A DNA stretch of 64,000 nucleotides from a virus. The notes below the pieces were generated by a model. The model searched no databases. It was not told the DNA's origin and saw only the letters and a program-made list of their open reading frames with translations. Made by a program: the position numbers and the translations under genes. The stretch is from positions 1-64,000 of the IMG/VR virus record IMGVR_UViG_3300017963_000025, one strand, 5' to 3'. Within the stretch, counting starts at the first letter, position 1, and every line of letters begins with the position of its first letter. Positions 1-64,000 of the stretch are shown here, piece after piece.

Positions 1-1
1 C

Positions 2-1036
2 AATGAACCTGATGGGCCAAATGGGAGATTAAGAGGAATTTCTATCACAGACGCCGGTACGGGAACCGGGCATACCCTGACTCCGCAGTTTGTATATGAT
101 AACACTATCTGCATAGGTAACAACTCATTGCCAAATGTTTCTGACTCGGTATACTTCGGCGGTGATCACACAAAGTTCATTGTTGACGGGATGTCAGTTC
201 ATAATTCCATACATACTACGCCTACGGCTATTTCCGGGTATTGGTCCGCCTATTGTAAAACAGACACTAATTTTTATTATCAAGACGGTGCGGGGGCAGA
301 ACATCGGATTTTGTCAGCGGACGATATTCCGGACGGTACGGTGACCGGTGAGATGAAATATTGGAACGACACCAATTGGACCAATACCGGAAGCGGTTTG
401 GTGTGGCAAGACACCGCCGTTCGGTTGGATATTACCGGTACGGGAAACCAGTTTCGAATTTTGTACGACGGATCAAATCATACAACCTTGTCAACTGATG
501 TCGGTGGTAATTTCGTACTCACCGCCACCGGAAACAATATCACGTTGGTTGGTGACGCCGGTGTAATCATTGGAAACGGTGCGGCGGATACGGATTATGC
601 GCTTACATTTGACGGAGAAACAAATGACGGCGTAATTACGTGGTTGGAAGACGAGGCGGAATTTAATATAGACAGTGACACCCGTGTTGCGGCAAAATTC
701 AGGTCTGACGTATTGCGGATTACATCCTATATTACCCCTCCGGCATTGTCCACACATACGGACGACTATGCGCCCACAGGTATCGGCACCACGCAAATCA
801 TCATGTTGTCCTCCACGGCAAATATTGAATTGCGTGGTATCTTGGCGCAAAGCGGACATGTGATAAAATTGATAAACGTGGGGACGAGCGATATTAAATT
901 AAAAGCAGGCGCAACATCGTCATTGGAAGCAAATCGATTTGCCATGGTCGGCGATTTTACATTGCAGGATTATGATGTGGTTACCATATGGCATGATCCG
1001 AGTTTGAATCAGTGGCGATTAATATCGGTTACGTAA
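2..1036 (+). CDS. Tail fibre-like protein, C-terminal part (5' end outside window)
   Basis: The frame is open from the first bases of the window, so the start lies upstream and only the last 344 or so residues are visible. The visible part is rich in Gly, Thr, Asn and Asp with short repeated beta-strand-like segments (for example FRILYDGSNHTTL, ITLVGDAGVIIGNGAA), typical of phage tail fibres or other receptor-binding structural proteins. The last 90 residues resemble the terminal domain of many phage fibres, ending in a VVTIWHDPS..QWRLIS segment. No chaperone or enzymatic motif is visible. It is followed by a ribosome binding site and two small genes, suggesting the end of the tail module. 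The fibre assignment rests on composition and position and is an inference. Confidence 0.6.
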   Translation, partial: NEPDGPNGRLRGISITDAGTGTGHTLTPQFVYDNTICIGNNSLPNVSDSVYFGGDHTKFIVDGMSVHNSIHTTPTAISGYWSAYCKTDTNFYYQDGAGAEHRILSADDIPDGTVTGEMKYWNDTNWTNTGSGLVWQDTAVRLDITGTGNQFRILYDGSNHTTLSTDVGGNFVLTATGNNITLVGDAGVIIGNGAADTDYALTFDGETNDGVITWLEDEAEFNIDSDTRVAAKFRSDVLRITSYITPPALSTHTDDYAPTGIGTTQIIMLSSTANIELRGILAQSGHVIKLINVGTSDIKLKAGATSSLEANRFAMVGDFTLQDYDVVTIWHDPSLNQWRLISVT

Positions 1037-1053
1037 AAAGGAGAGATTAAAAA

Positions 1054-1338
1054 ATGGCACTCATTAATGAACAAAAAACACAGTTTATGACGGACATTCG
1101 GGCAATCGCGGATTTGATGGTACTGGTACGTGAACGTGCCAGAGCATTGGATCAAAAATGGAACAGTCTGGCCTTTGGTTCCGGCGGAGCAAACGAATTT
1201 GTTGCGGCAGACCTAACCGGCAGTCTGTTTGATGGTTTGGGTATTACCAACCTGACTAATGTGGTAACCACGTTACAAGCATTCGAAACGTGGTTTAATG
1301 CGGGCCATGATGATAATATTGAGAAAGTGAGGGCATAA
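1054..1338 (+). CDS. Small protein of unknown function downstream of tail fibre
   Basis: This 94-residue protein starts at an ATG with an AAAAGGAGAG ribosome binding site. The first half is helical and charged (IRAIADLMVLVRERARALDQKW), the second half is mixed. Two bases separate its stop from the next ATG, so the two are probably cotranslated. It may be a tail accessory or fibre assembly factor because of its position; no family motif is recognised. Confidence 0.7.
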   Translation: MALINEQKTQFMTDIRAIADLMVLVRERARALDQKWNSLAFGSGGANEFVAADLTGSLFDGLGITNLTNVVTTLQAFETWFNAGHDDNIEKVRA

Positions 1339-1339
1339 T

Positions 1340-1681
1340 ATGGGTTACCAAGACAGGTCGGAATACGCGGAAAACAATATGGCCTTTAGGACACAGATAC
1401 GGTATGCAATGCAAAATGCCGCACAAATGATTATGGGGGAAGCACCTTCTACCGAGCATCACCAAGAAAGGTGTGATTTTGCGCTTATTGTTATGAGGAA
1501 TGGTTATAACGTGAATTCAATCACGTTGGTCATAACTACCAATGGTACGGTCGGTGCGGCAATTGACGGAACAACGGATCACTCAAATCCGGATGCGCCA
1601 AACGTGGTATCCGATACTGACACACAAAATGCCGTGAATTCCCTGTGGAATCATTGGGCGGGGATAATTACCACGACATAA
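1340..1681 (+). CDS. Small protein of unknown function, tail module end
   Basis: This 113-residue protein begins one base after the previous stop codon. It has a helical N-terminus (RTQIRYAMQNAAQMIMGE) and a Thr/Asn/Asp-rich C-terminus. No motif is recognised. Coupling to the preceding gene suggests a shared structural or assembly role. Confidence 0.65.
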   Translation: MGYQDRSEYAENNMAFRTQIRYAMQNAAQMIMGEAPSTEHHQERCDFALIVMRNGYNVNSITLVITTNGTVGAAIDGTTDHSNPDAPNVVSDTDTQNAVNSLWNHWAGIITTT

Positions 1682-1762
1682 CCCGGATCGTTGCATGTTT
1701 TCCCAAAACGTGTTAAACAATGATTATGGCAATAAACAGATAACAAAGGACAAGAGGTGTTT

Positions 1763-2068
1763 ATGAACGTTAATTTCAACGTAAAATTAGAAACACTTGA
1801 TGGAGAGCCACTACGGGTGAATGATGAAGATTGTTTTCTGAAAAACATCTGTGTTAGTGTACTGCGGGTAACGGATGAAAAATTGGATGCCTGGGAACAA
1901 ATCCGCCGATACGAACTTATGAAGACGATCCATAAATCGGACGGACCCATTGATGTTTCGATTGAGGATTTGAATTTGATCAAACAATTGGTTACGGATA
2001 TCGAGGGGAAAAAAGATATTATCCTCAATGGACAGGTGCTACACTTGCTTGAACACTCAAACGAGTAA
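1763..2068 (+). CDS. Small protein of unknown function
   Basis: The ATG at 1763 is chosen because an AAGAGG ribosome binding site lies at the right distance; an in-frame GTG six bases upstream overlaps that site. The 101-residue product is acidic and mixed alpha/beta (MNVNFNVKLETLDGEPL). This looks like the small phage protein type that carries a beta hairpin followed by helices, but no family is assigned. Its stop codon abuts the first copy of the 18-bp palindrome. Confidence 0.65.
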   Translation: MNVNFNVKLETLDGEPLRVNDEDCFLKNICVSVLRVTDEKLDAWEQIRRYELMKTIHKSDGPIDVSIEDLNLIKQLVTDIEGKKDIILNGQVLHLLEHSNE

Positions 2069-2086
2069 TCCGCAAACGTTTGCGGA
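2069..2086. repeat. 18-bp palindrome copy 1 (exact)
   Basis: This is an exact TCCGCAAACGTTTGCGGA. It starts immediately after a TAA stop and ends two bases before a TTGACA -35 box. Confidence 0.95.
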
Positions 2087-2088
2087 CA

Positions 2089-2117
2089 TTGACACTTGCA
2101 CAATACGGTGTTATCCT
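2089..2117 (+). promoter_or_regulatory. Sigma70-type promoter upstream of the 2159 gene
   Basis: TTGACA and TATCCT are separated by 17 bp, and the spacer ends in GGTGT as in other promoters of this genome. The predicted start, around 2124, falls inside the left arm of the terminator hairpin that follows, so transcripts from this promoter would escape it while readthrough from upstream would be stopped. Confidence 0.7.
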
Positions 2118-2158
2118 ATCCCCCGTTGGTTAGTCATTTCTTACACGGGGGATTTTTT
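2118..2158 (+). terminator. Rho-independent terminator overlapping promoter start
   Basis: The arms ATCCCCCGT (2118-2126) and ACGGGGGAT (2145-2153) can pair and are followed by a run of T. The GGGGG of the right arm also serves as ribosome binding site for the ATG at 2159. Confidence 0.7.
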
Positions 2159-2896
2159 ATGGAAGACACGGAAAAACGAAAACGGATAATCAAAGTCATG
2201 CTGAACACCACCCCGAAAAATTGGAAAACCACATTTGAAAATTTGGAGTGTTTGGATTGGGCAATCGGTATGGGTGTAATCACTGACAAGGGACGGATTA
2301 CCAAGGAGGGAAAGGCGATGCTGGCGGGTGCGAAACAGAGGGCAGACGAACTGTTACGGGGTGTCCTATTAAATGAGCGGTATGTCAAAGACGCACCTCC
2401 GAACAAATGGTATTATGGCGGTTTTACCACAAAAGGCGGAAAAACCGTAAATTGGGTACAATCCGGGGGACTGCTTCTGTTGAAGGACAAAAAAGAAATT
2501 CGGGACCGATTCAGAACGGACAATCTTCGGTTTTTGAAAGCAAAAGAACAGGATATCACCGACAAGCTAAACCGGTATTTAGCCGGGGAATGGCACCGGA
2601 CCACCCCGTTTGTTTGGCAAACGCATTTCCTAAATGAGATTAGTCTGATTTGGATGAAGAGAAACGTGCTTGTATCACCGGATGAGCAAAACGAAACCGA
2701 ACCGGATATTAATCTTATTCCGATTCAATCCGCTTACTACGACACCGTTGTCCGTATGGGTGCCGCCCATTTTGAAACACGGGATAAAAAAGAGGGAGAG
2801 AACATGCGGCTTGTTCGGGCATCAGGCAACGGGGTGTTTGCCATTATTGCCGAATACAGTATTGCCGGTCTTCCGATGCCAACAACGGGGGTGTAA
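2159..2896 (+). CDS. Protein of unknown function upstream of DNA polymerase
   Basis: The ATG at 2159 follows the hairpin and its G-rich ribosome binding site; a longer frame upstream would run through promoter and terminator and is rejected. The 245-residue protein is basic in the first 150 residues and mixed afterwards. It has its own promoter and lies three bases before the polymerase gene, so it probably acts in DNA metabolism. No motif is recognised. The C-terminal stretch (ASGNGVFAIIAEYSIAG) is glycine and aliphatic rich. Confidence 0.7.
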   Translation: MEDTEKRKRIIKVMLNTTPKNWKTTFENLECLDWAIGMGVITDKGRITKEGKAMLAGAKQRADELLRGVLLNERYVKDAPPNKWYYGGFTTKGGKTVNWVQSGGLLLLKDKKEIRDRFRTDNLRFLKAKEQDITDKLNRYLAGEWHRTTPFVWQTHFLNEISLIWMKRNVLVSPDEQNETEPDINLIPIQSAYYDTVVRMGAAHFETRDKKEGENMRLVRASGNGVFAIIAEYSIAGLPMPTTGV

Positions 2897-2899
2897 TCA

Positions 2900-5500
2900 A
2901 TGTGCTTGCAGAGCGAATGCGAACTTTACCCAAACAACCATGTCAAAGTACCGTATATCCGTGGGGATAACGGTATCATTTTTTACGGGGAATATCCGGG
3001 ATTCGAAGAGGAACGCCAACGGCTCCCCTTTGTCGGGGAATCCGGACAAATGGCGGCGGCATGTTTTCACGAGGCGGGATTGGATTGGAACCGAACAGCA
3101 AAGATGAACGCGCTACGGTGCAGAATTGACAAGGGAAAATTTTCGGATGGCCGTCTTACCAAAATGATCAAATGTTGTCGCGCCAACACGACGGAGGCAA
3201 TTGCCGCATTGGCCCCCCGTATCATCATCATGGCCGGAAATCTGGCCCTGAAACAACTGACCGGCCGATCCGGTATTACGGCAAACAAAGGGAAGTGGTT
3301 CCGGTCCAAGGACATCGACAATTGCTGGCTATTCCCGGTGAACAACCCGGCGTACATTTGCCGAAATCCACACTTGAAACCCGCGTACATTACCGCCCTG
3401 AACGTGGTAAGGGCGGCTGTTGAAAACAATTTCCAACCGGTGACGGAAATCACCGGCGCATCCTACCAAGAAATACAAAGTTTGAAATCGGAAACCACAA
3501 TTTTTACCGACACCAATGTTTTGATCGGACTGGATACGGAAACCCAGGGGATCAATTGGAATGATCCGAATTTTGTTCCCATATCCTTCTCGGTATCACC
3601 GGTAACAGGGGTGGGGTATGACATTGTGTTGTTTGAGGAAAACGAACAAAGGAATACGCATCAAATTCTCGAATCACTCCGGGGAAAAGTGAACCGGGCG
3701 GACTATCTTTGGCGAACAATCCGGTGGATGAGAAACGGTGAGCCAACGGACGTGCATGTCCGACCGGCATCCGGTTTCATGAGAAAAGTGACCGAGCTAT
3801 GGGAATTGGTAGAGAGTGACCGGATTAAAAAGGTGTTAATGAATGCGAACTATGACTACCACGTATTTGATACCTTGTTTATGGGCGTGTTCGGAAAAAT
3901 ACCCCGGTATCGCGGCTTTGTGGCGGATGTTCAGGCCAATGCCAACCTGATTGATGAAAATCAGTTTGTCAAACCGAATCTGGTATCCCTCCAACTCTCG
4001 TTCACAGACATCACCTCTGCGTATGATCACGCGTTTTCACAAGATTACGACAAAGCGGACATGCTGGCCGTCCCACGGAAACCTCGTGCCTATTATGCGG
4101 CGGCGGACAGTGACACCACCCGGCGGGTGTTCCTCTCTCAATGGAACGTGTTGAATCGGTATCCAAAGCTAAAAAACTACGCGTTAAAATTTACGGTTCC
4201 CACCCTGAACAGTCTGCGGGTGATGGAACGGAACGGCGCACAGGTGGATACCGATCGGTTGCCACGGATGACGGATCGGATGATCTCCACTATGGAAGCA
4301 TACGCCTCTGACATGCTAAAATTGGTGCCAAAAAAGATAAGAAAGCGCCATGAAAATCAGGAGAAATTCACCCGAAAAAAATTTCTCCTGGATATTATGC
4401 TGAACGGTTTCGGAATTAAGTGGAAAAAGAAGTCTCAGAAAACTGGGGAACCCGCATTTGACAAAGAGGTGCGAAAACTCCTGTTGGACCGGGCCACTGG
4501 GGATTGTCTAGAATTTTTGAATCTGTACGGACAATGGCAGGAAACCCACACCTTTGTTACCAGATACCTGAACGGGTTCAAAAAGGCGATTCACGTGGAC
4601 AATCGTATTCACACCAAATTTTCACTGGCCACCACGGTCACCGGCCGGGTGGCATCCTCTGACCCAAACATGCAGAACATCCCAAAGCGGTCCAAACTGG
4701 CAAAAGAAATCCGGTCCCTTATAATACCCCGTCCCGGCTATGTGCTGATGGCGGCGGACGAGTCACAATCCGAATTGCGGTGGATTACATTCCTGTCCGG
4801 TGATCCGGAAATGCACCGGGTGTATCGGGACGGGGGGGACATCCACCTGGAAACCGCCATGTCGATGGCACGACAAATGGAAAAAGAATGGTCGTCCTTG
4901 TCAGAGGATGAAAAAAAAGACATCCGCACCAAAGCAAAGCCGGTAAATTTCGGAGTGGTGTATCTGATCTCCCCGGAGGGATTGAAAACCGATGCAAAGA
5001 CCTCCTATGGTGCGGATATTTCGTTGGAGGATGCGGAAAGCTATATCCGCGCATTCTTCAATAAGTATCGAAATATTCCGTTATACCATCAGAATATGAT
5101 CGCGTTTGCCCAGAAATACGGATACGTTGAATCGGTATTGGGCCGACGACGACGATTGCCAGACATTCGGTCGGACAATATTCGGTTTCGGTCGGATGCG
5201 GAACGACGCGCGGTCAATTTCCCGATTCAGGGACCATCTTCCGATACGGTGCTGATTGCGTTGAATATGATCGAGGATACCGGGTATGATCCGGACGAAT
5301 TCCGTCCGGTACTGTTTATCCACGACGAACTGGTGGCAGAGGTACGGGAGGATAAAATTGATCATTACGCCCACCTGATGAAATGGGCGCTAACCAACCC
5401 AAACATTGTATTCAAACGGGATTTCGGGTTCGAGATGCCGGTCAAACTTGAATCGGATGTTAAAATCGGGTATAATCTGAGTGAGATGGCAGACCTCTGA
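2900..5500 (+). CDS. Family A DNA polymerase with N-terminal uracil-DNA-glycosylase-like domain
   Basis: The 866-residue protein has three parts. Residues 1-185 resemble family 4/5 uracil-DNA glycosylases: a GEYPGFEEE loop, LPFVGESGQ, a conserved MNALRCR strand and a NNPAY motif in place of the usual HPA. Residues 200-400 are a DnaQ-like 3'-5' exonuclease with DTETQG, NANYDYHVFD and YAAADSD. Residues 430-866 are the polymerase: DPNMQNIP, motif A DESQSELR (normally DYSQIELR), the O-helix region KAKPVNFGVVY and motif C HDELVAEV. It replicates phage DNA; the front domain could detect or remove uracil, or simply bind DNA. The changed HPA residue leaves glycosylase activity uncertain. The start ATG follows the previous gene by three bases. 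Confidence 0.93.
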   Translation: MCLQSECELYPNNHVKVPYIRGDNGIIFYGEYPGFEEERQRLPFVGESGQMAAACFHEAGLDWNRTAKMNALRCRIDKGKFSDGRLTKMIKCCRANTTEAIAALAPRIIIMAGNLALKQLTGRSGITANKGKWFRSKDIDNCWLFPVNNPAYICRNPHLKPAYITALNVVRAAVENNFQPVTEITGASYQEIQSLKSETTIFTDTNVLIGLDTETQGINWNDPNFVPISFSVSPVTGVGYDIVLFEENEQRNTHQILESLRGKVNRADYLWRTIRWMRNGEPTDVHVRPASGFMRKVTELWELVESDRIKKVLMNANYDYHVFDTLFMGVFGKIPRYRGFVADVQANANLIDENQFVKPNLVSLQLSFTDITSAYDHAFSQDYDKADMLAVPRKPRAYYAAADSDTTRRVFLSQWNVLNRYPKLKNYALKFTVPTLNSLRVMERNGAQVDTDRLPRMTDRMISTMEAYASDMLKLVPKKIRKRHENQEKFTRKKFLLDIMLNGFGIKWKKKSQKTGEPAFDKEVRKLLLDRATGDCLEFLNLYGQWQETHTFVTRYLNGFKKAIHVDNRIHTKFSLATTVTGRVASSDPNMQNIPKRSKLAKEIRSLIIPRPGYVLMAADESQSELRWITFLSGDPEMHRVYRDGGDIHLETAMSMARQMEKEWSSLSEDEKKDIRTKAKPVNFGVVYLISPEGLKTDAKTSYGADISLEDAESYIRAFFNKYRNIPLYHQNMIAFAQKYGYVESVLGRRRRLPDIRSDNIRFRSDAERRAVNFPIQGPSSDTVLIALNMIEDTGYDPDEFRPVLFIHDELVAEVREDKIDHYAHLMKWALTNPNIVFKRDFGFEMPVKLESDVKIGYNLSEMADL

Positions 5501-5513
5501 TAGGAGCATACCA

Positions 5514-7283
5514 ATGGACGAAAACACAAAACGCCGCGAGGAAAAAACCAAACGACGGGCACTTACGAAAGCCCTGGTAAAGCAAACACAGAAAGAAATT
5601 TCGGCATACCGGGAAAAAAGAGACGCGGTACTCTCCCAACAGATAGAAGCCGAAGCCCCCGAATTTCCCATGGAACGAGTGGGAAACAATATTTTCCTGA
5701 CACCTCCCTATGATCCCCATGAACTTTACGCATGGGCGATACGCTGTGACATTGTGAAGGCGTGTACGGATGCCATGGTCCAAAATGTGGACGGGTTCGG
5801 ATACAAACTGGTGTATCTTGGGGACGACACCACTGTGGATGAGGATGACCCAGAAAAAGAACGTATCAAAAATATTCTGGACCAAGCGAACGAATACCAA
5901 TCATTCACGACCATCCGCAAACGTTTGCGGACGGACTTGGAGGTAATCGGATACGGCGGGATTGAGGTGGTGCGTTACACCGGGGGAGAAATTTTTCTGT
6001 ATCCGATCAAAGCTGTCAATCTGAGAATGACCCAAAAACTCGCCCCTGAAATCCCGGTAAAAATCAATATTAAGCGGGATGGAAAAATTGTAACACTGAC
6101 TGTGAACCGAAAATTCCGGAAATTCGCCCAGGTACGAAGTGATGGTAAAATACGGTATTTCAAAGAATTTGGTGATCCCCGATACCTGAATAAAACCACC
6201 GGGGAATATTTTGACACACCCATCGCACCGGAACAAAATTCCACGGAAATCTGGTTCTTTCGGCATGACTTCGGGGTCAGTGCTTACGGATGCCCACCAT
6301 GGGTCGCCGCAATACTGGATGTCATGGGTCGGTACAAGTCCAAATATATCAACATGGACCTGATGGATTCACAGGGTATCCCCCCGATGCTGATCACCGT
6401 TTCAAACGGGTCACTGACAGACGAGTCCTATGAGGAATTGCAAATCATCCTAGACGCGTTTCGGGGCTATCAGAATTTCAATCGGATTGCCTGTCTCGAA
6501 TCCGAATTTGCGGATACCAGCATTGACGGCACCTCCGGCAGTGGCAATGCAAAAATCGAATTAAAGAACATGGTGGCCTTTCGACAATCCGATCTGATGT
6601 TCAAGGGCTACCTGAAACAAACCGGGGAGGATATTCGCCACACCCGCCGCATCCCCGATCTTTATCTCGGAATATCAGAATCATATACACATGCCACTTC
6701 GAAAGCTGCCCAAGCGGTGGCCGAAGAGCAGGTGTTCATCCCGGAACGTAAAGAATTTGACGAACGGTTCCATTTGGAATTCACCATACCGGAGTTGAAT
6801 GTGCGAAATTGGAAAATGGTGTCAAAAGGCCCGCAGATTGTCGGTGCCTCCCAGATCACCCAGGGGGTAAACGCGTTCAAAGACGCGCTGACTGTAAACT
6901 CTGCCATTGATTTGGCCAACACCGCATTCGGCACTGAAATGAGCCATTTCAGAGAGGAGTGGGCAAAATACCCCATTTCCCTCGTGATGGAATGGATCAA
7001 GCTCGGCAAGATCGATATGCACAGTAAGGTGGATCAAAGTATCACGGATACGATACCGGATAACACGGAACCTCCCCCGGACATGCCGGAGGATTTGCCG
7101 GACAATCAGCAAGAATTATTGAAAGCACTATATAATATTCGGTGCCGGATGGATGATATCTTTAAAAACGATGGCGAAAATTACGCGGCGGAAGAAATGC
7201 TCCCCGACATAATCAAAAATGCCATGCGGTTTATGGCCGACGTGGGAGAGGAGTTGGCATCCTATGACTCGACCGATATTTAA
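5514..7283 (+). CDS. Phage portal protein (PBSX/HK97 type)
   Basis: This 589-residue protein forms the ring at the capsid vertex through which DNA enters. Diagnostic segments are AIRCDIVKACTDAMVQNV near residue 75, DLEVIGYGGIEVVR near 140, and the HDFGVSAYGCPPW...MDLMDSQGIPPMLI region around 245-300, which match PBSX-type portals. The ATG at 5514 is preceded by TAGGAG. Codons 134-139 (IRKRLR) are encoded by a full copy of the 18-bp palindrome, inside a stretch that looks native to portals. The gene sits between DNA polymerase and a Mu-F protein, about 22 kb before the large terminase, an unusual separation. Confidence 0.9.
   Translation: MDENTKRREEKTKRRALTKALVKQTQKEISAYREKRDAVLSQQIEAEAPEFPMERVGNNIFLTPPYDPHELYAWAIRCDIVKACTDAMVQNVDGFGYKLVYLGDDTTVDEDDPEKERIKNILDQANEYQSFTTIRKRLRTDLEVIGYGGIEVVRYTGGEIFLYPIKAVNLRMTQKLAPEIPVKINIKRDGKIVTLTVNRKFRKFAQVRSDGKIRYFKEFGDPRYLNKTTGEYFDTPIAPEQNSTEIWFFRHDFGVSAYGCPPWVAAILDVMGRYKSKYINMDLMDSQGIPPMLITVSNGSLTDESYEELQIILDAFRGYQNFNRIACLESEFADTSIDGTSGSGNAKIELKNMVAFRQSDLMFKGYLKQTGEDIRHTRRIPDLYLGISESYTHATSKAAQAVAEEQVFIPERKEFDERFHLEFTIPELNVRNWKMVSKGPQIVGASQITQGVNAFKDALTVNSAIDLANTAFGTEMSHFREEWAKYPISLVMEWIKLGKIDMHSKVDQSITDTIPDNTEPPPDMPEDLPDNQQELLKALYNIRCRMDDIFKNDGENYAAEEMLPDIIKNAMRFMADVGEELASYDSTDI
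5914..5931. repeat. 18-bp palindrome copy 2 (exact, inside portal gene)
   Basis: This exact copy lies within the portal coding sequence and is read as IRKRLR. Confidence 0.95.
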
Positions 7284-8154
7284 AGCGGATGTAAGGACCG
7301 AACGGTGGGGTGCCACTACTATGGCATTGTTTGCAAATCTCCGCAAAATTTGGCGGGAGCATTACATCAAACCGGTGGGCCGAATTACCAACGCGTTTGA
7401 CTTCAACCCGAATACCGGACGATACAATGTGGACGAAGAGGCCATTCGAAAAAATATGGCGCAAATCCGGAACAAATCCGCCATGGTATGGAATGCGTCC
7501 GCGCCCTATGTCAAAAAAGCATTTGGGAACGCCACCAAAAAGGGACTGAAACATTTTACAGACCAACAGGCCAAAACCAAATCCGTGTTCGTGTCAAAAC
7601 TGAACCAGGCGGATTGGGACCGGTTGGTGGAAACATCGCTCACGAATCATATGGAATTATTTACCCGCGAATTTCCCGACCGAATTTTGGGTCCGGAGGT
7701 GGAGCGGTTGGTCAATCTGTTTGTCAGTCGGGCGGAAACGGATATTGCGGCAATTGCCACGGTACAGGAACGTATCCGACGACTGGACCAAATGCTGTCC
7801 GGTTATCTTTACGACCTGACCGACGTTACCGTTGGAAGGGCGTGGAACTTCGCAGGGATCAACATGGCCTATGATACCGGCGTGGTTCGCGCGATGATCG
7901 TGGCAATACTGGACGCACTGACGTGTCAGGTGTGCGTCCGGTTACATGGAAAACGGATAGACGTGGCCGCCATGTACAACCGGGCCAACGCGTTTCTGAA
8001 CGCGGACTACGCCAACGCCACCGACGTGGCCAGTGGGTGGCCGTTTCCGCGTATTGCCGACGTGGACAACGTATCCCCCCGAATTATTGAGGCAAGGGGA
8101 TACCTTCCCATGTTTCACAACAAATGCCGGTGTGACATTGTTTTTTTATGGTAA
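7264..8154 (+). CDS. Mu-F/SPP1 gp7-like minor head protein
   Basis: The 296-residue protein ends with the Mu-F signature: DALTCQVCVRLHGKRIDV followed by P.FHNKCRCDIVF, with Cys and His spaced as in the family. Such proteins bind the portal and sit inside the procapsid. The chosen ATG overlaps the end of the portal gene and follows a GAGAGGAG site; another ATG at 7321 is possible. The genes are translationally coupled, which fits a portal partner. Confidence 0.87.
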   Translation: MTRPIFKADVRTERWGATTMALFANLRKIWREHYIKPVGRITNAFDFNPNTGRYNVDEEAIRKNMAQIRNKSAMVWNASAPYVKKAFGNATKKGLKHFTDQQAKTKSVFVSKLNQADWDRLVETSLTNHMELFTREFPDRILGPEVERLVNLFVSRAETDIAAIATVQERIRRLDQMLSGYLYDLTDVTVGRAWNFAGINMAYDTGVVRAMIVAILDALTCQVCVRLHGKRIDVAAMYNRANAFLNADYANATDVASGWPFPRIADVDNVSPRIIEARGYLPMFHNKCRCDIVFLW

Positions 8155-8155
8155 A

Positions 8156-8173
8156 TCCGCAAACGTTTGCGGA
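8156..8173. repeat. 18-bp palindrome copy 3 (exact)
   Basis: This exact copy begins one base after the stop of the Mu-F gene and ends directly before the ribosome binding site of the next gene. Confidence 0.95.
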
Positions 8174-8186
8174 GAGAGGGGGAATT

Positions 8187-8354
8187 GTGGAATTGTCCAA
8201 ACAAAAAATACTGACACCGCAAGAGAAACAATGCCCCTATTGCGGACAGATCATCCAGTATTCGAAAAATCCGTTCAGGCTCATTCGCACCGGAAATTGC
8301 GTTCATTATTACTATGACCCGTTTGGTGGTGACATCGTATTCAAAGAAGGGTAG
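8187..8354 (+). CDS. Small zinc-ribbon protein
   Basis: The GTG at 8187 follows a GAGAGGGGG site. The 55-residue product has one CPYCGQII knuckle near the start and a later single Cys, so metal binding is plausible but incomplete. It lies between the Mu-F gene and the lysin. An earlier ATG would put the palindrome into the coding region and lacks a ribosome binding site. Confidence 0.6.
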   Translation: MELSKQKILTPQEKQCPYCGQIIQYSKNPFRLIRTGNCVHYYYDPFGGDIVFKEG

Positions 8355-8359
8355 ACCAA

Positions 8360-8719
8360 ATGTCGTTACAATATTTCAGTATCAACGAATTTCGATGCAA
8401 ATGCGGATGTGGAATGAATCGTATCAGCATGGATTTTGTCACCCGCTTGGATTGCGCCAGAAAACTGGCCGGGGTGCCGTTCGTCATCACCTCCGGATGC
8501 CGATGTCCGACGCATAATCGTGCGGTGGGCGGATCCGCATATTCGTCCCACATGAGGGGGTTGGCGGCGGATATCCGATGTCGGGGAGACGCGGATCGGT
8601 TTCATATTCTAAACGGTCTGATCCGTGCCGGATTTACCCGTATCGGTGTCGGGTCTGACTTTATCCATGTAGATGCCGACACGCGAAAACGGGACGAAAT
8701 TATCTGGGTGTATCGGTAA
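8360..8719 (+). CDS. Peptidase M15 family endolysin
   Basis: This 119-residue enzyme belongs to the D-Ala-D-Ala carboxypeptidase-like M15 family and cuts cell-wall peptides. The core motif SSHMRGLAADIR (about residues 64-75) holds the zinc-binding His and Asp, and a later DFIHVDAD supplies the second His. A Cys-rich N-terminus (FRCKCGCGM) is common in phage members. The length is normal for a single-domain lysin. No holin is adjacent, although a two-helix membrane protein occurs at 20442 and another membrane protein at 32759. Confidence 0.9.
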   Translation: MSLQYFSINEFRCKCGCGMNRISMDFVTRLDCARKLAGVPFVITSGCRCPTHNRAVGGSAYSSHMRGLAADIRCRGDADRFHILNGLIRAGFTRIGVGSDFIHVDADTRKRDEIIWVYR

Positions 8720-8729
8720 CCAATCTTAT

Positions 8730-8801
8730 CGCGGCGTGGGGGAGTGGTCACCCTGCAAGGCTCATGCCCTTGCGACGCAGGTTCGAATCCTGCCGCCGCC
8801 A
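8730..8801 (+). tRNA. tRNA with CAT anticodon (Met or Ile2 type)
   Basis: A cloverleaf can be drawn: acceptor CGCGGCG/CGCCGCC with a C1-C72 mismatch, D-stem GGGG/CCCT, anticodon stem CAAGG/CCTTG with loop CTCATGC, and T-stem GCAGG/CCTGC around TTCGAAT. Discriminator A is followed by TCA, so CCA is not encoded. The mismatch at position 1-72 recalls initiator tRNAs, but the anticodon stem lacks their three G-C pairs. CAT may decode Met, or Ile after lysidine modification. Confidence 0.85.
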
Positions 8802-8825
8802 TCAAACTTAAAAAGAGGTGTGACA

Positions 8826-9140
8826 ATGGAATTTGGCACGGCATCGGAGGCAGTTGACTTTGTGGACAGACAATTCCGAACCGCGACGGCGCGGGGCGTG
8901 AGTCATTGGGGAACCGGCGGGTGGCCGGAGTGGTCTGTAAAATTTAATCATTTCATCAATAAAAAAATCGAAACCGAGGGAGCGGATTCCGCGTGGTATT
9001 ACGTGCGCCTGTATTGGCAAAACACCACACACAAGCTCGGAAAAGACAAACTGGAACGAAAACCTTTCAATATCCGATTACGCCAGTTGAAAAGTGATAT
9101 CCGTAACTTGACAAAAAACAAAACCTGTGATAGTAAATAG
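8826..9140 (+). CDS. Protein of unknown function after tRNA
   Basis: The 104-residue basic protein starts at an ATG preceded by AAAAGAGGTG. It has a helical C-terminus rich in Lys and Arg (FNIRLRQLKSDIRNLTKNK), suggesting nucleic-acid contact. No family is recognised. Confidence 0.7.
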   Translation: MEFGTASEAVDFVDRQFRTATARGVSHWGTGGWPEWSVKFNHFINKKIETEGADSAWYYVRLYWQNTTHKLGKDKLERKPFNIRLRQLKSDIRNLTKNKTCDSK

Positions 9141-9176
9141 GGTATCAATCACTTACAACGTAATCGGGAAAAGAAA

Positions 9177-9728
9177 ATGACACATAAGTACTCAGTCCGT
9201 GAGGGAACCTATCGCGGAAGAAATGGCATGCTCCAAAAATTGCGACTGTTCTTTATTGTGGGAGGGAAGGAAATACCACAATATAATATCTTACGGGAAG
9301 GATTAGTCAGACACGCCGATTGTCACAAAACCAGTCCACCCGCACACGACCTTGCATCAGAAATAAACAGGCTTGCAATCCGCGTCAGGTCATCCGTGTA
9401 TTTTGAAACCGAACTGGAGTACTGCAAAGTTTTCGTTTCACAGGAAGGACAGTTCAAACAATTCTATTCCTTTTATCTGCAATTTGTCCAACCCCCGAAA
9501 AAAATCGTTACCATTCGTCCGTTTGATCCTGATTCCCCCCTGATGTTCCGAGGTTCAGTTAGATTCCTAACTAAGGCCGAGGTAATGCAACTAATTGACC
9601 CGACAAGTACGTCGGCAACATTTTATCTGGCACAATCCACACTGCCAAGAAAAGTACTAGAAAACATGATTACTGTGCAAGAAAAAACGATTCGCGGGCA
9701 ACGGAAAATCCGTATCATCGCAAATTAG
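9177..9728 (+). CDS. Protein of unknown function
   Basis: The 183-residue protein starts at ATG after CGGGAAAAG. It is basic and mixed alpha/beta, with no Cys clusters, signal peptide or membrane segment. It may belong to the early small-gene set that precedes the replication origin. Confidence 0.65.
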   Translation: MTHKYSVREGTYRGRNGMLQKLRLFFIVGGKEIPQYNILREGLVRHADCHKTSPPAHDLASEINRLAIRVRSSVYFETELEYCKVFVSQEGQFKQFYSFYLQFVQPPKKIVTIRPFDPDSPLMFRGSVRFLTKAEVMQLIDPTSTSATFYLAQSTLPRKVLENMITVQEKTIRGQRKIRIIAN

Positions 9729-9756
9729 AAACAACAATTAGAAAAGGAGAATTAGT

Positions 9757-10131
9757 ATGTCTTTTTGGGCAACATCAAAAGTACCTATTGAAAGTATGCC
9801 ACTATTCTCATCACTTGCGGAAATAAGAGGAATTACAGTGGTAAAAATGGAACATGCCGAAGCTATAAGAAACGGATTAAAAAAAACGCATCGGCTTATG
9901 ATTGCCGATAAAGCAGAGGCATGGGTGGTGAGAGACAAATCCGGCAAATCGTTTCTGTACTGCGATACGGATCGGTCTTATAGCAAATTTGCCCGTAAAC
10001 AGATAAGAGACGGGATGACAATAATGCAGGAGTACACCCTCTGCAAATTGAAAAGTGCAATGGCCGGAAGAACCCTGCGAATCCAAGCGCAGAACGTGGT
10101 TGACAACCGACTGATATTGAAGGTGGCCTGA
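9757..10131 (+). CDS. Protein of unknown function
   Basis: This 124-residue protein has a clear AAAAGGAGAA ribosome binding site. Segments such as AWVVRDKSGKSFLYCDTDRSY suggest a small beta-rich core. It is followed after four bases by a zinc-ribbon gene. No family is recognised. Confidence 0.65.
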   Translation: MSFWATSKVPIESMPLFSSLAEIRGITVVKMEHAEAIRNGLKKTHRLMIADKAEAWVVRDKSGKSFLYCDTDRSYSKFARKQIRDGMTIMQEYTLCKLKSAMAGRTLRIQAQNVVDNRLILKVA

Positions 10132-10134
10132 TAT

Positions 10135-10332
10135 ATGAGAGTATGCGAGAAATGTGCGACAGAGAATCACCCGGAATTCACCGAATTCAACACGCGCCTT
10201 GCACGATGCGCAAAGTGCGGAGATATGACATTGTGCATTTTGGAAAAAAATTTGCCACCCCCAAAATCCGTTCCGGTTCTGCCGACTGATAACGGGTACG
10301 ACTATATTTTTGGTAATAGCGAATGGTGGTAG
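10135..10332 (+). CDS. Zinc-ribbon protein
   Basis: The 65-residue product has two CxxC pairs, CEKCA near residue 4 and CAKCG near residue 25, the spacing of a zinc ribbon. It has no other domain and could bind nucleic acid or another protein. It belongs to a run of small overlapping genes. Confidence 0.65.
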   Translation: MRVCEKCATENHPEFTEFNTRLARCAKCGDMTLCILEKNLPPPKSVPVLPTDNGYDYIFGNSEWW

Positions 10333-10345
10333 AAAGGAGGAATAA

Positions 10346-10528
10346 ATGCAATACACCATAACGGTTGAGGAAGATGGTTCCGTAAGAGTCGAAGGCAACG
10401 GATTTCAGGGAACGGAGTGTGTCAAACACAAAGATATTGACACGTTGCTAAAGGCCATTGGCACGGACAAACGAAATGTCACCATGAAAACCGCACAAAC
10501 CGCTGTTGGTATTCGTCTTCAAACATGA
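10346..10528 (+). CDS. DUF2997-like small protein
   Basis: The 60-residue sequence follows the pattern of DUF2997 proteins: YTITVEEDGSVRVEGNGFQG.EC followed by a short helix. The function of that family is unknown. An AAAGGAGG site lies upstream, and the stop overlaps the next ATG. Confidence 0.6.
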   Translation: MQYTITVEEDGSVRVEGNGFQGTECVKHKDIDTLLKAIGTDKRNVTMKTAQTAVGIRLQT

Positions 10529-10710
10529 TGAATAAGAGATATATACCGATCAATGATCCAAGATTGTATGCATGCTGTTCCAATGCCACCAGAAAAAAAT
10601 TTCGTGAAAGGATTTTGGAATTGAGAAATAAGGCAATAGCGAAAGGTATGCAACTTTTGGATGAGGACGACGTGCTTGATGAAGTAAAACGACGGAGGGA
10701 CGGAACATGA
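10525..10710 (+). CDS. Small basic protein of unknown function
   Basis: The 61-residue protein overlaps the stop of the previous gene by four bases. It is highly charged and helical (RKKFRERILELRNKAIAKG). No family is recognised. Confidence 0.55.
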   Translation: MMNKRYIPINDPRLYACCSNATRKKFRERILELRNKAIAKGMQLLDEDDVLDEVKRRRDGT

Positions 10711-10964
10711 TTATAACCATCACGCCGGACGGCAGCATTGAAATGGTTTATAACGATCTAATGGCGGACATACTGAATGACCTGGGAAACCTGTCTTGCC
10801 GACGTGCGTCAAATGTCGTTTTTAACGACACAACCAAAAAATGGGATGTTGTCACAACGAACGGCGATCCCATTCTGTCAGAAAAACGTCGGACAGATGC
10901 TATCAGAAGAGAAATTGATTATCTGGAGTGGTTATTGGAAAACGGGTGGGGGCCACCGAAATAA
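10707..10964 (+). CDS. Conserved small phage protein of unknown function
   Basis: This 85-residue protein overlaps its upstream neighbour. The pattern of a short strand, then CRRASNVVF, a Trp-containing turn and a terminal EIDYLEWLLENG helix resembles a widespread small phage protein of unknown role. That similarity is from memory of the pattern and was not searched. Confidence 0.6.
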   Translation: MIITITPDGSIEMVYNDLMADILNDLGNLSCRRASNVVFNDTTKKWDVVTTNGDPILSEKRRTDAIRREIDYLEWLLENGWGPPK

Positions 10965-10969
10965 TCACA

Positions 10970-11077
10970 ATGGCGGGATCATTTCAACCCCCACCCGCCC
11001 GCTTGCAGAGGTGCAATTGTGGACATCGGATATCCGTGTTATATGAAATTATTCCCGCCACGTCAAGCAAAAAATGA
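10970..11077 (+). CDS. Possible 35-residue peptide
   Basis: A short frame with a CNCGH knuckle fills part of a gap between two genes. No convincing ribosome binding site precedes it. It may equally be a non-coding spacer. Confidence 0.22.
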   Translation: MAGSFQPPPARLQRCNCGHRISVLYEIIPATSSKK

Positions 11078-11088
11078 GAGGAATCGAA

Positions 11089-11322
11089 ATGTTTCAGCAT
11101 GAAATGGAATTCCGTGAAGATACGGAAATGATTGATTATGTGTTTGAATTTTTGGGGGTAACCCCCAGGGGCGCAATTATTGTAACGGATGAGAATAACC
11201 GCAAATTATTCCTGCCCCCGGATCATGTCGAACCCGACGAACCTCCGGAAGAACTCGAACCCGGAGAAACCGTGCTAATCCAAATACCCGTGTGGCTGGC
11301 GAAAAAGGAGGGACTTATCTGA
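11089..11322 (+). CDS. Small acidic protein of unknown function
   Basis: The ATG at 11089 is preferred to one at 11074 because GAGAGGA lies just upstream of it. The 77-residue protein has a Pro/Glu-rich hinge (EPDEPPEELEPGE). Its stop overlaps the start of the next gene. Confidence 0.6.
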   Translation: MFQHEMEFREDTEMIDYVFEFLGVTPRGAIIVTDENNRKLFLPPDHVEPDEPPEELEPGETVLIQIPVWLAKKEGLI

Positions 11323-11690
11323 TGGAGGGACCAAAAATAACGTATAAATGCAAAGTGTGTGGAGAAAAATTGACCGATTTCGAACAATTGCGGAAGCACT
11401 GTCCCCAAGATGAGCGGTTTGAAGATTGGATCAAACCGTTTGAACTTTGTCATTATACTGACGGTTTGTTTTGCAAAGAATGCCGTCAGAAAATAATTGA
11501 CAAACGTATCGCCGAGTTTGACGGGGACACGAAATACACAGATGAAATGATTTGCCCGCATTGCGGCTATGAATACTCGGACAGTTGGGAATTGCAAAGC
11601 GAATCCGACGAAATAATATGTGACGATTGCGGAAACGAATTTAGATATGAAAGAATCGTAACAGCGGAGTATATAACGAGTAAAATCTGA
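11322..11690 (+). CDS. Zinc-ribbon protein sharing a block with SSB
   Basis: This 122-residue protein has at least three zinc knuckles (CKVCG, CKECR, CPHCG and CDDCG). Residues about 17-40 are almost identical to a segment of the single-stranded-DNA-binding protein at 17461: FEQLRKHCPQ through EDWIKPF. The shared peptide suggests that both proteins contact the same partner or fold the same way there. The gene overlaps its upstream neighbour by one base. Confidence 0.7.
   Translation: MEGPKITYKCKVCGEKLTDFEQLRKHCPQDERFEDWIKPFELCHYTDGLFCKECRQKIIDKRIAEFDGDTKYTDEMICPHCGYEYSDSWELQSESDEIICDDCGNEFRYERIVTAEYITSKI
11373..11443 (+). repeat. 71-bp block shared with the SSB gene (copy A)
   Basis: This block and 17977-18047 agree at 65 of 71 positions. 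All six differences are silent in the shared reading frame. Confidence 0.85.
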
Positions 11691-11710
11691 AATGAGGAGG
11701 GACTCATCTT

Positions 11711-11947
11711 ATGGCGACAAAAAAATCATTTGTAAAAAATATTTCATGGAACAACCACCCGCCTACTGAGAAGGACTTTCCAATTCTGATTCTTATTTAT
11801 TCGATGGGATCCGAAAAGATATATACGGACATTCTCAGTGCGGATATTATTAAGACGGATTCGCGACCGAATTTCAGCCAAATCACGTTCGGAACGGAAT
11901 ACGTGTGGAAAAGCCTGTTTGATCTGATGGTCCGACATGAAATCTAA
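11711..11947 (+). CDS. Small protein of unknown function
   Basis: This 78-residue protein follows AGGAGGGACT. It has a beta-strand-rich N-terminal half (KDFPILILIYSMG) and no Cys. The pattern DFPI..L..Y is reminiscent of small phage proteins described only as hypothetical. Confidence 0.55.
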   Translation: MATKKSFVKNISWNNHPPTEKDFPILILIYSMGSEKIYTDILSADIIKTDSRPNFSQITFGTEYVWKSLFDLMVRHEI

Positions 11948-12043
11948 AGGAGTAGGAAAATATGTAAATTGTTAAAAGACTTGTATGTGGACCAACGTGA
12001 GTTTATTGGTGGACAAGAAATCAAGTGAGAAAGGAAAAGTGCA

Positions 12044-12274
12044 ATGAGTAAAGCCATTTCATATGAAGATTACCATGCATACGGATGTCCTGCATGTGAG
12101 TCAGGAAACAAAAAGGTTGCCATCCATATCCAGACACCTGTTGACGCATTGCTAATATGTTCGGAGTGCGGAATGGGTTTTATTGTGGCGTTTGACGGTG
12201 CGAAGGAAACACCAAACGGAACCGTTGTCGATCATCCGTTGAAAAAACAGACATGCTTAACGGAGTTGGGATAA
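12044..12274 (+). CDS. Zinc-ribbon protein before the origin block
   Basis: The 76-residue product has CPACE and CSECG pairs spaced about 25 residues apart, a zinc ribbon. Its stop codon touches copy 4 of the palindrome. An upstream AAAGGAAAAG serves as ribosome binding site. Confidence 0.65.
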   Translation: MSKAISYEDYHAYGCPACESGNKKVAIHIQTPVDALLICSECGMGFIVAFDGAKETPNGTVVDHPLKKQTCLTELG

Positions 12275-12292
12275 TCCGCAAACGTTTGCGGA
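12275..12292. repeat. 18-bp palindrome copy 4 (exact)
   Basis: This exact copy directly follows a TAA stop and stands at the left edge of the non-coding origin candidate. Confidence 0.95.
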
Positions 12293-12297
12293 TTAAA

Positions 12298-12352
12298 AAT
12301 CATTACATTGTGATACTTTACTCGTCCAAAACAATATCACAATGTAATGATT
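12298..12352. repeat. 18-bp perfect inverted repeat (large hairpin)
   Basis: AATCATTACATTGTGATA at 12298-12315 is exactly complementary to 12335-12352, with a 19-nt loop. No T-run follows, so termination is unlikely; protein binding or an RNA structure is more plausible. Confidence 0.85.
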
Positions 12353-12403
12353 TGACAGCTACCGTAAAATCCAACCCATGGGAAAATATGGCCTTTTTTT
12401 CCC

Positions 12404-12451
12404 ACCAGCGGGAATATGCGTCCCATGGGCGGGAATATGCGTCCCGCTGGT
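12404..12451. repeat. GC-rich dyad with internal direct repeat
   Basis: ACCAGCGGGA (12404-12413) pairs with TCCCGCTGGT (12442-12451). Between and across them GGGAATATGCGTCCC occurs twice in direct orientation. Such repeats are typical of initiator-binding sites. Confidence 0.8.
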
Positions 12452-12656
12452 TGGATGAGTATATAAATATAAGAAATAAGATATAAGAAATAATAAGTGA
12501 ATAATAGCGAAATGAATTCCGCTGCTAGCAATTTTTTTATTTTTTTGGGAAGGTGGATTTCCAGAGGGGAATCCAAAAGTTTGTATCAGCGCTACATTCA
12601 GATAGGATATAGGCGCGGCCAAAAGGTTTTACTTTTTTCAACCCGGAGGTGACAAA

Positions 12657-13544
12657 ATGACCACATTTCGAAAAAACAAATACCAGATTTCGTACCTGAC
12701 CCGCAAATCCGCCACGTTATTTTGTGGAAATACGGATCGGGAAATTGTTTGCCACATCATTGACCGCACATTGTCATGGGGGAAAATAGCCGAATTTATT
12801 CCGTATTCCGAGTTGGTTGAAGGATTCCCGGTATTGTGCTATTTTCCCCGTATATCCAGATCAGCCGCATATCGTTCCGTTTCAAATCTGCTTGACAATG
12901 GCATCATCGGAAGGCATCGGGAAACGCGATGCGTATATTCTGTGAATATTCCGGAATTCTACAAATTGTGGCATCGCATGTTTCACGACGCGCAAGACAA
13001 CAAATTGTGGAATACGGTGAAATCCGTGGAATCCGATATTCTGGACCAATACAACCGGTCGGATATTCGATTTGAACCCCTTACGCTGAGCAGCGAGGCC
13101 ACTATGAATATTGAAACCGCCATCCGTTTTGCCCAACGGAAATCCGTTGCGGCCCGAAAACGCAATGCCGAAAAACCGGTAAAAAATTCAAAACATCTCA
13201 TTTGTCTGATTCGCTATCTGGCGGACGACATGAAGGTGTATATCAACGAATATGTCACCGACAAAGTCCGGGGGCAGATGAACCATTTTATCAAATCCTA
13301 TTGCCCGTCGATCAAAAAAACGCCGGAGTGGTTCGTGCGCGAATCCATGGAGGAGTGGCCCCGGATGTTCAATGAAAAAATTGTGCTGAACCGCATGTTT
13401 TGCTTTGATGAGATGTACCGACGTAAGAACAAAATTTTTGAGCATCTGGTCCGGGACGAGTTGGACGATGCCGAATTCGGACGACCGAATGAACCGAGAG
13501 AAATCCGGATTATTGATTTGCGAACCAAAAAACAGTTGGCCTGA
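12657..13544 (+). CDS. O-like replication initiator (winged helix)
   Basis: The 295-residue protein has an N-terminal winged-helix pattern like lambda O-type and RepA-type initiators: REIVCHIIDRTLSWG (residues about 28-42), then SRSAAYRSVSNLLDNGIIGR as the recognition helix and turn. The C-terminal 150 residues are basic and less conserved. It likely binds the repeats just upstream to start DNA replication and recruit helicase. A GGAGGTGAC site precedes the ATG. Confidence 0.72.
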   Translation: MTTFRKNKYQISYLTRKSATLFCGNTDREIVCHIIDRTLSWGKIAEFIPYSELVEGFPVLCYFPRISRSAAYRSVSNLLDNGIIGRHRETRCVYSVNIPEFYKLWHRMFHDAQDNKLWNTVKSVESDILDQYNRSDIRFEPLTLSSEATMNIETAIRFAQRKSVAARKRNAEKPVKNSKHLICLIRYLADDMKVYINEYVTDKVRGQMNHFIKSYCPSIKKTPEWFVRESMEEWPRMFNEKIVLNRMFCFDEMYRRKNKIFEHLVRDELDDAEFGRPNEPREIRIIDLRTKKQLA

Positions 13545-13612
13545 CCGCGCAGATTGCCGTATTTTCGATCTTTTCATGGCAACCCATATCTGACTATCAA
13601 AAAACAAACAAA

Positions 13613-13627
13613 TGCCGAAATTCGGCA
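13613..13627. repeat. Short palindrome in intergenic gap
   Basis: TGCCGAA and TTCGGCA flank a single A, giving 7-bp arms. It lies just before the ribosome binding site of the next gene and may be an operator or a weak hairpin. Confidence 0.4.
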
Positions 13628-13646
13628 AATGAGAGGCTTTTACGCA

Positions 13647-14279
13647 ATGACAATCACATACCCCTGGTCCGACACCTCCCATATCGAGCCGGACTTGCTG
13701 AAACTGGTAATGACGCATCTTCAAACGAATGTTGCCCGCCAACACGAAATTGACGAAAAAGAACGCATTGAAAAACTTACACTGACGATTCTCAGACAAT
13801 TGGAATCTGCCGAATCGCGCATGCTTTTGGTGGTGTCCGGTGATATCCGCCTCTTGCGAGATTTGTGGGTGGTGCCGGCCACGTACACGCTGACCGTGCG
13901 CCATGACGGAGAAATACCGGAGAGTCGGATCACTGATGCGAATCGTATCGGGGAATGCTACCGCTACCCGACACAACCGGTTCAAAAGGAAATTGATGTA
14001 ATCACCCGCACCGGATTTCTATTGTGGGAAAACATTGGCACCCCGTATTATCTGGCGAAAAGCCGAACGGCGGAAATCGAGGGGGTGTTGTCCGAACGGA
14101 TACGCCTGAAATTGCCCACCGTGTTCAGCCATTTTTCAACGCATTCGGACAACCGCGTTTTTCGGGAAATAAGCGTGTCCGTGGGAACGAAGATTGCCAC
14201 GATTTTGGAACAATGCGCGGATGTGCTGGTGGCCGAGTCCGGCAAGTCCGCTGGAACCGTGACGAAAGTGAGGATGTGA
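13647..14279 (+). CDS. Helicase-loader-like protein without a P-loop
   Basis: The 210-residue protein resembles the second half of DnaC/DnaI-type loaders: FLLWENIGTPYYLAKSRTAEIEGVLSER..KLPTVF follows the Walker B and sensor layout of that family. The expected GxxGxGKT loop is absent; LLVVSGDIRLL stands where it should be. It lies between the initiator and the DnaB-like helicase, the normal place for a loader. It may load helicase without ATP hydrolysis, or be a vestigial loader. The start overlaps none; ATGA coupling joins it to the helicase. Confidence 0.5.
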   Translation: MTITYPWSDTSHIEPDLLKLVMTHLQTNVARQHEIDEKERIEKLTLTILRQLESAESRMLLVVSGDIRLLRDLWVVPATYTLTVRHDGEIPESRITDANRIGECYRYPTQPVQKEIDVITRTGFLLWENIGTPYYLAKSRTAEIEGVLSERIRLKLPTVFSHFSTHSDNRVFREISVSVGTKIATILEQCADVLVAESGKSAGTVTKVRM

Positions 14280-15556
14280 TGTCGGTGGGCATAGGGCTGA
14301 TTAAGTCGTTGTGTGACCAAAACGTTCGCGCATCCGTTGTGTATGACCATGGGATCGGGGATCATCTGTTTACGCCGGACGAACGCGCCGCGTGGGATTT
14401 TGTTCGGGATTTTTGCACGACCCACGGACGCTATCCGTCTGTTGACACCGTAGTGGGCCATTATCCCGAATTGTCCGTCCGCTTTGACAATATGCCGGAC
14501 GAACCGTTTACCTATTGGGCCGACTTGGGCAAAAAAAGGCGGGTGACCAATCTGGCCAGGGAAATGGCGGACACGGTGCATCGGAGGATGTCCGCAGGTG
14601 CGAATATTGACACGGACGACCTGACGCGAATTGCAAGCCGGTTTATATCGGACGCGCGATCCTGCACAGGGTCAAAAATAGTATCACTAAGTGATATCAC
14701 TGAAGAATTGTTGCGGATGCATGACCACCGCCAACTGGCAACGGGCATTTCCGGTATTCCCACCGGGTTCCCGTTTTTTGACCGGGTGTTTGACGGATTA
14801 CAGACCGGGGACGTGCTGAGTCTGGTGGGGAAGACCGGCATGGGAAAGTCGTTTGTCATGGCGAAGATGTGGAACGCCGCATACGACAACGGGTACAGCC
14901 CGTTCGTGGCATCCATGGAAATGCCAATACCCCAACAGGCACGGCGCACATTGGCCCTGCGCTCACGACTTCCGGGAACGGCGATTCGCGTGGGCCGGTT
15001 GGACTTTGCCGGTCGGGAGTTATTGGGGCATACGGCGGAAGCGGTACGGGAAAACCGACAACAAATCTGGTTTACGGATCATGTCAAATCCGTGGACGAG
15101 ATTGCCGCCGTCGCACGTGACCTTGGGGCAAACCCGATATTTATTGACGGCGCGTATATTATTGACGAAAATGATCGCGGTGCGGTGTGGGAACGTGTGG
15201 GCAAGGTGGCCCAGAATATCCGGGATATGGCGATGAGCCTGGGGGTTAGCGTGGTGAGCAGCTATCAGTTCAACAATTCCGGGGAGGGGTTGCATAATAT
15301 CCATTTTAGCCCGAATATCAAATACCTTGCCAGTATTGTTTTGGGGCTGAGACAGGAGGAACCCCGCCCCGGCGTGGGGCGTGTGCTGAGCACCACCGAA
15401 CGGAAAATATTGGAAATCCTCAAAGGCCGGGAGGGGGAGTATGGGGCTATCGAGGTGGAATGGGATATGCGGCGGACCAATATCTGCCAACGGCGCGTGC
15501 TATGGTCACGGGCGGATGATGACGAATCCGACGGAGGGGACGAATGGAACGAATAA
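14279..15556 (+). CDS. DnaB-like replicative helicase
   Basis: This 425-residue RecA-fold ATPase unwinds DNA at the fork. It has the family entry ISGIPTGFPFFDRVFDGLQTGDVLSLVG, Walker A GKTGMGKS at about 187-194, SMEMP after it, and a Walker B-like FIDGAYII near 295. The N-terminal 130 residues match the short helical domain of DnaB relatives. The ATG overlaps the stop of the loader-like gene, showing coupling. The C-terminus overlaps the start of the ComM-like gene. Confidence 0.88.
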   Translation: MSVGIGLIKSLCDQNVRASVVYDHGIGDHLFTPDERAAWDFVRDFCTTHGRYPSVDTVVGHYPELSVRFDNMPDEPFTYWADLGKKRRVTNLAREMADTVHRRMSAGANIDTDDLTRIASRFISDARSCTGSKIVSLSDITEELLRMHDHRQLATGISGIPTGFPFFDRVFDGLQTGDVLSLVGKTGMGKSFVMAKMWNAAYDNGYSPFVASMEMPIPQQARRTLALRSRLPGTAIRVGRLDFAGRELLGHTAEAVRENRQQIWFTDHVKSVDEIAAVARDLGANPIFIDGAYIIDENDRGAVWERVGKVAQNIRDMAMSLGVSVVSSYQFNNSGEGLHNIHFSPNIKYLASIVLGLRQEEPRPGVGRVLSTTERKILEILKGREGEYGAIEVEWDMRRTNICQRRVLWSRADDDESDGGDEWNE

Positions 15557-16143
15557 ACATTGTAGGGTTGGAACAAGAGCGACGGATTATGGAAATCGCG
15601 GTCACCGGGAATCACGGGGCCATGCTGATTGGTCGAAAGAACAGTGGCAAACGGCTCATGATGAGGGAATTTCTAAACATAATCGGTTATCCTGATTCCG
15701 TACTGACCCATGCGTCCAACAAATATGTGGGACCGGATGACAGTTGTCTGGTGTTTGACCCGGCGTATTGCCACAACGGGAGTGTGCTGGCGAACAAACG
15801 ACACGGACGGGTGGGATGGAAAGACGTGGCCGGAAATCCGAAACAGGAATCTATGATTCACGTGGCAAAGCGTGTTTTTTTAGCGCGTTATTTTTTGTAT
15901 GAGAAGCCGTTCGATTATGATGCAATCCGAAAAAAATCGGACGGCGTTACATTGAAACTGATTGAGGAGGCATACGACCGGTTGTCACTGAATTCCGGGG
16001 ATGTCGTGGATTTGATGAACGTGGCCTACACGATTTTTATTTTGTCCCGTGAAAAAAAATTGGGTGTCGGACATGTTGCGGAGGCAATCGCCTACTGCCC
16101 ACAAAAATTGGATCATGAGCATGAAAAAAGAAACGATCCTTAG
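15544..16143 (+). CDS. Short ComM/Mg-chelatase-like AAA+ protein
   Basis: This 199-residue protein joins two ends of a ComM (YifB) type ATPase. VGLEQERRIMEIAVTGNHG then LIGRKNSGKR resembles the ATPase entry and P-loop, but with GKR in place of GKT/S. The C-terminus LSLNSGDVVDLMNVAYTIFIL..HVAEAIAYC resembles the ComM end that scans for branch migration. The central half of the family's usual 500 residues is missing. ComM-type proteins drive branch migration; here the changed P-loop suggests a regulatory or scaffolding role in replication. The gene overlaps both neighbours. Confidence 0.6.
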   Translation: MERINIVGLEQERRIMEIAVTGNHGAMLIGRKNSGKRLMMREFLNIIGYPDSVLTHASNKYVGPDDSCLVFDPAYCHNGSVLANKRHGRVGWKDVAGNPKQESMIHVAKRVFLARYFLYEKPFDYDAIRKKSDGVTLKLIEEAYDRLSLNSGDVVDLMNVAYTIFILSREKKLGVGHVAEAIAYCPQKLDHEHEKRNDP

Positions 16144-17119
16144 ATTTCTGAACGCATTGGGCGCGGACATGACGCGGATGCGTATTCGGGGGGACTGGAT
16201 GAACGTGCGGTGTCCGTTGGCACATATTACCCACACCAACGGGGATGCGCATCCGAGTTGCGGAATTCTGATATCCGATGACGGACCGGCAATATACCAT
16301 TGTTTCGGGTGTTCCGGGGGCAAACCGGAGTCGTTGTCGTGGATGGTCCACACGATGTGGGTTGCCACGGGACGATACCCGACAGATGCGGCAAAGATAC
16401 TGGCCAGTGAAAATTTTGTATCAGAGAGTGACGCTCCGGTATTTGATTGGGACATCCGCAAACGTTTGCGGATGACACCCCTGGATGCCGACGTGTTGAA
16501 GCAATATCCGCCATTGTCCGACAGCGTATCGTGCCTGACCGCCATGGTGGTCCGGAACTGGCTTACGGAATGCAGGGGGTTGGCTCCAAGCATAATTGAC
16601 ACGCACGGGTTGCGGTATTCCCCAGAGAATTGTACCGTGGTGTTTCCGCTGACAGATCATGCCGGGAACATTTTTGTGTTGCAAGAGCGGATGATTGGTA
16701 CGAAAAAAATGTGGACCGTAAATGAAAACACGTCCGGTGTGCATGTTGACTACCCCACAATTCGCCATGCGGGGTGTTGGATGAATCTTAAAAACGCGGA
16801 TTGGGGTCGCCCCGTGATGCTGGTGGAAAGCGGATTTGACGCGGGCCGGATTGCGTCTCTCGGGTTTGACAATGTGATTGCGTCCGGGGGTACGGGTGTT
16901 ACTCCCGCGCAAATCGGGGCGTTGGCCGGTCACACGTATATTTTGGGATATGACAATGATCGGGCAGGTCAACAGGCAATGGCAAGAATTGCCCGTATGT
17001 TGGGGAATCATACGGTGTATGTGGCGGATTGGGGCGTGGTGGGGGTTAAGGACGGTGGTGATTTGGTTAATGCGGAACAATTAAAAAAAGTTTTGACGAA
17101 TACACGCCGCATGACTTGA
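16115..17119 (+). CDS. DNA primase (CHC2 zinc finger and Toprim)
   Basis: The 334-residue protein makes RNA primers for replication. The N-terminus carries a CHC2-type finger (CPLAHITHTNGDAHPSCG, then YHCFGCSG). The Toprim part is around residues 225-300: VMLVESGFDAGRI, the VIASGGTG turn and GYDNDRAGQQA with the acidic metal ligands. Codons 114-119 (IRKRLR) come from a palindrome copy. Two starts, ATG at 16115 and 16121, are possible; both overlap the ComM-like gene. It lacks a helicase domain, fitting the separate DnaB-like gene. Confidence 0.88.
   Translation: MSMKKETILRFLNALGADMTRMRIRGDWMNVRCPLAHITHTNGDAHPSCGILISDDGPAIYHCFGCSGGKPESLSWMVHTMWVATGRYPTDAAKILASENFVSESDAPVFDWDIRKRLRMTPLDADVLKQYPPLSDSVSCLTAMVVRNWLTECRGLAPSIIDTHGLRYSPENCTVVFPLTDHAGNIFVLQERMIGTKKMWTVNENTSGVHVDYPTIRHAGCWMNLKNADWGRPVMLVESGFDAGRIASLGFDNVIASGGTGVTPAQIGALAGHTYILGYDNDRAGQQAMARIARMLGNHTVYVADWGVVGVKDGGDLVNAEQLKKVLTNTRRMT
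16455..16472. repeat. 18-bp palindrome copy 5 (exact, inside primase gene)
   Basis: This exact copy is read as IRKRLR between the zinc finger and Toprim parts of the primase. Confidence 0.95.
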
Positions 17120-17144
17120 CTACCGATGAAAAAAACGGTATCTT
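17116..17144 (+). promoter_or_regulatory. Promoter before the 17179 gene and SSB
   Basis: TTGACT and TATCTT lie 17 bp apart at the very end of the primase gene. The start would serve the 17179 gene, SSB and possibly the following recombination genes. Confidence 0.65.
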
Positions 17145-17178
17145 TTAGTAATTTCAACAAAAAAAGGGGAAAAAATAA

Positions 17179-17409
17179 ATGAGTGAAAAATTGGTTAAAT
17201 TGTTGCTTAGACAGTACATTACCCAACTGAACGAAATTCAACAGGAAATTTTGGGATCACTGCCAGACGAATGTTTAAACAATACGGACAACGAAGGAAA
17301 CAAGTTTTCACCTCCGTGTATTGGAAGAGAAATACTCCACTATCCGATTCTGGACGGATTGGGCGATTTTATTAGTCGGATGCAGATGGACGAGGATTTG
17401 CTCGAATAA
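17179..17409 (+). CDS. Small protein of unknown function before SSB
   Basis: This 76-residue protein follows AAAAGGGGAAAA. The N-terminus is helical (LVKLLLRQYITQLNEIQQEIL). It has its own promoter and is the first gene before SSB. No motif is recognised. Confidence 0.6.
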   Translation: MSEKLVKLLLRQYITQLNEIQQEILGSLPDECLNNTDNEGNKFSPPCIGREILHYPILDGLGDFISRMQMDEDLLE

Positions 17410-17460
17410 AAAAATAATTACAAGGACAAAACAAAGAAACAAAAGAACGGAGAGGAAAAA

Positions 17461-18297
17461 ATGAATGATTGGTGCATTACCGGTGAAAAAGGATGGGATA
17501 TTGCGGAACAAGACGCGAAAGACAGACAACAGAGGTATGAAGAAAACAAGAAAATCAAATACCGATTTCGGATTCCGCCGAACAGTGAGGCCACGGTGCT
17601 GTGGTTGGACAACCTTTGGTATTTTCTGTATGAACATTCGGTCAGGTTGAACGGGTATTTTAGCCGGATGACCTGTATTCAGTCCAAGGAGGATTGTCCG
17701 GAATGTTTGCGCGGAGGAAGGCGCATATTCGGTGTGGCGTCTACAATTATTCGCCTGACGCCCTATGTTACGAGAAAAGGAGAACAACGAAATTATATGA
17801 AGTGTCCCGTGGTGTTCAGCGGGAAAGCGTTGGAAAATATCAAAACCCAACACCAAAATATGGATAAGAATATGATCGGATTGGTGTACCGGTTCAGACG
17901 CGGGTCCGACTCCAAAAGTTGTGCCACCGGGGAGGATTTCACCCCCATAATGCAAAACGGATCGGTGATCCGAATCACCGATTTTGAACAATTGCGGAAG
18001 CATTGTCCGCAGGATGAGCGATTTGAAGACTGGATCAAACCGTTTGATTATACCGAACAATTCCCGTTTTATCCGGCGGATGTGATGCGTCGAAAGCTCG
18101 GTATCCCGGACCCGATGGGCGCGGCGCAGCCCCACGGAACGGAAAGCACCGATTTGAATTCCATATTCGGAACGAATGCCGTGTCCGTCGCACCGACACC
18201 CGATTCTGGCGCACCTGCCAATATTGATGATTTGTTTGCAGGCGGGGGGTCACAACAAACAGAAACAGTGCCACCGGACGATGACATACCATTTTGA
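17461..18297 (+). CDS. Single-stranded-DNA-binding protein with acidic DDDIPF tail
   Basis: The 278-residue protein ends in DDDIPF, the acidic tip that bacterial and phage SSBs use to bind partners. Residues 30-170 hold a beta-rich core consistent with an OB-fold or phage gp32-like binder, with two Cys (CPECL) that could bind metal. Residues about 175-198 share an almost identical block with the zinc-ribbon protein at 11322. It coats single-stranded DNA during replication and recombination. The C-terminal 60 residues are a Pro/Gly/Ala-rich linker as usual in SSBs. Confidence 0.8.
   Translation: MNDWCITGEKGWDIAEQDAKDRQQRYEENKKIKYRFRIPPNSEATVLWLDNLWYFLYEHSVRLNGYFSRMTCIQSKEDCPECLRGGRRIFGVASTIIRLTPYVTRKGEQRNYMKCPVVFSGKALENIKTQHQNMDKNMIGLVYRFRRGSDSKSCATGEDFTPIMQNGSVIRITDFEQLRKHCPQDERFEDWIKPFDYTEQFPFYPADVMRRKLGIPDPMGAAQPHGTESTDLNSIFGTNAVSVAPTPDSGAPANIDDLFAGGGSQQTETVPPDDDIPF
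17977..18047 (+). repeat. 71-bp block shared with zinc-ribbon gene (copy B)
   Basis: This matches 11373-11443 at 65 of 71 positions, all differences silent. Confidence 0.85.
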
Positions 18298-19679
18298 TGA
18301 AATTCAGCGAGGCCACAGTCAGTACCCATGTGTTCGTTCCGAAGCATGAGGTAGATCCGGATTTGTTGGATGATTACGTCATCGAATCCGCATTTGAGGA
18401 TAATCGGCACGTAATCCGGACCTATGCGGAAACCGGTCGGCATATCGGATTCCCACGGAATTGTTTGCCACCGGGTTTTCGGGCAGAAAAGGTCTATGAC
18501 TTGCGTGTCACCGGCCCGAAAACCTACGGCACATTCACTTCCGAACTAAGACCGGACCAGTCCGACATTGTAAGGCGCACATTGGCAATATTACGCACCG
18601 AGGGCGGTGTGGTGATTCATGCTGATCCTGCTTACGGAAAAACCGTGTGTATTTTGAATATTCTGACCGAATTAAAGCGGCGGGCCATAGTTTTGGTACA
18701 CAAGAGGGATTTGGTATGGCAATGGGTGGAAAGAATCATACAACACACCACCATACCCCGGTCCCAGGTTGCGGTTGCGATGGACGGTGAAGTTGGTGCG
18801 TTGGACGGAAAAAATATTCTTGTCGGGTTGGTACATACTATCGGAAAAAATTGTTGGGGAGAGACACTTACGCACTGGCCGGGGGTGGTGGTGTTCGACG
18901 AAGTTCATAGCAGTGTGCCTCCGCAAACGTTTGCGGACGTGGCGGCAATGTTTCCAGCCAAATACCGAATCGGGGCTACTGCCACTCCACGGAGACAAGA
19001 CCGGATGCACCGGGTGTTTGAGCACCATATTGCAAGTTCGCGTCATCATGTCCGGGCGGTGGCTCCAACCCAAAACAAATCCGTGATCGTAATACATCGC
19101 TATTATGACCGTCATAAAATGCCGATTGAAGCGAAAAGCGTTCATGCAATTCGCGCACAGCTTTTTTATATCTTGATGAGTGACCCCGTGCGGAACCAAC
19201 TGATTGTCAACTATGTGTCATCGTTTGTGTCCGGGGGTCGCCGGGTGATTGTCGTATCAGATCGCATCTATCATTTGGCGGTGTTGGCGGCGATGACCCG
19301 GAAGAAACATCCGGACAAACAAGTCGGATTTTATACGAATCAGGTTGCGGTGCTGGACGAATACTGGACAGAGATTCGACGTACCACAAACACCAAAGCC
19401 GATCTTGATCTTACGGCCAAATATGCGGATGTGATATTCGCCACTTACAAAATGTTGGGGGAGGGGACCGATTTGGAAAATGTATCCGGAATGATTTATG
19501 CGATGCCCCGGACGGAGGTGGAGCAGTCCAAGGGTCGTATCGAGGGGCCGCGATCCGGCGGAAAAAAGCCCGTGGTAGTGGATATTTGGGACATGGTGTA
19601 CCCAACGGCCACGGGTTATGCAAAAAAGCGGATGTCGCATTATCAGTCGGTGGGTGCGTCCGTACATTACAGGGGGTAG
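18297..19679 (+). CDS. SF2 DNA helicase (UvsW/type III Res-like)
   Basis: The 460-residue helicase has motif I ADPAYGKT near residue 103, motif II DEVH near 202, motif III GATATP near 225, and a motif VI-like QSKGRIEGP near 410, where the usual Arg finger spacing is changed. It probably drives annealing, branch migration or fork repair. The palindrome encodes PQTFAD between motifs II and III and fits the family pattern there. The ATG overlaps the SSB stop by one base. Confidence 0.85.
   Translation: MKFSEATVSTHVFVPKHEVDPDLLDDYVIESAFEDNRHVIRTYAETGRHIGFPRNCLPPGFRAEKVYDLRVTGPKTYGTFTSELRPDQSDIVRRTLAILRTEGGVVIHADPAYGKTVCILNILTELKRRAIVLVHKRDLVWQWVERIIQHTTIPRSQVAVAMDGEVGALDGKNILVGLVHTIGKNCWGETLTHWPGVVVFDEVHSSVPPQTFADVAAMFPAKYRIGATATPRRQDRMHRVFEHHIASSRHHVRAVAPTQNKSVIVIHRYYDRHKMPIEAKSVHAIRAQLFYILMSDPVRNQLIVNYVSSFVSGGRRVIVVSDRIYHLAVLAAMTRKKHPDKQVGFYTNQVAVLDEYWTEIRRTTNTKADLDLTAKYADVIFATYKMLGEGTDLENVSGMIYAMPRTEVEQSKGRIEGPRSGGKKPVVVDIWDMVYPTATGYAKKRMSHYQSVGASVHYRG
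18920..18937. repeat. 18-bp palindrome copy 6 (exact, inside helicase gene)
   Basis: This exact copy is read as PQTFAD, between helicase motifs II and III. Confidence 0.95.
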
Positions 19680-19681
19680 AC

Positions 19682-20125
19682 ATGGCATCGTCATCGGACT
19701 ATCAAAAAGAATATTACCGGAGAAACCGGGAAGAAATTTTAAAGCAGAGAAAGAAACGATACCAGGAGGATAAGGATTATCGGGAGGGGTTGAAGACAAA
19801 GGCATTACAGAAGCACCATGCCAACAAACCCCCGAAAAAAAACAGGCTGGTGGTGAATGCGGATGGGAAAACTTTTTACACCACCGGTTACTTGTCAAAG
19901 ATGACCGGAATTAATATGATGACGATTCATTATTACATCCGGCACGGGATTATCCCGAACGCAAAAATTGTCCGTTGCGGATGGAAAATTTACACTGAGG
20001 AACAGATCGAAATTATCCGAGACGCGTTTGCGCCGTATGGCACCAAACGGAAGTCCGGTGAGGATTTGGAGCAAATCAAATTGAAAATACAAAAAGGATT
20101 CAACGCATGCCAAAAAAGAAAATAA
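19682..20125 (+). CDS. MerR-like DNA-binding protein
   Basis: The 147-residue protein has a basic, coiled N-terminus (EYYRRNREEILKQRKKRYQED) and a MerR-type helix-turn-helix in the second half: YLSKMTGINMMTIHYYIRHGII, with a wing IYTEEQIEII. It could regulate the recombination operon or act as a DNA architectural protein. The next gene starts inside its 3' end. Confidence 0.6.
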   Translation: MASSSDYQKEYYRRNREEILKQRKKRYQEDKDYREGLKTKALQKHHANKPPKKNRLVVNADGKTFYTTGYLSKMTGINMMTIHYYIRHGIIPNAKIVRCGWKIYTEEQIEIIRDAFAPYGTKRKSGEDLEQIKLKIQKGFNACQKRK

Positions 20126-20439
20126 CCGAAAAAACAGGAACCATTGAAGTGGAGAGTACCGTATTTCATTACGGGCAGGAAGTGGTTGGGGATCGGCAGA
20201 ACAAAAAGATTGAGGTTCGTCCGTTTGAAACGGACACCGCCACCGTGTCCGTGAAGATGGGTATGACTATTCCCACCCAACCCTATGCGTCCGTTCGTAT
20301 TGATGTGATGCTGTCCACACCATGTTATGTCGAGGAGATGGAGGGGGTATACAATGATCTCCGGACAATGACACAAATGATTGTCACCGAGGAAAAACGG
20401 CGGATTGATGAGTGGATCGAAAAGAAAAAGGCACTGTGA
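20107..20439 (+). CDS. Conserved phage protein of unknown function before RecA
   Basis: The 110-residue protein overlaps the MerR-like gene. The phrase VRPFETDTATVSVKMGMTI...PCYVEEMEGVY is a pattern seen in phage proteins encoded near RecA or SSB genes. Its function is unknown. Confidence 0.6.
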   Translation: MPKKKITEKTGTIEVESTVFHYGQEVVGDRQNKKIEVRPFETDTATVSVKMGMTIPTQPYASVRIDVMLSTPCYVEEMEGVYNDLRTMTQMIVTEEKRRIDEWIEKKKAL

Positions 20440-20441
20440 TC

Positions 20442-20600
20442 ATGACCAAATATCTGATTATTGCAAATGTCGTAATTTTCATTTTCCTTATGCTGGCACT
20501 GATTTGGGGGGCCGGGTACGGGATTATCAAGATATGTTTTTCCATGAATCTGGTACTGGCGGCGGCCATCGTTTGCGTGGTGGTGATGCGGAGGGGATAA
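20442..20600 (+). CDS. Small two-helix membrane protein
   Basis: The 52-residue product has two hydrophobic segments (YLIIANVVIFIFLMLALIWGA and NLVLAAAIVCVVVM) with a short loop and a basic C-terminus (RRG). This shape fits a holin-like or other small membrane protein, but its location among recombination genes is not typical of a lysis gene. Confidence 0.55.
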   Translation: MTKYLIIANVVIFIFLMLALIWGAGYGIIKICFSMNLVLAAAIVCVVVMRRG

Positions 20601-20606
20601 CATATC

Positions 20607-21734
20607 ATGCCTAATCTTGACGCCATCATCAAGGGCCACAACCGGTCTTACGGGGACGGGACCATTCGGAGCGGTCGCCAATTGCCCCGCGATCCCAAAC
20701 GGATACCCACCGGTGTGTTTGTCGCGGATTATATTTCCGGGGGCGGATTGCCGTTATGGGGGACAACCTGTTTTTGGGGAGGTGAGTCCGGGGGTAAAAC
20801 CACGTTGGCGCTCAATACGGTAAAATCCGCACAGTTGCTTTGTTGGAGATGCTTTGAATACCATTGGTTTTGCAAATGCGAAGATGGCCCACTCCGGAAG
20901 AAAGTGTATTTCGGGGAGGTGGAGAACACGACGGATACCGAGTGGGCGGAAGCGGTCGGAGTGGACCCGGACCAATGGGTGATTGGACAGGGAGAAACCG
21001 GCGAGGAGCACATGAATATTGCCAAAGCGGTGATCCAGGCCGACGATGTGGGACTGATTATCATCGATTCGGTGGCCGCACTTACGCCGGGGGCTGAAAT
21101 GGACACGGATTTTGAGGATTTGGGAAAACTGATGGCGAAACAAGCCATATTAATGACCAAAGCCACACGGATTTTGAAACAACAAATGATTCGTGAGATG
21201 CGAAGAGGCCACCCGGTGGCATTGTTATGCACCAACCAGTTACGAACAAAAATAGGGCAGTTATACGGCAGCCCGGAAACGATGTCAGGCGGGCATGGGA
21301 TGCGTCACGAATTCTCCTTATTGCTGCGGTGTGGAAAGATTAGTTTGAAAGATGGCACACCGGACAAACTTTATAAGAATAAAAAGGACAAATGGGGGAA
21401 TGAGCTTGCATCCCGACACAACCTGTCCGTAAAAAAATCCAAGGTGCTGACCCTGGGCGGTCAGGCCGAATATCTCCGGGTGAAACAGGAAATTCCGGAA
21501 CGTCGTATCCGGCGCGGGGGCATCGACGATGTTGACCTGATTATGAAAGAGGCGAGAGCGGCGGGAATCATTACGGATGAAAAATCAAAGGGGTGGAAAT
21601 TTTGCGGGGAGCACATCAAAACGTTGGACGTTATATACGAGTTGTTGGCATCGAACGATCAATACCGACTGAAAACCCAGTGCGATATCATTAAGTTCAG
21701 AAAAGACGAATTGAAAGCCGGGGTGACCGATTGA
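20607..21734 (+). CDS. RecA-family recombinase with Cys-rich insertion
   Basis: This 375-residue ATPase catalyses strand exchange. Walker A is GESGGKTT at about 52-59, Walker B is LIIIDSVAAL near 151, and LLCTNQLR is the following family strand. A Cys-rich loop (CWRCFEYHWFCKCE, about residues 72-85) interrupts the core and could bind zinc. Length is near that of phage RecA/UvsX relatives. It sits with helicase, nuclease and RuvC genes, consistent with recombination-dependent replication. Confidence 0.9.
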   Translation: MPNLDAIIKGHNRSYGDGTIRSGRQLPRDPKRIPTGVFVADYISGGGLPLWGTTCFWGGESGGKTTLALNTVKSAQLLCWRCFEYHWFCKCEDGPLRKKVYFGEVENTTDTEWAEAVGVDPDQWVIGQGETGEEHMNIAKAVIQADDVGLIIIDSVAALTPGAEMDTDFEDLGKLMAKQAILMTKATRILKQQMIREMRRGHPVALLCTNQLRTKIGQLYGSPETMSGGHGMRHEFSLLLRCGKISLKDGTPDKLYKNKKDKWGNELASRHNLSVKKSKVLTLGGQAEYLRVKQEIPERRIRRGGIDDVDLIMKEARAAGIITDEKSKGWKFCGEHIKTLDVIYELLASNDQYRLKTQCDIIKFRKDELKAGVTD

Positions 21735-22204
21735 GATTATTTTGCAAAGAATGCGGGGGCGTGTTATACGGCTATCCACGACATTTTCATAAGGGCATGG
21801 ATACTCTGTGCTCCCTCCGGTGTATGTGGAAGTGGGGGAAAACAAAACGAGTGGTGCCGGATATTCGTGTGCATCATTCCCAGGAATTTGCCGAATTCCG
21901 TAGCCGATTTGAGATTATGTTTGCGGAATGGCTGACCGTCAACGGATTCCCTGTGATTTACGAACAGTATTTATTCAGGCTTGGGGATCACGGATCATAT
22001 ACCCCGGATTTTTTTATCCCGGACGCGGGATTTGTGGAAGTCAAAGGCGTGTGGCATCCTGGGCAGCGTAAGAAAATGGACCGATTTATGGCGGAATATC
22101 CGGAAATTCCCATTGTATTGTTGCCGTGGCCGGTGAACATCCAACTATGTCCGCAAACGTTTGCGGACGACGGAGACGTGTCCGATGTACGCAGAATTTT
22201 ATGA
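21731..22204 (+). CDS. PD-(D/E)XK nuclease, resolvase-like
   Basis: The 157-residue protein starts at a TTG that overlaps the RecA stop. It has an N-terminal CKECGG..CSLRC zinc element and a nuclease core YTPDFFIPDAGFVEVKGVW, the signature of T7 endonuclease I-like and other small phage nucleases. The C-terminal tail includes PQTFAD from a palindrome copy. It may process branched DNA together with RuvC. Confidence 0.75.
   Translation: MRLFCKECGGVLYGYPRHFHKGMDTLCSLRCMWKWGKTKRVVPDIRVHHSQEFAEFRSRFEIMFAEWLTVNGFPVIYEQYLFRLGDHGSYTPDFFIPDAGFVEVKGVWHPGQRKKMDRFMAEYPEIPIVLLPWPVNIQLCPQTFADDGDVSDVRRIL
22150..22167. repeat. 18-bp palindrome copy 7 (exact, near 3' end of nuclease gene)
   Basis: This exact copy is read as PQTFAD near the C-terminus of the nuclease and just before the start of the next gene at 22185. 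Confidence 0.95.
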
Positions 22205-23156
22205 TATGCTTGCTGACTGGCGATTGGGCCGTATCCCCGTTACGGAAGAGAGCAACACGATTGTTCCAAAAAATCCGACAAGTCCGGATGCTCTTGCGGC
22301 GGATCGGACACGCCTGTTGGGTCTGGGACCGGACAATGATCAGGAATACGTCGGATTTCCACGGGCAAGCAGTATCCACGATACCTGTATTCGCCATCAT
22401 GTGATCGGATATAGGCACCGTATCCTCCGTTCGAATCGAAGTATCGGGTCAAATCTGAAACTGACATTTTTACAGGGGAGCGCCATCCACAAACTGGCGC
22501 AAAATACGAATGCGTTTTTCGGAGAGGATGAAAAAATCGGTAAGTGGAAATGTTTGGCGTGTGGGAAGACGCACCCGTTTGGGACGCACCCAGGCCAGTG
22601 TGATTATTGCGAAGCCGAAAAACCCGCAGTGACATACAAAGAGAATTACACCAAAATTGACCGACCCGGAAAATTTCAGGCCACCACCCACCAGGATATG
22701 TTTATTCGGGATACGGACGGGGCCATACGGGTGGTGGAATTTAAAACGATGGCCACGTCCACATTTCGGGATTTGGTGTCTCCGCTGGCGGCACATGAAT
22801 GGCAGGTCATATTGACATCGACCATGGCGGCGGCGGACCTTGAATTGAGGAAGATTGAGCCGGTTTCCTGTGACTACGCCTATATCCTGTACATTTCCAA
22901 GGGGCATCTGAAAGGCACGTTTCCATTGAAAATGTTTCGGGTGGACCGAACGGAAAAATTGTGGAGCAGGATTCGGGAAAAAGTCAGGCTGTTTGCTACC
23001 CATACGGCGGAAAAGACCCTGCCGGAACCACATCCGGAGTGTGTGTCATCCGGTTTTGACGCATGGCGGACCCGGATGTGTCCGTGCAAAAAAATGTGCC
23101 AAACATACAGAAATTACAATGATGGTGAAATTCCTGAGTGGGAGGGCGATACATGA
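22185..23156 (+). CDS. RecB/Cas4-like exonuclease with Fe-S-type cysteines
   Basis: The 323-residue protein has an early single Cys (HDTCIRHH), a central zinc-like element (CLACG to CDYCE), a nuclease core HQDMFIRDTDGAIRVVEFKTM with the D-ExK motif, and a final Cys cluster (MCPCKKMC). An N-terminal Cys paired with a C-terminal triplet is the Cas4/AddB-like iron-sulphur arrangement. No CRISPR array or cas1/cas2 is present, so it is a phage exonuclease used in recombination. It overlaps the preceding nuclease gene. Confidence 0.8.
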   Translation: MYAEFYDMLADWRLGRIPVTEESNTIVPKNPTSPDALAADRTRLLGLGPDNDQEYVGFPRASSIHDTCIRHHVIGYRHRILRSNRSIGSNLKLTFLQGSAIHKLAQNTNAFFGEDEKIGKWKCLACGKTHPFGTHPGQCDYCEAEKPAVTYKENYTKIDRPGKFQATTHQDMFIRDTDGAIRVVEFKTMATSTFRDLVSPLAAHEWQVILTSTMAAADLELRKIEPVSCDYAYILYISKGHLKGTFPLKMFRVDRTEKLWSRIREKVRLFATHTAEKTLPEPHPECVSSGFDAWRTRMCPCKKMCQTYRNYNDGEIPEWEGDT

Positions 23157-23638
23157 TCTTGATTGGAGTTGATCCCGGTCTTGACGGGGCTATGGCTGTT
23201 TTGGCAGATGGAAAAGTTGTTTTTTTTGACACTCCCACCATCAACACAAAAAGCGGGAAAAGAAATAAGCGTGAATATAACATTGCTGAGATGGCACAGC
23301 GTCTTCGGAAACTGGACGATCCGGATATTAAAGTTTTAATCGCAATAGAAAAAATTCATGCAATGCCAAAGCAGGGAGTTTCATCCATGTTTAGCATGGG
23401 GTTCGGGTTTGGTATTTGGCAAGGAATACTTGCCGCGTATCAAATTCCCTATACGCTGGTTCCGCCGAAAATATGGAAAAATAAAATTGTCGGTGTGGGG
23501 AAAGACAAGGAAGCATCTCGGCTAAAAGCAATTCAGTTGTTTCCGAAATGTGCCGAACAATTAAAGCGAAAAAAAGACCATAATCGGGCCGAAGCCCTTT
23601 TAATTGCGGAATACACGCGACAAACACATCAATTATGA
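23153..23638 (+). CDS. ruvC: RuvC-like Holliday junction resolvase
   Basis: The 161-residue enzyme has the RuvC order: IGVDPGLDGA at the start, AIEKIH near residue 67, and KKDHNRAEALLIAEY at the end with the final acidic pair. It cuts four-way junctions. The ATG overlaps the stop of the exonuclease gene, and the stop is followed after one base by palindrome copy 8. Confidence 0.85.
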   Translation: MILIGVDPGLDGAMAVLADGKVVFFDTPTINTKSGKRNKREYNIAEMAQRLRKLDDPDIKVLIAIEKIHAMPKQGVSSMFSMGFGFGIWQGILAAYQIPYTLVPPKIWKNKIVGVGKDKEASRLKAIQLFPKCAEQLKRKKDHNRAEALLIAEYTRQTHQL

Positions 23639-23639
23639 A

Positions 23640-23657
23640 TCCGCAAACGTTTTCGGA
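23640..23657. repeat. 18-bp palindrome copy 8 (one mismatch)
   Basis: TCCGCAAACGTTTTCGGA differs from the consensus at one base. It lies directly after a TGA stop and 7 bp upstream of a TTGACA box. Confidence 0.85.
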
Positions 23658-23664
23658 TTTTCCA

Positions 23665-23693
23665 TTGACAATTTCCCAAATAGGATGTATTAT
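23665..23693 (+). promoter_or_regulatory. Promoter for the AAA+ ATPase gene
   Basis: TTGACA and TATTAT are 17 bp apart. The spacer, ATTTCCCAAATAGGATG, resembles spacers of the other promoters listed here, with CC and GG flanking an A/T core. Confidence 0.75.
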
Positions 23694-23736
23694 AACAAAT
23701 GTTTTTTTTCAATAATATATTTACGGGGGAATGGGA

Positions 23737-25368
23737 ATGAACCAAGTATCATTGGCACAATATTTGGCTGCGGGATATTCCGGTATTCATCTGAGAACGG
23801 ATGATATTCATGAAGCACGGTGCTTCATCATCAATTCGCTAAAATCGGTCGAACTGGCCGAAGGTGACCGAAAGGTCACAATGCTGGACCGAATGACGAT
23901 TTATGAGTGGGAACCCCGTTTTGGGGGTGGAAGACTTGCCGAAATACCAAATGATTATGCAGACGGGGTGTATGACGATGATGAATGGGAATCCGAGTCC
24001 AAAACAATTGACGATATGTTTATCGCTATGGAAGAGAAGGACCATGCCCTGTGTATCGTTAGGAATTCACGATCCTATTTGGAGGAAAGTCCGACCAATA
24101 CCGCAACCAATGCTACGACTATTGCGGCGGCAACGGACGCACTGATTATGGCCAAAGATCGGGGGAGCGCGTTTGTATTTCTGGGCAGCATATTCAAACC
24201 AGCCCAAGAGATAGATTACCTGATTACCGTGGTGGATTCGCCCTACCCCACCCGTCGTGATATCCGAGACAAAGCGCGGGCCATGGCGGAAAGCGCGGAA
24301 ATTGTCCCTGACAAAAGAGACAAACAGTACGCGACTTTTGAACGTAGCATTGCCGATGCCGCTATTGCCGGTTCCGGTATGAGTCACATGGCGGTTGAAA
24401 ACGCACTGTCATTGTCCATTGCATTGACGGGGGCATTTGATCATCGTATCATCATGAACGAAAAATCCGCCGAAATCCGGAAATCCGACGTATTAGAATA
24501 TTTTCCGGTGGATGAGGGATTGAAATATGTTGGTGGGATGGATTTGTTGAAAATGTATCTTTCGAAACGAAAAAACGCATTGGGAGAGGATGCGGAAAAA
24601 TTCGGTATCCTTCCCCCGAAAGGCATTTTGTTGGCGGGTATTCCCGGCACCGGAAAAAGTTTGGTGGCGAAGGCCGTATCATGTGAGTTTGGATGGCCAT
24701 GCCTTCGGTTGGATATGGGGAAAGTGTTCCGGTCCTATGTCGGGCAATCCGAAGCGGCTATCCGAAATGCGCTACAAGTGGCAGAGGCGGTGTCTCCGTG
24801 TGTGTTGTTTATTGACGAAATTGAGAAATCCGTTGCCGGGGCCGGATCGGATACGGATTCCGGTACGAGTTCACGGGTGGTTTCCACGTTGCTCACATGG
24901 AGACAGGAAACCACGAAACCCGTTTTTCTGGCGTGTACGGCAAACAAGGTGAGCGCAATCCCCCCGGAATTGATGCGGCATGGCAGGTTGGATGCTGTGT
25001 TTTTCACAGACACGCCAAACTATGCGGAGCGAGCGGAGATATTCAGAATTCATTTGGAAAAAAAACGGCGCGACCCTGACATGTTCGACATTGCGGAATT
25101 GGCGGAACAATCGGCAGAGTTTATCGGGTCGGAGATTGAGCAATGCATTATGGATGCGTTATATTCGGCGTTCGACCAGAAAACCGAAATAACCACGGAC
25201 CATATTCTCCGGGAAATCCTACAGACCAAACCCCTGTCTGTCAGGAATGCAGAGGAAGTCCGGTACATTCGGGAGTGGGGTATGTCGCGTGCAAGGCCCG
25301 TGAGTTCGAAATATGACGGGGATAGATCAAGGAAAAAGGGGCGTGTGCTCCGAACAATAAAAAATTAA
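23737..25368 (+). CDS. Ycf46-like AAA+ ATPase
   Basis: The 543-residue protein has an N-terminal half of unknown role and a C-terminal AAA+ domain: PPKGILLAGIPGTGKS (Walker A near 292-299), FIDEIEKS (Walker B near 352), and the arginine-finger region ELMRHGRLDAVF (near 403). The overall layout matches Ycf46-type ATPases, which occur in bacteria and in large phages and whose role is unknown. The ATG at 23737 is preferred because GGGGGA lies seven bases upstream. It has its own promoter. Confidence 0.8.
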   Translation: MNQVSLAQYLAAGYSGIHLRTDDIHEARCFIINSLKSVELAEGDRKVTMLDRMTIYEWEPRFGGGRLAEIPNDYADGVYDDDEWESESKTIDDMFIAMEEKDHALCIVRNSRSYLEESPTNTATNATTIAAATDALIMAKDRGSAFVFLGSIFKPAQEIDYLITVVDSPYPTRRDIRDKARAMAESAEIVPDKRDKQYATFERSIADAAIAGSGMSHMAVENALSLSIALTGAFDHRIIMNEKSAEIRKSDVLEYFPVDEGLKYVGGMDLLKMYLSKRKNALGEDAEKFGILPPKGILLAGIPGTGKSLVAKAVSCEFGWPCLRLDMGKVFRSYVGQSEAAIRNALQVAEAVSPCVLFIDEIEKSVAGAGSDTDSGTSSRVVSTLLTWRQETTKPVFLACTANKVSAIPPELMRHGRLDAVFFTDTPNYAERAEIFRIHLEKKRRDPDMFDIAELAEQSAEFIGSEIEQCIMDALYSAFDQKTEITTDHILREILQTKPLSVRNAEEVRYIREWGMSRARPVSSKYDGDRSRKKGRVLRTIKN

Positions 25369-25386
25369 CAAGAGAGGAATAATTCC

Positions 25387-26349
25387 ATGGCAAAAGCAAA
25401 ACTTGAAACAAAAACGAATGTGGGGCAGAGTACGATCAGCAAAACCGCGAGATCCCTGTACGATGCGATTATTAGTGCGGACAGTGTGATTGATGATTCG
25501 TTTGTGTCTTTGGCAGAAAATCTCCACAAGTTCAGTTCGATGGAATACTACCAACAATTCGGGTATTCCAGATTCACAGAGTTTGCGGAGAAAGAGGTAC
25601 GGATCGGTTCCCGGAAATCCGAATACATGGTGAAAATATGGAATTTCGTCAAGGATTGTGGTATTCCTACGAAAGAAGTAAAAAAACTCGGATGGTCAAA
25701 GATGAAAGAGGTGGCGCGGGTGGCATCCGTTGAAACCGCAAAGGCGTGGATGGAAAAAGCAAAAATGATGTCCACGCGGGATTTAATCGCGGAGGTGAAA
25801 AAACACAAAAATCCGTCAAAACCGGGAGATGAAAACGGAAGCACGACCGAGTTTAAATTCACTGTGGACACGGACGAATCCACCATTGTCACGGATGCCA
25901 CTAATTTGGCGAAGACACTCGGAGCGAAAACGGATGCGGATGCCATGCTGGTGATTTGTCAAGAGTGGATGGAGTTCAAGGGGGAAAGTCCGGTCATCAC
26001 GCCACTGGATACAATGCTTAAATACATGGCAGCTAATTACGGCGTGATCCTGACGGTTGCGGAACAACCTGAATCTGCGGAGGTGGCGGCGGAAAAAGAA
26101 TCAAAAGAATCGGCAAAGAGAAAAGAAACAAAAAAGAAAACAAAACCGGATGCAAAGCCGAAAAAATCCAGAAAAATCGTGAAGACCGTTCCACCGCCGG
26201 ATACAAGCTATAGCCCGGAAAGGGAACTGGACCGTATTATCGGAACCGAACCTCCTCCCCCGGAATTTGATTCGTTGGAATCAATTATGGCTGGTAGTGC
26301 GAAGGAAAAAGGAACGGATGATTTCGATTTGGACGCATTTCTGGGGTAA
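25387..26349 (+). CDS. Conserved phage protein with Lys-rich linker
   Basis: The first 140 residues (YYQQFGYSRFTEFAEKEVRIG...LIAEVKKH) follow a helical pattern seen in many phage proteins of unknown role. The middle is acidic and structured, and residues 230-260 are almost all Lys, Glu, Ala and Pro, a flexible linker. The acidic end resembles a protein-binding tail. An AGAGAGG site precedes the ATG. It may be part of the replication machinery by position. Confidence 0.55.
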   Translation: MAKAKLETKTNVGQSTISKTARSLYDAIISADSVIDDSFVSLAENLHKFSSMEYYQQFGYSRFTEFAEKEVRIGSRKSEYMVKIWNFVKDCGIPTKEVKKLGWSKMKEVARVASVETAKAWMEKAKMMSTRDLIAEVKKHKNPSKPGDENGSTTEFKFTVDTDESTIVTDATNLAKTLGAKTDADAMLVICQEWMEFKGESPVITPLDTMLKYMAANYGVILTVAEQPESAEVAAEKESKESAKRKETKKKTKPDAKPKKSRKIVKTVPPPDTSYSPERELDRIIGTEPPPPEFDSLESIMAGSAKEKGTDDFDLDAFLG

Positions 26350-26352
26350 TTA

Positions 26353-27267
26353 ATGGATACGATTCCGTTTGAAAAAATGCCTGTTTGGTTGGTGAGGAAT
26401 GGTGTCCGCACCGGATTAAGATATGCAATTCGTCAATCGGATTGGACCTTGGCGCGGACCTGCCTCGAAAAAATATTGCCAGATGATGGTATGTCATGGC
26501 TACAATGGAATATTCCCATTGCCATTGCCCATGATGCTTGTCATCTCATTCCGTTGATTGCCAAAGTTGATCATGCGGACGCAGATACATTTAGAAAATT
26601 GGTGGCAACGATTACGTTGTCCCCAAAAAATCAGGATGCCTATTCCCTGTCCGTGAGCAGCCCGTTTGAAGAACAGATGCCAATTGAAACTGAGCAAACC
26701 CTGTATTGGATTAGCCGGGGCTATTTTGTACATGAAAGATTGCGAGAGTGGGCAGTTGGGAAAGGGTGTGCCGAGGATGTTCTTGACCCGATCAATCGTC
26801 GTGTGGCTATGGGCGGACGCGCTGAGGACACCAAGACGTTTGTGGCGTGTCATGTGATTCTGGCAAACCGGGAGGTTGAGTCTCCCCGACTTGGTAAACC
26901 AGTGGTTTACCAATTATCTGATGAGTTGCCCTTGGTTTGTTTTGGCCCTGAAGGTCAGGTCGGCCGAGATATTGAGCGTCGGTTCGAGAAAACGTGTCTG
27001 TATAAATACGATATGGATATGATTCATATAATTCGGCTATGGCGTGAATTCATGTATGAGAGGGTACCATTAACGAAACTGCATCCGGATAGCCGCTACT
27101 ATAGGAAACGGCTTGAAACGAACACAATATATCAGGATTATTCGGCCCATGATATGTGGGCGTTATGGAAAAAATCATTAAAACATGATATAACAGAGTG
27201 TATTCGATATGTAATTGAAGAGGAGATAAGACAATGGAATTTGTCGGTCCCGTCGCAAAGGCCCTAA
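26353..27267 (+). CDS. Protein with a RarA/MgsA C-terminal-like segment
   Basis: The 304-residue protein has an N-terminal segment (RYAIRQSDWTLARTCLEKILPD.GMSWLQWNIPIAIAHDAC) that recalls the helical C-terminal domain of RarA/MgsA AAA+ proteins, which there forms a tetramer. No ATPase motif is present in this gene, but the AAA+ gene is two genes upstream. The link is weak and needs a profile search. It overlaps the ParB-like gene. Confidence 0.42.
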   Translation: MDTIPFEKMPVWLVRNGVRTGLRYAIRQSDWTLARTCLEKILPDDGMSWLQWNIPIAIAHDACHLIPLIAKVDHADADTFRKLVATITLSPKNQDAYSLSVSSPFEEQMPIETEQTLYWISRGYFVHERLREWAVGKGCAEDVLDPINRRVAMGGRAEDTKTFVACHVILANREVESPRLGKPVVYQLSDELPLVCFGPEGQVGRDIERRFEKTCLYKYDMDMIHIIRLWREFMYERVPLTKLHPDSRYYRKRLETNTIYQDYSAHDMWALWKKSLKHDITECIRYVIEEEIRQWNLSVPSQRP

Positions 27268-28178
27268 AGAAGGACAACGGAAAAGTGTTCCCCGGTATTC
27301 GGTGGGAACACCAGGAGCAAGTCAAATTGCCAATCCGGTTGCTATACTATAATGGTTGGAACCCAAATGAAATGACTGAAAGCGAGTTTAACGCGCTATC
27401 CGGAAACGTGGACGAAGTGGCTATGCTTGACCCCGTGTTGGTCGTGCCGTGGACTACTACCGAACAACAGGTAGAAATCGAGGATCGTCTTTATACAGCG
27501 GATCATGGGCAGGTGGTGACAGACTGTGGAGAGGTGGTGTTCCGTGTCGTGGACGGGGAACACCGAACCGAACAGCAACGGATTGCGGATGCGGAGTATA
27601 TTCCCTGTATCATCGGACATCCGGAACGGTTGGACGAATTCATGCAGAAAAAACAGACCATGCGTATGAACATGATCCGGGGAAAACTGAACCGGAAAAA
27701 GTTCAATGCCCTGGTTGAGGATTTCATAAACAACTACGGGACGGACATGGATGCGTTGCCGGATGAACTTGGGTTTTCGGATTCAAAGGAATTCTATCGC
27801 ATGATTGACGTGGCGCGGGAATCCCTGCCGGAAGACCTTCAGAAAGAATTTGACCGGGTGAAGGACGGTATCACAAACATTGATGATCTGGGTGCGGTGA
27901 TCAATCGGTTGTTTTCCGAGTTTGGTGACACCGTACCTGCGAACTATATGATTTTGGATTTCGGAGGCAAGGACCATATCTGGGTCAAAATATCAGTGGG
28001 GAAGTTTGACACCATGCGCCGGGTGGCGGATGACATTCGAAAGCACGGGCATACGTTTGATTCCATGATCTGTCATATTTTGGAACATCTGAATATCGAA
28101 AAATATGTCGAGCGTTATGGGGGTCAGTTGGAATTGATCGAATCACATCCGCAAACGTTTGCGGACGAGGAGGATTGA
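27234..28178 (+). CDS. ParB/sulfiredoxin-like protein
   Basis: The 314-residue protein has a ParB-type core: LDPVLVVPWTT..., then VVDGEHRTEQQRIAD near residue 106, the equivalent of the ParB box GxxR. Residues 155-185 (NNYGTDMDALPDELGFSDSKEFYRMI) could form a helix-turn-helix. ParB relatives bind and spread from specific palindromic sites, although many phage members act on nucleotides or DNA ends instead. The C-terminus contains PQTFAD from a palindrome copy. It is the only plausible partition-type protein in the window. Confidence 0.65.
   Translation: MEFVGPVAKALKKDNGKVFPGIRWEHQEQVKLPIRLLYYNGWNPNEMTESEFNALSGNVDEVAMLDPVLVVPWTTTEQQVEIEDRLYTADHGQVVTDCGEVVFRVVDGEHRTEQQRIADAEYIPCIIGHPERLDEFMQKKQTMRMNMIRGKLNRKKFNALVEDFINNYGTDMDALPDELGFSDSKEFYRMIDVARESLPEDLQKEFDRVKDGITNIDDLGAVINRLFSEFGDTVPANYMILDFGGKDHIWVKISVGKFDTMRRVADDIRKHGHTFDSMICHILEHLNIEKYVERYGGQLELIESHPQTFADEED
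28148..28165. repeat. 18-bp palindrome copy 9 (exact, 3' end of ParB-like gene)
   Basis: This exact copy is read as PQTFAD four codons before the stop of the ParB-like gene. Confidence 0.95.
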
Positions 28179-28180
28179 CT

Positions 28181-28333
28181 ATGGCGTGGGTCGTGAAATG
28201 GAAGAGCAAAAAAACAAATATGTCCGGTTCCGCAGGGACATTTCAAGAAAAAGCGGCGGCAAATGATCACGCAAAAAATTTGAATCGGGATCATAAAGAA
28301 TTCCACCATTGGGTGGAAAAAATTAAAAAATAA
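28181..28333 (+). CDS. Small basic 50-residue protein
   Basis: A short frame (MAWVVKWKSKKTNMSG...) starts two bases after the ParB-like stop, with GGAGGA nearby. It is Lys- and His-rich. No family is recognised; coding is supported only by the ribosome binding site and placement. Confidence 0.5.
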   Translation: MAWVVKWKSKKTNMSGSAGTFQEKAAANDHAKNLNRDHKEFHHWVEKIKK

Positions 28334-28351
28334 CACAAGCGGAGGGGAAAC

Positions 28352-28564
28352 GTGATTGATTTTGGAATAGGTGATAAAAAGAAAGTGTCAAGAATATGCT
28401 CCGGGTGCGGCTTGCCCATTGAGGAGAGCAAACAGATTAAGGGGTTGCCGAGAAACAAGTGTTTTGTGTGCCAATCATTCGAATCATACAGCGGACACGA
28501 AAAACCACCGTTTTCGTTCAAAATCCCCCGTTTTTGGAAGAGCGAAAAAGATGAAATTAAATGA
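28352..28564 (+). CDS. Zinc-ribbon protein before terminase
   Basis: The 70-residue product starts at GTG after GGAGGGG. It has CSGCG and CFVC pairs, a zinc ribbon. The 3' end overlaps the next gene. Confidence 0.6.
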   Translation: MIDFGIGDKKKVSRICSGCGLPIEESKQIKGLPRNKCFVCQSFESYSGHEKPPFSFKIPRFWKSEKDEIK

Positions 28565-29276
28565 GAAATCCGCCACCATGTCCGGCAGCAAGGGGGTCAT
28601 GAAACAACTACGGGAGTACGTATCCCCGGCTGGAAAGAAAGCGTCATGGATGCGTCACCTGAATGACCGGCAGTTGGCGGAAGTATACCATCGCCTGAAA
28701 ATGGGACAATCCCCCTATCGGATTGCGAGGATTGTACAGGATGATTGGGGAATGTGTACAAAGTCGGAAGCCCGATCTGTTGCGCGGACAATCACCAAAT
28801 TTAAGCATGACATCATCGGTGATATTTCATGTGTCAAAGACCCGAAGACCAAGGAGTGCAAGGATAGTCGCAATGTTAAAATTCGTGCCAAGCGGGTGGT
28901 TGAAAAGCTGGATACGGTCGGACGCCTCCGCTGGCTTACCGAGGTGCAGACAGACCGGGTGGAAATGTGGGTGGAAAAAGAGAAGATCACCGGCATCCCC
29001 TTGGCACGAACGGACGAGGCAGTAAGAACCTTGGCCGGGTTATTACGGGATTTGAATGATCTGCAAATCAAGTTGGGGTTGTTGGATGCCCGTGAACCCC
29101 AGATCGGGGTTCATATCCAACAGGTGTTCAACAATGTACTTCCCACCGAGACGGCGGAAAGCCTGGGAATGATCAATGCTACCAACAAATTCATTGACAT
29201 GCTGAAATCGGATGATTCCGTGATTGACATACCTGTGGAAGATATCAAGACAACCAGTAATGCGGAGGGGGAGTAA
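28551..29276 (+). CDS. Probable terminase small subunit
   Basis: This 241-residue protein lies immediately before the large terminase gene. It has an N-terminal helix-turn-helix-like stretch (AEVYHRLKMGQSPYRIARIVQDDW), then a basic region and long helices at the end, all typical of a DNA-recognition subunit. No enzymatic motif is present. The assignment is mainly positional. The start overlaps the zinc-ribbon gene. Confidence 0.6.
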   Translation: MKLNEKSATMSGSKGVMKQLREYVSPAGKKASWMRHLNDRQLAEVYHRLKMGQSPYRIARIVQDDWGMCTKSEARSVARTITKFKHDIIGDISCVKDPKTKECKDSRNVKIRAKRVVEKLDTVGRLRWLTEVQTDRVEMWVEKEKITGIPLARTDEAVRTLAGLLRDLNDLQIKLGLLDAREPQIGVHIQQVFNNVLPTETAESLGMINATNKFIDMLKSDDSVIDIPVEDIKTTSNAEGE

Positions 29277-29279
29277 TCG

Positions 29280-31328
29280 GTGGAATTGATCCAACGGAAC
29301 CGGTGTATTGATATGATTCGGAACATGGGGACGGATGCGGGGCTGTCCCCCCGAAACATGATTATCCTTACGTCCATGGTGGAATCCGTGCCGTTTGTTA
29401 AGCATGACAGTGAGGAGTACTGCCAGTTAAACGATATCATGAGCTTCGCACAGAATTTCCGGGATGCGGTTAAACATAGTGATTCCAGCTTTCTCCACCG
29501 GAAACGTGGATTGAAATACAAGATCGTTGATTTTGAGGAGTTTGCCGAATCACGGGAATACCTTGACCAAAAGGCAAGCATCCGACCGCGTATCAAACAA
29601 GAATTGATGCGGTTGTTTAATCCCGCCAATGATTTTATTGAGGTGGTGCTCGGCGGGGCCATTGGGGTGGGGAAAAACTATTTTAACGATTTGGCAATGG
29701 CCTACATGCTGTACAGGCTCAGTTGTTACCACGACCCGCAACTTGAATTCGGCTTGGCCCCCGGTTCCTCCATGATTTTTATCATGCAGTCGAAAAGTGA
29801 AAAGCTGGCGAAGAAGGTCATTTTTGATCAGTTTGCAAGCAAATTGGCACGGTCCCCCTATTTCACCAAGCTGTTTCCGTATGACAAAAATGTCAAATCC
29901 GAAATGCGGTTTCCGAATCAGATATCCGTGCTCCCTGTCGGAGGTAACGAAACCGCCGCGCTCGGGATGAATGTTTGGAGCGCGTCCATTGACGAAATGA
30001 ATTTCATGACACGCACCACGGACAGTATGCATGTACGGTTTAGCAATGAGAGTGAATATGACCAAGCGCAAGTGTTGTACAACCACCTGATCCGGCGAAT
30101 GTACGCACGGTTCCAGGAATTCGGAAAAATACCCGGAAAGCTGATTCTGATTTCTTCCACCAATTACGAGGGGGATTTCATTTCCCGAAAAATCGAGGAA
30201 GCGCAAACCGACGATAGTATTTTTGTGATGAGTCTGGCGCAATGGGAATCGGTTCCCGCCGAAAAGTATTGCGGTGAAAAGTTCTTGGTGGAGGTTGGGA
30301 ATACCCGAAAACGAACCCGCATTGTCAATTCCAAGGAGGAAGCAGTGGACCCGGACGACGTGGTGGAGGTGCCGGTGGAATACCGGAAACAATTCGAAAC
30401 CGATCCGGAAGGGTCCATGCGTGACCTGGGGGGTCGTGCGGTGGCGGGAAAAAACAAATTCATCCCATTCCGTGAACAGATTGAGGAGTGTTTTCAAAAA
30501 TACGAGGAAGCGACCGGGGGTCGCACGTTGTTCCGGTATCCCATCGTGGACTTTTCTCAGATATTGGACATGGACCGACCGGATTTTTCGGAGATTGTGG
30601 ATTTGGAATACATTCGTGATTTTATCCTTGATCCCGCCCAGGTATTCGCAATCCATGGCGACCCCGGACTGACGGGGGATGTGTTCGGCCTCAGTGTGGG
30701 GCGGATTGTCGGATATGTATTTAGTCAATTCAGTGCTCCTCCATATGAATTCGAACCCCATGAACAAGAATTGGCGGAAATGCATCAGCGTATCACATCC
30801 GGCCAACCTATCCGATTACCTATTTTTATGATTGACGGATTGATGGGGATTGCCGCGCCACACAACGACGAAGTGGACTTTGACACCGTGCGTGATCTGG
30901 TGTTGTTCCTGAAACGGCATGTTAATATTCAGTGGGCCACTGCGGATACTTATCAAAGCGCGAATATGATTCAGGGGTTTAGGCGGGCGGGGATTCGATC
31001 CGGTCCCCTCTCCGTAGACGGAACAAAGGGAGCGGTGAAATATTTGGATTTGAAATACGCGCTGAAAGATACACGGGTGTGGCTGCCGCGTATTCCGTTG
31101 GTACAAAAAGAACTGACCGAACTGATTCGAAAACCGGACGGGAGTATTGACCATCCCCGTGGCGGTTCGAAGGATTTGGCGGATGGCGTATGTGGTACGA
31201 CCCATATTCTATTCCGAAAAGAGGCGGTCAAGGATATGAGACAACGACGACCACGGGGAAACCGACCGATTTCGCGCCGACCCACGCGTAAGTTAAGGGG
31301 TCGGCGGAAAATCAGACGTATTCTATAG
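29280..31328 (+). CDS. Terminase large subunit
   Basis: The 682-residue DNA-packaging motor has Walker A GGAIGVGKNYF near residue 124-134, Walker B SASIDEMNFM near 236-245, and nuclease motifs IHGDPGLTGDVFG (near 459) and SKDLADGVCG (near 630). It starts at a GTG with GGAGGGG upstream. The long, Arg-rich C-terminus (about 25 residues) is unusual. Portal and capsid genes are far away in this window. Confidence 0.92.
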   Translation: MELIQRNRCIDMIRNMGTDAGLSPRNMIILTSMVESVPFVKHDSEEYCQLNDIMSFAQNFRDAVKHSDSSFLHRKRGLKYKIVDFEEFAESREYLDQKASIRPRIKQELMRLFNPANDFIEVVLGGAIGVGKNYFNDLAMAYMLYRLSCYHDPQLEFGLAPGSSMIFIMQSKSEKLAKKVIFDQFASKLARSPYFTKLFPYDKNVKSEMRFPNQISVLPVGGNETAALGMNVWSASIDEMNFMTRTTDSMHVRFSNESEYDQAQVLYNHLIRRMYARFQEFGKIPGKLILISSTNYEGDFISRKIEEAQTDDSIFVMSLAQWESVPAEKYCGEKFLVEVGNTRKRTRIVNSKEEAVDPDDVVEVPVEYRKQFETDPEGSMRDLGGRAVAGKNKFIPFREQIEECFQKYEEATGGRTLFRYPIVDFSQILDMDRPDFSEIVDLEYIRDFILDPAQVFAIHGDPGLTGDVFGLSVGRIVGYVFSQFSAPPYEFEPHEQELAEMHQRITSGQPIRLPIFMIDGLMGIAAPHNDEVDFDTVRDLVLFLKRHVNIQWATADTYQSANMIQGFRRAGIRSGPLSVDGTKGAVKYLDLKYALKDTRVWLPRIPLVQKELTELIRKPDGSIDHPRGGSKDLADGVCGTTHILFRKEAVKDMRQRRPRGNRPISRRPTRKLRGRRKIRRIL

Positions 31329-31364
31329 TGGACAGACGAAACGTAGGTGAAAGGAATTAGAACA

Positions 31365-31763
31365 ATGACACTGAGGGATATTGTGAAAGCATGTGAGTGG
31401 AAAAGAAGGATGATCCATGACCATCCTGAGCCATACCAGATGGTAGTAACAGGATTGCAAGTTGGAAATACGAAAGGGAATATTGTTTGGGAAAAATACG
31501 TCGGATACGTTGTTCAAGTCAGAAAAAAAGCCGGGGCGTTCGGGTCGGATATGGTGTTTATTCGCCATCCGGACGGGTCTTTGACGACTCATGAAAACCA
31601 ATCCTACTGTGGCTTGTCACCAGAAATTATCGAAGAAATAAAGAAACTGTATCCGGATGGAATGATAGAAGAGGATATGGAATACGACGGGCCGTATTCC
31701 ATAAACGGAAAACACCCAAGAGTTGGAAAAATTATTGAGCCGGAAAATGGGTATTATACATAA
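31365..31763 (+). CDS. Protein of unknown function
   Basis: The ATG at 31365 has a GAAAGGA site; a GTG at 31347 lacks one. The 132-residue protein is mixed alpha/beta (VTGLQVGNTKGN..YVGYVVQVRKKAG) with a Gly/Tyr-rich end. No family is recognised. Confidence 0.6.
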   Translation: MTLRDIVKACEWKRRMIHDHPEPYQMVVTGLQVGNTKGNIVWEKYVGYVVQVRKKAGAFGSDMVFIRHPDGSLTTHENQSYCGLSPEIIEEIKKLYPDGMIEEDMEYDGPYSINGKHPRVGKIIEPENGYYT

Positions 31764-31794
31764 GAACGTTGTTTGACAACCTTTCACATTCTTT

Positions 31795-31818
31795 GCACCT
31801 ATTCTCAATCGTAGGTGC
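31795..31818. repeat. Short hairpin between genes
   Basis: GCACCTA and TAGGTGC form a 7-bp stem with a 10-nt loop. No T-run follows, so a weak terminator or RNA element is possible. Confidence 0.4.
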
Positions 31819-31860
31819 TTCGGAATAATCAAAAAAGAAGATACAAGAAAGTGGGCGATA

Positions 31861-32061
31861 ATGAATAATACGGAACCATTTGATCCGAAAGACATCTTTG
31901 ACATAGAAGAGGCATTGGAAAAGGGGGAGATACTTGAGATTCCGGTGGAAGAATACCGAAATTTTAAAGACGCCTGTGCGATTACGGGAGCCGATCTGAG
32001 TGATTGCCAAGCATACCCGGACCCATATAATATGACCGTGGTAATCGTCCCAACAAAATGA
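31861..32061 (+). CDS. Small acidic protein
   Basis: The 66-residue acidic protein (DPKDIFDIEEALEKGEI) precedes a lipoprotein gene. The ATG follows AGAAAG. No family is recognised. Confidence 0.55.
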   Translation: MNNTEPFDPKDIFDIEEALEKGEILEIPVEEYRNFKDACAITGADLSDCQAYPDPYNMTVVIVPTK

Positions 32062-32078
32062 AGGAGAGATGTGCTTTG

Positions 32079-32507
32079 ATGAAAAAAAACATAATGAATG
32101 TCTGTATCGTGGTTATCTTGCTGTTTGGTCTGTCCGCTTGTACCACACGAAGTGGCGCATTGGGGGTATCGGCGGGATTGTGGCGGACCAACGAACGTAC
32201 CACTCAAGTGAAATGCGGAGAGGGAGACAACACGACAAAAATGCAGACCAGTGTGGCCGTGACCAATGATGCCCTTAAATCCTCATTGGAAGTGTTGGCG
32301 GCGGCACGGGTGGCCGTGGACAGTATGCGGTCGATTCTGAGCTATGACGGAAAGAGTTTGGCCCCGAACACCTACCGAAGCAACAATTTGCCCGTGAATT
32401 TCGATGTCTGGCAAGAGGGAGAGGATGTGTTAATCCGGACCCACCATGGGATTTATCGGATTACACAGGATGGGAAGGTCAAAAAAGACAAGGGGAGCGT
32501 GTGGTAA
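32079..32507 (+). CDS. Predicted lipoprotein
   Basis: The ATG at 32079 gives a clean signal peptide (MKKNIMNVCIVVILLFGLSAC) with lipobox LSAC, so the mature protein would be anchored in a membrane. The mature 120 residues are mixed with no known motif. Phage lipoproteins include outer-membrane spanin subunits and superinfection-exclusion proteins. The palindrome copy 10 lies four bases beyond the stop. The start is chosen by the signal peptide; an ATG at 32058 would lengthen it. Confidence 0.7.
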   Translation: MKKNIMNVCIVVILLFGLSACTTRSGALGVSAGLWRTNERTTQVKCGEGDNTTKMQTSVAVTNDALKSSLEVLAAARVAVDSMRSILSYDGKSLAPNTYRSNNLPVNFDVWQEGEDVLIRTHHGIYRITQDGKVKKDKGSVW

Positions 32508-32510
32508 CCG

Positions 32511-32528
32511 TCCGCAAACGTTTGCGGA
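32511..32528. repeat. 18-bp palindrome copy 10 (exact)
   Basis: This exact copy lies four bases after the lipoprotein stop and about 75 bp upstream of the next promoter. Confidence 0.95.
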
Positions 32529-32603
32529 TTCGCAATTATTAAACCGTCCAAAAATGTATGAAACGGACTAAGGGGCATGTGGTGAGAATATTAGAAAAAT
32601 TTA

Positions 32604-32632
32604 TTGACAAGGCGATTTCCTCTTTCTATTGC
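32604..32632 (+). promoter_or_regulatory. Promoter before the membrane-protein gene
   Basis: TTGACA and TATTGC lie 17 bp apart. The spacer lacks the CC-(A/T)6-GG core seen at other promoters, so confidence is moderate. Confidence 0.5.
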
Positions 32633-32758
32633 AGTCGCATCAAAGTCAAACACCAAATATCCCATGACCTTTTTTGCAATTCCGAACAATTTTCAAAACA
32701 GGTGGGCATGCCCTTTTCCAAACAAAACAGGTGAATTTGACAGAGAGGAGCGTAAAAA

Positions 32759-33244
32759 ATGAAAAAAATGTTGGCAGTGGTATTGGTGGTAATCGTGCTT
32801 GGGTCATTTGTGGCCTATGCGGCAACGGATACGGACATATCTGGCATGGTATCCGAACAGGCCGGGGATTTGCAAGGATTGATGGGGCTGATAGCAAAAA
32901 TTATTGTTGCGGTGGCATCCCCGTTGGCGGCGTTGGCGATTGCCACCTATCTGGTGATGCGGTTCCATAACTTTATAAGACGACGTATTGGACAATCCGC
33001 CTATAGAAGGATGGGTTTGGGGGTGAAGTCCACCTTGCGGATTGGCACAGCCACGGGTAGTGTGCTGGCACGAATTCACCGGGAAAATTTGGACGGATTT
33101 TTTGCCTATGTGTTGCCTGACGGGGATGCTACGGCTACCGTGGACGAGGAAATATTTTTCAGTTGGATCGGGTGGGAGTGCGCCCAGGTGAACATTATCC
33201 GAAACATTGATTTGAAAGAAGAACCCAAAAAGGAGGCATCATGA
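32759..33244 (+). CDS. Membrane or secreted protein with signal-like N-terminus
   Basis: The 161-residue protein starts with a 20-residue hydrophobic segment (MLAVVLVVIVLGSFVAYA) and has another at residues 48-66 (IIVAVASPLAALAIATYLV). The soluble C-terminus contains FFSWIGWECAQV. It may be a holin-like or envelope protein; a signal-peptide-plus-one-helix layout fits either. It is coupled to the next gene by an overlapping ATGA. Confidence 0.55.
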   Translation: MKKMLAVVLVVIVLGSFVAYAATDTDISGMVSEQAGDLQGLMGLIAKIIVAVASPLAALAIATYLVMRFHNFIRRRIGQSAYRRMGLGVKSTLRIGTATGSVLARIHRENLDGFFAYVLPDGDATATVDEEIFFSWIGWECAQVNIIRNIDLKEEPKKEAS

Positions 33245-33561
33245 AAAACGAGGATATCAGAAAAGCAGTCGAAGCCTATGAAGGTATCGGAGATTTGCTC
33301 GACTCAATCAAAGGGATTGACGGGAGCAACGGCCTGATTGCCCGTATTGCGGATGTGTGGCGGGTGACCGAATTGGTGGTTAGGGCAGTGGAGGAACAAT
33401 CCGACACGAATACCTCCGATGAAAAACTTAATGCCGCAGTGGAGACGTTGGACGCATTGTGCGAATTTGATAATTTTTGGTTGGAATTGGCTGACGGTAT
33501 TCTGTTCAAGATGTTGATTAGCGCAACCGTTCATGTGATGAATTCCAGGGAAGAGTGGTAA
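33241..33561 (+). CDS. Helical protein of unknown function
   Basis: The 106-residue protein overlaps the previous stop. It is acidic and helical (RKAVEAYEGIGDLLDSIKGI). Part of its 3' end occurs again at 34513 as a remnant. Confidence 0.55.
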   Translation: MKNEDIRKAVEAYEGIGDLLDSIKGIDGSNGLIARIADVWRVTELVVRAVEEQSDTNTSDEKLNAAVETLDALCEFDNFWLELADGILFKMLISATVHVMNSREEW

Positions 33562-33622
33562 ATCGCGGTCAGTTAGACACCCATCAAAAACGAGTGATAC
33601 ACAAACCTAATCGGAGGGATAT

Positions 33623-33775
33623 GTGGGAATCATAAGAAAAGGCATTGTGTACGGCAAAACAATCACAAGCTACAAAAACCCTCTCCGCAAATTGTGGAAC
33701 ATCCGCAAACGGCGGGGGGAGTCCAAAGAAAAGAAATGGGAAAAGGAAAACAAACATGCCAACGAACAAACATAA
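33623..33775 (+). CDS. Small basic 50-residue protein
   Basis: A GTG follows GGAGGG at the right distance, giving a Lys/Arg-rich product (MGIIRKGIVYGKTITSYKNPLRKL...). The frame overlaps the next gene. A similar ribosome-binding-site region (GGAGGGATATGTGG) recurs at 34802. Confidence 0.4.
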   Translation: MGIIRKGIVYGKTITSYKNPLRKLWNIRKRRGESKEKKWEKENKHANEQT

Positions 33776-34070
33776 CCGACCAGGGTATAACGGCCTGTTG
33801 ACCCGCGTGGCGCATGAAATATCCCAAATCGCCGGAAAAAGTGGTAAGACGTTGCTGGCGGGGATGGATAATAAAAACGAATTGGACTTGTACCACTGCA
33901 AATCCAAGGAGGATTTGGCGAGCATGGCGGATACCTACGCCAAAAGCATGGGGGTGGAATTCCCGAAAGACGCGGATTTTCGCATATTGTCCATCCTTGC
34001 CGGTCTGCGACACATTGCCAGTTTGGACGAAGCCACCTATGGAAAAATTATGTCCGGAAAGCTGATGTAA
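33756..34070 (+). CDS. Protein of unknown function
   Basis: The 104-residue protein starts at ATG after AAAAGGAAAA. It has a helical C-terminus (RILSILAGLRHIASLDEATYGK). The end of the gene and the start of the next are repeated in shortened form at 34441-34512. Confidence 0.55.
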   Translation: MPTNKHNRPGYNGLLTRVAHEISQIAGKSGKTLLAGMDNKNELDLYHCKSKEDLASMADTYAKSMGVEFPKDADFRILSILAGLRHIASLDEATYGKIMSGKLM

Positions 34071-34072
34071 CC

Positions 34073-34456
34073 ATGAAAAAACATGATATTATGCTATGTA
34101 TTGTGGATGAGGATAGTGGTGCCATTGTCAGCGATATTGTATTGGGGTTGTGGGACGGAACGGAAATACTCGCATCTGAGAACAACGGTTATGTTTATTT
34201 TGATGATATTCCGGTCGGTGTCCACCGTATCTATACCATGTGTGATGTGTTTCGGATAAGCGTGAAATGTTCCGGAACCGGCAAAATATGGAAAAAGGGA
34301 TTTAGCTATCCGCAGAAGTACGGGACCATATTGGGCGAAATGACGAGTTATGCCGTGGGTACCTCTGTTATTTCATCCATATTCAAACAACCTGATGTTG
34401 GGAAGGCATGGGAAAATTATAAACGCGACCAACTAAAATTATGTCCGGGAAATTGA
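34073..34456 (+). CDS. Protein of unknown function
   Basis: The 127-residue protein begins two bases after the previous stop. It has beta-strand patterns (MLCIVDEDSGAIVSDIVLGLWDG) and a GYVYFDDIPVG turn that recalls a small transthyretin-like or Ig-like domain. No catalytic motif is visible. Confidence 0.5.
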   Translation: MKKHDIMLCIVDEDSGAIVSDIVLGLWDGTEILASENNGYVYFDDIPVGVHRIYTMCDVFRISVKCSGTGKIWKKGFSYPQKYGTILGEMTSYAVGTSVISSIFKQPDVGKAWENYKRDQLKLCPGN

Positions 34457-34463
34457 TGTAACC

Positions 34464-34547
34464 GTGAAAAAACATGACATTCTTCTACGCATTGTGGATG
34501 AGGATAGTGATAAATTCCAGGGAAGAATGGTAAATCGTGGTCAGTGA
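34464..34547 (+). pseudogene. Remnant fusing the 5' end of 34073 gene and 3' end of 33241 gene
   Basis: The first 16 codons match the start of the 34073 gene (MKKHDI.L.IVDEDS), then sequence jumps to the 3' end of the 33241 gene (FQGR.VNRGQ). It shows that duplication and deletion shuffled this stretch. Confidence 0.7.
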
Positions 34548-34644
34548 GTCACCCAATTAAATACAAGTGAGATGAGGGGTAAAGTGATAAAGTGGGCAGA
34601 GGTGCGAATCGGCAAAATTATACTGCGATGGAAGTATACCGATT

Positions 34645-34824
34645 ATGACAGTTTACGAAGCGGCGGAATATTTCTACAGGGATGGGTGTGTCAGTAAAAG
34701 GTTGTGGGATTTTATCAAGGATGACGTTTCGGATTTTATTCGCATGGTTAATCCGGATCGACATCGTTGTTTTTTTGTTTTTTTTATTAGCGAATCTGAC
34801 AGGAGGGATATGTGGGGATCGTAA
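34645..34824 (+). CDS. Possible small HTH-like protein
   Basis: A 59-residue frame reads MTVYEAAEYFYRDGCVSKRLWDFIKDD, a pattern like an excisionase-type helix-turn-helix. No strong ribosome binding site precedes it, and it lies in a region of decayed repeats, so it may be non-coding. Confidence 0.3.
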   Translation: MTVYEAAEYFYRDGCVSKRLWDFIKDDVSDFIRMVNPDRHRCFFVFFISESDRRDMWGS

Positions 34825-34900
34825 TAAAAGAATGGTGTAATAATCTGTTGTATCAAAATTGGGAGTGTAACGCATTAATGAAAGGTTAGGAGATGTGGCC

Positions 34901-35245
34901 ATGGCGTATGAGTATGATGGTTCAGTCAAAATGGAAATGTATATCATAACGGAAATGCATGCGTATGGATTGGGGTCGGAAGAAATTGACAGAATTGTTA
35001 ACTATACACAATGCACTCGGTGTTCCCTGTATGAGGTGTGGGACCATTACAAAACAATTATTGCCATGGGGAACACGATACTATCCGATGTTACCGCCCG
35101 TGCGTCAGTTACGGACATAGGAACTGTCAAAGATATGATATCCATGGAGATTAAACGAAGAAAGCCCGAAAAGCCGCCAATCTGCAAACCGGTAAAATCG
35201 GATTTCCCGATCCGGCGTAAAATACTCTTGACAAATTCACTATAA
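34901..35245 (+). CDS. Protein of unknown function
   Basis: The ATG at 34901 follows TTAGGAG. The 114-residue product has a helical N-terminus and a basic C-terminus rich in Lys and Pro. A promoter overlaps its stop. No family is recognised. Confidence 0.5.
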   Translation: MAYEYDGSVKMEMYIITEMHAYGLGSEEIDRIVNYTQCTRCSLYEVWDHYKTIIAMGNTILSDVTARASVTDIGTVKDMISMEIKRRKPEKPPICKPVKSDFPIRRKILLTNSL

Positions 35246-35256
35246 GGCAGTAATAT
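35228..35256 (+). promoter_or_regulatory. Promoter of the shared-spacer family
   Basis: TTGACA and TAATAT lie 17 bp apart. The spacer AATTCACTATAAGGCAG contains the ATAAGG half seen at other promoters. It overlaps the end of the previous gene. Confidence 0.7.
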
Positions 35257-35275
35257 GATCATATATATCATATAA
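35253..35275. promoter_or_regulatory. AT-rich dyad at transcription start
   Basis: ATATGAT and ATCATAT halves flank a TATA core just downstream of the -10 box, a position typical of repressor operators. A short frame of 17 codons (GTG at 35304) and a GGGG/CCCC hairpin follow before the next gene. Confidence 0.4.
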
Positions 35276-35439
35276 CGTTAACATGAACAAAAGGGGTGCG
35301 TCGTGTGACTACTATTTTGCCGGATGGTCATCTGGTACGGTCAATAGGTGAGTTATAAAATTCAGAATTCAGGGTTTCGCGTAAAGGGGGGGGGCGGGTT
35401 GTCTCGTTCCCCTTTGCTTTCAATTGCAGAGGGGTGCAT

Positions 35440-35778
35440 ATGCATGATGATATCAGCAACATGGCTTCGACAACGGAATTGGTGGCATTGCACGACAAGT
35501 CCAAAACATGGTTTGCCAAAAATGCCAAAAAAGGAAAACTGCACAGAATAAAAGTCGGCCGACAATGGTTCTATGATCCATACGAAGTACTGGAACTGAT
35601 CAAAAGTGAAATCAGCCACGGGGAACGGAAATGGGATTGCGTATCCTATGGGAATTGCGTGTTTTCGTGGGCAAAGCGAAATATCCATCGGAACGACAAT
35701 CCGTGTCGGACGTGTTCCAATTATCGGTCAAACGGGGGAATTGAAAATGAGATCAAAAGTATCTATGACGTTTCTTGA
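35440..35778 (+). CDS. Excisionase/HTH-like protein
   Basis: The 112-residue protein starts at ATG after AGAGGGG. Residues 12-55 (TELVALHDKSKTWFAKNAKKGKLHRIKVGRQWFYDPYEVLELI) fit a MerR or excisionase-type winged helix. Two Cys pairs at the end (CVSYGNC, CRTCS) may bind metal. It is the first gene after a promoter and may regulate this accessory block. Confidence 0.55.
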   Translation: MHDDISNMASTTELVALHDKSKTWFAKNAKKGKLHRIKVGRQWFYDPYEVLELIKSEISHGERKWDCVSYGNCVFSWAKRNIHRNDNPCRTCSNYRSNGGIENEIKSIYDVS

Positions 35779-36019
35779 ATGGCGAACGGAGGCAGAAAGG
35801 CTGTTCGGTGGGAATCCGGATGCGTGGTCATTCGAATGTCCGGTATGCGGACATGTTGCACGTACGGATGACTGGCGGAAAATCGGCAAAGGTGGTATGG
35901 CCGGTTACGGATGTATCGAATGCTTGCATACTGATGTGGAAAAGAACCCTGTCAGGGTGGTGCATACTGACGGTACGGTTATAAACATGTTTGATTTTGC
36001 AGAGGATTGTGGAAAATGA
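35747..36019 (+). CDS. VVA0879-like zinc-ribbon protein
   Basis: The 90-residue protein overlaps the end of the HTH gene and follows CGGGGGA. The pattern FLEWRTEAERLFG....W.F.CPVCGHV matches the VVA0879 family of small phage proteins with a zinc ribbon. The function is unknown. Confidence 0.6.
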   Translation: MRSKVSMTFLEWRTEAERLFGGNPDAWSFECPVCGHVARTDDWRKIGKGGMAGYGCIECLHTDVEKNPVRVVHTDGTVINMFDFAEDCGK

Positions 36020-36204
36020 GCGACATTATCATGATGGTGGGGAATATTTGTAGCGGAAAGTCCGTATTGGCGAGAAAGTTTGCCAATCGTGGGTATGCGG
36101 TTATTAGTATGGATGCGATTCAGACGGGTGTTGCCGGAGGCTTGTACGACAGATACGATCCGAAAAAGAATACGGCTTTCCAAGGATGGGCGCCGGAGGG
36201 GTAA
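36016..36204 (+). pseudogene. Truncated P-loop kinase-like gene
   Basis: The first 45 residues (MSDIIMMVGNICSGKS...YAVISMDAI) look like the ATP-binding start of a small nucleotide or polynucleotide kinase. The frame ends after 62 residues where unrelated sequence begins, so the rest of the enzyme is missing. Confidence 0.6.
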
Positions 36205-36620
36205 ACGCACTCGGATTTATAATCAAGCAATTAAAAAACCCGAGGCTTGCAATCATTGACACACTGGCGAAGTTCCGGCCGGCGCAGAACGGGAAGGATA
36301 ATAATATATATGATCGGGATTACGAGCACATAGCGAAATTGAAGGAATTGGCGGACTATTTCGGAATATCGTTGCTTGTCATTCATCACGTAAGAAAGAG
36401 CTACGCCGAGGACATTGTTGATTCGGTTTCAGGGACTGCCGGCATAACAGGCGCGGCGGACGGTTGGCTTATCATGGAGAAAACACAGACAGGAGCCACG
36501 CTGCATGTTGACGGTCGTGATGTGGAGAGAAAAAAGCAGATCGGAAATCATTCAGAGAGGACGAAGCGAAAGCGATGTCCACTTACACTCTTGACCTGAT
36601 AAGCAAGGATTTATGAGGAG
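36186..36620 (+). pseudogene. Fragment of an AAA_25/RepA-like ATPase
   Basis: The segment carries the second half of a RepA-type ATPase: LAIIDTLAKFRPAQ (Walker B), SLLVIHHVRKS and ITGAADGWLIMEK. The N-terminal P-loop half is missing, and the last codons shift frame: after GRDVE the family-like ending continues in another frame to about 36618 (EDEAKAMSTYTLDLI). It is therefore both truncated and frameshifted. Confidence 0.65.
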
Positions 36621-36625
36621 GTAGC

Positions 36626-36820
36626 ATGTATATAGTAAGACTGGAAGATGGAGGAAGTTTGTCAAATGGTGTATGGCTTGCTCAATGGGAAGGCGATCCC
36701 GGTCGAACGCTGAGAAAACACAACGCTGAACGATTTAAAGATATTGGAAGTGCCGAAAAGGCTCTGACAAAAGCCAGAGAATACAGACAGTTTAAAAATG
36801 CAAGAATCGAAGAATTATGA
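36626..36820 (+). CDS. Small protein of unknown function
   Basis: The 64-residue product follows GAGGAGG. It is mixed alpha/beta (MYIVRLEDGGSLSNGVWLAQW, then a Lys-rich helix). It resembles small proteins encoded near phage endonucleases. No family assigned. Confidence 0.55.
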   Translation: MYIVRLEDGGSLSNGVWLAQWEGDPGRTLRKHNAERFKDIGSAEKALTKAREYRQFKNARIEEL

Positions 36821-37191
36821 TGAGCACCATGCACACCAACCGTACACACCACTCACCCGGCGCTACCCGTGCCGTCCACCACACCGGAAGGCCTTGCTCG
36901 AAGTGTGGGAAACGGACAATGAGCGTGAACAGAATATGTGATTCATGTTCAACAGGCGTTGGCGGAGACATTGAAAAGCTGTATCATTCAAGGGAGTGGA
37001 AACGTGTATCAAGGCATGTCATGCTACGCGACATGTATAAGTGTCAGCAATGCGCCGGATTGGCACGTATCGTGCATCACATATTGCCAACACGGACCAA
37101 CCCGGAAAGGTTTTTTGACAGCGGAAACTGCATTGCTCTGTGTGTTGAGTGTCACGACGTGATACATGGGAGGAAGAAAGAATGCGAATGA
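36817..37191 (+). CDS. HNH endonuclease
   Basis: The 124-residue protein has a zinc CSKCGKR knuckle, then MLRDMYKCQQCAG, AR IVHHILPTRTNPERFFDSGNCIALCVECHDVIHG, the HNH core with its His and Cys ligands. HNH enzymes act in DNA packaging or are homing endonucleases. This one sits in the broken-gene stretch, so a mobile role is possible. It overlaps the previous stop. Confidence 0.85.
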   Translation: MMSTMHTNRTHHSPGATRAVHHTGRPCSKCGKRTMSVNRICDSCSTGVGGDIEKLYHSREWKRVSRHVMLRDMYKCQQCAGLARIVHHILPTRTNPERFFDSGNCIALCVECHDVIHGRKKECE

Positions 37192-37282
37192 ATCACTCGT
37201 GTAAAGGCTTGATTGTCGCGGCTTCGCGTATGGGGGCGGTTGTAATCGCTATGGTATCAAGCTTTGGCGAGAGTTCGGGGAA

Positions 37283-37435
37283 ATGGAGAGACGCAGAAAC
37301 AATTTCGACAACATAGAAAAAGAACATGATGTGTTGATTGTCTGTGATGAAATCAACCTATGTGTCGAAAATGTTCCCATCTGCGTGAAGCTGTGGCAAA
37401 AGCGTGTCTGTGGCACGAACAAGACGCGATTGTAA
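37283..37435 (+). CDS. Possible 50-residue protein
   Basis: This short frame (MERRRNNFDNIEKEHDVLIVCDEI...) overlaps the next zinc-ribbon frame in another phase. No clear ribosome binding site except GGGG. One of the two frames is probably non-coding. Confidence 0.3.
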   Translation: MERRRNNFDNIEKEHDVLIVCDEINLCVENVPICVKLWQKRVCGTNKTRL

Positions 37436-37509
37436 AAAGTGATGATGACGGGAAATGCCCGATATGCGGAGGTCCTGTAAAAATTGTGAATGTGTGTGTG
37501 GGAATATGA
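37360..37509 (+). CDS. Small zinc-ribbon protein
   Basis: The 49-residue frame starts with MCRKCSHL and has CPICGGPV, two knuckles of a zinc ribbon. Its stop overlaps the next ATG (ATGA), which supports it against the overlapping frame. Confidence 0.55.
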   Translation: MCRKCSHLREAVAKACLWHEQDAIVKSDDDGKCPICGGPVKIVNVCVGI

Positions 37510-37727
37510 ACATCTCGAAAATATGCCCACGATGCGGACGCACCTTTCCGAATATGAAAGCGCACATCCGCTGTTCATGCGGTTCAGTGATAGGTGATTG
37601 TTTCAGGTGCGGGCGGGCTATGGAAATTATTGACCATAGTCCGCTGTGCGAAAACTGCTTACAAGAAAGGGATGAAAATGGACATTGTGAAAATCGTAGT
37701 GGCAATCTGGCAAGCGCTCCCCGATAA
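37506..37727 (+). CDS. Cys-rich zinc-ribbon protein
   Basis: The 73-residue protein has CPRCGRTF, CSCG, CFRCG and CENC pairs, enough for two zinc sites. It is coupled to both neighbours by overlaps. Confidence 0.6.
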   Translation: MNISKICPRCGRTFPNMKAHIRCSCGSVIGDCFRCGRAMEIIDHSPLCENCLQERDENGHCENRSGNLASAPR

Positions 37728-37815
37728 TTCCCGTCGGGAAATTATCGAAAATCTTGAAGAGGATATTGGAAAATTATTGTCGGAAATTTTCCGACTGATA
37801 TTGGAGGACAGATGA
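37678..37815 (+). CDS. Small helical protein
   Basis: The ATG at 37678 follows AAAGGG. The 45-residue product is a single amphipathic helix pattern (DIVKIVVAIWQALP..EIIENLEEDIGKLLSEI). It overlaps its neighbour on both sides. Confidence 0.5.
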   Translation: MDIVKIVVAIWQALPDNSRREIIENLEEDIGKLLSEIFRLILEDR

Positions 37816-37949
37816 GCTTCGAAATCGCAAAATATTATGCGGCAAGCGATATTGTTCCGGCACATTTCAGAAAGCCGGAAAACGCGTTCATCGCGTTACA
37901 GATGGCAGAACGCATGAATATTGACCCCTTCATGCTAATGCAGAATTGA
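37812..37949 (+). pseudogene. 5' fragment of a RecT-type gene
   Basis: The 45 residues (SDIVPAHFRKPENAFIALQMAERMNIDPFMLMQN) match the conserved start of RecT-like single-strand annealing proteins, which run for about 250 more residues. The frame stops at MQN, so the gene is truncated. Confidence 0.65.
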
Positions 37950-38217
37950 AGCCCCGGATATATCAGAGGGATTTTCGGAAATCCGTACCCCTCCGGTACG
38001 GTATCGGGTACATGCCGCAGACTTTGACGGATGGTTGGCAGAGAATGACTATCCTGATATTGGTGACCCCATCACTGAAAATGTGCGCAAAATAAAGGAA
38101 TTATATGAAGATTTGTCCAATTTTGTTATCATTTGGACCTGTCGGCACGGGGATACGTTGAATCAGGCACGGTGGTGGTTACGTCAAAATGACATTCCGT
38201 TTGACGCAATCAATTAG
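37950..38217 (+). pseudogene. Fragment of a HAD-like hydrolase gene
   Basis: The frame is open from 37951 without a usual start. It reads HAADFDGWLAENDYPDIGDP, the DxD active-site region of small phage HAD phosphatases, then FVIIWTCRHGDTLNQARWWL and ends in DAIN. Start and upstream part are missing next to the RecT fragment. A TTG at 38035 could give a 60-residue protein, but this loses the DxD motif. Confidence 0.5.
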
Positions 38218-38311
38218 AATCCATTGTTTGAAACGGGAAGCCGCAAAATATTTGCACATATGTATTTTGACGACCGGAACGGGTAGTGTACAATAAGCAG
38301 AGGAGGGTATT

Positions 38312-38497
38312 GTGTTTTGGGGGAAAGGAAAAAAAGTAATGTGTGGTGTATGCCATAAATGGGTGGAAAAGTCGAAACTAAAAAAATTGTGGCATACGGA
38401 CATCGTGACGGATTCGGACAATTCGCAACGGGCCGAGGGTCCGTTCCAACCTATTCTGATTTGCAATGAATGCATGAAAATGAAGGTGAATACCTAA
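38312..38497 (+). CDS. Zinc-ribbon protein upstream of mom
   Basis: The 61-residue protein starts at GTG after AGGAGGG. It has CGVCHKW and CNECMK pairs. In phage Mu, a zinc-finger protein (Com) activates mom translation; this gene occupies a similar upstream position, but no further resemblance is claimed. Confidence 0.6.
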   Translation: MFWGKGKKVMCGVCHKWVEKSKLKKLWHTDIVTDSDNSQRAEGPFQPILICNECMKMKVNT

Positions 38498-38508
38498 CAG
38501 GGGGGAGA

Positions 38509-38655
38509 GTGAAACGTATCAAACTTATATTTGTCGTGGTGGTTATAACATTCCTGTGTGGTTGTGTCAGTGGGGAGAAAAAGCCAATGAATGACAATAT
38601 CGACCCAATCCGCCAACAACATGAGCTAAAAAGGAATATTGATCTTGATGCTTGA
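38509..38655 (+). CDS. Small predicted lipoprotein
   Basis: The GTG start gives MKRIKLIFVVVVITFLCGC, a signal peptide with lipobox LCGC, and a 29-residue charged tail. Such tiny lipoproteins include outer-membrane spanins and exclusion proteins. No known inner-membrane partner is adjacent. Confidence 0.6.
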   Translation: MKRIKLIFVVVVITFLCGCVSGEKKPMNDNIDPIRQQHELKRNIDLDA

Positions 38656-38681
38656 CAATATCCCTATGTATGTGCTAATCT
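38652..38681 (+). promoter_or_regulatory. Promoter before the Mom-like gene
   Basis: TTGACA and TAATCT lie 18 bp apart at the end of the lipoprotein gene. Transcripts would pass through the hairpin at 38783 before reaching the Mom-like gene. Confidence 0.55.
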
Positions 38682-38782
38682 GGGATATCAGGAAACAGGA
38701 AGAACAAAGCATAATCGTCAATGGCTTGGCTTGACAATAACAATTTTTTCCTTGTTCCGACTGTTTCCCTATTCCCTCGGTG

Positions 38783-38812
38783 GCGGGGGGCCGGGTGGCT
38801 CCCCGCTTTTTT
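38783..38812 (+). terminator. Terminator-like hairpin in mom leader
   Basis: GCGGGG pairs with CCCCGC, with inner GCC/GGC pairs, followed by TTTTTT. It lies 19 bp before the Mom-like start, an attenuator position. Confidence 0.65.
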
Positions 38813-38830
38813 ATATTAGGAGGGGTGTGT

Positions 38831-39517
38831 ATGATACCGAACTTTGAACTTAGACACATGAAGCCGACAAGCGCAAAACTTTTTATGCGTCGATGGCATT
38901 ATACGCATACGTGCGGAAATATTGTTTGTGCGCACGGATTTTATGTGGAAAACCGACTATCCGCGATTGTTTCCTATACGCCTCCCGTGGGGCGGCACCT
39001 CCCAAACAGCATTTTGGAAAACGGGATTTACTCGGAATTTTTGGAATTGCAGAGATTGTTTACACATGACCGATTGCCGAAAAACAGTGAATCCAAGTGC
39101 GTGTCAATGAGTTTGAAGCGATTGAAACAGGATTATCCGAAGGTGGTTGTGGTCGTATCCTATGCGGATTCCGGGGCGGGTCATGTGGGATACGTATATC
39201 AGGCGACTAACTGGATTTATACTGGGAAAGCGTCCAACGAGCTTAAGATATTTATCGACGGAAAACGGGTTCACCGACGATCTTTGGTGGCAAGATACGG
39301 GACATCCGGGGTGCAAAAATTAAAATCCATGGGTCTGGATATTCGTGTGAGTGACGAACGGTTCCACAAACACCGCTATATTTTTGTTTTGGCCTCGTCA
39401 AAACGGGAACGGAAGCGAACGGTGCGACGGTTGAAGGTGACCCCGCTTCCGTACCCAAAGGGAAATATTCGGTATTACGATTGCGGGGCGAGTTGCTTTG
39501 ACAAGATAGAAGGATAA
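38831..39517 (+). CDS. Mom-like DNA modification protein
   Basis: The 228-residue protein carries the Mom/GNAT-like segment YADSGAGHVGYVYQATNWIYTG around residues 115-136 and a FYVENRLSAIVSYTPPVG start of the acyl-transferase core. Mu Mom adds a carbamoylmethyl group to adenine and protects phage DNA from restriction. Length agrees with Mom relatives. The ATG follows AGGAGGGG; an in-frame ATG 51 bases upstream would lie before the terminator hairpin. Cytosine methyltransferase remains next to it. Confidence 0.8.
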   Translation: MIPNFELRHMKPTSAKLFMRRWHYTHTCGNIVCAHGFYVENRLSAIVSYTPPVGRHLPNSILENGIYSEFLELQRLFTHDRLPKNSESKCVSMSLKRLKQDYPKVVVVVSYADSGAGHVGYVYQATNWIYTGKASNELKIFIDGKRVHRRSLVARYGTSGVQKLKSMGLDIRVSDERFHKHRYIFVLASSKRERKRTVRRLKVTPLPYPKGNIRYYDCGASCFDKIEG

Positions 39518-39522
39518 TTGTT

Positions 39523-39732
39523 ATGACACGTGCATGGTCGTGGAAGTGTAAGAAATGCGGGATGACACACTCATTCATCCTTTTTAACCCCAGGCCCCCC
39601 GGACGGTATAAAAAATGTGACAATACCGAATGCGGAGGATTGATGGAACGGTATGAATTGGGGGAGCAATTTTATACTATGATATATGCTTCGAGATCAG
39701 CAGGAACCGGCCAAATTCAGCGGCGGGCTTGA
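39523..39732 (+). CDS. Zinc-ribbon protein after mom
   Basis: The 69-residue protein has CKKCGMTH and CDNTECGG, a zinc ribbon. It follows the Mom-like gene by five bases with an AGAAGGA site, so it may act with it. Confidence 0.55.
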   Translation: MTRAWSWKCKKCGMTHSFILFNPRPPGRYKKCDNTECGGLMERYELGEQFYTMIYASRSAGTGQIQRRA

Positions 39733-40608
39733 AGGATGAGAGAGCTTTCGCTTTTCACGGGGGCCGGCGGCGGGCTGCTTGCTGGCATGAAGCTCGGATG
39801 GGAGCCAGTAGGTTATGTCGAAAACAACGACTATCGGCAGCGAGTTATCAGGCAAAGGATTATTGACGGTTTCTTGCCAAAGGCACCGATCTTCGGTGAT
39901 ATCAAAGCATTCGTTAGTGAAGGGTACGCCGCAAGCTATCAGGGAATGGTTGATATCATTAGCGGCGGATTCCCCTGCCAGGACATCTCCGTTGCCGGAA
40001 AAGGCAAAGGTATTACCGGTAAAAAATCATCTCTCTGGTTTGCAATGGCCGATGCCATACGCATCATTCGACCCCGATACGTATTCATTGAAAACAGCCC
40101 AATGCTCCTTACTCGCGGATTCGAGTACGTCCTTGGTTCGCTTTTCGAAATGGGGTATGATGCGACGTGGGGTATTATATCCGCTGCCGACGTTGGCGCG
40201 TGGCATATCAGGAAAAGAATCTGGATTTTTGCTTCCCACACCGACGGTAAACGGCAACTACAACCGAAAAGGCGCGTCCAAACATTCGGGGGACGGATTG
40301 GCCACGGCAATTAAACGACTGCTCCACACATCGACGGTACAGGATGCAAAAAATAATGCTTCGGGAAGTCATGCGAATCCGAAACACACCGGTTTTCTAA
40401 ATCCCGACTGGGTGGAATGGTTCATGGGATGGCCGGTGGGATGGTCCGATGTCAGAACGCTGAATAAACTTGTGTGGCTCCCGATAAACATGTGGCCTAA
40501 TATTAAGCCAATCACGTACAAAAAAGAAAACAGAAGAAATCGCGTCAAAGCTATCGGTGACGGGCAGGTTCCGCAGGCGGCGATTCTGGCATGGAATATC
40601 TTGTCTGG

Positions 40609-40626
40609 TCCGCAAACGTTTGCGGA
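40609..40626. repeat. 18-bp palindrome copy 11 (exact)
   Basis: This exact copy is near the 3' end of the methyltransferase remnant, read as PQTFAD in its second frame. Confidence 0.95.
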
Positions 40627-40641
40627 CTTAATCCAGTGTTT

Positions 40642-40664
40642 TACCCCCGGTTTGACCGGGGGTA
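40642..40664. terminator. Hairpin between convergent genes
   Basis: TACCCCCGGT and ACCGGGGGTA pair over 10 bp with a 3-nt loop. It sits between plus-strand and minus-strand genes and may end both transcripts, although no T-run is present. Confidence 0.55.
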
Positions 40665-40701
40665 AGTAATACTGCTATTCGCTTTTAAATTGGTATTTGG
40701 T

Positions 40702-40908
40702 TTATTTCACCATTAACCGTATCAAAAATAGAAGATCATTTCCTTCTTCCAAATCATGCCATGGCACCTTCCTCGAATACTCTTCGTTCGGAACCTGTAT
40801 GACAGCATGTTCCTCACAAGCCCCTATAATCTGACCTTGTATGTCATTTTTAATCATAACAACTGAATTTTGTTTAATTGTTCCATCCAAAATGTCTTGA
40901 TAAGTCAT
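40702..40908 (-). CDS. Small protein of unknown function (minus strand)
   Basis: The 68-residue protein has an AAGGAG site on the minus strand. It reads like a small beta-rich domain (MTYQDILDGTIKQNSVVMIKNDIQGQIIG). It is the last gene of the leftward block. Confidence 0.6.
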   Translation of the reverse strand: MTYQDILDGTIKQNSVVMIKNDIQGQIIGACEEHAVIQVPNEEYSRKVPWHDLEEGNDLLFLIRLMVK

Positions 40909-41022
40909 TTGTTAATCTCCTTTTTATGATACACAGTAAAGTCGGTTTTGCCGTTCAATCGCCACGCTGTTTCATTTTTTTCCTTTTTGTTTTTCATGCT
41001 CTTGCAGTCTCTTTCGTTGTTA

Positions 41023-41214
41023 TTATAGTAAATCACATTCAGAATCGAACACGATTCTCTCATCCTCGTAGCCATAATTTTCGACCACAGTGCCGCCGTT
41101 TGTAATGCAGCATCTTTCAGCTTCCTCCTGTTCTTCCCATATCATGGCGTCAGGATATTCACTAACAAACTTATTCCCGTCAAAAAATTTTTCCTCGTAT
41201 TTTATTATAAACAT
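41023..41214 (-). CDS. Small acidic protein (minus strand)
   Basis: The 63-residue protein (MFIIKYEEKFFDGNKFVSEYPDA...) follows AAAGGGG on the minus strand. A truncated paralogue lies at 42002-42079, which supports this frame. Confidence 0.65.
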   Translation of the reverse strand: MFIIKYEEKFFDGNKFVSEYPDAMIWEEQEEAERCCITNGGTVVENYGYEDERIVFDSECDLL

Positions 41215-41286
41215 TTGTTTCCCCTTTCTTTTGCGTATTCTGCTTCATAATGGCATTGCGTCAAACACATATTCTTTTCGTTGCAT

Positions 41287-41302
41287 GCCCGCCGAAGCGG
41301 GC
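41287..41302. terminator. Short hairpin after the 41325 gene
   Basis: GCCCGC, CGAA loop and GCGGGC form a stable tetraloop hairpin downstream of a minus-strand gene. A similar hairpin lies at 45350-45368. No T-run follows. Confidence 0.35.
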
Positions 41303-41324
41303 TGGTTGCGGACGTTTGATTGTA

Positions 41325-41858
41325 CTATATTAGGACCATGTTATTTCCAGCAATATTTGTTTCAATATGTGTGGGTTTTGAATCAACAGGCTTGCCCATA
41401 TTTTCCTTGTAAATGAAATCCGAAACATGGTATGCGTTTACAAACTCTTGCGGGTACACATCATTGACTGGCATGTCCAACTTAATGCTGCCGTCCCGTG
41501 ACCTTCCAACCAACCAACGTTCACCCTCAATCGACACACGTACCATTTCATCCTCTTCGGCATTAGCCGTGCCATTTCGGATAATATCAAGATATTTGCA
41601 ACTTGCCTCATCCTGCAATTCGTCAGAAAGACGAACTTGGACAAATGTGTTTGCTCCGTAGCGTAGTACGTCGCCAGTTGCATGGTCACGTTTGAGTACT
41701 TCAAAATTAGTTGCGAATTCTTCCACATCCCTGAAATTTACAGCTCTGTCACGAACCGTAAACAGGATCAGTCCATCCATGTCTCTGACGCTAACTTGCT
41801 TTGTATTGTATCCCAATGTTTGTTTCATTTCTTTTCTGATTTGCTTCGTTGTTGTCAT
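41325..41858 (-). CDS. Protein of unknown function (minus strand)
   Basis: The 177-residue protein starts with MTTTKQIRKEMKQTLGYN after AAAAAGGAG on the minus strand. A longer frame would begin inside the promoter. It is mixed alpha/beta (LLFTVRDRAVNFRDVEEF). The segment VRVSIEGERWLVGRSRDGSIKLD could be a small beta barrel. It is driven by the promoter at 41905. Confidence 0.6.
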   Translation of the reverse strand: MTTTKQIRKEMKQTLGYNTKQVSVRDMDGLILFTVRDRAVNFRDVEEFATNFEVLKRDHATGDVLRYGANTFVQVRLSDELQDEASCKYLDIIRNGTANAEEDEMVRVSIEGERWLVGRSRDGSIKLDMPVNDVYPQEFVNAYHVSDFIYKENMGKPVDSKPTHIETNIAGNNMVLI

Positions 41859-41904
41859 GGCTTGGCTCCTTTTTGGTTTGGGTTTCTCTCGCTGTCTGGA
41901 ATAT

Positions 41905-41933
41905 ATAATAATTCCTTTTAAGGCAATTGTCAA
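41905..41933 (-). promoter_or_regulatory. Promoter cassette copy A (leftward)
   Basis: On the minus strand, TTGACA and TATTAT lie 17 bp apart with the spacer ATTGCCTTAAAAGGAAT. The surrounding 90 bp are nearly identical to the copy at 46323. Confidence 0.85.
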
Positions 41934-42001
41934 GTATTATTTTTCATATTTTTATTTTTTTTACACGGATGTACACTAATGAGTACCTGTTTTTATTTTG
42001 G

Positions 42002-42079
42002 TTATTTCGTCCATTCCGGATACTCATCCGTCCATCGATTTCCGTCGAAAAATTTTTCACTGTGCTTTATTATGAACAT
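42002..42079 (-). pseudogene. Truncated paralogue of the 41023 gene
   Basis: The 25 codons (MFIIKHSEKFFDGNRWTDEYPEW) match the start of the 41023 protein and then stop. The decayed promoter at 42124 would have driven it. Confidence 0.7.
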
Positions 42080-42123
42080 CTTTCCCTCTATTGCTTTAGT
42101 GTTTTCCCCGTTACTGATTAATA

Positions 42124-42152
42124 TCAGTAATGCCTTATAAGGAAATTGTCAA
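42124..42152 (-). promoter_or_regulatory. Decayed promoter cassette copy (leftward)
   Basis: TTGACA is intact, but the -10 reads TACTGA. The spacer TTCCTTATAAGGCAT is diverged. It is followed on the minus strand by the truncated paralogue. Confidence 0.45.
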
Positions 42153-42333
42153 GCATTATTTTCACATCGAACAAACTTTACACGGATGTACACTGTCGGA
42201 TAATACCACACCCTGGCCATGCCACTTTCGGCACGATGTGGGGCATACGTGTAACACGGAAGGCACACGGCACAGGCAATCTGCAACTGTAGTTGCAGAT
42301 ATGTGTAACGTATTGATATCACAAGGATTGTTA

Positions 42334-42351
42334 TCCGCAAACGTTTGCGGA
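42334..42351. repeat. 18-bp palindrome copy 12 (exact)
   Basis: This exact copy stands in the non-coding block. Confidence 0.95.
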
Positions 42352-42885
42352 CATGTGGGAAGTCTGGAAACGCTATGCACAATCCGATTTGTGTGTGCGG
42401 ATACCATGCTTGTCCGATGTCCGTTGGTGCGGAACCAGGATGTGGCGGGCAGAAACAGAATCATGGTTGGCCGAGATAAAATCGTGGGGGGTCGAAATCC
42501 GGAATTAGAAATCCATACGTAAGCAAAGGAAATAACGATATACATAGTATGAGCATGAGTAATAATGCATAATCGTGGCAGGGAGACAAGCGTAACACCA
42601 GCAATACAAGCATAGCGCAGTAATAACGTAAGCATCAATGCTGTGGTCGTGGGAGTCGGGAAACTAACAGACAACAGGTAATAAGAAGAACAATAAGAAA
42701 TCGTGGGGTCGATAACAACAACTGGCAATTACACACATCCTTTACAAATTCACAGAACATATATTATATACGGAACAATAGCAACAAGCAACAGACAGTA
42801 TGTAATCACGGGATCGATCCACCATACAGCATAGCGGGAACCGACTGTATGTCGTGGAACATCTGTTTCACATTGAGCATTAAAC

Positions 42886-42950
42886 ATTGAAACATTTGTA
42901 AACATTTGTTGAAACATTTGTTGAAACATTTGTTGAAACATTTGTTGAAA
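42886..42950. repeat. 12-bp tandem repeat (iteron-like)
   Basis: AACATTTGTTGA occurs four times exactly (42901-42948), preceded by an imperfect unit. Direct 12-bp repeats are typical of initiator or partition protein binding. Confidence 0.85.
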
Positions 42951-43053
42951 AAAGCCTTACCGCTCAAACCTAGAGTATCAAGGGTTTACGTTAGCCAACC
43001 TAGCTTAGCCAACCTGGAAGAACATGCGAATCGTGTACAAAATAACCGAAAAC

Positions 43054-43077
43054 AACCCAATATGATTATATTGGGTT
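43054..43077. repeat. 10-bp stem hairpin
   Basis: AACCCAATAT and ATATTGGGTT form a perfect stem with a GATT loop, followed by ATATTTT. It could be a terminator or operator. Confidence 0.6.
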
Positions 43078-43389
43078 ATATTTTACACAAATGTACACGT
43101 AAAATGACGCGCTTTAGCGTGAAATCGTGCTTGCGTCATGCGTTTTAAGGCAATTGCGTCATGGATCACGATGCGAAAATCTCAGGCATACCCGGTGTTG
43201 CCAGCCCAGTGTAGTATACTTTCAATTGTGATGTCAATATGTTACGATTTATGGCAATCTTCAAGTTGACAATCTTTCAATTGCGGTATCCGTATGCGGT
43301 GGCGGGGTATTGCCCTTCCCGGAATTGACGCAATCATCCCATTTTTTCCGTATGGTTTCCGCCTGAAACCGGGAAAATCGCTTGTGTCA

Positions 43390-43523
43390 TTTTGCGTCAT
43401 GAACTTGATCTTGGCACTAATTTTTACAATTCTCGTAACTGACTGATATAATTGCAGATCGAAAATTTCTGAGACGCAGGGAAGGTCGTCTTGCTTTCTG
43501 CCATATTTTGCTGTTTTGCGTCA
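43390..43523. repeat. 135-bp diverged repeat, unit 1
   Basis: This unit begins with TTTGCGTCAT, holds TGATAT.ATT.CA.ATCGAAAATTT in the middle and ends with CTGTTTTGCGTCAT. A second unit with the same layout lies at 43735-43880. Confidence 0.65.
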
Positions 43524-43734
43524 TAAATCGGGGGAAATCGGGGTGTTTTTTCGCATTTTTTGGCTGATTTTGCCGGATTTTCTTGCTATTTTCCCTATCT
43601 CCGCCGGTTATTTCCTTATTTTTCCATTGGAATATTGGGAATTGATCCATACCCTATTTGGTATTGCTCCTGCTTTTCACTTATTCAGTAATATCAATGG
43701 GTTACGAATTCGAGTACATGGTGAAATCCCGTTG

Positions 43735-43880
43735 TTTTGCGTCATATTGCGTCAAAACCCGCTACTTTTTTCAAGTTATGGCTAACTTCCAGAACGTATT
43801 GATATGATTACAAATCGAAAATTTTGAGTCTACAGGGGTTGTCGCAAAATCACCTTGTGGTAACCCGCTGTTTTGCGTCA
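43735..43880. repeat. 135-bp diverged repeat, unit 2
   Basis: The order TTTTGCGTCAT, then TGATATGATTACAAATCG, then CTGTTTTGCGTCAT repeats that of unit 1 at 43390. Confidence 0.65.
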
Positions 43881-44001
43881 TTTTTTACCTGATTTCGGAG
43901 TGAATTGGAAACGGGAAACACGGGAGAAATGGGAACCGAACATTATTCTGCCAATGACTGGTTTAACAGAACAATGTTCGGCAAATTGCATTATACATAC
44001 G

Positions 44002-44047
44002 CAGAATAATATTCGGTATTGTTCTTGAATTGCCGAATATTATTCTG
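44002..44047. repeat. 15-bp perfect inverted repeat
   Basis: CAGAATAATATTCGG (44002-44016) is complementary to 44033-44047 with a 16-nt loop. A related half (CCGAACATTATTCTG) lies at about 43938, so several copies of one site may be present. Confidence 0.8.
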
Positions 44048-44264
44048 TGCTTAGATCGCTTTCAGATAACCATCCGCTTTCATCTCCGTTATCGTACCTG
44101 ATTTTATATTTTTCCCAAATGATTGGTTTTTTAAAAGCTGGTAGCGATCTGTTCTGTATGCATATTATTGTTGCCCCCATATTTTTATTCAACCCAGAAG
44201 CCATGTGTGCCGGTGACAAAATATCATGCCAAGTTTTTTATCCTGCGACCACGATCTTAGAAGA

Positions 44265-44415
44265 TCGTTGTCTTCCCCGATGGTATCCCCGCATCCGTCC
44301 GCGCTACAGGTAAATTTTCTGACGAAACACGGATCTGTGTGGTTGAGGGAAAAGCATCCGGAATCACAATAGTAGTGGTCAAATCGACAACACCGATAAT
44401 CCGGTGTCCTTATCC
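44265..44415 (-). pseudogene. Diverged duplicate of the 3' part of the 45466 gene
   Basis: The plus-strand text CCCCGATGGTATCCCCGCATCCGTCC matches the segment at 45475-45500, and the similarity continues for about 140 bases. It is a decayed copy of the end of the 45466 gene. Confidence 0.6.
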
Positions 44416-44460
44416 TATTATTTATATTATCACAAAAGAAGACTATTAAAAAGTTAAAAA

Positions 44461-44733
44461 TTACGCTTTCAAATGTTCTTTTATTATTTCAGCAAATTGT
44501 TCTTCAAGCTCATCAATTTCCTTTTCGATATTTAATGGGAACAATATTCTAAATGTGTGATAAATACGGCTTGGAAAGTCAAAATATCCATTATCACAAT
44601 GTTTGTCTATTTCGATATCAAATTCGTCTTCTTTCACTCCGATGTTTTCCGCAACGTTGGCGAGAACGGGATCGTCCGAAATTTCTTCCGCTGCAAAATA
44701 GCTGTAGCCCAATTTTGTGAATTCGTATCTCAT
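44461..44733 (-). CDS. Acidic protein of unknown function (minus strand)
   Basis: The 90-residue protein has an AAAAGGAGG site on the minus strand. It is strongly acidic in its C-terminal half (EKEIDELEEQFAEIIKEHLKA). No family is recognised. A palindrome copy lies 40 bp upstream of its start. Confidence 0.6.
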   Translation of the reverse strand: MRYEFTKLGYSYFAAEEISDDPVLANVAENIGVKEDEFDIEIDKHCDNGYFDFPSRIYHTFRILFPLNIEKEIDELEEQFAEIIKEHLKA

Positions 44734-44772
44734 GATACCTCCTTTTCTGTCAGGGTAAATCCAAGGGTGTCA

Positions 44773-44790
44773 TCCGCAAACGTTTGCGGA
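44773..44790. repeat. 18-bp palindrome copy 13 (exact)
   Basis: This exact copy lies upstream of the leftward 44461 gene, just beyond its ribosome binding site region. Confidence 0.95.
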
Positions 44791-44851
44791 TTTTTCTGTT
44801 GATTCGCTGAGACATTCCGCCCAGCTTGCCCGTCTGGCCATGACGGCAAAA

Positions 44852-45178
44852 TTATACTCTGCCAAACAAAATGTCAATCGGGTTAACACCGGTCATATCC
44901 TGTCTTTCCTCCAAATCTTCCTTGTCCAAGGTGATTTCATACCCTGCCAATTCATTTCTGTGAAAATCAAGGCTGTGCTGCGTGTTTCGTATGATAGATG
45001 CCTTGGTCTGGCCAATTACTCCGGGGAACAAGTGACCAAACTTTGCCACTGCTTCTTTGGCCGACATTTTTTTAACTTCGGCAAGTCTGCTTTCCAGGGT
45101 GTTGATGATTTCTCTCAATCTCAGGGTTTCTTCAAAATTTTCTATCCCGTAGATTTTTGTTTCGGTTGCGTTTGTCAT
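44852..45178 (-). CDS. Helical protein of unknown function (minus strand)
   Basis: The 108-residue protein is mostly helical (RLREIINTLESRLAEVKKMSAKEAVAKFGHLF). It follows an AAAAAGGGGGT site and the promoter at 45224. Confidence 0.6.
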   Translation of the reverse strand: MTNATETKIYGIENFEETLRLREIINTLESRLAEVKKMSAKEAVAKFGHLFPGVIGQTKASIIRNTQHSLDFHRNELAGYEITLDKEDLEERQDMTGVNPIDILFGRV

Positions 45179-45223
45179 GTCGACCCCCTTTTTGGTTAGT
45201 GTGTTTCCCCGTTACTGAAATAT

Positions 45224-45252
45224 ATAATAATTCCTTTTAAGGAAATTGTCAA
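45224..45252 (-). promoter_or_regulatory. Promoter cassette copy C (leftward)
   Basis: TTGACA and TATTAT lie 17 bp apart on the minus strand with the spacer ATTTCCTTAAAAGGAAT. A T-rich stretch upstream matches the other cassette copies. Confidence 0.85.
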
Positions 45253-45349
45253 GCATTATTTTTCATATTTTTTATTTTTTTTACATGATAACCGTCCAAG
45301 GCCATCCTGGCCACACGGTCAGGGGGCCATTCCGACAGAAATTCGTTCC

Positions 45350-45368
45350 AGCCCGCTCGAAGCGGGCT
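45350..45368. terminator. Short GC-rich hairpin
   Basis: AGCCCGCT and AGCGGGCT form an 8-bp stem with a CGA loop between two leftward cassettes, like the hairpin at 41287. Confidence 0.4.
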
Positions 45369-45374
45369 ACTTTG

Positions 45375-45392
45375 TCCGCAAACGTTTGCGGG
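45375..45392. repeat. 18-bp palindrome copy 14 (one mismatch)
   Basis: The last base is G instead of A (TCCGCAAACGTTTGCGGG). It lies about 120 bp upstream of the leftward promoter at 45224. Confidence 0.85.
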
Positions 45393-45465
45393 GTTATATT
45401 GACATGTGTTTTATCTGTTCGGCAAGTATGGCGCATCGCTCTCTTATTTTTATATATCCAATGCG

Positions 45466-45876
45466 CTATTCTCCCCCGATAGTATGCCCGCATCCGTCCA
45501 CGCCACAGGTGAGTTTTCTGGCAAAACACGGATATGTGTGGTCAAGAGAAAAGCATCTGTAATGGCAATAGTGTTGAAAAAAATTACACCAGTAATCCGG
45601 TGCAAGGTTTGCACACATTTTTTTGCTCAGAAATTTTTCAACAGCATCAACGTCACTATGAGCCATAAAAAATGAGAATTTTTCATGACCAAACTGATAA
45701 TCGAAAAGCATGTAATCGTATATTTCAGGTGGTTTGATTGTCAAGCCTTGGGGGAAACGCAATGAAAATTCCGTATCAGGCCATGCGGCTACAAAAAATC
45801 GCCCTATTACCGTAATCTTTTCTCCGTGCTTCGGTCCTCCGATACAATACGCCGTTACTTTTTGGGCATTTTCCAT
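45466..45876 (-). CDS. Protein of unknown function (minus strand)
   Basis: The 136-residue protein begins MENAQKVTAYCIGGPKHGEKITVIG, a start resembling small hypothetical phage proteins with a beta-rich first half. Its last third is Cys- and His-rich and partly duplicated at 44265. An AAAGGAGAG site precedes it. Confidence 0.5.
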   Translation of the reverse strand: MENAQKVTAYCIGGPKHGEKITVIGRFFVAAWPDTEFSLRFPQGLTIKPPEIYDYMLFDYQFGHEKFSFFMAHSDVDAVEKFLSKKMCANLAPDYWCNFFQHYCHYRCFSLDHTYPCFARKLTCGVDGCGHTIGGE

Positions 45877-45893
45877 TTGACTCTCCTTTTTTG

Positions 45894-46154
45894 TCAGAAT
45901 TCAAGCCAACCCGTGCGGCGGGATTTTTTGTATTGATTTGCAGCTCCGCCCCATTCCAATAGCCACCCAAATTCCCGATCAAATACCCGCCCGCACCTGG
46001 TTTCAAATAATTCCCTTTCTTCCCCTTCGCACAACGAGAAAAATGATCTTTTTACAATTGCCGAATTTCGAGAATATAAACCACTCCCACATTTTAGATA
46101 ATATGCTATTTTTTTCCCGTTATATATTTTCACAGCTTTACCTCCCATGTCCAT
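45894..46154 (-). CDS. Protein of unknown function (minus strand)
   Basis: The 86-residue protein starts at ATG 46154 or 46148 after AAGGGGG. It is basic at the start and contains CGRVFDREFGWLLEW. It is the first gene after the promoter at 46201. No family is recognised. Confidence 0.5.
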   Translation of the reverse strand: MDMGGKAVKIYNGKKIAYYLKCGSGLYSRNSAIVKRSFFSLCEGEERELFETRCGRVFDREFGWLLEWGGAANQYKKSRRTGWLEF

Positions 46155-46200
46155 GTGTCGGCCCCCTTGTGGTTAAGTGTTTTCCCCATGTTCTGAGTAT

Positions 46201-46229
46201 ATAATAATTCCTTTTAAGGCAATTGTCAA
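46201..46229 (-). promoter_or_regulatory. Promoter cassette copy D (leftward)
   Basis: TTGACA and TATTAT lie 17 bp apart on the minus strand with the spacer ATTGCCTTAAAAGGAAT. It forms a divergent pair with copy B at 46323. Confidence 0.85.
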
Positions 46230-46322
46230 GTATTATTTTTCATATAACCGAATATTTGCGAGAGAGCGTTATTTTGATGGTGTACATCCGTGTAAAAAAA
46301 ATAAAAATATGAAAAATAATAC

Positions 46323-46351
46323 TTGACAATTGCCTTAAAAGGAATTATTAT
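46323..46351 (+). promoter_or_regulatory. Promoter cassette copy B (rightward)
   Basis: TTGACA and TATTAT lie 17 bp apart with the same spacer as copies A and D. It begins the long rightward accessory operon. Confidence 0.85.
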
Positions 46352-46396
46352 ATATTCCAGACAGCGAGAGAAACCGACAACCACGGGAGAAAGACA

Positions 46397-46840
46397 ATGA
46401 AAAAGCAATCCGCTATTGGAAAAATTCTGAGGGACATCCATACAAGTTATGTTACCGGAAAACCTCTTGATATGCGTCGTCATCCGGCCCATGTTAAAAC
46501 CAGGGTCATAGATTTTGGTTGGATGATCCATAGTGACACCGGACGATGGTACGGGAATCTTGTTCGGGATTGTTACCAACGTCTTTCCACTGCGGAATTG
46601 TATGAAATATTTTTGGATATGGTCCGTGATCTGGGACCGGAATATGTCGGCGGGATGATAAGAACATCCGACATATGGGATAGCGTTCTTAACGTATCCG
46701 CAGACAAAGCAAATAGGCGGTTGGATATCATGCAATATCTTGAAAGGCTTGACCGTAACGGGTATATCGTATTCCAATATGCCGGAGACGTATGGTCAAT
46801 AACCATTATTAGGGAGGGGAAAATCAATGACCATATTTGA
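46397..46840 (+). CDS. Protein of unknown function
   Basis: The 147-residue protein is basic. The segment AELYEIFLDMVRDLGPEYVGGM...IMQYLERLDRNGYI resembles a helical DNA-binding or wing-like domain, but is not assigned. It is coupled to the next gene by overlap and driven by copy B. Confidence 0.55.
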   Translation: MKKQSAIGKILRDIHTSYVTGKPLDMRRHPAHVKTRVIDFGWMIHSDTGRWYGNLVRDCYQRLSTAELYEIFLDMVRDLGPEYVGGMIRTSDIWDSVLNVSADKANRRLDIMQYLERLDRNGYIVFQYAGDVWSITIIREGKINDHI

Positions 46841-48098
46841 GGAAAGCGGATACATACTGGAAAACAGATTGGCTGATTTCCAAAAGTCAGTCAAAACCCT
46901 GAATAGGCGATTCACCAAAAAGGGAATATCAACGGTCAAAATCGAAGTTGGCGAGGTTGAAACAAGTGAAATCAATCTTCCCACAAGTGATGACGGGGAT
47001 GATCATACCGCTATCCGTGAATTCGTTACGATCCGTGAAGTGTTCGTGAAAATTACGTGGGAAGCCGAACTGTGTATTTCCGGTTATAAATTGGTTTCGG
47101 CGTTGGAAAATGTCGAGGACAAAATTTTTGCAAACAACGTCCCCAAAGAAGCACTCCTGGAAATGCCGGCAAAGATTGTTTGTGACCATTGCGGCACCAA
47201 CCGCCGCCGCCGCCGCTATGCCTATGTGTTGGAAAATACGGAAACCGGAAAGCAGATTATGGTAGGCAAACAATGTCTCCGGGATTTCCTTGGACACGAT
47301 CCCGCGCTGCTAATCGAGGCAGCGGCGTTCAAGTTTGATCTTCGTGACTTTGGTTTGCCCGATGACGATGATTACGGATCATCTTACAACCGAGGTGATG
47401 TCTCTTTCGGTCTTATAAAATATTTGTCGGTTTCATTCGGCGTAATCGACAAATACGGCTATGTCAGGGCATCGGACCCCGACAAAAGGCCGACACGAGA
47501 CAGGGTAAACAGTCATATCGGCCAATCATTGGACAGACGCGGAACGACAGAACAGGAAAGGTCCGAGTTTTCCGATATCTCTGAAAGAGCAAAGAAATAC
47601 TCGGACAAAATTGATACGGTGATTGGTTATTTTGAATCAATCACCGAGGACGCGAATAACAGCTACCTTCATAATATCAGAAATATTCTGGAAATGGGCA
47701 GTGTGCCGAAAAAATATTCAGGATATGTGGTTTCCATGCCAAGTGTGTGGCTTCGGCATGAGGAAAAAATGAGGGCGGAATCGGACAATACTTCCGAATT
47801 TGTGGGCAAACCAAAAGAACGGCTAAGAGATTTGCAACTGATGGTTAAAGGTGTAAGGGCTTTTGACGGTGCATACGGCCCCACCTATCTTTACACATTT
47901 TCGGATGAAACCGGAAACCTGTTTAAGTGGTTTTCGAGTAAATACGCCGGGTTGGAAACAGAAGACGAGGTGACCCTTGACGGCACCGTAAGGAATCATG
48001 TCACAGACAGGTATATGAACAACCAACACGTAACCGTGCTGACTCGGTGCAAACTTTACGAATCAAACCAGAGAAAGGGGGGATGCCATGCAACATAA
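46827..48098 (+). CDS. Large accessory protein with zinc finger
   Basis: This 423-residue protein has a central motif CDHCGTNRRRRRYAYVLEN..TGKQIMVGKQCLRDFLGHDP near residues 110-150, a pattern known from plasmid and phage accessory proteins of unknown function. The ends are helical. The start overlaps the previous gene. Confidence 0.65.
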   Translation: MTIFEESGYILENRLADFQKSVKTLNRRFTKKGISTVKIEVGEVETSEINLPTSDDGDDHTAIREFVTIREVFVKITWEAELCISGYKLVSALENVEDKIFANNVPKEALLEMPAKIVCDHCGTNRRRRRYAYVLENTETGKQIMVGKQCLRDFLGHDPALLIEAAAFKFDLRDFGLPDDDDYGSSYNRGDVSFGLIKYLSVSFGVIDKYGYVRASDPDKRPTRDRVNSHIGQSLDRRGTTEQERSEFSDISERAKKYSDKIDTVIGYFESITEDANNSYLHNIRNILEMGSVPKKYSGYVVSMPSVWLRHEEKMRAESDNTSEFVGKPKERLRDLQLMVKGVRAFDGAYGPTYLYTFSDETGNLFKWFSSKYAGLETEDEVTLDGTVRNHVTDRYMNNQHVTVLTRCKLYESNQRKGGCHAT

Positions 48099-48110
48099 AT
48101 AACGGCAAGA

Positions 48111-48172
48111 CCGGGGAAATTTAAAACCAAACTCGGACGAACCCAAACTGTTCACGCAAAACAGTCCCCGGT
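48111..48172. repeat. Inverted repeat in intergenic gap
   Basis: GACCGGGGA and TCCCCGGTC flank about 45 bases upstream of the methyltransferase gene. It could form a large hairpin. Confidence 0.4.
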
Positions 48173-48376
48173 CGAACCGTGATGTCAAAAACGTATTTGT
48201 CACACGGTGAGGAGAAAAGAATGGTCGAAAACTTTTTGCTTGTCACACGAAAAGCGGATATTACATTCCTTACCATATTTTCACCATGTATTCGGATTTT
48301 TCATGTCCCCCCTACCAAACGGGGACTAAAATTATATGATATTTTGAATCGATTTTTCCTGTTGGGAGATAGCGCT

Positions 48377-49948
48377 GTGAATAAACAAAAGTATGAATTT
48401 GAGGACGAACCTATCAGGGGATATCCTGAACTCAGATGGCAGGGGAAACGTCCTTTCCGGTCCACCCAGTTTTACCCGGCTCAGTTGAAGGAAACGTACG
48501 GGAAACCTGTGGACGGATGGCTTAACAGGATATATTGGGGAGACAATCATCAAGTTATGAGTCACCTAATGAAGGAATTCAGGGGAAAAGTGCAGTTGAT
48601 TTATATAGATCCTCCGTTTAACAGCAAGGCGGAGTATAAAAAGAAAGTGATTTTGAAAGGAAAGCACCATTCGGTATTTGAAGAGAAACAATATACTGAT
48701 ATCTGGACAAACGATGATTATTTGCAGTTCATGTATGAACGATTGATATTATGCCGAGAATTGCTATCTGATCAAGGAAGCATATATATTCATTTAGGCC
48801 CAAATATAAGCCATTATGTAAAAACAATAGTCGATGGAGTTTTCGGCCCTTCAAATTTTTTAAATGAATTAATTTGGAAAAGAGCTTTCGGTCATAGTGA
48901 TTCAGGAAAATTTGGAGCTATTCATGATATAATTTTATTTTATGGAAAAAACAAACAAAGGATATGGAATAAACTTTTCCAGAAACCTGATAAAGAATAT
49001 ATTAACCGTTTCTTTGATAGTTATGACAAAGAAAGAAACGAGAGATACCAGCGGCTTAGTCTCTCGGCAGGGGGATTGACAGGAGGAGGTTATGACTATG
49101 AGTACAAGGGAGTACGAACAAACTGGCGATGTCCACTTTCCACTTTAAAAAAGCATGATAAAGAAAAAAGGCTGCATTGGCCAAAAAATGGCGGTGTACC
49201 ACGCTTGAAGAAATATGAAAGCGAATACAAAGGGATGCCTATACAAGACTTATGGCTCGACATTAGTAAGATTCATAATCAGTCTCCAGAACTATACGGT
49301 TATCCTACTCAAAAGCCAGAAGCTCTTCTCGAACGTATAATCATGGCCTCTTCCAACCCAAGTGATCTTGTCTTGGATTGTTTCATGGGGTCCGGAACAA
49401 CACAAGCCGTTGCAATGAAACTCGGTCGCCGCTTTATCGGAGCCGACATCAATCTCGGCGCTATTCAGATAACCACAAAGCGCCTCCTGTCCGTGGCCGC
49501 CAATCTGAAACAGCAAAACGCCCAGGTCCAAATCGATACCGATTCAGATGATGATTTGATCCATTACACCGGCTTTTCCGTGTACAACGTGGAAATTCTC
49601 CGGGATGAAGCAAATCTCGAATTCAAGCGGGACTCTGAGGCGAAAGTCATTGTGAGCAATGGTAAACTGGTCATTGAACAGTTTTATCCCATGAATCTTC
49701 TACAAAAACTAAGTCTGTTCGAAGAAAATGTCGAAGACTGGCGAGAACTTACGGAATCCGTCATGGTCGACTGGAATTATGACGGTGATGTATTGCGGCC
49801 GGAAATCACCGACATTCCGGGAAAGAACAAACTGGTCAAAGGCGAGTACAAAATCCCGAAAAAGTATAGCAGAATAAGAGTTAAGATAACTGATATGCTG
49901 TCGGAACACTGGGAAGGCGATGTGTCAATGGCTATGCGCGGTCAATAG
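48377..49948 (+). CDS. Amino DNA methyltransferase (beta class, type III Mod-like)
   Basis: The 523-residue enzyme has motif IV YIDPPFNSKAEY near residue 77, then motif I LDCFMGSGTTQAVAMKLGRRFIGADI near 337, the order of beta-class N6-adenine or N4-cytosine methyltransferases. GTG at 48377 with GGGAGA upstream is chosen; the 66 codons before it look non-coding. The central part uses AGA, ATA and other AT-rich codons unlike its neighbours, suggesting recent transfer. No restriction subunit is adjacent, so it is probably an orphan enzyme. Confidence 0.85.
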   Translation: MNKQKYEFEDEPIRGYPELRWQGKRPFRSTQFYPAQLKETYGKPVDGWLNRIYWGDNHQVMSHLMKEFRGKVQLIYIDPPFNSKAEYKKKVILKGKHHSVFEEKQYTDIWTNDDYLQFMYERLILCRELLSDQGSIYIHLGPNISHYVKTIVDGVFGPSNFLNELIWKRAFGHSDSGKFGAIHDIILFYGKNKQRIWNKLFQKPDKEYINRFFDSYDKERNERYQRLSLSAGGLTGGGYDYEYKGVRTNWRCPLSTLKKHDKEKRLHWPKNGGVPRLKKYESEYKGMPIQDLWLDISKIHNQSPELYGYPTQKPEALLERIIMASSNPSDLVLDCFMGSGTTQAVAMKLGRRFIGADINLGAIQITTKRLLSVAANLKQQNAQVQIDTDSDDDLIHYTGFSVYNVEILRDEANLEFKRDSEAKVIVSNGKLVIEQFYPMNLLQKLSLFEENVEDWRELTESVMVDWNYDGDVLRPEITDIPGKNKLVKGEYKIPKKYSRIRVKITDMLSEHWEGDVSMAMRGQ

Positions 49949-50078
49949 GAATGAGTGTGAATCGAATTGATGCGAATATTGTGAATTGAAAGAAACGGAC
50001 AAGGGAAGGTATGTCCTTCTGTCCTCTTCACTTTCCCAATTCTTTTGAAAAAAACTAAAAAAATATGAAAAATAATGC

Positions 50079-50107
50079 TTGACAATTGCCTTAAAAGGAA
50101 TTATTAT
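50079..50107 (+). promoter_or_regulatory. Promoter cassette copy E (rightward)
   Basis: TTGACA and TATTAT lie 17 bp apart with the same spacer as copies A, B and D. The palindrome copy 15 lies in the predicted leader 43 bp downstream. Confidence 0.85.
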
Positions 50108-50149
50108 ATATTTCAGACAGCGAGAGAAACCCAAAACAAAAAGGATATG

Positions 50150-50167
50150 TCCGCAAACGTTTGCGGA
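50150..50167. repeat. 18-bp palindrome copy 15 (exact, in transcript leader)
   Basis: This exact copy lies between promoter E and the ribosome binding site of the 50185 gene. Confidence 0.95.
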
Positions 50168-50184
50168 CAGAAAAGGAGGGTCAA

Positions 50185-50481
50185 ATGAATAGGTTAAAAA
50201 AAATTTATTCGGATTGTAAAGTCTTGGGTTTGAGTCAAATGATAGTGGATGGTTCCAAATGGTATGATACACAGGTGACTGATTTTAATGATATTATGAT
50301 TATTGCCGAACGAGGCTGTGATGGCCTCGGGCGCAAAATTCGCAAAATGGCATTGTCTTTACAAGACATTGATGGCTGCCAAAAACTTGTTGATTTTGAC
50401 CCGGAAGAAATTTTGCTTATTTACGGTGATCAAATAAAAAAAAGAGAGAATTCGGATACCGACGTATGGAGGGAAATATGA
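50185..50481 (+). CDS. Protein of unknown function
   Basis: The 98-residue protein starts at ATG after AAAAGGAGGG. It is mixed and charged, with FNDIMIIAERGCDGLGRKIRKMALSLQ. The next gene overlaps its end. Confidence 0.6.
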   Translation: MNRLKKIYSDCKVLGLSQMIVDGSKWYDTQVTDFNDIMIIAERGCDGLGRKIRKMALSLQDIDGCQKLVDFDPEEILLIYGDQIKKRENSDTDVWREI

Positions 50482-50750
50482 TGATCTGCTATGCACTCAT
50501 TAACAAACAGAAACGATATGCCAGTCGGGTACAGTGTGACCGTTCGTTTGTCGAATCCGTAATGTTGAACCATGATGTGCTTCGCGGGATGTGCAAAATA
50601 GAATTCGGCGCTCATCCGGTAATATTCGATTCCTTAACGGAAGTGAAGAAAATTGCCACACATAAAGGATTGCGCGTGGTCACGCTGAAAAAATGGTTTA
50701 CCGACTTTATAGAGGGAAAATCAAAGCAGATTTTAAGTGAGTCAACGTGA
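50478..50750 (+). CDS. Protein of unknown function
   Basis: The 90-residue protein starts at ATG 50478 after GGAGGG. It reads MMICYALINKQKRYASRVQCDRSFVESVMLN, a basic, alpha/beta pattern. No family is recognised. Confidence 0.55.
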   Translation: MMICYALINKQKRYASRVQCDRSFVESVMLNHDVLRGMCKIEFGAHPVIFDSLTEVKKIATHKGLRVVTLKKWFTDFIEGKSKQILSEST

Positions 50751-50841
50751 GATGAGAAAACCAAACTTTATGAGTCACCCATATTAGATAAGTGAGGCCG
50801 AAATCTTAAAGACGCCGTAAGCAAACGGAGGAATATTACAT

Positions 50842-51297
50842 ATGAAGTATGACAAAGAATTGTTTCGTGCGGCAATCGCCATTGCCAGGGACCGCAAAAT
50901 CAATGATTATACGCACATCAAACTGATTTATGATAATTTGCATGATACATTCAAAGGAACATCCGAACAGTCTCAACGCACAACGGATAAAACAGATGGT
51001 ATACCGAAACTACCGACAGATATCAATCCGATCATTGTCGTTCGAAGAACTGCTAATTTTGATAATGCCTGTGACACGGCAAACCGATTAGTGGCAGAAT
51101 TACTAAAACGTGATGGGGGCGGGGATTATGATGCTATGCCGGAGTTTGATAGTGTGTGGCATGCCCTCCGTATTTCACTGGTAACATATTATATGTATAC
51201 CCATATAACCCGCCTTATTCATGTTTACGAGTTTGAGGTATCCGTAACCTGTCAGAAGAAAGATGATGTTTATGTGAAAGAATTAGCGGAAACTTAA
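50842..51297 (+). CDS. Protein of unknown function
   Basis: The 151-residue protein follows CGGAGG. It begins with a helix (FRAAIAIARDRKINDYTHIKLIYDNL), as in small DNA-binding proteins, and ends with mixed strands. No family is recognised. Confidence 0.6.
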   Translation: MKYDKELFRAAIAIARDRKINDYTHIKLIYDNLHDTFKGTSEQSQRTTDKTDGIPKLPTDINPIIVVRRTANFDNACDTANRLVAELLKRDGGGDYDAMPEFDSVWHALRISLVTYYMYTHITRLIHVYEFEVSVTCQKKDDVYVKELAET

Positions 51298-51373
51298 CAT
51301 CGCAGTAAAGATTGAATCCCGGTTATATTTTATATTCATCACGCAAAATACATCCAAATGAAAGAGGTGTAAC

Positions 51374-51610
51374 ATGGAAATAAAACCACTGGTAAGAGGT
51401 TGTTATGATGTTCAAAAACTGCGCATCCAATTTGGAAACCGGATATGCACCGCGTTCAAGACCAAAATTGGAATCAAACCGCGGAGGCAAACGACAACCA
51501 TTAGCGTCATTAATTATAAGACAACCAAAGAAGTAAATAAAGAGATGATGGCGGCAGAGACATTGAACAATAACAATAGAAGGAGGGAATGGGAAAATGA
51601 CCAAATTTGA
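51374..51610 (+). CDS. Short protein of unknown function, possibly truncated
   Basis: The 78-residue protein follows AAAGAGGTG. Its start (MEIKPLVRGCYDVQKLRIQFGNRICTAFKTKIG) looks like the N-terminal part of a longer phage protein type, so the gene may be a truncated version. The next gene overlaps its end. Confidence 0.45.
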   Translation: MEIKPLVRGCYDVQKLRIQFGNRICTAFKTKIGIKPRRQTTTISVINYKTTKEVNKEMMAAETLNNNNRRREWENDQI

Positions 51611-51767
51611 AGCGGATACCAAGATGCGGGATATTGTTCTGGAAACCCGCAGGGATGTGGAGTCCATAAAGTTCTACAGAGAAAACGGTCATACGGCGGC
51701 ATGTGCCAAACGTATGGTATTTGAAGGAAAAAACTGTAATTGTGGTGTTAAGGAAAAAACGGAATAA
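51597..51767 (+). CDS. Small 56-residue protein with Cys
   Basis: ATG follows AAGGAGGGAATGG. The product (MTKFEADTKMRDIVLETRRDV...) ends with a CNCG element. Palindrome copy 16 lies three bases beyond its stop. Confidence 0.5.
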   Translation: MTKFEADTKMRDIVLETRRDVESIKFYRENGHTAACAKRMVFEGKNCNCGVKEKTE

Positions 51768-51770
51768 CCG

Positions 51771-51788
51771 TCCGCAAACGTTTGCGGA
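51771..51788. repeat. 18-bp palindrome copy 16 (exact)
   Basis: This exact copy stands between a stop codon and the ribosome binding site of the 51812 gene. Confidence 0.95.
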
Positions 51789-51811
51789 TGAAAAAAGGGA
51801 GGAAACAAATT

Positions 51812-52159
51812 ATGAAACTGATCAACCTGACTCCGCATCCGGTGGTTATTATTGGTGATGATGCTGAAATTGCTATTGAAATCCCACCAGAAAAGAAATC
51901 GGCACGACTGGCGGAGAGCACGGTGCCATTGTCCCCCGTTGAATGCGACGGCGTAACGATTCCGATGCTAAAAAAGACTTATGTGACAGCGGAAAATTTA
52001 CCAGATGAACAACCCGACACACGGTATATTGTATCCGTGCTGGTGTTGCTGGCCCTAAGGGATATCCGCCATGATTTGGTCTGCCCGGATACCGGCCCAG
52101 GTAGCGTGGTTCGGGATGCGGACGGGAATATTATCGGTATCAGACGGTTGCAAAAATAG
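51812..52159 (+). CDS. INLTPH-type phage protein
   Basis: The 115-residue protein begins MKLINLTPHPVVI, the signature of a widespread small phage protein family of unknown role. It has an acidic beta-rich body with a DTRYIVSVLVLLALRD strand. A GGGAGG site precedes it. Confidence 0.65.
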   Translation: MKLINLTPHPVVIIGDDAEIAIEIPPEKKSARLAESTVPLSPVECDGVTIPMLKKTYVTAENLPDEQPDTRYIVSVLVLLALRDIRHDLVCPDTGPGSVVRDADGNIIGIRRLQK

Positions 52160-52167
52160 GGAGAAAC

Positions 52168-52386
52168 ATGTTCAAAATCACCCGACTCACCAAAAATCTG
52201 GAGATTACCGCGAGGATTGTCAAAGCTTATGCCAAATCATTGGGCGGAGGGTGTGACATAGACCTGACAGACAAGGACAATCCCATATTTTTGGGCGGGG
52301 ATCATGTGTTGGAAGACGCCTGTTACAAAGAGGCGTTGAAACATATTTCACAACAAAACATGGAGGAAGAAGATGAACACCTATGA
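52168..52386 (+). CDS. Small protein of unknown function
   Basis: The 72-residue protein begins eight bases after the previous stop. It is mixed, with a C-terminal helix. The next gene overlaps its end. Confidence 0.5.
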   Translation: MFKITRLTKNLEITARIVKAYAKSLGGGCDIDLTDKDNPIFLGGDHVLEDACYKEALKHISQQNMEEEDEHL

Positions 52387-52543
52387 ATACGAATTACGCA
52401 GATTGAAGCATTATACGAAACCAAAAGAGGACCGGGAAAAATTGGAATATCCGGTAACGGGGGGTGACTCGGAATATAAATGGGTATGTTCCCTATGTGG
52501 CAATTTACATACGCCAAACACCCCATGCCAATGTACAAGATAA
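52373..52543 (+). CDS. Zinc-ribbon protein (56 residues)
   Basis: ATG follows GGAGGAAG. The product has CSLCG and a CQC element. It overlaps the previous gene. Confidence 0.5.
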   Translation: MNTYEYELRRLKHYTKPKEDREKLEYPVTGGDSEYKWVCSLCGNLHTPNTPCQCTR

Positions 52544-52556
52544 ATGGGAGGGTACA

Positions 52557-52628
52557 ATGACTACACGATGTTCGACATATAAGAAAATTATTGTCATACG
52601 TCGCCGTACTTTGAACGGAAGATTTTAA
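52557..52628 (+). CDS. Possible 23-residue peptide
   Basis: A GGGAGGG site precedes an ATG frame of 23 codons rich in Arg. It may be a leader peptide or non-coding. Confidence 0.3.
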   Translation: MTTRCSTYKKIIVIRRRTLNGRF

Positions 52629-52655
52629 TGAATAATTTATTAAGAGGAGGAAACC

Positions 52656-52847
52656 ATGTTTGAATTTTTGAAACCGCTGAATTGTTGTTCCCGATGTATC
52701 GGGGAAAGTACGTCTGACAATTGCGACGGGTGTCTTGGCACACCGTGCGGACTTTGCTATTGGTGCAAAAAGACCAAAAATGAAACGATTGATTTGTCAT
52801 CGGTTACGGATGACAAGCATTCCTACCAACCCAAAAAACCGGAGTAA
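52656..52847 (+). CDS. Cys-rich protein, paralogue of the 60132 gene
   Basis: The 63-residue protein has Cys at CCSRC, CDGC, CGLCYWCKK. The same spacing occurs in the protein at 60132 (CCTEC, CEEC, CQNCIYCRS), so the two are paralogues. A double zinc site is likely. Confidence 0.65.
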   Translation: MFEFLKPLNCCSRCIGESTSDNCDGCLGTPCGLCYWCKKTKNETIDLSSVTDDKHSYQPKKPE

Positions 52848-52851
52848 CCAC

Positions 52852-53031
52852 ATGCCTAAAAAGTGGCCGATATGGAAGACGAAAAGTGAGAAAGTAGTAA
52901 TCAAAAAAAAGACTTCTTCCGGAAATACGTGTCAGACCAAATGCCCGTTGTGCGGGCATTTACAGAAAATTAGTATTACCAATTGGACATGCAAGAAATG
53001 CCATGGAAACATGGTGCCAAACGGAGGTTAG
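52852..53031 (+). CDS. Small zinc-ribbon protein
   Basis: The 59-residue product has CPLCG and CKKCH pairs at its C-terminus and a basic N-terminus, as in small nucleic-acid-binding proteins. It starts five bases after the preceding stop. Confidence 0.55.
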   Translation: MPKKWPIWKTKSEKVVIKKKTSSGNTCQTKCPLCGHLQKISITNWTCKKCHGNMVPNGG

Positions 53032-53032
53032 T

Positions 53033-53284
53033 ATGGAAAAAAAGAAAAAAACAATTCCACATACCCAGGGGATGCACAAGTTTGTCTGCGTGGTGTGTAA
53101 AACCGAGTTCAGTACCAAAAATACCCGTTGGCGGGGGGTCACCACGCACGGCCCCGGCGAGAATGACAAGATTTATCATATCTGTGAGGATTGCCGGGGT
53201 CCGCTTGACGAACTAATTGAAAACGGATTTGTAAAGAAGTGTAACTGCTGGGAGTGGCGGTGCCGGAGGGATCATGGGGAATAG
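53033..53284 (+). CDS. Zinc-ribbon protein
   Basis: The 83-residue protein has CVVCKTEF, CEDCRG and CNCWEWRC, a metal-binding pattern. ATG follows GGAGG. It is coupled to the next gene. Confidence 0.6.
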   Translation: MEKKKKTIPHTQGMHKFVCVVCKTEFSTKNTRWRGVTTHGPGENDKIYHICEDCRGPLDELIENGFVKKCNCWEWRCRRDHGE

Positions 53285-53483
53285 CAGATTATATCAAGTA
53301 AAGTTTGCCGGACAGGAAGATACGTTCGTTGCCGATGCGGACGAAATGGACATCACCGGCAACGGGGATCTGGTGTTGTTCAGCGGGAAGCGGGCGTGGC
53401 TTGCCGTCGCCAAAGGTGCGTGGGTGTGGTGCAAGCGAACGGACGAATCCCCGGAGAAAAAGAAACGGAAGTGGTCACTATAA
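53274..53483 (+). CDS. Small beta-rich protein
   Basis: The 69-residue product (YQVKFAGQEDTFVADADEMDITGNGDLVLFSGKRAWLAVAKGAWVW) has the strand pattern of a small phage beta barrel. It overlaps the previous gene. Confidence 0.55.
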   Translation: MGNSRLYQVKFAGQEDTFVADADEMDITGNGDLVLFSGKRAWLAVAKGAWVWCKRTDESPEKKKRKWSL

Positions 53484-53587
53484 ATAACGAGCGGGTTTGG
53501 GCGTAGACGCGGATCGATAGGAAACCATGCCATGGCGGCTTGCCGAGCGACAGGTGAAATAACTGTGAACAGAAAGAGAGGTGCGGT

Positions 53588-53803
53588 ATGAAATGGAAAA
53601 CATTTAGTGTGAGGGATATCCATACCCTGTGTCGTTTTCAAAAACAGGCAAGTGATGAAAATCGGATATTTGTGTCATCCACGAAAACGAACGGGTTCGT
53701 TTTCCACGTCGGTGATGACGATAGCAGTTTTTCGTTTCGTTCGGAGGTGGAGACAGACATTCGGTACGGAAACGCGAAAGAGAGAAAGGGAGGTGTCGGA
53801 TGA
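53588..53803 (+). CDS. Small protein of unknown function
   Basis: The 71-residue protein follows AGAGAGGTG. It precedes and overlaps the HicB-like gene by four bases. Confidence 0.5.
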   Translation: MKWKTFSVRDIHTLCRFQKQASDENRIFVSSTKTNGFVFHVGDDDSSFSFRSEVETDIRYGNAKERKGGVG

Positions 53804-54048
53804 AAAATTACACAGCGGTATTAAATTTTGAAAAAAAAGGCGTATCCTTGGAATTTGCGGACTTTCCGGGATGTGCGTTGGTGGGAAACAATGCGAATTG
53901 GGTAAAAGAAAACGCACCCTCCACATTGGCAGAGCATGTATGGCGGATGAGAAGCAGCGGGCATTATATACCCGATCCCGCACCATACTGGAAGGTAGTA
54001 TCAGACAACACCGATGCCCACGGATTTTTTTCCGTGGTGATTGATTAA
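53800..54048 (+). CDS. HicB-like protein without a HicA partner
   Basis: The 82-residue protein matches the HicB fold: YTAVLNFEKKGVSLEFADFPGCALVG, then a helix (NAPSTLAEHVWRM) and HYIPDPAP. HicB is normally an antitoxin with a DNA-binding tail, but none is present here and no HicA toxin is adjacent. It may be a stand-alone regulator. Confidence 0.6.
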   Translation: MKNYTAVLNFEKKGVSLEFADFPGCALVGNNANWVKENAPSTLAEHVWRMRSSGHYIPDPAPYWKVVSDNTDAHGFFSVVID

Positions 54049-54060
54049 TCAGGAGGTCGT

Positions 54061-54294
54061 ATGGGAACATTATATCCGAAAGATGCAATTGACCAATTGG
54101 TTTCGTACCCGACACAATCAAACCGGAATGTTCTTCTTTCCGTTATTCGGTGTTACTTGTCCGACGTGCGTGAAGCATATGAGGAATATGTGGAAAAAAT
54201 TTCGAGCATTCCTCCGGATTTGAGGCCGAGTTTGCAAGAAATTATCGACGAATACGAATATGCGCAGATGATCTGTGAAGACTATGGGGGATAA
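54061..54294 (+). CDS. Helical protein of unknown function
   Basis: The 77-residue protein follows AGGAGGTC. It is helical and acidic at the end (LQEIIDEYEYAQMICEDYGG). No family is recognised. Confidence 0.55.
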   Translation: MGTLYPKDAIDQLVSYPTQSNRNVLLSVIRCYLSDVREAYEEYVEKISSIPPDLRPSLQEIIDEYEYAQMICEDYGG

Positions 54295-54295
54295 T

Positions 54296-54466
54296 ATGAT
54301 TCCGGTGGTGAAACCAAAAAAACTGTACTGTGAAAAGTGCGGGGTGCCGAAGCCGGAGCATCCGAACGACAATGGGTGGATGATGTCCTTTGTCCGTGTG
54401 CTGTGTCCGCATTGTCGCAACACGGACAAGGAGGATTCCACCTATCCGGATCGGGATAAACCATAG
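54296..54466 (+). CDS. Zinc-ribbon protein
   Basis: The 56-residue protein has CEKCG and CPHCR pairs. It starts one base after the previous stop. It ends just before the terminator at 54473. Confidence 0.55.
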   Translation: MIPVVKPKKLYCEKCGVPKPEHPNDNGWMMSFVRVLCPHCRNTDKEDSTYPDRDKP

Positions 54467-54472
54467 CAAGTC

Positions 54473-54501
54473 AAACCGGTCCTCTTCGGGCCGGTTTTTT
54501 T
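54473..54501 (+). terminator. Rho-independent terminator
   Basis: AAACCGGTCC and GGGCCGGTTT pair with a TCTTC loop and a run of T. It ends the preceding operon. Confidence 0.8.
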
Positions 54502-54503
54502 AT

Positions 54504-54533
54504 TTGACAAATCCCCGCTTCCTTTTGTATGTT
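54504..54533 (+). promoter_or_regulatory. Ferritin gene promoter
   Basis: TTGACA and TATGTT are 18 bp apart, immediately after the terminator. The ferritin gene therefore has its own transcription unit. Confidence 0.65.
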
Positions 54534-54573
54534 GGAAATAATTCCATACCAAACATACGGGAGGACAACCCAC

Positions 54574-55089
54574 ATGAAAAAAGAATTCCTTGACGCAATG
54601 AATGTCCATATGCTGGCAGAATTGCAATCATCCTATGTGTATATGTCCATGGCAGCATGGTTGGATTTTTCCAACCGTCCGGGGATGGCGAAATGGATGA
54701 TGAAACAGGCTGCGGAGGAGCACGAACACGCGCTCATGTTCTACCGGCATATTACTGACCGGGGCGGACGGGCCGTATGGCCAAACTTGCCCCAATTGAA
54801 AATCAATTGGAAAAACTGTACGGAGCTGTGGACCGACACATACAACCACGAAAAGGAGATTACCCAAAAAATCCAAAATCTGTTGGCACTGGCCCGAAAG
54901 AGCGGGGAACACCCCTCCGAATATTTCCTCATCGAATTTTTGGCGGAACAAATCGAGGAGGAAAAGATGACGCATGATATCCTGATGAAGATCAAATCTG
55001 TGGAGGGGGACGCATCCGGTATGATCTTTATGGATGACAAATTGGGAAAACGATCTGGGACCGAACCAATGCCAAAATTGGCCGACTGA
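54574..55089 (+). CDS. Ferritin
   Basis: The 171-residue protein matches bacterial non-haem ferritins end to end. Ferroxidase ligands are in place: E16 in LAELQSSYVYMSMA, E49 and H52 in AAEEHEHALMFY, a HEKEIT helix and a final FLAEQIEEEKM. It stores iron and detoxifies iron-driven radicals by oxidising Fe(II). The C-terminus has a short Gly/Thr-rich tail. A GGGAGG site precedes the ATG. Ferritin genes are rare in phages; the gene has its own promoter and terminator, as expected for a moron. Confidence 0.92.
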   Translation: MKKEFLDAMNVHMLAELQSSYVYMSMAAWLDFSNRPGMAKWMMKQAAEEHEHALMFYRHITDRGGRAVWPNLPQLKINWKNCTELWTDTYNHEKEITQKIQNLLALARKSGEHPSEYFLIEFLAEQIEEEKMTHDILMKIKSVEGDASGMIFMDDKLGKRSGTEPMPKLAD

Positions 55090-55107
55090 TACCCAAAAAA
55101 TCGAATA

Positions 55108-55125
55108 TCCGCAACCGTTTGCGGA
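55108..55125. repeat. 18-bp palindrome copy 17 (one mismatch)
   Basis: TCCGCAACCGTTTGCGGA differs at one base. It lies 19 bases beyond the ferritin stop. Confidence 0.8.
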
Positions 55126-55281
55126 GTTGGTTGGTGTGCCACGGTGCAAAATTGACGTCTATTTTTCATCCTGTCATAGTATCCTTATCTGCTAACGTGA
55201 TCACAATGGCCATGTGACAAACGATGATAAGGGGGAATCATTCCAATGGAAGAAAATCATAACTATGACAAGGAGAATACC

Positions 55282-55899
55282 ATGCAAAACAACAGTGGCG
55301 TAGGATTCACGGATGCGGGGGTGTTGGCGCTTTTGGCGGATACCGCGAGAGCCGGGAGAGGCGGAGGCTATTGGGGCGGAGAGGGTTACGGACCGGGAGG
55401 TTACGGACCGTTTTCGTCTCCGAGTTCTACCGCCGTCCGACTGGAACGGAATGCCAAAGCAACCGAGGATGAGGCGGATTGTACCCGTCAATTGTTCGGA
55501 CAGGCATTCTCGTCAATTCGGGATGCTTTTGAAAATCAGACGCGTTCCGGTCAGTTCAACGATCTGTGCCAAAGAATTTCTCAGAATGATGTACGGGTTA
55601 CGGACAACCAATTCCGTGCGGAGCTGCGAAATTCGGACAGAATCGCGGCACTACAACAAATGGTCAATGATTTTCGTGCCGAAGCTGCAAAGTGCTGTTG
55701 CGACAACAGATTAGAACTGTGTCAGGTCGAAAGCCGGTTGTCTGCAAAGATGGAAGCACTGTCCAAAGAAAGCGTATTGCGTGATCTGAACCGGGCCGAA
55801 CGGCAGTTGCAGACGCAGACAATTATTAGCACCTGTGGCTGCGGGTGCCAGGGCGGTGTCCGGCCATGCCCGCCCCATCCGCATCCACACCCTCACTAG
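55282..55899 (+). CDS. Protein with Gly/Tyr-rich start and coiled middle
   Basis: ATG at 55282 follows AAGGAG; an ATG at 55246 is possible. The 205-residue protein has a Gly/Tyr-rich segment (GRGGGYWGGEGYGPGGYGP), a long helical region, a CCCDN element and a terminal Cys/Pro/His stretch (CGCGCQGG, then HPHPHPH). It looks like a metal-binding structural or scaffold-like protein; no function is assigned. Confidence 0.55.
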   Translation: MQNNSGVGFTDAGVLALLADTARAGRGGGYWGGEGYGPGGYGPFSSPSSTAVRLERNAKATEDEADCTRQLFGQAFSSIRDAFENQTRSGQFNDLCQRISQNDVRVTDNQFRAELRNSDRIAALQQMVNDFRAEAAKCCCDNRLELCQVESRLSAKMEALSKESVLRDLNRAERQLQTQTIISTCGCGCQGGVRPCPPHPHPHPH

Positions 55900-56303
55900 G
55901 CCCCGGACATCCGTGTCCCGAAGGTATTCTGGCGTTGTATGAGGAATTTCTTCAACGCCAGAAACAGGCGCAGGGCCAGGGGCAGTTCAGCGATGATGAT
56001 GTGAACATTAACATCAATGTGGACCAAACCGCCGACGCAACCGGCGGTGAGGGAGGTTCGGGGCAGAACGACAACGGGGATAGAAAAGTTGAAATCTGCC
56101 ACGACGGGCAAACACTCGAAGTATCTGTAAACGCATTACCCGCACATTATGGTCACGGCGATACATTGGGGCCATGCCCCCCGGTGATTGACGCGGGGGT
56201 CACCACGGCAACACCGCCAACGGAAGCAAAGACAAACGGATCATCTGGCCTTCCCAACGGGATTGGGCTGAAAAACGGAAACGGTACTACGCCGGACGCA
56301 TAA
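55866..56303 (+). CDS. Low-complexity protein overlapping the previous gene
   Basis: The 145-residue frame starts at ATG inside the previous gene. It is Gly, Gln, Asp and Pro rich (QAQGQGQFSDDDVNININVDQTADATGG). The segment EEFLQRQKQAQ is helical. It may be a disordered structural protein. Confidence 0.45.
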   Translation: MPAPSASTPSLGPGHPCPEGILALYEEFLQRQKQAQGQGQFSDDDVNININVDQTADATGGEGGSGQNDNGDRKVEICHDGQTLEVSVNALPAHYGHGDTLGPCPPVIDAGVTTATPPTEAKTNGSSGLPNGIGLKNGNGTTPDA

Positions 56304-56328
56304 ACGCGGGACGGCATGACAATTATCG

Positions 56329-56372
56329 GGCGGATATTCCGATTTAAAATCGGGGTGTCCGCCTTTTGTTTT
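56329..56372 (+). terminator. Rho-independent terminator
   Basis: GGCGGA...TCCGCC with inner ATTCCGATT/AATCGGGGT pairs forms a long stem, followed by TTTTGTTTTT. Confidence 0.7.
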
Positions 56373-56386
56373 TGGTCGAACGATAC

Positions 56387-56415
56387 TTGACAATTGCCCT
56401 ATAGGGTGTTAGTAT
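56387..56415 (+). promoter_or_regulatory. Promoter of the shared-spacer family
   Basis: TTGACA and TAGTAT lie 17 bp apart; the spacer ATTGCCCTATAGGGTGT holds a perfect CCCTATAGGG. A TATAAT also overlaps at a 20-bp spacing. Confidence 0.75.
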
Positions 56416-56431
56416 AATGGGAGCTGACAGG

Positions 56432-56986
56432 GTGACAACAGATGAACAGGTCAGGAGAGGATTGAAAAAAATGCGGGTGGGCAATGCCTACCGGGTAAAA
56501 TTACCGGATGATTTGTCCGCTGATGAACTGAATGAATTGAATATTGTGCGCGGGGATAGTATTGTGGTTCATGTGGTGGCCCATGTGGAGTGTCAACTTG
56601 TGGTACGCTATTGGCTGAAACAACGGCGGGTATGGCGGTATTCGGTGGAATCTCCCGCACTGTTCTTGTCAGATGACATTGCATGGGTGTCGAAAGCCAC
56701 GGATATCCGACGATGTGCCAAACCAAGGTTTGGTTACGGGCCGTGCGGGTTCAGAAAAGAGGCCGAATGGCGGATATTATTGGTTATTTGGCAAATGTAT
56801 AGGGATAAAATCCCGTCCGGGAAGATTGCCGATGCGCTCAATCATGCGGGATACCGGGATAGCCGATCCAAATCCGTATCCGGGTTATGGACATCGTCCC
56901 GTGTCAATCGGATGATTCGCGCCATCAAAACGGACGGATGTTACAATGAAATCAAAACAGGAGGGAATAATAATGTGGCCGTTTAA
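56432..56986 (+). CDS. Protein with recombinase-like C-terminal domain
   Basis: GTG at 56432 is used because an ATG at 56417 lies inside the -10 box. The 184-residue protein has a beta-rich N-terminal half and a C-terminal part (EAEWRILLVIWQMYRDKIPSGKIADALNHAGYRDS...LWTSSRVNRMI) that resembles the DNA-binding recombinase domain of serine recombinases. The catalytic N-terminal domain of such enzymes is absent. Confidence 0.5.
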   Translation: MTTDEQVRRGLKKMRVGNAYRVKLPDDLSADELNELNIVRGDSIVVHVVAHVECQLVVRYWLKQRRVWRYSVESPALFLSDDIAWVSKATDIRRCAKPRFGYGPCGFRKEAEWRILLVIWQMYRDKIPSGKIADALNHAGYRDSRSKSVSGLWTSSRVNRMIRAIKTDGCYNEIKTGGNNNVAV

Positions 56987-57194
56987 AAAAGCCGGAAGCA
57001 ACCGTCCAACAGACCAGATGGAGGACCGCATCAGGGAACTGTATGCGATCAAAGCGGAACGCGGGCATTTGACAAAATCGGAACAAGCTGAATTCGACAC
57101 ATTGGAAACCGCATGGTTTAACAAAAACCAAGAAAAACTACGGTCTATGGCCGAACGTCCGTGCTACAAAATAAACTTGACAAATTCCGAATAA
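56973..57194 (+). CDS. Small helical protein
   Basis: ATG follows AGGAGGGAATAATA inside the end of the previous gene. The 73-residue protein is helical and charged. No family is recognised. A promoter overlaps its stop. Confidence 0.5.
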   Translation: MWPFKKAGSNRPTDQMEDRIRELYAIKAERGHLTKSEQAEFDTLETAWFNKNQEKLRSMAERPCYKINLTNSE

Positions 57195-57205
57195 GGTGTT
57201 ATTCT
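57177..57205 (+). promoter_or_regulatory. Promoter of the shared-spacer family
   Basis: TTGACA and TATTCT lie 17 bp apart with the spacer AATTCCGAATAAGGTGT, close to the promoters at 35228 and 56387. Confidence 0.7.
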
Positions 57206-57245
57206 ATATTTTGATAAAATATAATTGAAGGAGGAATAACACCGC

Positions 57246-57566
57246 ATGGAAAAGCAAAGGAATATTATCGCTGTCGGCAAAATCGCAGATCAGATGGGAG
57301 TATCCGTTCGGACAGTCCGTGGATGGACGGATATACTGATTAAAAACGGACACGCACGGAGAATCGGAGGGGGTGCGGTTCGTGGCCGCTATATCTATTA
57401 TAGTACGTCAATTCCGTTCCTTCGGATACGAAACGCAATACCAATCACCGTTCGCGAAAATGCCACTTACGTAAACGGGCGTGGTTGGTATGTCGGTGAG
57501 GAAAAAATAGGAAAAAATATGAATGATGCCTATGACTACCTGATTCGGGAGGGTATCGTTCAATAA
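57246..57566 (+). CDS. HTH protein
   Basis: The 106-residue protein has a helix-turn-helix near its start (VGKIADQMGVSVRTVRGWTDILIKNG) and a Gly/Arg wing (RIGGGAVRGRYIYYS). A GAAGGAGGA site precedes it. It may regulate the lipoprotein gene that follows. Confidence 0.6.
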   Translation: MEKQRNIIAVGKIADQMGVSVRTVRGWTDILIKNGHARRIGGGAVRGRYIYYSTSIPFLRIRNAIPITVRENATYVNGRGWYVGEEKIGKNMNDAYDYLIREGIVQ

Positions 57567-57585
57567 CAAAACGGGGTATCGGAAA

Positions 57586-58107
57586 ATGAAATTAATCAGA
57601 ATTATTTTTGCGGGAATCGTGTTGTCTTTTTTCGGGTGTGACGTATTGGATGACGACGATAACGGGGAGCCGGAACCGGCAGAGGTTACGGACGTATCCG
57701 ACCGGTGGGTATCCTCCGAGTTTATCCGCGTGGCGGGAATCCGCGACTATTTGTATGCGGATATTGTGTTTTTGTCCGGCTCGAATTCCTTCCGGGGGTA
57801 CGTGGCCGAGTACTCCACCTGTGTGGAGCATACAGAGGAGGTTGCGTTTTGCATGGACAAGCGGGATGCGACGGACCCCGTGTCCGGGTTATGGTCCCCG
57901 GAAAATGACGTGGGGTATCTTACAATCAACGGGATTGATTACGCCCTGTCCAAAACTTCCGAAGACGCGTATCACATTGAGTGGGTGTTGGTATCAGAGG
58001 AAAACCGATATAATAATTGGTATGTCCTTATGTATAAACAGCTTATCACAAAAAGTTACAAGGATAATGGTCAGGATTGTCAGCATCCTGATTCATGGTA
58101 TTGCTAG
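57586..58107 (+). CDS. Predicted lipoprotein with acidic linker
   Basis: The 173-residue protein has a signal peptide with lipobox FFGC, followed by a DDDDNGEPEPAE linker and a beta-rich mature domain with Cys pairs. Phage-encoded lipoproteins often block superinfection; that role is only suggested by type. A GGGGTATCGG site precedes the ATG. Confidence 0.65.
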   Translation: MKLIRIIFAGIVLSFFGCDVLDDDDNGEPEPAEVTDVSDRWVSSEFIRVAGIRDYLYADIVFLSGSNSFRGYVAEYSTCVEHTEEVAFCMDKRDATDPVSGLWSPENDVGYLTINGIDYALSKTSEDAYHIEWVLVSEENRYNNWYVLMYKQLITKSYKDNGQDCQHPDSWYC

Positions 58108-58338
58108 TTTCCCTGCTGATGTTCCGGAGCGGAGACATTTGACCACGATTTTGACGTGGGAGTCATAGAGGCGTTTGACGGAACGGGTGACTTGTGGGTG
58201 GAATAGTAACCCTCTTAAAACCGATAACTTAGTGGGAAACCCCGGAGTGGTCACATGATACAAAATGGCCGGAATCAGCGAGAAGGATTTTGCACTATAA
58301 TATGCGCAAGAAATCAATTAATCGTCGTAGGAGACAAT

Positions 58339-58842
58339 ATGATGCAACAAAAAGAATCCGAAGCGCGGACGCATTGCAGTGATCATGGCGGTATTGATTT
58401 TGAGCTGGAAAGCGATGAGCGAGCGCTTCCCGAGCTTGTCGTTGAAATAAATCAGGCGGCTTTCAAGCAATTCAAAAACAAGAGTTTTCACCTGGATACG
58501 TATTGTTTCGATTCGAAGCCTGAAATGCGGTTTTTTGACATCATTCTCAGAAGCGATGATGTCCGTAAAGTTTATTTCACGGGCATGCTGACGCATGGCC
58601 AAAGCGATTTCTATATTCATTACATTGATCCGGAGGTATCGGGGGTGCGGACATACTATCCGGATTTTTTGATCGAAAAAAAGGACGGTTCATATGTGAT
58701 CGTTGAGATCAAGGGAGAGCACAAGCTGGACGATCCGGTTGTCGAATCCAAAAAGAAGTTTGCGGAACAAATGGCAACGGACAATCGCGGAAAAAGAACA
58801 CGAAAGAGATTGACTTATTTCCTTCCCGATTTATCGTCCTGA
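58339..58842 (+). CDS. Stand-alone nuclease like the Res C-terminal domain
   Basis: The 167-residue protein ends with TYYPDFLIEKKDGSYVIVEIKGEH, a PD-(D/E)XK core like that at the end of type III restriction (Res) subunits. The helicase part of Res is absent. The ATG at 58339 follows AGGAGACA. Codon use (GAG, GCG, CTG, AGC) differs from neighbours, suggesting transfer. It may act with the orphan methyltransferase at 48377, but nothing shows this. Confidence 0.65.
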   Translation: MMQQKESEARTHCSDHGGIDFELESDERALPELVVEINQAAFKQFKNKSFHLDTYCFDSKPEMRFFDIILRSDDVRKVYFTGMLTHGQSDFYIHYIDPEVSGVRTYYPDFLIEKKDGSYVIVEIKGEHKLDDPVVESKKKFAEQMATDNRGKRTRKRLTYFLPDLSS

Positions 58843-58852
58843 AAGTGTCAAA

Positions 58853-58870
58853 ACCGCAAACGTTTGCGGA
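58853..58870. repeat. 18-bp palindrome copy 18 (one mismatch)
   Basis: The first base is A instead of T. It lies ten bases after the nuclease stop and 24 bases before the TTG start of the next gene. Confidence 0.85.
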
Positions 58871-58893
58871 TAGAAAGAAAGGGGGGAATAATA

Positions 58894-59271
58894 TTGGATT
58901 TGTATTGTGAACAATGCGGCGAATACCTGTGCCGGTTGGTGATGGAAAACGGCCAACCCATGGCGCTAAACAATGAAAACATGGAGGGCGATCCCTATGT
59001 CTACGCATCCGGAAAAATGGAAATAGGTGTGTGCGGGAATTGCCTGAAAGAAACGCGGAAATCCGCAAACTCGGATTTGTGTGACGCGCTGAATGATCAA
59101 ATTGACGACACCCTGATGCCATTCGAAGCGCGGTTTGTTGAGTTGTCAGAGGAAATTCTGAATGAGGACATATCAAATAGGGACGCATCGAACAAAATAT
59201 CAGAATTGTGGAAAGATATTGATCGCGCCTTGTCAAAATTGGACGAGGCAATACCGGAGGAGGACGAATGA
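58894..59271 (+). CDS. Cys-containing protein of unknown function
   Basis: TTG at 58894 follows AAAGGGGGGAAT. The 125-residue protein starts with LYCEQCGEYLCR, a zinc knuckle, then CGNC and an acidic helical tail. The next gene overlaps its stop. Confidence 0.6.
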   Translation: MDLYCEQCGEYLCRLVMENGQPMALNNENMEGDPYVYASGKMEIGVCGNCLKETRKSANSDLCDALNDQIDDTLMPFEARFVELSEEILNEDISNRDASNKISELWKDIDRALSKLDEAIPEEDE

Positions 59272-59531
59272 CACCCGAACACAAAAAAGAAATTCACACC
59301 GCCATGGTCGAACGTGACAAACTTCGGTTGGAGACTACGGCATCATACAGAAACCTTGTTTACGGGAAGGCGACTTCTTCCCAATATTCGACAATCGCCA
59401 CTCAGCTAAGACGCGCCCACATGCGTGTCTTGGATTTGTTGGACGAATACGGTATCGATATTTCCATGGCAGAGGACACACGTGCGTTTGCCGATGTTGA
59501 TCTGCCATGCGTGACCCACACCTATCAGTGA
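59268..59531 (+). CDS. Helical protein of unknown function
   Basis: The 87-residue protein overlaps the previous gene by four bases and is helical (RLETTASYRNLVYGKATSSQYSTIATQLRRAH). No family is recognised. Confidence 0.55.
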   Translation: MTPEHKKEIHTAMVERDKLRLETTASYRNLVYGKATSSQYSTIATQLRRAHMRVLDLLDEYGIDISMAEDTRAFADVDLPCVTHTYQ

Positions 59532-59938
59532 ACACCAACCCGTTTGACATTGGGTATCTCACCGTGGCATTATGGGATATCGACCATTGCTTTTACGGGC
59601 GGGGGTATCGTCATCTTACGGACGGACGGGAATTTTCGGTGGCGGTCGAAATCCGGACCCATTATGAGTATGTGGAAGTATTGCCCAAACATATGTGGGG
59701 TACGCTGATGCTGACCAGCATCCCAAACACCATCTTTCAAAAACTGTTGTTTGGCCATGCCAGAAAATTCGGATATCGGTTGCGTCGTATCGGGTTGCTG
59801 AAAAGCCAGGAGTACATTACCGGCAGTACGCCGGAAGCCGTGTTCCATATCCTCGGATTACACCCCGTGCCGCATTGGGAATGGGTAGCCGGATACGGTG
59901 ACTATTTACAAACGGAGAAAACCAAATGGAGAAAATGA
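59528..59938 (+). CDS. Protein of unknown function
   Basis: GTG at 59528 overlaps the previous stop, so coupling is likely; ATG at 59507 is an alternative. The 136-residue protein is alpha/beta with MLTSIPNTIFQKLLFGHARKFGYRLRRIGLLKS..., a GNAT-like pattern but without a clear motif. Confidence 0.5.
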   Translation: MNTNPFDIGYLTVALWDIDHCFYGRGYRHLTDGREFSVAVEIRTHYEYVEVLPKHMWGTLMLTSIPNTIFQKLLFGHARKFGYRLRRIGLLKSQEYITGSTPEAVFHILGLHPVPHWEWVAGYGDYLQTEKTKWRK

Positions 59939-59970
59939 AATTGCTTGATCTTTTTTGCGGTGCGGGGTGA
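59926..59970 (+). pseudogene. 5' remnant of a second cytosine methyltransferase gene
   Basis: The frame reads MEKMKLLDLFCGAG and then stops. LLDLFCGAG is motif I of C5-methyltransferases, normally followed by GG. Confidence 0.6.
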
Positions 59971-60131
59971 CGGATATTACTGCGTTACGGGTTACGGTGG
60001 TAGTATAAAAGGGGCCGGTGGGAAAAGAGTTAAAAATCCGGCCACCGGCCTATACCGAATATATTGGAAAATATCTGATAGTGGCGGCGGGTTCCTTTAT
60101 TGAAAATCATAATGTGTGTCATGGAGGAGAA

Positions 60132-60326
60132 ATGATACGAGTATTCCCAAAGCGAACGAAGAAACGATGCTGTACGGAATGCAGTCTTCGAAACTTGGAG
60201 GGTGTGTGTGAGGAATGCGGAGGGGAACCATGTCAGAATTGCATCTATTGTAGGAGCGTTAGGAATCAGACGCGGGATGACATGAAAAGACGAGACAGTA
60301 TAAAGAAATGGACAAAAAAGGAATAA
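60132..60326 (+). CDS. Cys-rich protein, paralogue of the 52656 gene
   Basis: ATG follows GGAGGAGAA. The 64-residue protein has CCTEC, CEEC, CQNCIYCRS and NQT at the same spacing as the 52656 protein. An upstream GTG at 60018 could extend it, but no good ribosome binding site supports that. Confidence 0.6.
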   Translation: MIRVFPKRTKKRCCTECSLRNLEGVCEECGGEPCQNCIYCRSVRNQTRDDMKRRDSIKKWTKKE

Positions 60327-60327
60327 C

Positions 60328-60519
60328 ATGTCAAAGGTAATCTGGCTGAGAGGTGCGGACACCAAGAAACACGCATTTGTTGACAAATACGCGACCAGTG
60401 CTTTGTGTGGCAAACAACGGGAGGCAAAAAACTGGATCATTTTAAGGCATCGCACGAAGAAATGCCCGCGCTGCATGAAAATTATGAAAGACTATGACAA
60501 CTGCGGAGGAACCGAATGA
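60328..60519 (+). CDS. Small basic protein
   Basis: The 63-residue protein follows AAAGGAAT and has a CPRC knuckle. Its end overlaps the next gene. Confidence 0.5.
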   Translation: MSKVIWLRGADTKKHAFVDKYATSALCGKQREAKNWIILRHRTKKCPRCMKIMKDYDNCGGTE

Positions 60520-61189
60520 AAGCACCGTTCCCCTACTTCGGCGGAAAAAGCAAGGTGGCATCGTTTGTCTGGGCCGCGCTCGGTGACCCGGAACACTACA
60601 TGGAGCCATTTTTCGGGTCCGCGGTGTTGCTGAACCGTCCCAGATGGACACCGGATCGAAATTACAGCGAAACCGTGTGCGACAAAGACGGATTTCTTGC
60701 CAATGTGTGGCGGGGAATACAAATACACCCGGAGGAAGTGGCAAAGTGGTGTGACTGGCCGATAAACGATTACGCCACGTCCGTGTGGTATGCGGGGACT
60801 TTGAGCGAATTCTCGGCGGGAATTGGCAAGACAAATCCTGGAAATCCGTGGGGATTTTCTTTGACCCGCCCTACGGGGACCCTGACAGAGAGGCTGGTCT
60901 GTATGAGGAAGACGGGTTCGACATTGCGGAACGGGTGGAGGCATGGTGCCTGAAACGATACAAGAAAAAATCACACCGAATCGTGGTCGCCGGGTATGAC
61001 ACCAAATACGAAAAGCTGGTTGATGCCGGGTGGAGACGGGTTCGGTGGTCCGCCCAAGGCGGGTATGCAAGTACGGGAAAATCGGAAAGGGGAAAAACAA
61101 ACCGACACCGGGAAATGCTGTTTGTTTCTCCCCATTGTAAAATCACTCCCATATTAAGAATGATAAGAAAGGGGAATGTGAGTCAATGA
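60516..61189 (+). pseudogene. Frameshifted Dam-type adenine methyltransferase
   Basis: The first frame (60516-60953) starts with PFPYFGGKSKVA and EPFFGSAVLL, the motif I region of phage Dam enzymes. The DPPY motif IV (FFDPPYGDPDR) and the usual ending QGGYASTGKSERGKTNRHRE lie in another frame from about 60785 to 61189. The residues expected between them are missing, so a deletion with frameshift broke the gene. Confidence 0.82.
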
Positions 61190-61644
61190 AAAAGACGTTT
61201 GAAGAGGTGATCAATTGGATCGGTACGCAGAATAAAACGGACAAACATAATCTGGAAAAAATGGCGGATTACGGATACCAACTGAGCAGAATGAAAGACA
61301 CCGTGTCCAAAGCATGGGAAAAATGGCGTAGAAAAATGATCGACTATGCGGACGGAACAAACACAACGATTGGCACGGAAAACGGAATTACCGTGCGCAT
61401 TGCGCATGGAAACCGCTACGAGTATGGCACCCCCGCAGAACTTATAAAATTGCTTGAAAAAGAGGGAAAGACCCACCTGTTGGACCATCTACTGAAAGTG
61501 AACACCGGGAAACTAAAAGCAATGTTGGGTGAGGAAACTCTGCGTGAATATGATTTTGTTCAAACATTTCCGCAGGAGGGGGCACCGACCATTCGGTTTT
61601 CGAAACATCCGAACCAAGGGATCGCGGAATCAGTGACAGAATAA
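61186..61644 (+). CDS. Protein of unknown function after the Dam remnant
   Basis: The 152-residue protein overlaps the Dam frame by four bases. It is charged and helical at the start (EEVINWIGTQNKTDKHNLEKMADYG) and mixed later. It is the last gene before a terminator. Confidence 0.55.
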   Translation: MKKTFEEVINWIGTQNKTDKHNLEKMADYGYQLSRMKDTVSKAWEKWRRKMIDYADGTNTTIGTENGITVRIAHGNRYEYGTPAELIKLLEKEGKTHLLDHLLKVNTGKLKAMLGEETLREYDFVQTFPQEGAPTIRFSKHPNQGIAESVTE

Positions 61645-61674
61645 CGGTCCCAAACACCGTCGGGTTTCCCAGTA

Positions 61675-61714
61675 AAACCGTGCATTTGTGCCTGTCACAT
61701 TGCACGGTTTTTTT
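61675..61714 (+). terminator. Rho-independent terminator
   Basis: AAAACCGTGCA (61674-61684) pairs with TGCACGGTTTT (61701-61711), followed by T. It separates accessory genes from the head module. Confidence 0.8.
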
Positions 61715-61858
61715 ATTTACATATTTGAAATTCGTATAATTCTCACACAATGTGATAGCACATATCCCCCCAATTTTCCCCCAAATTTATTTAATTTGTC
61801 TAACACTCCGTATTTCCTATAAAATTCTATCACCTTCCGTCGCTCAGTTTGAAATGAG

Positions 61859-61888
61859 TTGACAAAGTATTGTATATGTCAATTGATA
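61859..61888 (+). promoter_or_regulatory. Possible head-module promoter
   Basis: TTGACA lies 18 bp from a weak TTGATA, in an AT-rich gap of 278 bases before the protease gene. It does not carry the CC-(A/T)6-GG spacer. Confidence 0.4.
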
Positions 61889-61922
61889 CTATTGATATTT
61901 TCGATACGAGTCGGAGGTGGAC

Positions 61923-62498
61923 GTGATTAAAAATTACCGATTGAAATCCGAAGAAAAACGGTTGGTCGTTTCCGAGGTGTATGTTCCCGGCGATGTGGAT
62001 TTGCAGGGGGATATGATGAGCGTTGAACAAGTGGAAAAAATGGCCTTCGAATTTATGAAAAACCAGCGCACCGGCAATGTGGACGTGAATCATGACTTCA
62101 CCCCATCCGGTGCGTTTGTTGTTGAATCATGGATTGCCCGCCCCAACGATCCGGACGGGTTCAGGGAAGGGGCATGGGCCGTAACAATCCATATTCCGGA
62201 TGACACCCTGTGGGCCAAGGTAAAATCCGGCGACCTGAATGCCCTTTCCATGGCTGGTAAGACCAAAACCGAATCCGGAAAACAGGTGGTGTCCCTCATT
62301 ACCGGGCTGGACGGATTTACCGAAAAATCCGCCTGTCCGGGGTTACCAGAACATCGGCATCCGGTCAGTGTGGCATGGAAGGACGGCGAAATCGGTGGAA
62401 AAACCGAAATCGCGTTTGATCACGACCACGACATCATTTCACTATCCGCCACCGGGGAAACACTCGGACATGCCCACCGGTTGGTGGTGGAGGATTAG
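61923..62498 (+). CDS. XkdF-like prohead serine protease
   Basis: The 191-residue protein matches XkdF-type head maturation proteases: SEVYVPGDVDLQGDMMSVEQVEKMAFEF, VDVNHDFTPSGAFVVESWI, GAWAVTIHIPDDTLWAKVKSGDLNALSMAG. It trims scaffold and capsid during head assembly. GTG at 61923 follows GGAGG. The gene leads the head module, whose portal is more than 54 kb away on this linear window. Confidence 0.82.
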   Translation: MIKNYRLKSEEKRLVVSEVYVPGDVDLQGDMMSVEQVEKMAFEFMKNQRTGNVDVNHDFTPSGAFVVESWIARPNDPDGFREGAWAVTIHIPDDTLWAKVKSGDLNALSMAGKTKTESGKQVVSLITGLDGFTEKSACPGLPEHRHPVSVAWKDGEIGGKTEIAFDHDHDIISLSATGETLGHAHRLVVED

Positions 62499-62500
62499 CC

Positions 62501-63478
62501 ATGCCAGTCAGAGCGTCCAAAATACAAAAAGAGGAAGATGTGACTATGTTGGCAGACATGGACGTGCGATACATTTCTTTGGTGCCGCACGGTGCGAACG
62601 GTCGCAGTTTCCGCGTTGTCAAAAAATACGAAAAGGAGTCATTGACTATGAAATCAATTCACCGAATTATTTCTCATGGGAAAACACCCTATGCGGATAT
62701 TGTTAAAAACAATCCGTGGCTGCAATCCCTTGGGGGGGATGTCGTAAAAACGGATAATGGGTGGTACGTCGAGCATTTGCCACAAGACCAGTTTGCGGAA
62801 AAATCCTGGCAGATTCAAAAAATCACGGAGGATGTGTTTATCCTGTCCGGTGAACTCACCACGGACAGGGCGGATGCAGTGATCCCGCCGGACACTACGA
62901 AATCCATTGGCGTGGCCGCCATGGATGCCCAGGTAAAAACAGGGGAGACGAAAAAAAGCGAACTCACCAGACCGTTCGGGGAGATGGTCGGAACGGAAAC
63001 TGACGCGTTGCTCGGCGTGGTATTTGGCGCACTGAAGCAAACGGCGGGGAACGGGAAAAGCCGAAAGAAAACCGTGCTGAACGCGATTGATGCCTATCGG
63101 GAATTCATGGATTCCGGATTGGACATGATCGGTGCGGAGGCATTGGAATTGTCCTACCCGGCCACACCGGCCCCGGAAGACACTTCGGATGTTGTGCAAA
63201 CGGAATTTGTTGAAATCACCAACCCCACGGATGACGTGGTGAAGCTGGTGGAAACCCTGAAAGGCGCGGGGGTATTCCCCAAACTACCGGAAGAAAATCC
63301 GGAGGTGGCCGAACTGAAAACCACGATTGCCGAACTGACGGAAAGGGTGAAAAATTTGTCTGGGCAACCCACTGCGATATCGGCATCTGTCGAGGATGAC
63401 GATGTAACAGCAGGCACGTCCGCAACCACAACCGAACCGGACCCGGATGAAAAACTTTTCAGTGGGGTACTGGTTTAA
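62501..63478 (+). CDS. Scaffold-like head protein
   Basis: The 325-residue protein begins with VRYISLVPHGANGRSFRVVK, a segment common next to XkdF-like proteases. The middle is acidic and structured; the C-terminal 80 residues (VAELKTTIAELTERVKNLS, then TAGTSATTTEPDPDE) look like a coiled coil and a disordered tail, as in scaffolding proteins. An internal ATG at 62546 is possible. Palindrome copy 19 follows the stop directly. Confidence 0.65.
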   Translation: MPVRASKIQKEEDVTMLADMDVRYISLVPHGANGRSFRVVKKYEKESLTMKSIHRIISHGKTPYADIVKNNPWLQSLGGDVVKTDNGWYVEHLPQDQFAEKSWQIQKITEDVFILSGELTTDRADAVIPPDTTKSIGVAAMDAQVKTGETKKSELTRPFGEMVGTETDALLGVVFGALKQTAGNGKSRKKTVLNAIDAYREFMDSGLDMIGAEALELSYPATPAPEDTSDVVQTEFVEITNPTDDVVKLVETLKGAGVFPKLPEENPEVAELKTTIAELTERVKNLSGQPTAISASVEDDDVTAGTSATTTEPDPDEKLFSGVLV

Positions 63479-63496
63479 TCCGCAAACGTTTGCGGA
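63479..63496. repeat. 18-bp palindrome copy 19 (exact)
   Basis: This exact copy begins at the base after a TAA stop, 33 bases before the capsid start. Confidence 0.95.
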
Positions 63497-63529
63497 TGAC
63501 CCAAAAAAATTCGACGGAGGATATATATT

Positions 63530-64000
63530 ATGAAAGGTTCGAAAATTGTTGAAAAAGCGGACATCGCAGTCAGCAATCTGATTAGCGACGGCGGATATCT
63601 CAACCCGGAACAGTCTGACCGGTTCATCCAAATGCTGCAAGACCAGCCCACCATTCTCAGGGCTGTACGTACCGTACGTATGAACGCGCCACAACGGAAA
63701 ATTGAGAAAATCGGATTCGGTTCTCGTATTCTACGGGCCGCGCCGGCCAGTGGCACCGCGCTTGCCGCAGGGGACCGAAGTGCGCCCACTACGGATATGG
63801 TAACACTCACCACCAAAGAGGTGATTGCCCAGGTCAATCTGCCCTATGACGTGCTCGAAGACAATATCGAGCGGGGCAACCTGAATTCAACCATCATGAG
63901 CATGATGGCTGAACGGGTGGCACTGGACAGTGAGGAGTGGTTGCTTTTGGCGGACACCGGGTCAGGGGATGCGTTTCTGGCGCTGGCGGACGGTGCCATT
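63530..64000 (+). CDS. Major capsid protein (3' end outside window)
   Basis: At least 157 residues are visible and the frame runs off the right edge. The start MKGSKIVEKADIAVSNLISDGGYLNPEQ and the segment MNAPQRKIEKIGFGSRILRAAPASGTAL...VNLPYDVLEDNIERGN are typical of HK97-fold phage major capsid proteins. It follows protease and scaffold genes, as expected. A GGAGG site lies nine bases upstream. Confidence 0.85.
   Translation, partial: MKGSKIVEKADIAVSNLISDGGYLNPEQSDRFIQMLQDQPTILRAVRTVRMNAPQRKIEKIGFGSRILRAAPASGTALAAGDRSAPTTDMVTLTTKEVIAQVNLPYDVLEDNIERGNLNSTIMSMMAERVALDSEEWLLLADTGSGDAFLALADGAI

What the first reader, a model, noticed from the sequence alone, without database searches (positions are those of the whole stretch)
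11373..18047. Zinc-ribbon protein and SSB share a segment of about 23 residues; all DNA differences are silent
The 71-bp blocks at 11373 and 17977 differ at six positions, each silent in the shared frame (TTC/TTT, CAC/CAT, CCC/CCG, CAA/CAG, CGG/CGA, GAT/GAC). Duplication without constraint would have produced amino-acid changes. The peptide FEQLRKHCPQ...EDWIKPF is therefore under selection in both proteins, perhaps as an interface to a common partner of the replisome. I know of no such shared element.
Basis: partly seen in the sequence, partly recalled or inferred. Interest (0 to 1): 0.72.

Follow-up and report, generated by a model that had tools for sequence, protein, structure and literature searches.

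The report
SSB gene fragment copied into zinc protein
In this bacterial virus a 71-base piece of the gene for its single-stranded-DNA-binding protein was copied, in frame, into a small zinc-binding protein gene; the two pieces now differ only silently, and this looks like gene patchwork by recombination rather than proof of a shared binding partner.

Summary
In detail: 11373-11443 and 17977-18047 match at 65 of 71 bases. All six differences are third-position and silent, and there are only two copies in the 85.4-kb virus record. The segment is native to the SSB, a T4 gp32-like protein: five SSB relatives have the region in place, and the closest reads CPEDEKFEDWIKPFDY. Four relatives of the zinc protein lack it and have instead a native zinc-ligand stretch (WRCPEHYKCDDCG type). 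So SSB DNA was copied into the zinc gene, replacing that stretch and removing three candidate zinc ligands. The silent-only pattern (dN 0, dS about 0.8) shows protein-level constraint somewhere along the path joining the copies. It does not show constraint in the zinc copy, because a donor SSB from a sibling phage would give the same pattern. The genome holds a second such event: 46 bp of its DnaB gene copied inverted into ORF 9177-9728, within an insertion of about 22 residues. There 5 of 6 differences are also silent in both frames, although the two peptides are unrelated. A shared replisome interface is therefore not needed, though still possible (about 8%). Best reading: mosaicism by short-tract recombination in a phage prone to it.

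The parts
17461..18297 (+). gp32-like single-stranded DNA-binding protein (278 aa), the donor family
   Evidence: Homologues in Rhodobacter phages annotated gp32-like SSB; phrog_17226; PDB profile search hits only gp32; Foldseek best hit T4 gp32 8gme, E 4.6e-5, prob 1.00
17977..18047 (+). 71-bp block inside SSB, residues 173-195 TDFEQLRKHCPQDERFEDWIKPF; native to SSB
   Evidence: Region collinear in L001, L067, L068, L020, L008; motif kept in L001; AF2 pLDDT about 81-85, two short helices
17635..17706 (+). SSB zinc-site motif H59-x12-C72-x6-C79-x2-C82
   Evidence: Invariant H59, C72, C79, C82 in 5 SSBs
18277..18294 (+). SSB C-terminal tip DDDIPF, same as the tip of bacterial (E. coli type) SSB
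   Evidence: Translation; the resemblance to the bacterial SSB tip is from general knowledge
11322..11690 (+). small zinc-ribbon protein (122 aa), the recipient
   Evidence: Homologues L002/L003, L021 (two copies), L038; C-terminal ribbon phrog_6504 E 4e-14
11373..11443 (+). 71-bp SSB-derived block inside the zinc protein, residues 18-40; replaces the native stretch of WRCPEHYKCDDCG type
   Evidence: Absent from all four zinc-protein homologues that have the N-terminal domain; from the Cys to the LC the lengths equal those of L002 and both L021 copies (17 aa)
11349..11402 (+). C10-x2-C13-x12-H26-C27: zf-C2H2-like half finger created at the junction (H and C supplied by the SSB piece)
   Evidence: Pfam zf-C2H2 29.4 bits, above cutoff; no such hit in homologues
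14610..14655 (+). 46-bp donor block inside the DnaB-like helicase gene (true start probably 14279)
   Evidence: DnaB homologues L067/L068 collinear across it and beginning at residue 86 of the long ORF
9354..9399 (+). inverted copy (87%) of the DnaB block inside ORF 9177-9728; lies in a ~22-aa insertion absent from the L068 homologue
25615..25641 (+). 27-bp block with an exact inverted copy at 48273-48299: third short duplication between genes

Best explanation
A piece of an SSB gene was copied in frame into the zinc-protein gene by short-tract recombination (gene conversion or template switching) in a virus where such copying recurs. It replaced about 20 native residues of the N-terminal zinc domain, in register on the 3' side. 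Shown: the shared block, SSB as the native owner, absence of the block in zinc-protein relatives, and a second independent fragment copy in the same genome. Inferred: the molecular mechanism, and that the silent differences mostly reflect constraint on SSB lineages (the donor being the SSB of a sibling phage, or the resident SSB drifting silently after copying) plus at most ordinary constraint on the zinc protein, not a shared replisome interface. The junction may still bind zinc (C10, C13, H26, C27), which would explain why the fusion is tolerated.
For: SSB relatives keep the region in place with similarity graded by kinship. Zinc-protein relatives from three virus lineages have a different native sequence there. 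The replaced stretch is in register from the Cys to the LC. A 46-bp DnaB fragment sits inverted in ORF 9177-9728 exactly where the L068 homologue has a gap, with 5 of 6 differences silent in both frames. A 27-bp exact inverted gene-to-gene copy also occurs. Phage protein mosaicism, including recently emerged cases in replication proteins, is a described phenomenon (PMC10684548).
Against: No close kin with both genes was found, so the donor allele (own SSB or a sibling's) is not identified; no other IMG/VR contig except L001's encodes DExFEDWIKPF. dS about 0.8 with dN 0 is a long silent path; if both copies aged inside this genome, the zinc copy must have been constrained too.
Confidence: 0.8

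Rival explanations
1. One reading: the peptide is a functional interface held by selection in both proteins so that both bind the same replisome partner, or so that the zinc protein competes with SSB for one.
For: dN 0 against dS about 0.8; the segment is structured at the end of the SSB core; both genes lie in the replication half of the genome.
Against: Not present in any zinc-protein relative. The zinc model is unconfident there. The DnaB case shows the same silent pattern without a shared peptide. Protein contacts of SSBs are generally through the C-terminal tip, here DDDIPF (general knowledge).
Confidence: 0.08
2. Old duplication with independent ordinary purifying selection on both proteins: the SSB core needs the segment for its fold, and the zinc protein needs it for its new fold or zinc site, with no common partner. 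(A sub-case of the best explanation as regards origin; it differs on the cause of the silent pattern.)
For: Silent-only differences; the junction creates a C2H2-like site that would need H26/C27 and the spacing.
Against: The upper limit of dN/dS, about 0.06 over the whole path, is very strict for 23 of 23 residues of a small accessory protein.
Confidence: 0.3
3. Reverse direction: the zinc protein's finger gave the segment to SSB.
For: The N-terminal part matches a zinc-finger pattern well (29.4 bits).
Against: SSBs of L001, L067 and L068 have the region natively and zinc homologues do not.
Confidence: 0.02
4. Assembly artefact: the block was chimerically joined into the zinc gene in a metagenome assembly.
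For: The virus record comes from IMG/VR, mostly metagenomic assemblies.
Against: The copies differ at six sites, the frame and register are preserved, and zinc-family homology continues on both sides; a chimera with the same genome's SSB would be identical.
Confidence: 0.02

Closest known systems
Phage protein mosaicism by shuffling of protein fragments (PMC10684548, Nat Commun 2023)
   Same: Unrelated phage proteins share a near-identical fragment through recent recombination; reported for replication proteins too
   Different: Here the fragment is sub-domain size (23 aa), donor family and recipient lie in one genome, and the donor region is the edge of an SSB core
T4 gp32-like single-stranded DNA-binding proteins
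   Same: Zinc-binding H-C-C-C motif in the OB-fold core, acidic C-terminus, best fold match gp32
   Different: Shorter zinc loop (C-x6-C; T4 gp32 has C-x9-C, from general knowledge), tip DDDIPF of bacterial SSB type
phrog_6504-type small zinc-ribbon proteins of phages
   Same: C-terminal CPHCGYEYSDSWE...CDDCG ribbon and YxTSKI end
   Different: N-terminal zinc domain has its middle replaced by SSB sequence, losing the CDDC pair and a His

Membership tests
gp32-like SSB | Zinc site His-x12-Cys-x(6-9)-Cys-x2-Cys in the core | tested here: met
   H59, C72, C79, C82 invariant in five SSBs
gp32-like SSB | gp32-type OB-fold core | tested here: met
   Foldseek 8gme_B E 4.6e-5, prob 1.00, though TM 0.39-0.45 from a medium-confidence model; PDB profile search lists only gp32 entries, weak E 0.006-0.03
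gp32-like SSB | Acidic C-terminal tail | tested here: met
   Low-confidence (probably disordered) tail ending VPPDDDIPF
gp32-like SSB | Cooperative ssDNA binding | not testable with these tools
   Needs biochemistry
phrog_6504 zinc-ribbon proteins | C-terminal CPxCGYE...CxxC ribbon | tested here: met
   E 4e-14; C78, C81, C100, C103 invariant in nine proteins
Long form of the zinc protein (L002/L021 type) | N-terminal domain with WRCxxHYxCDDCG | tested here: not met
   Replaced by the SSB segment
Classical C2H2 zinc finger | C-x2-C-x12-H-x3-5-H | tested here: not met
   C10, C13, H26 present with exact spacing, second His missing (C27 follows instead); Pfam 29.4 bits over residues 8-26 only
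Recently emerged phage protein mosaicism | Fragment of high identity shared by otherwise unrelated proteins | tested here: met
   23/23 aa and 65/71 bp; no other similarity between the two genes
   Region retained in SSB relatives, absent from zinc-protein relatives

The most novel reading that the evidence does not exclude
The zinc protein has captured a piece of its own phage's SSB and keeps it under selection as a mimic, either competing with SSB for a replisome partner or acting as a decoy for a host defence that senses phage SSB (phage SSB is reported to trigger AbpAB, PMC10732053).
Probability: 0.08. Interest if true: 0.65.

Novelty: new member of a known kind. Interest (0 to 1): 0.33.

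Why it matters
It is a clean case of a sub-domain gene fragment copied in frame from a core replication gene into an accessory gene, with a second (inverted) case in the same genome. It shows that silent-only differences between two copies do not by themselves prove selection on both. If the zinc copy did prove to be selected as an SSB mimic, it would be a new route to regulating SSB or evading SSB-sensing defences.

Tried and rejected
Reverse direction (zinc to SSB): rejected by homologues. More copies elsewhere in the virus: none. Donor allele in IMG/VR by degenerate peptide pattern DExFEDWIKPF: only L001's contig. Peptide in named phages: no match. Kin by portal gene: L067 and L068 found, both with SSB but without the zinc protein. 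Zinc-protein structure: no PDB match below E 0.1, so its zinc sites could not be judged. Host identification through the 18-bp palindrome failed: only scattered single hits in genomes. Short dispersed duplications as such are not unique to this virus: several unrelated phage loci (L023, L026, L033) have them too, while nine of eleven loci of SSB- or portal-bearing relatives have none.

Full report
Observation. The 71-bp pair is real: 65 of 71 bases match, and all six differences are third-position and silent. It lies in frame in two real genes, a 278-aa SSB (17461-18297) and a 122-aa zinc-ribbon protein (11322-11690). The window belongs to a virus record of 85,381 bases whose first and last 123 bases are identical, as expected of a complete circular assembly. 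No third copy exists in it.

What the two proteins are. The SSB is a T4 gp32-like protein. Its relatives in Rhodobacter phages are annotated so. A profile of five relatives finds only gp32 in the PDB, and the best fold match is gp32 in 8gme. The His-Cys-Cys-Cys zinc motif is invariant in the five. The zinc protein's C-terminal ribbon belongs to a widespread phage family (phrog_6504), and a 53-bp stretch of it is 87% identical to an unrelated Manatee Spring phage. Its N-terminal domain has long-form relatives in L002/L003, L021 (two copies) and L038.

Who owns the segment. In SSBs the region is native: L001 reads DPKVLEQFCPEDEKFEDWIKPFDY, L068 SRSELKKLVPDAKRSEANEWIKPFGY, L067 KPEAIAKLCPAGTTPEEFLKPLDY, and the Rhodobacter type is shorter. 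In the zinc family the same place holds CGEAAPKHIWRCDTHYHCDDCGTREGLC or close variants. From the Cys to the LC both versions have 17 residues, so the SSB piece replaced the native stretch in register there. The flanks CKVCG and LCxxxDGxxCxxC...KRIAEFDGDTxYT are zinc-family sequence. The copy therefore went from an SSB gene to the zinc gene. It removed a His and the CDDC pair, and supplied HC at a spacing that makes a C-x2-C-x12-H half finger (Pfam zf-C2H2; absent in relatives).

What the silent differences mean. dN is 0 over 57 sites and dS is about 0.82 over 12 sites; the 95% upper limit of dN/dS is about 0.06. The estimate rests on few sites. It rules out neutral drift of the zinc copy for the time the silent changes took, if the copy was made inside this lineage before those changes. 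It does not rule out a recent copy from the SSB gene of a sibling phage that had already diverged silently under purifying selection on SSB. The constraint on the path is strict, as expected of a conserved replication gene, so I rate that route at about 0.5 and independent ordinary constraint on both proteins at about 0.3.

A second case in the same genome. A 46-bp piece of the DnaB-like helicase gene (14610-14655) lies inverted, 87% identical, in ORF 9177-9728 at 9354-9399. The L068 homologue of that ORF lacks about 22 residues there, while the DnaB homologues of L067 and L068 are collinear across the donor site. Five of the six differences are silent in DnaB and five of six are silent in the recipient frame, though the encoded peptides are unrelated. 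So short gene-to-gene copying recurs in this virus, and a mostly silent pattern appears without any shared peptide function. A third, 27-bp exact inverted copy links 25615-25641 and 48273-48299.

Structure. In the SSB model the segment is predicted with pLDDT about 81-85 as two short helices at the end of the core. In the zinc model most of it is about 53-56. Both models rest on shallow alignments.

Verdict. Observation confirmed; interpretation only partly supported. This is phage protein mosaicism of a known kind (PMC10684548), at a small, sub-domain scale and within one genome. A selected SSB mimic remains possible but has no positive evidence.

Noticed in passing
2069, 5914, 8156, 12275, 16455, 18920, 22150, 28148, 32511, 40609, 42334, 44773, 50150, 51771, 63479 (exact); 23640, 45375, 55108, 58853 (1 mismatch); and 66638, 74403, 80234 of the record: A perfect 18-bp palindrome TCCGCAAACGTTTGCGGA occurs 18 times exactly and 22 times with up to one mismatch in the 85-kb virus record (0.01 expected in the window), about every 4 kb, in genes and between them. 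It is nearly absent elsewhere: one IMG/VR contig and 24 single hits in 257 Gb of genomes. In portal and helicase it lies at positions that align without gaps to relatives, so it is not an insertion there; it looks like a dispersed binding site of a virus protein (inference). Perhaps more interesting than the finding itself.
   Followed up: partly
9354-9399 and 14610-14655: 46 bp of the DnaB gene copied inverted into a small gene within a ~22-residue insertion.
   Followed up: yes
25615-25641 and 48273-48299: 27-bp exact inverted duplication between a gene and the 5' region of a DNA methyltransferase-like ORF.
   Followed up: partly
18277-18294: The gp32-like SSB ends in DDDIPF, the tip by which bacterial SSBs bind their partners (general knowledge); its relatives L001, L020, L067 and L008 end otherwise. 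Possible mimicry of the host SSB tail.
   Followed up: no
L068 from 20489 (and L080): The SSB of the 94.9-kb relative G011 is fused to an array of about six similar repeats (MSKGELKDFIDENGLDVKVKATDK type, SAP-like by eye; Pfam weak PADR1/Ish1).
   Followed up: partly
41868-41976, 45187-45285, 46164-46258, 46280-46381, 50048-50145: Near-identical ~100-bp cassettes containing promoter-like TTGACAATTGCCTTAAAAGGAATTATTATA in both orientations, up to 100% identical.
   Followed up: no
11538-11590: 53 bp of the zinc ribbon are 87% identical to an unrelated 37-kb phage MW202423: the ribbon itself seems to move between phages.
   Followed up: partly
record positions 1-123 and 85259-85381: The two ends of the virus record are identical over 123 bp, suggesting a complete circular assembly.
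   Followed up: no
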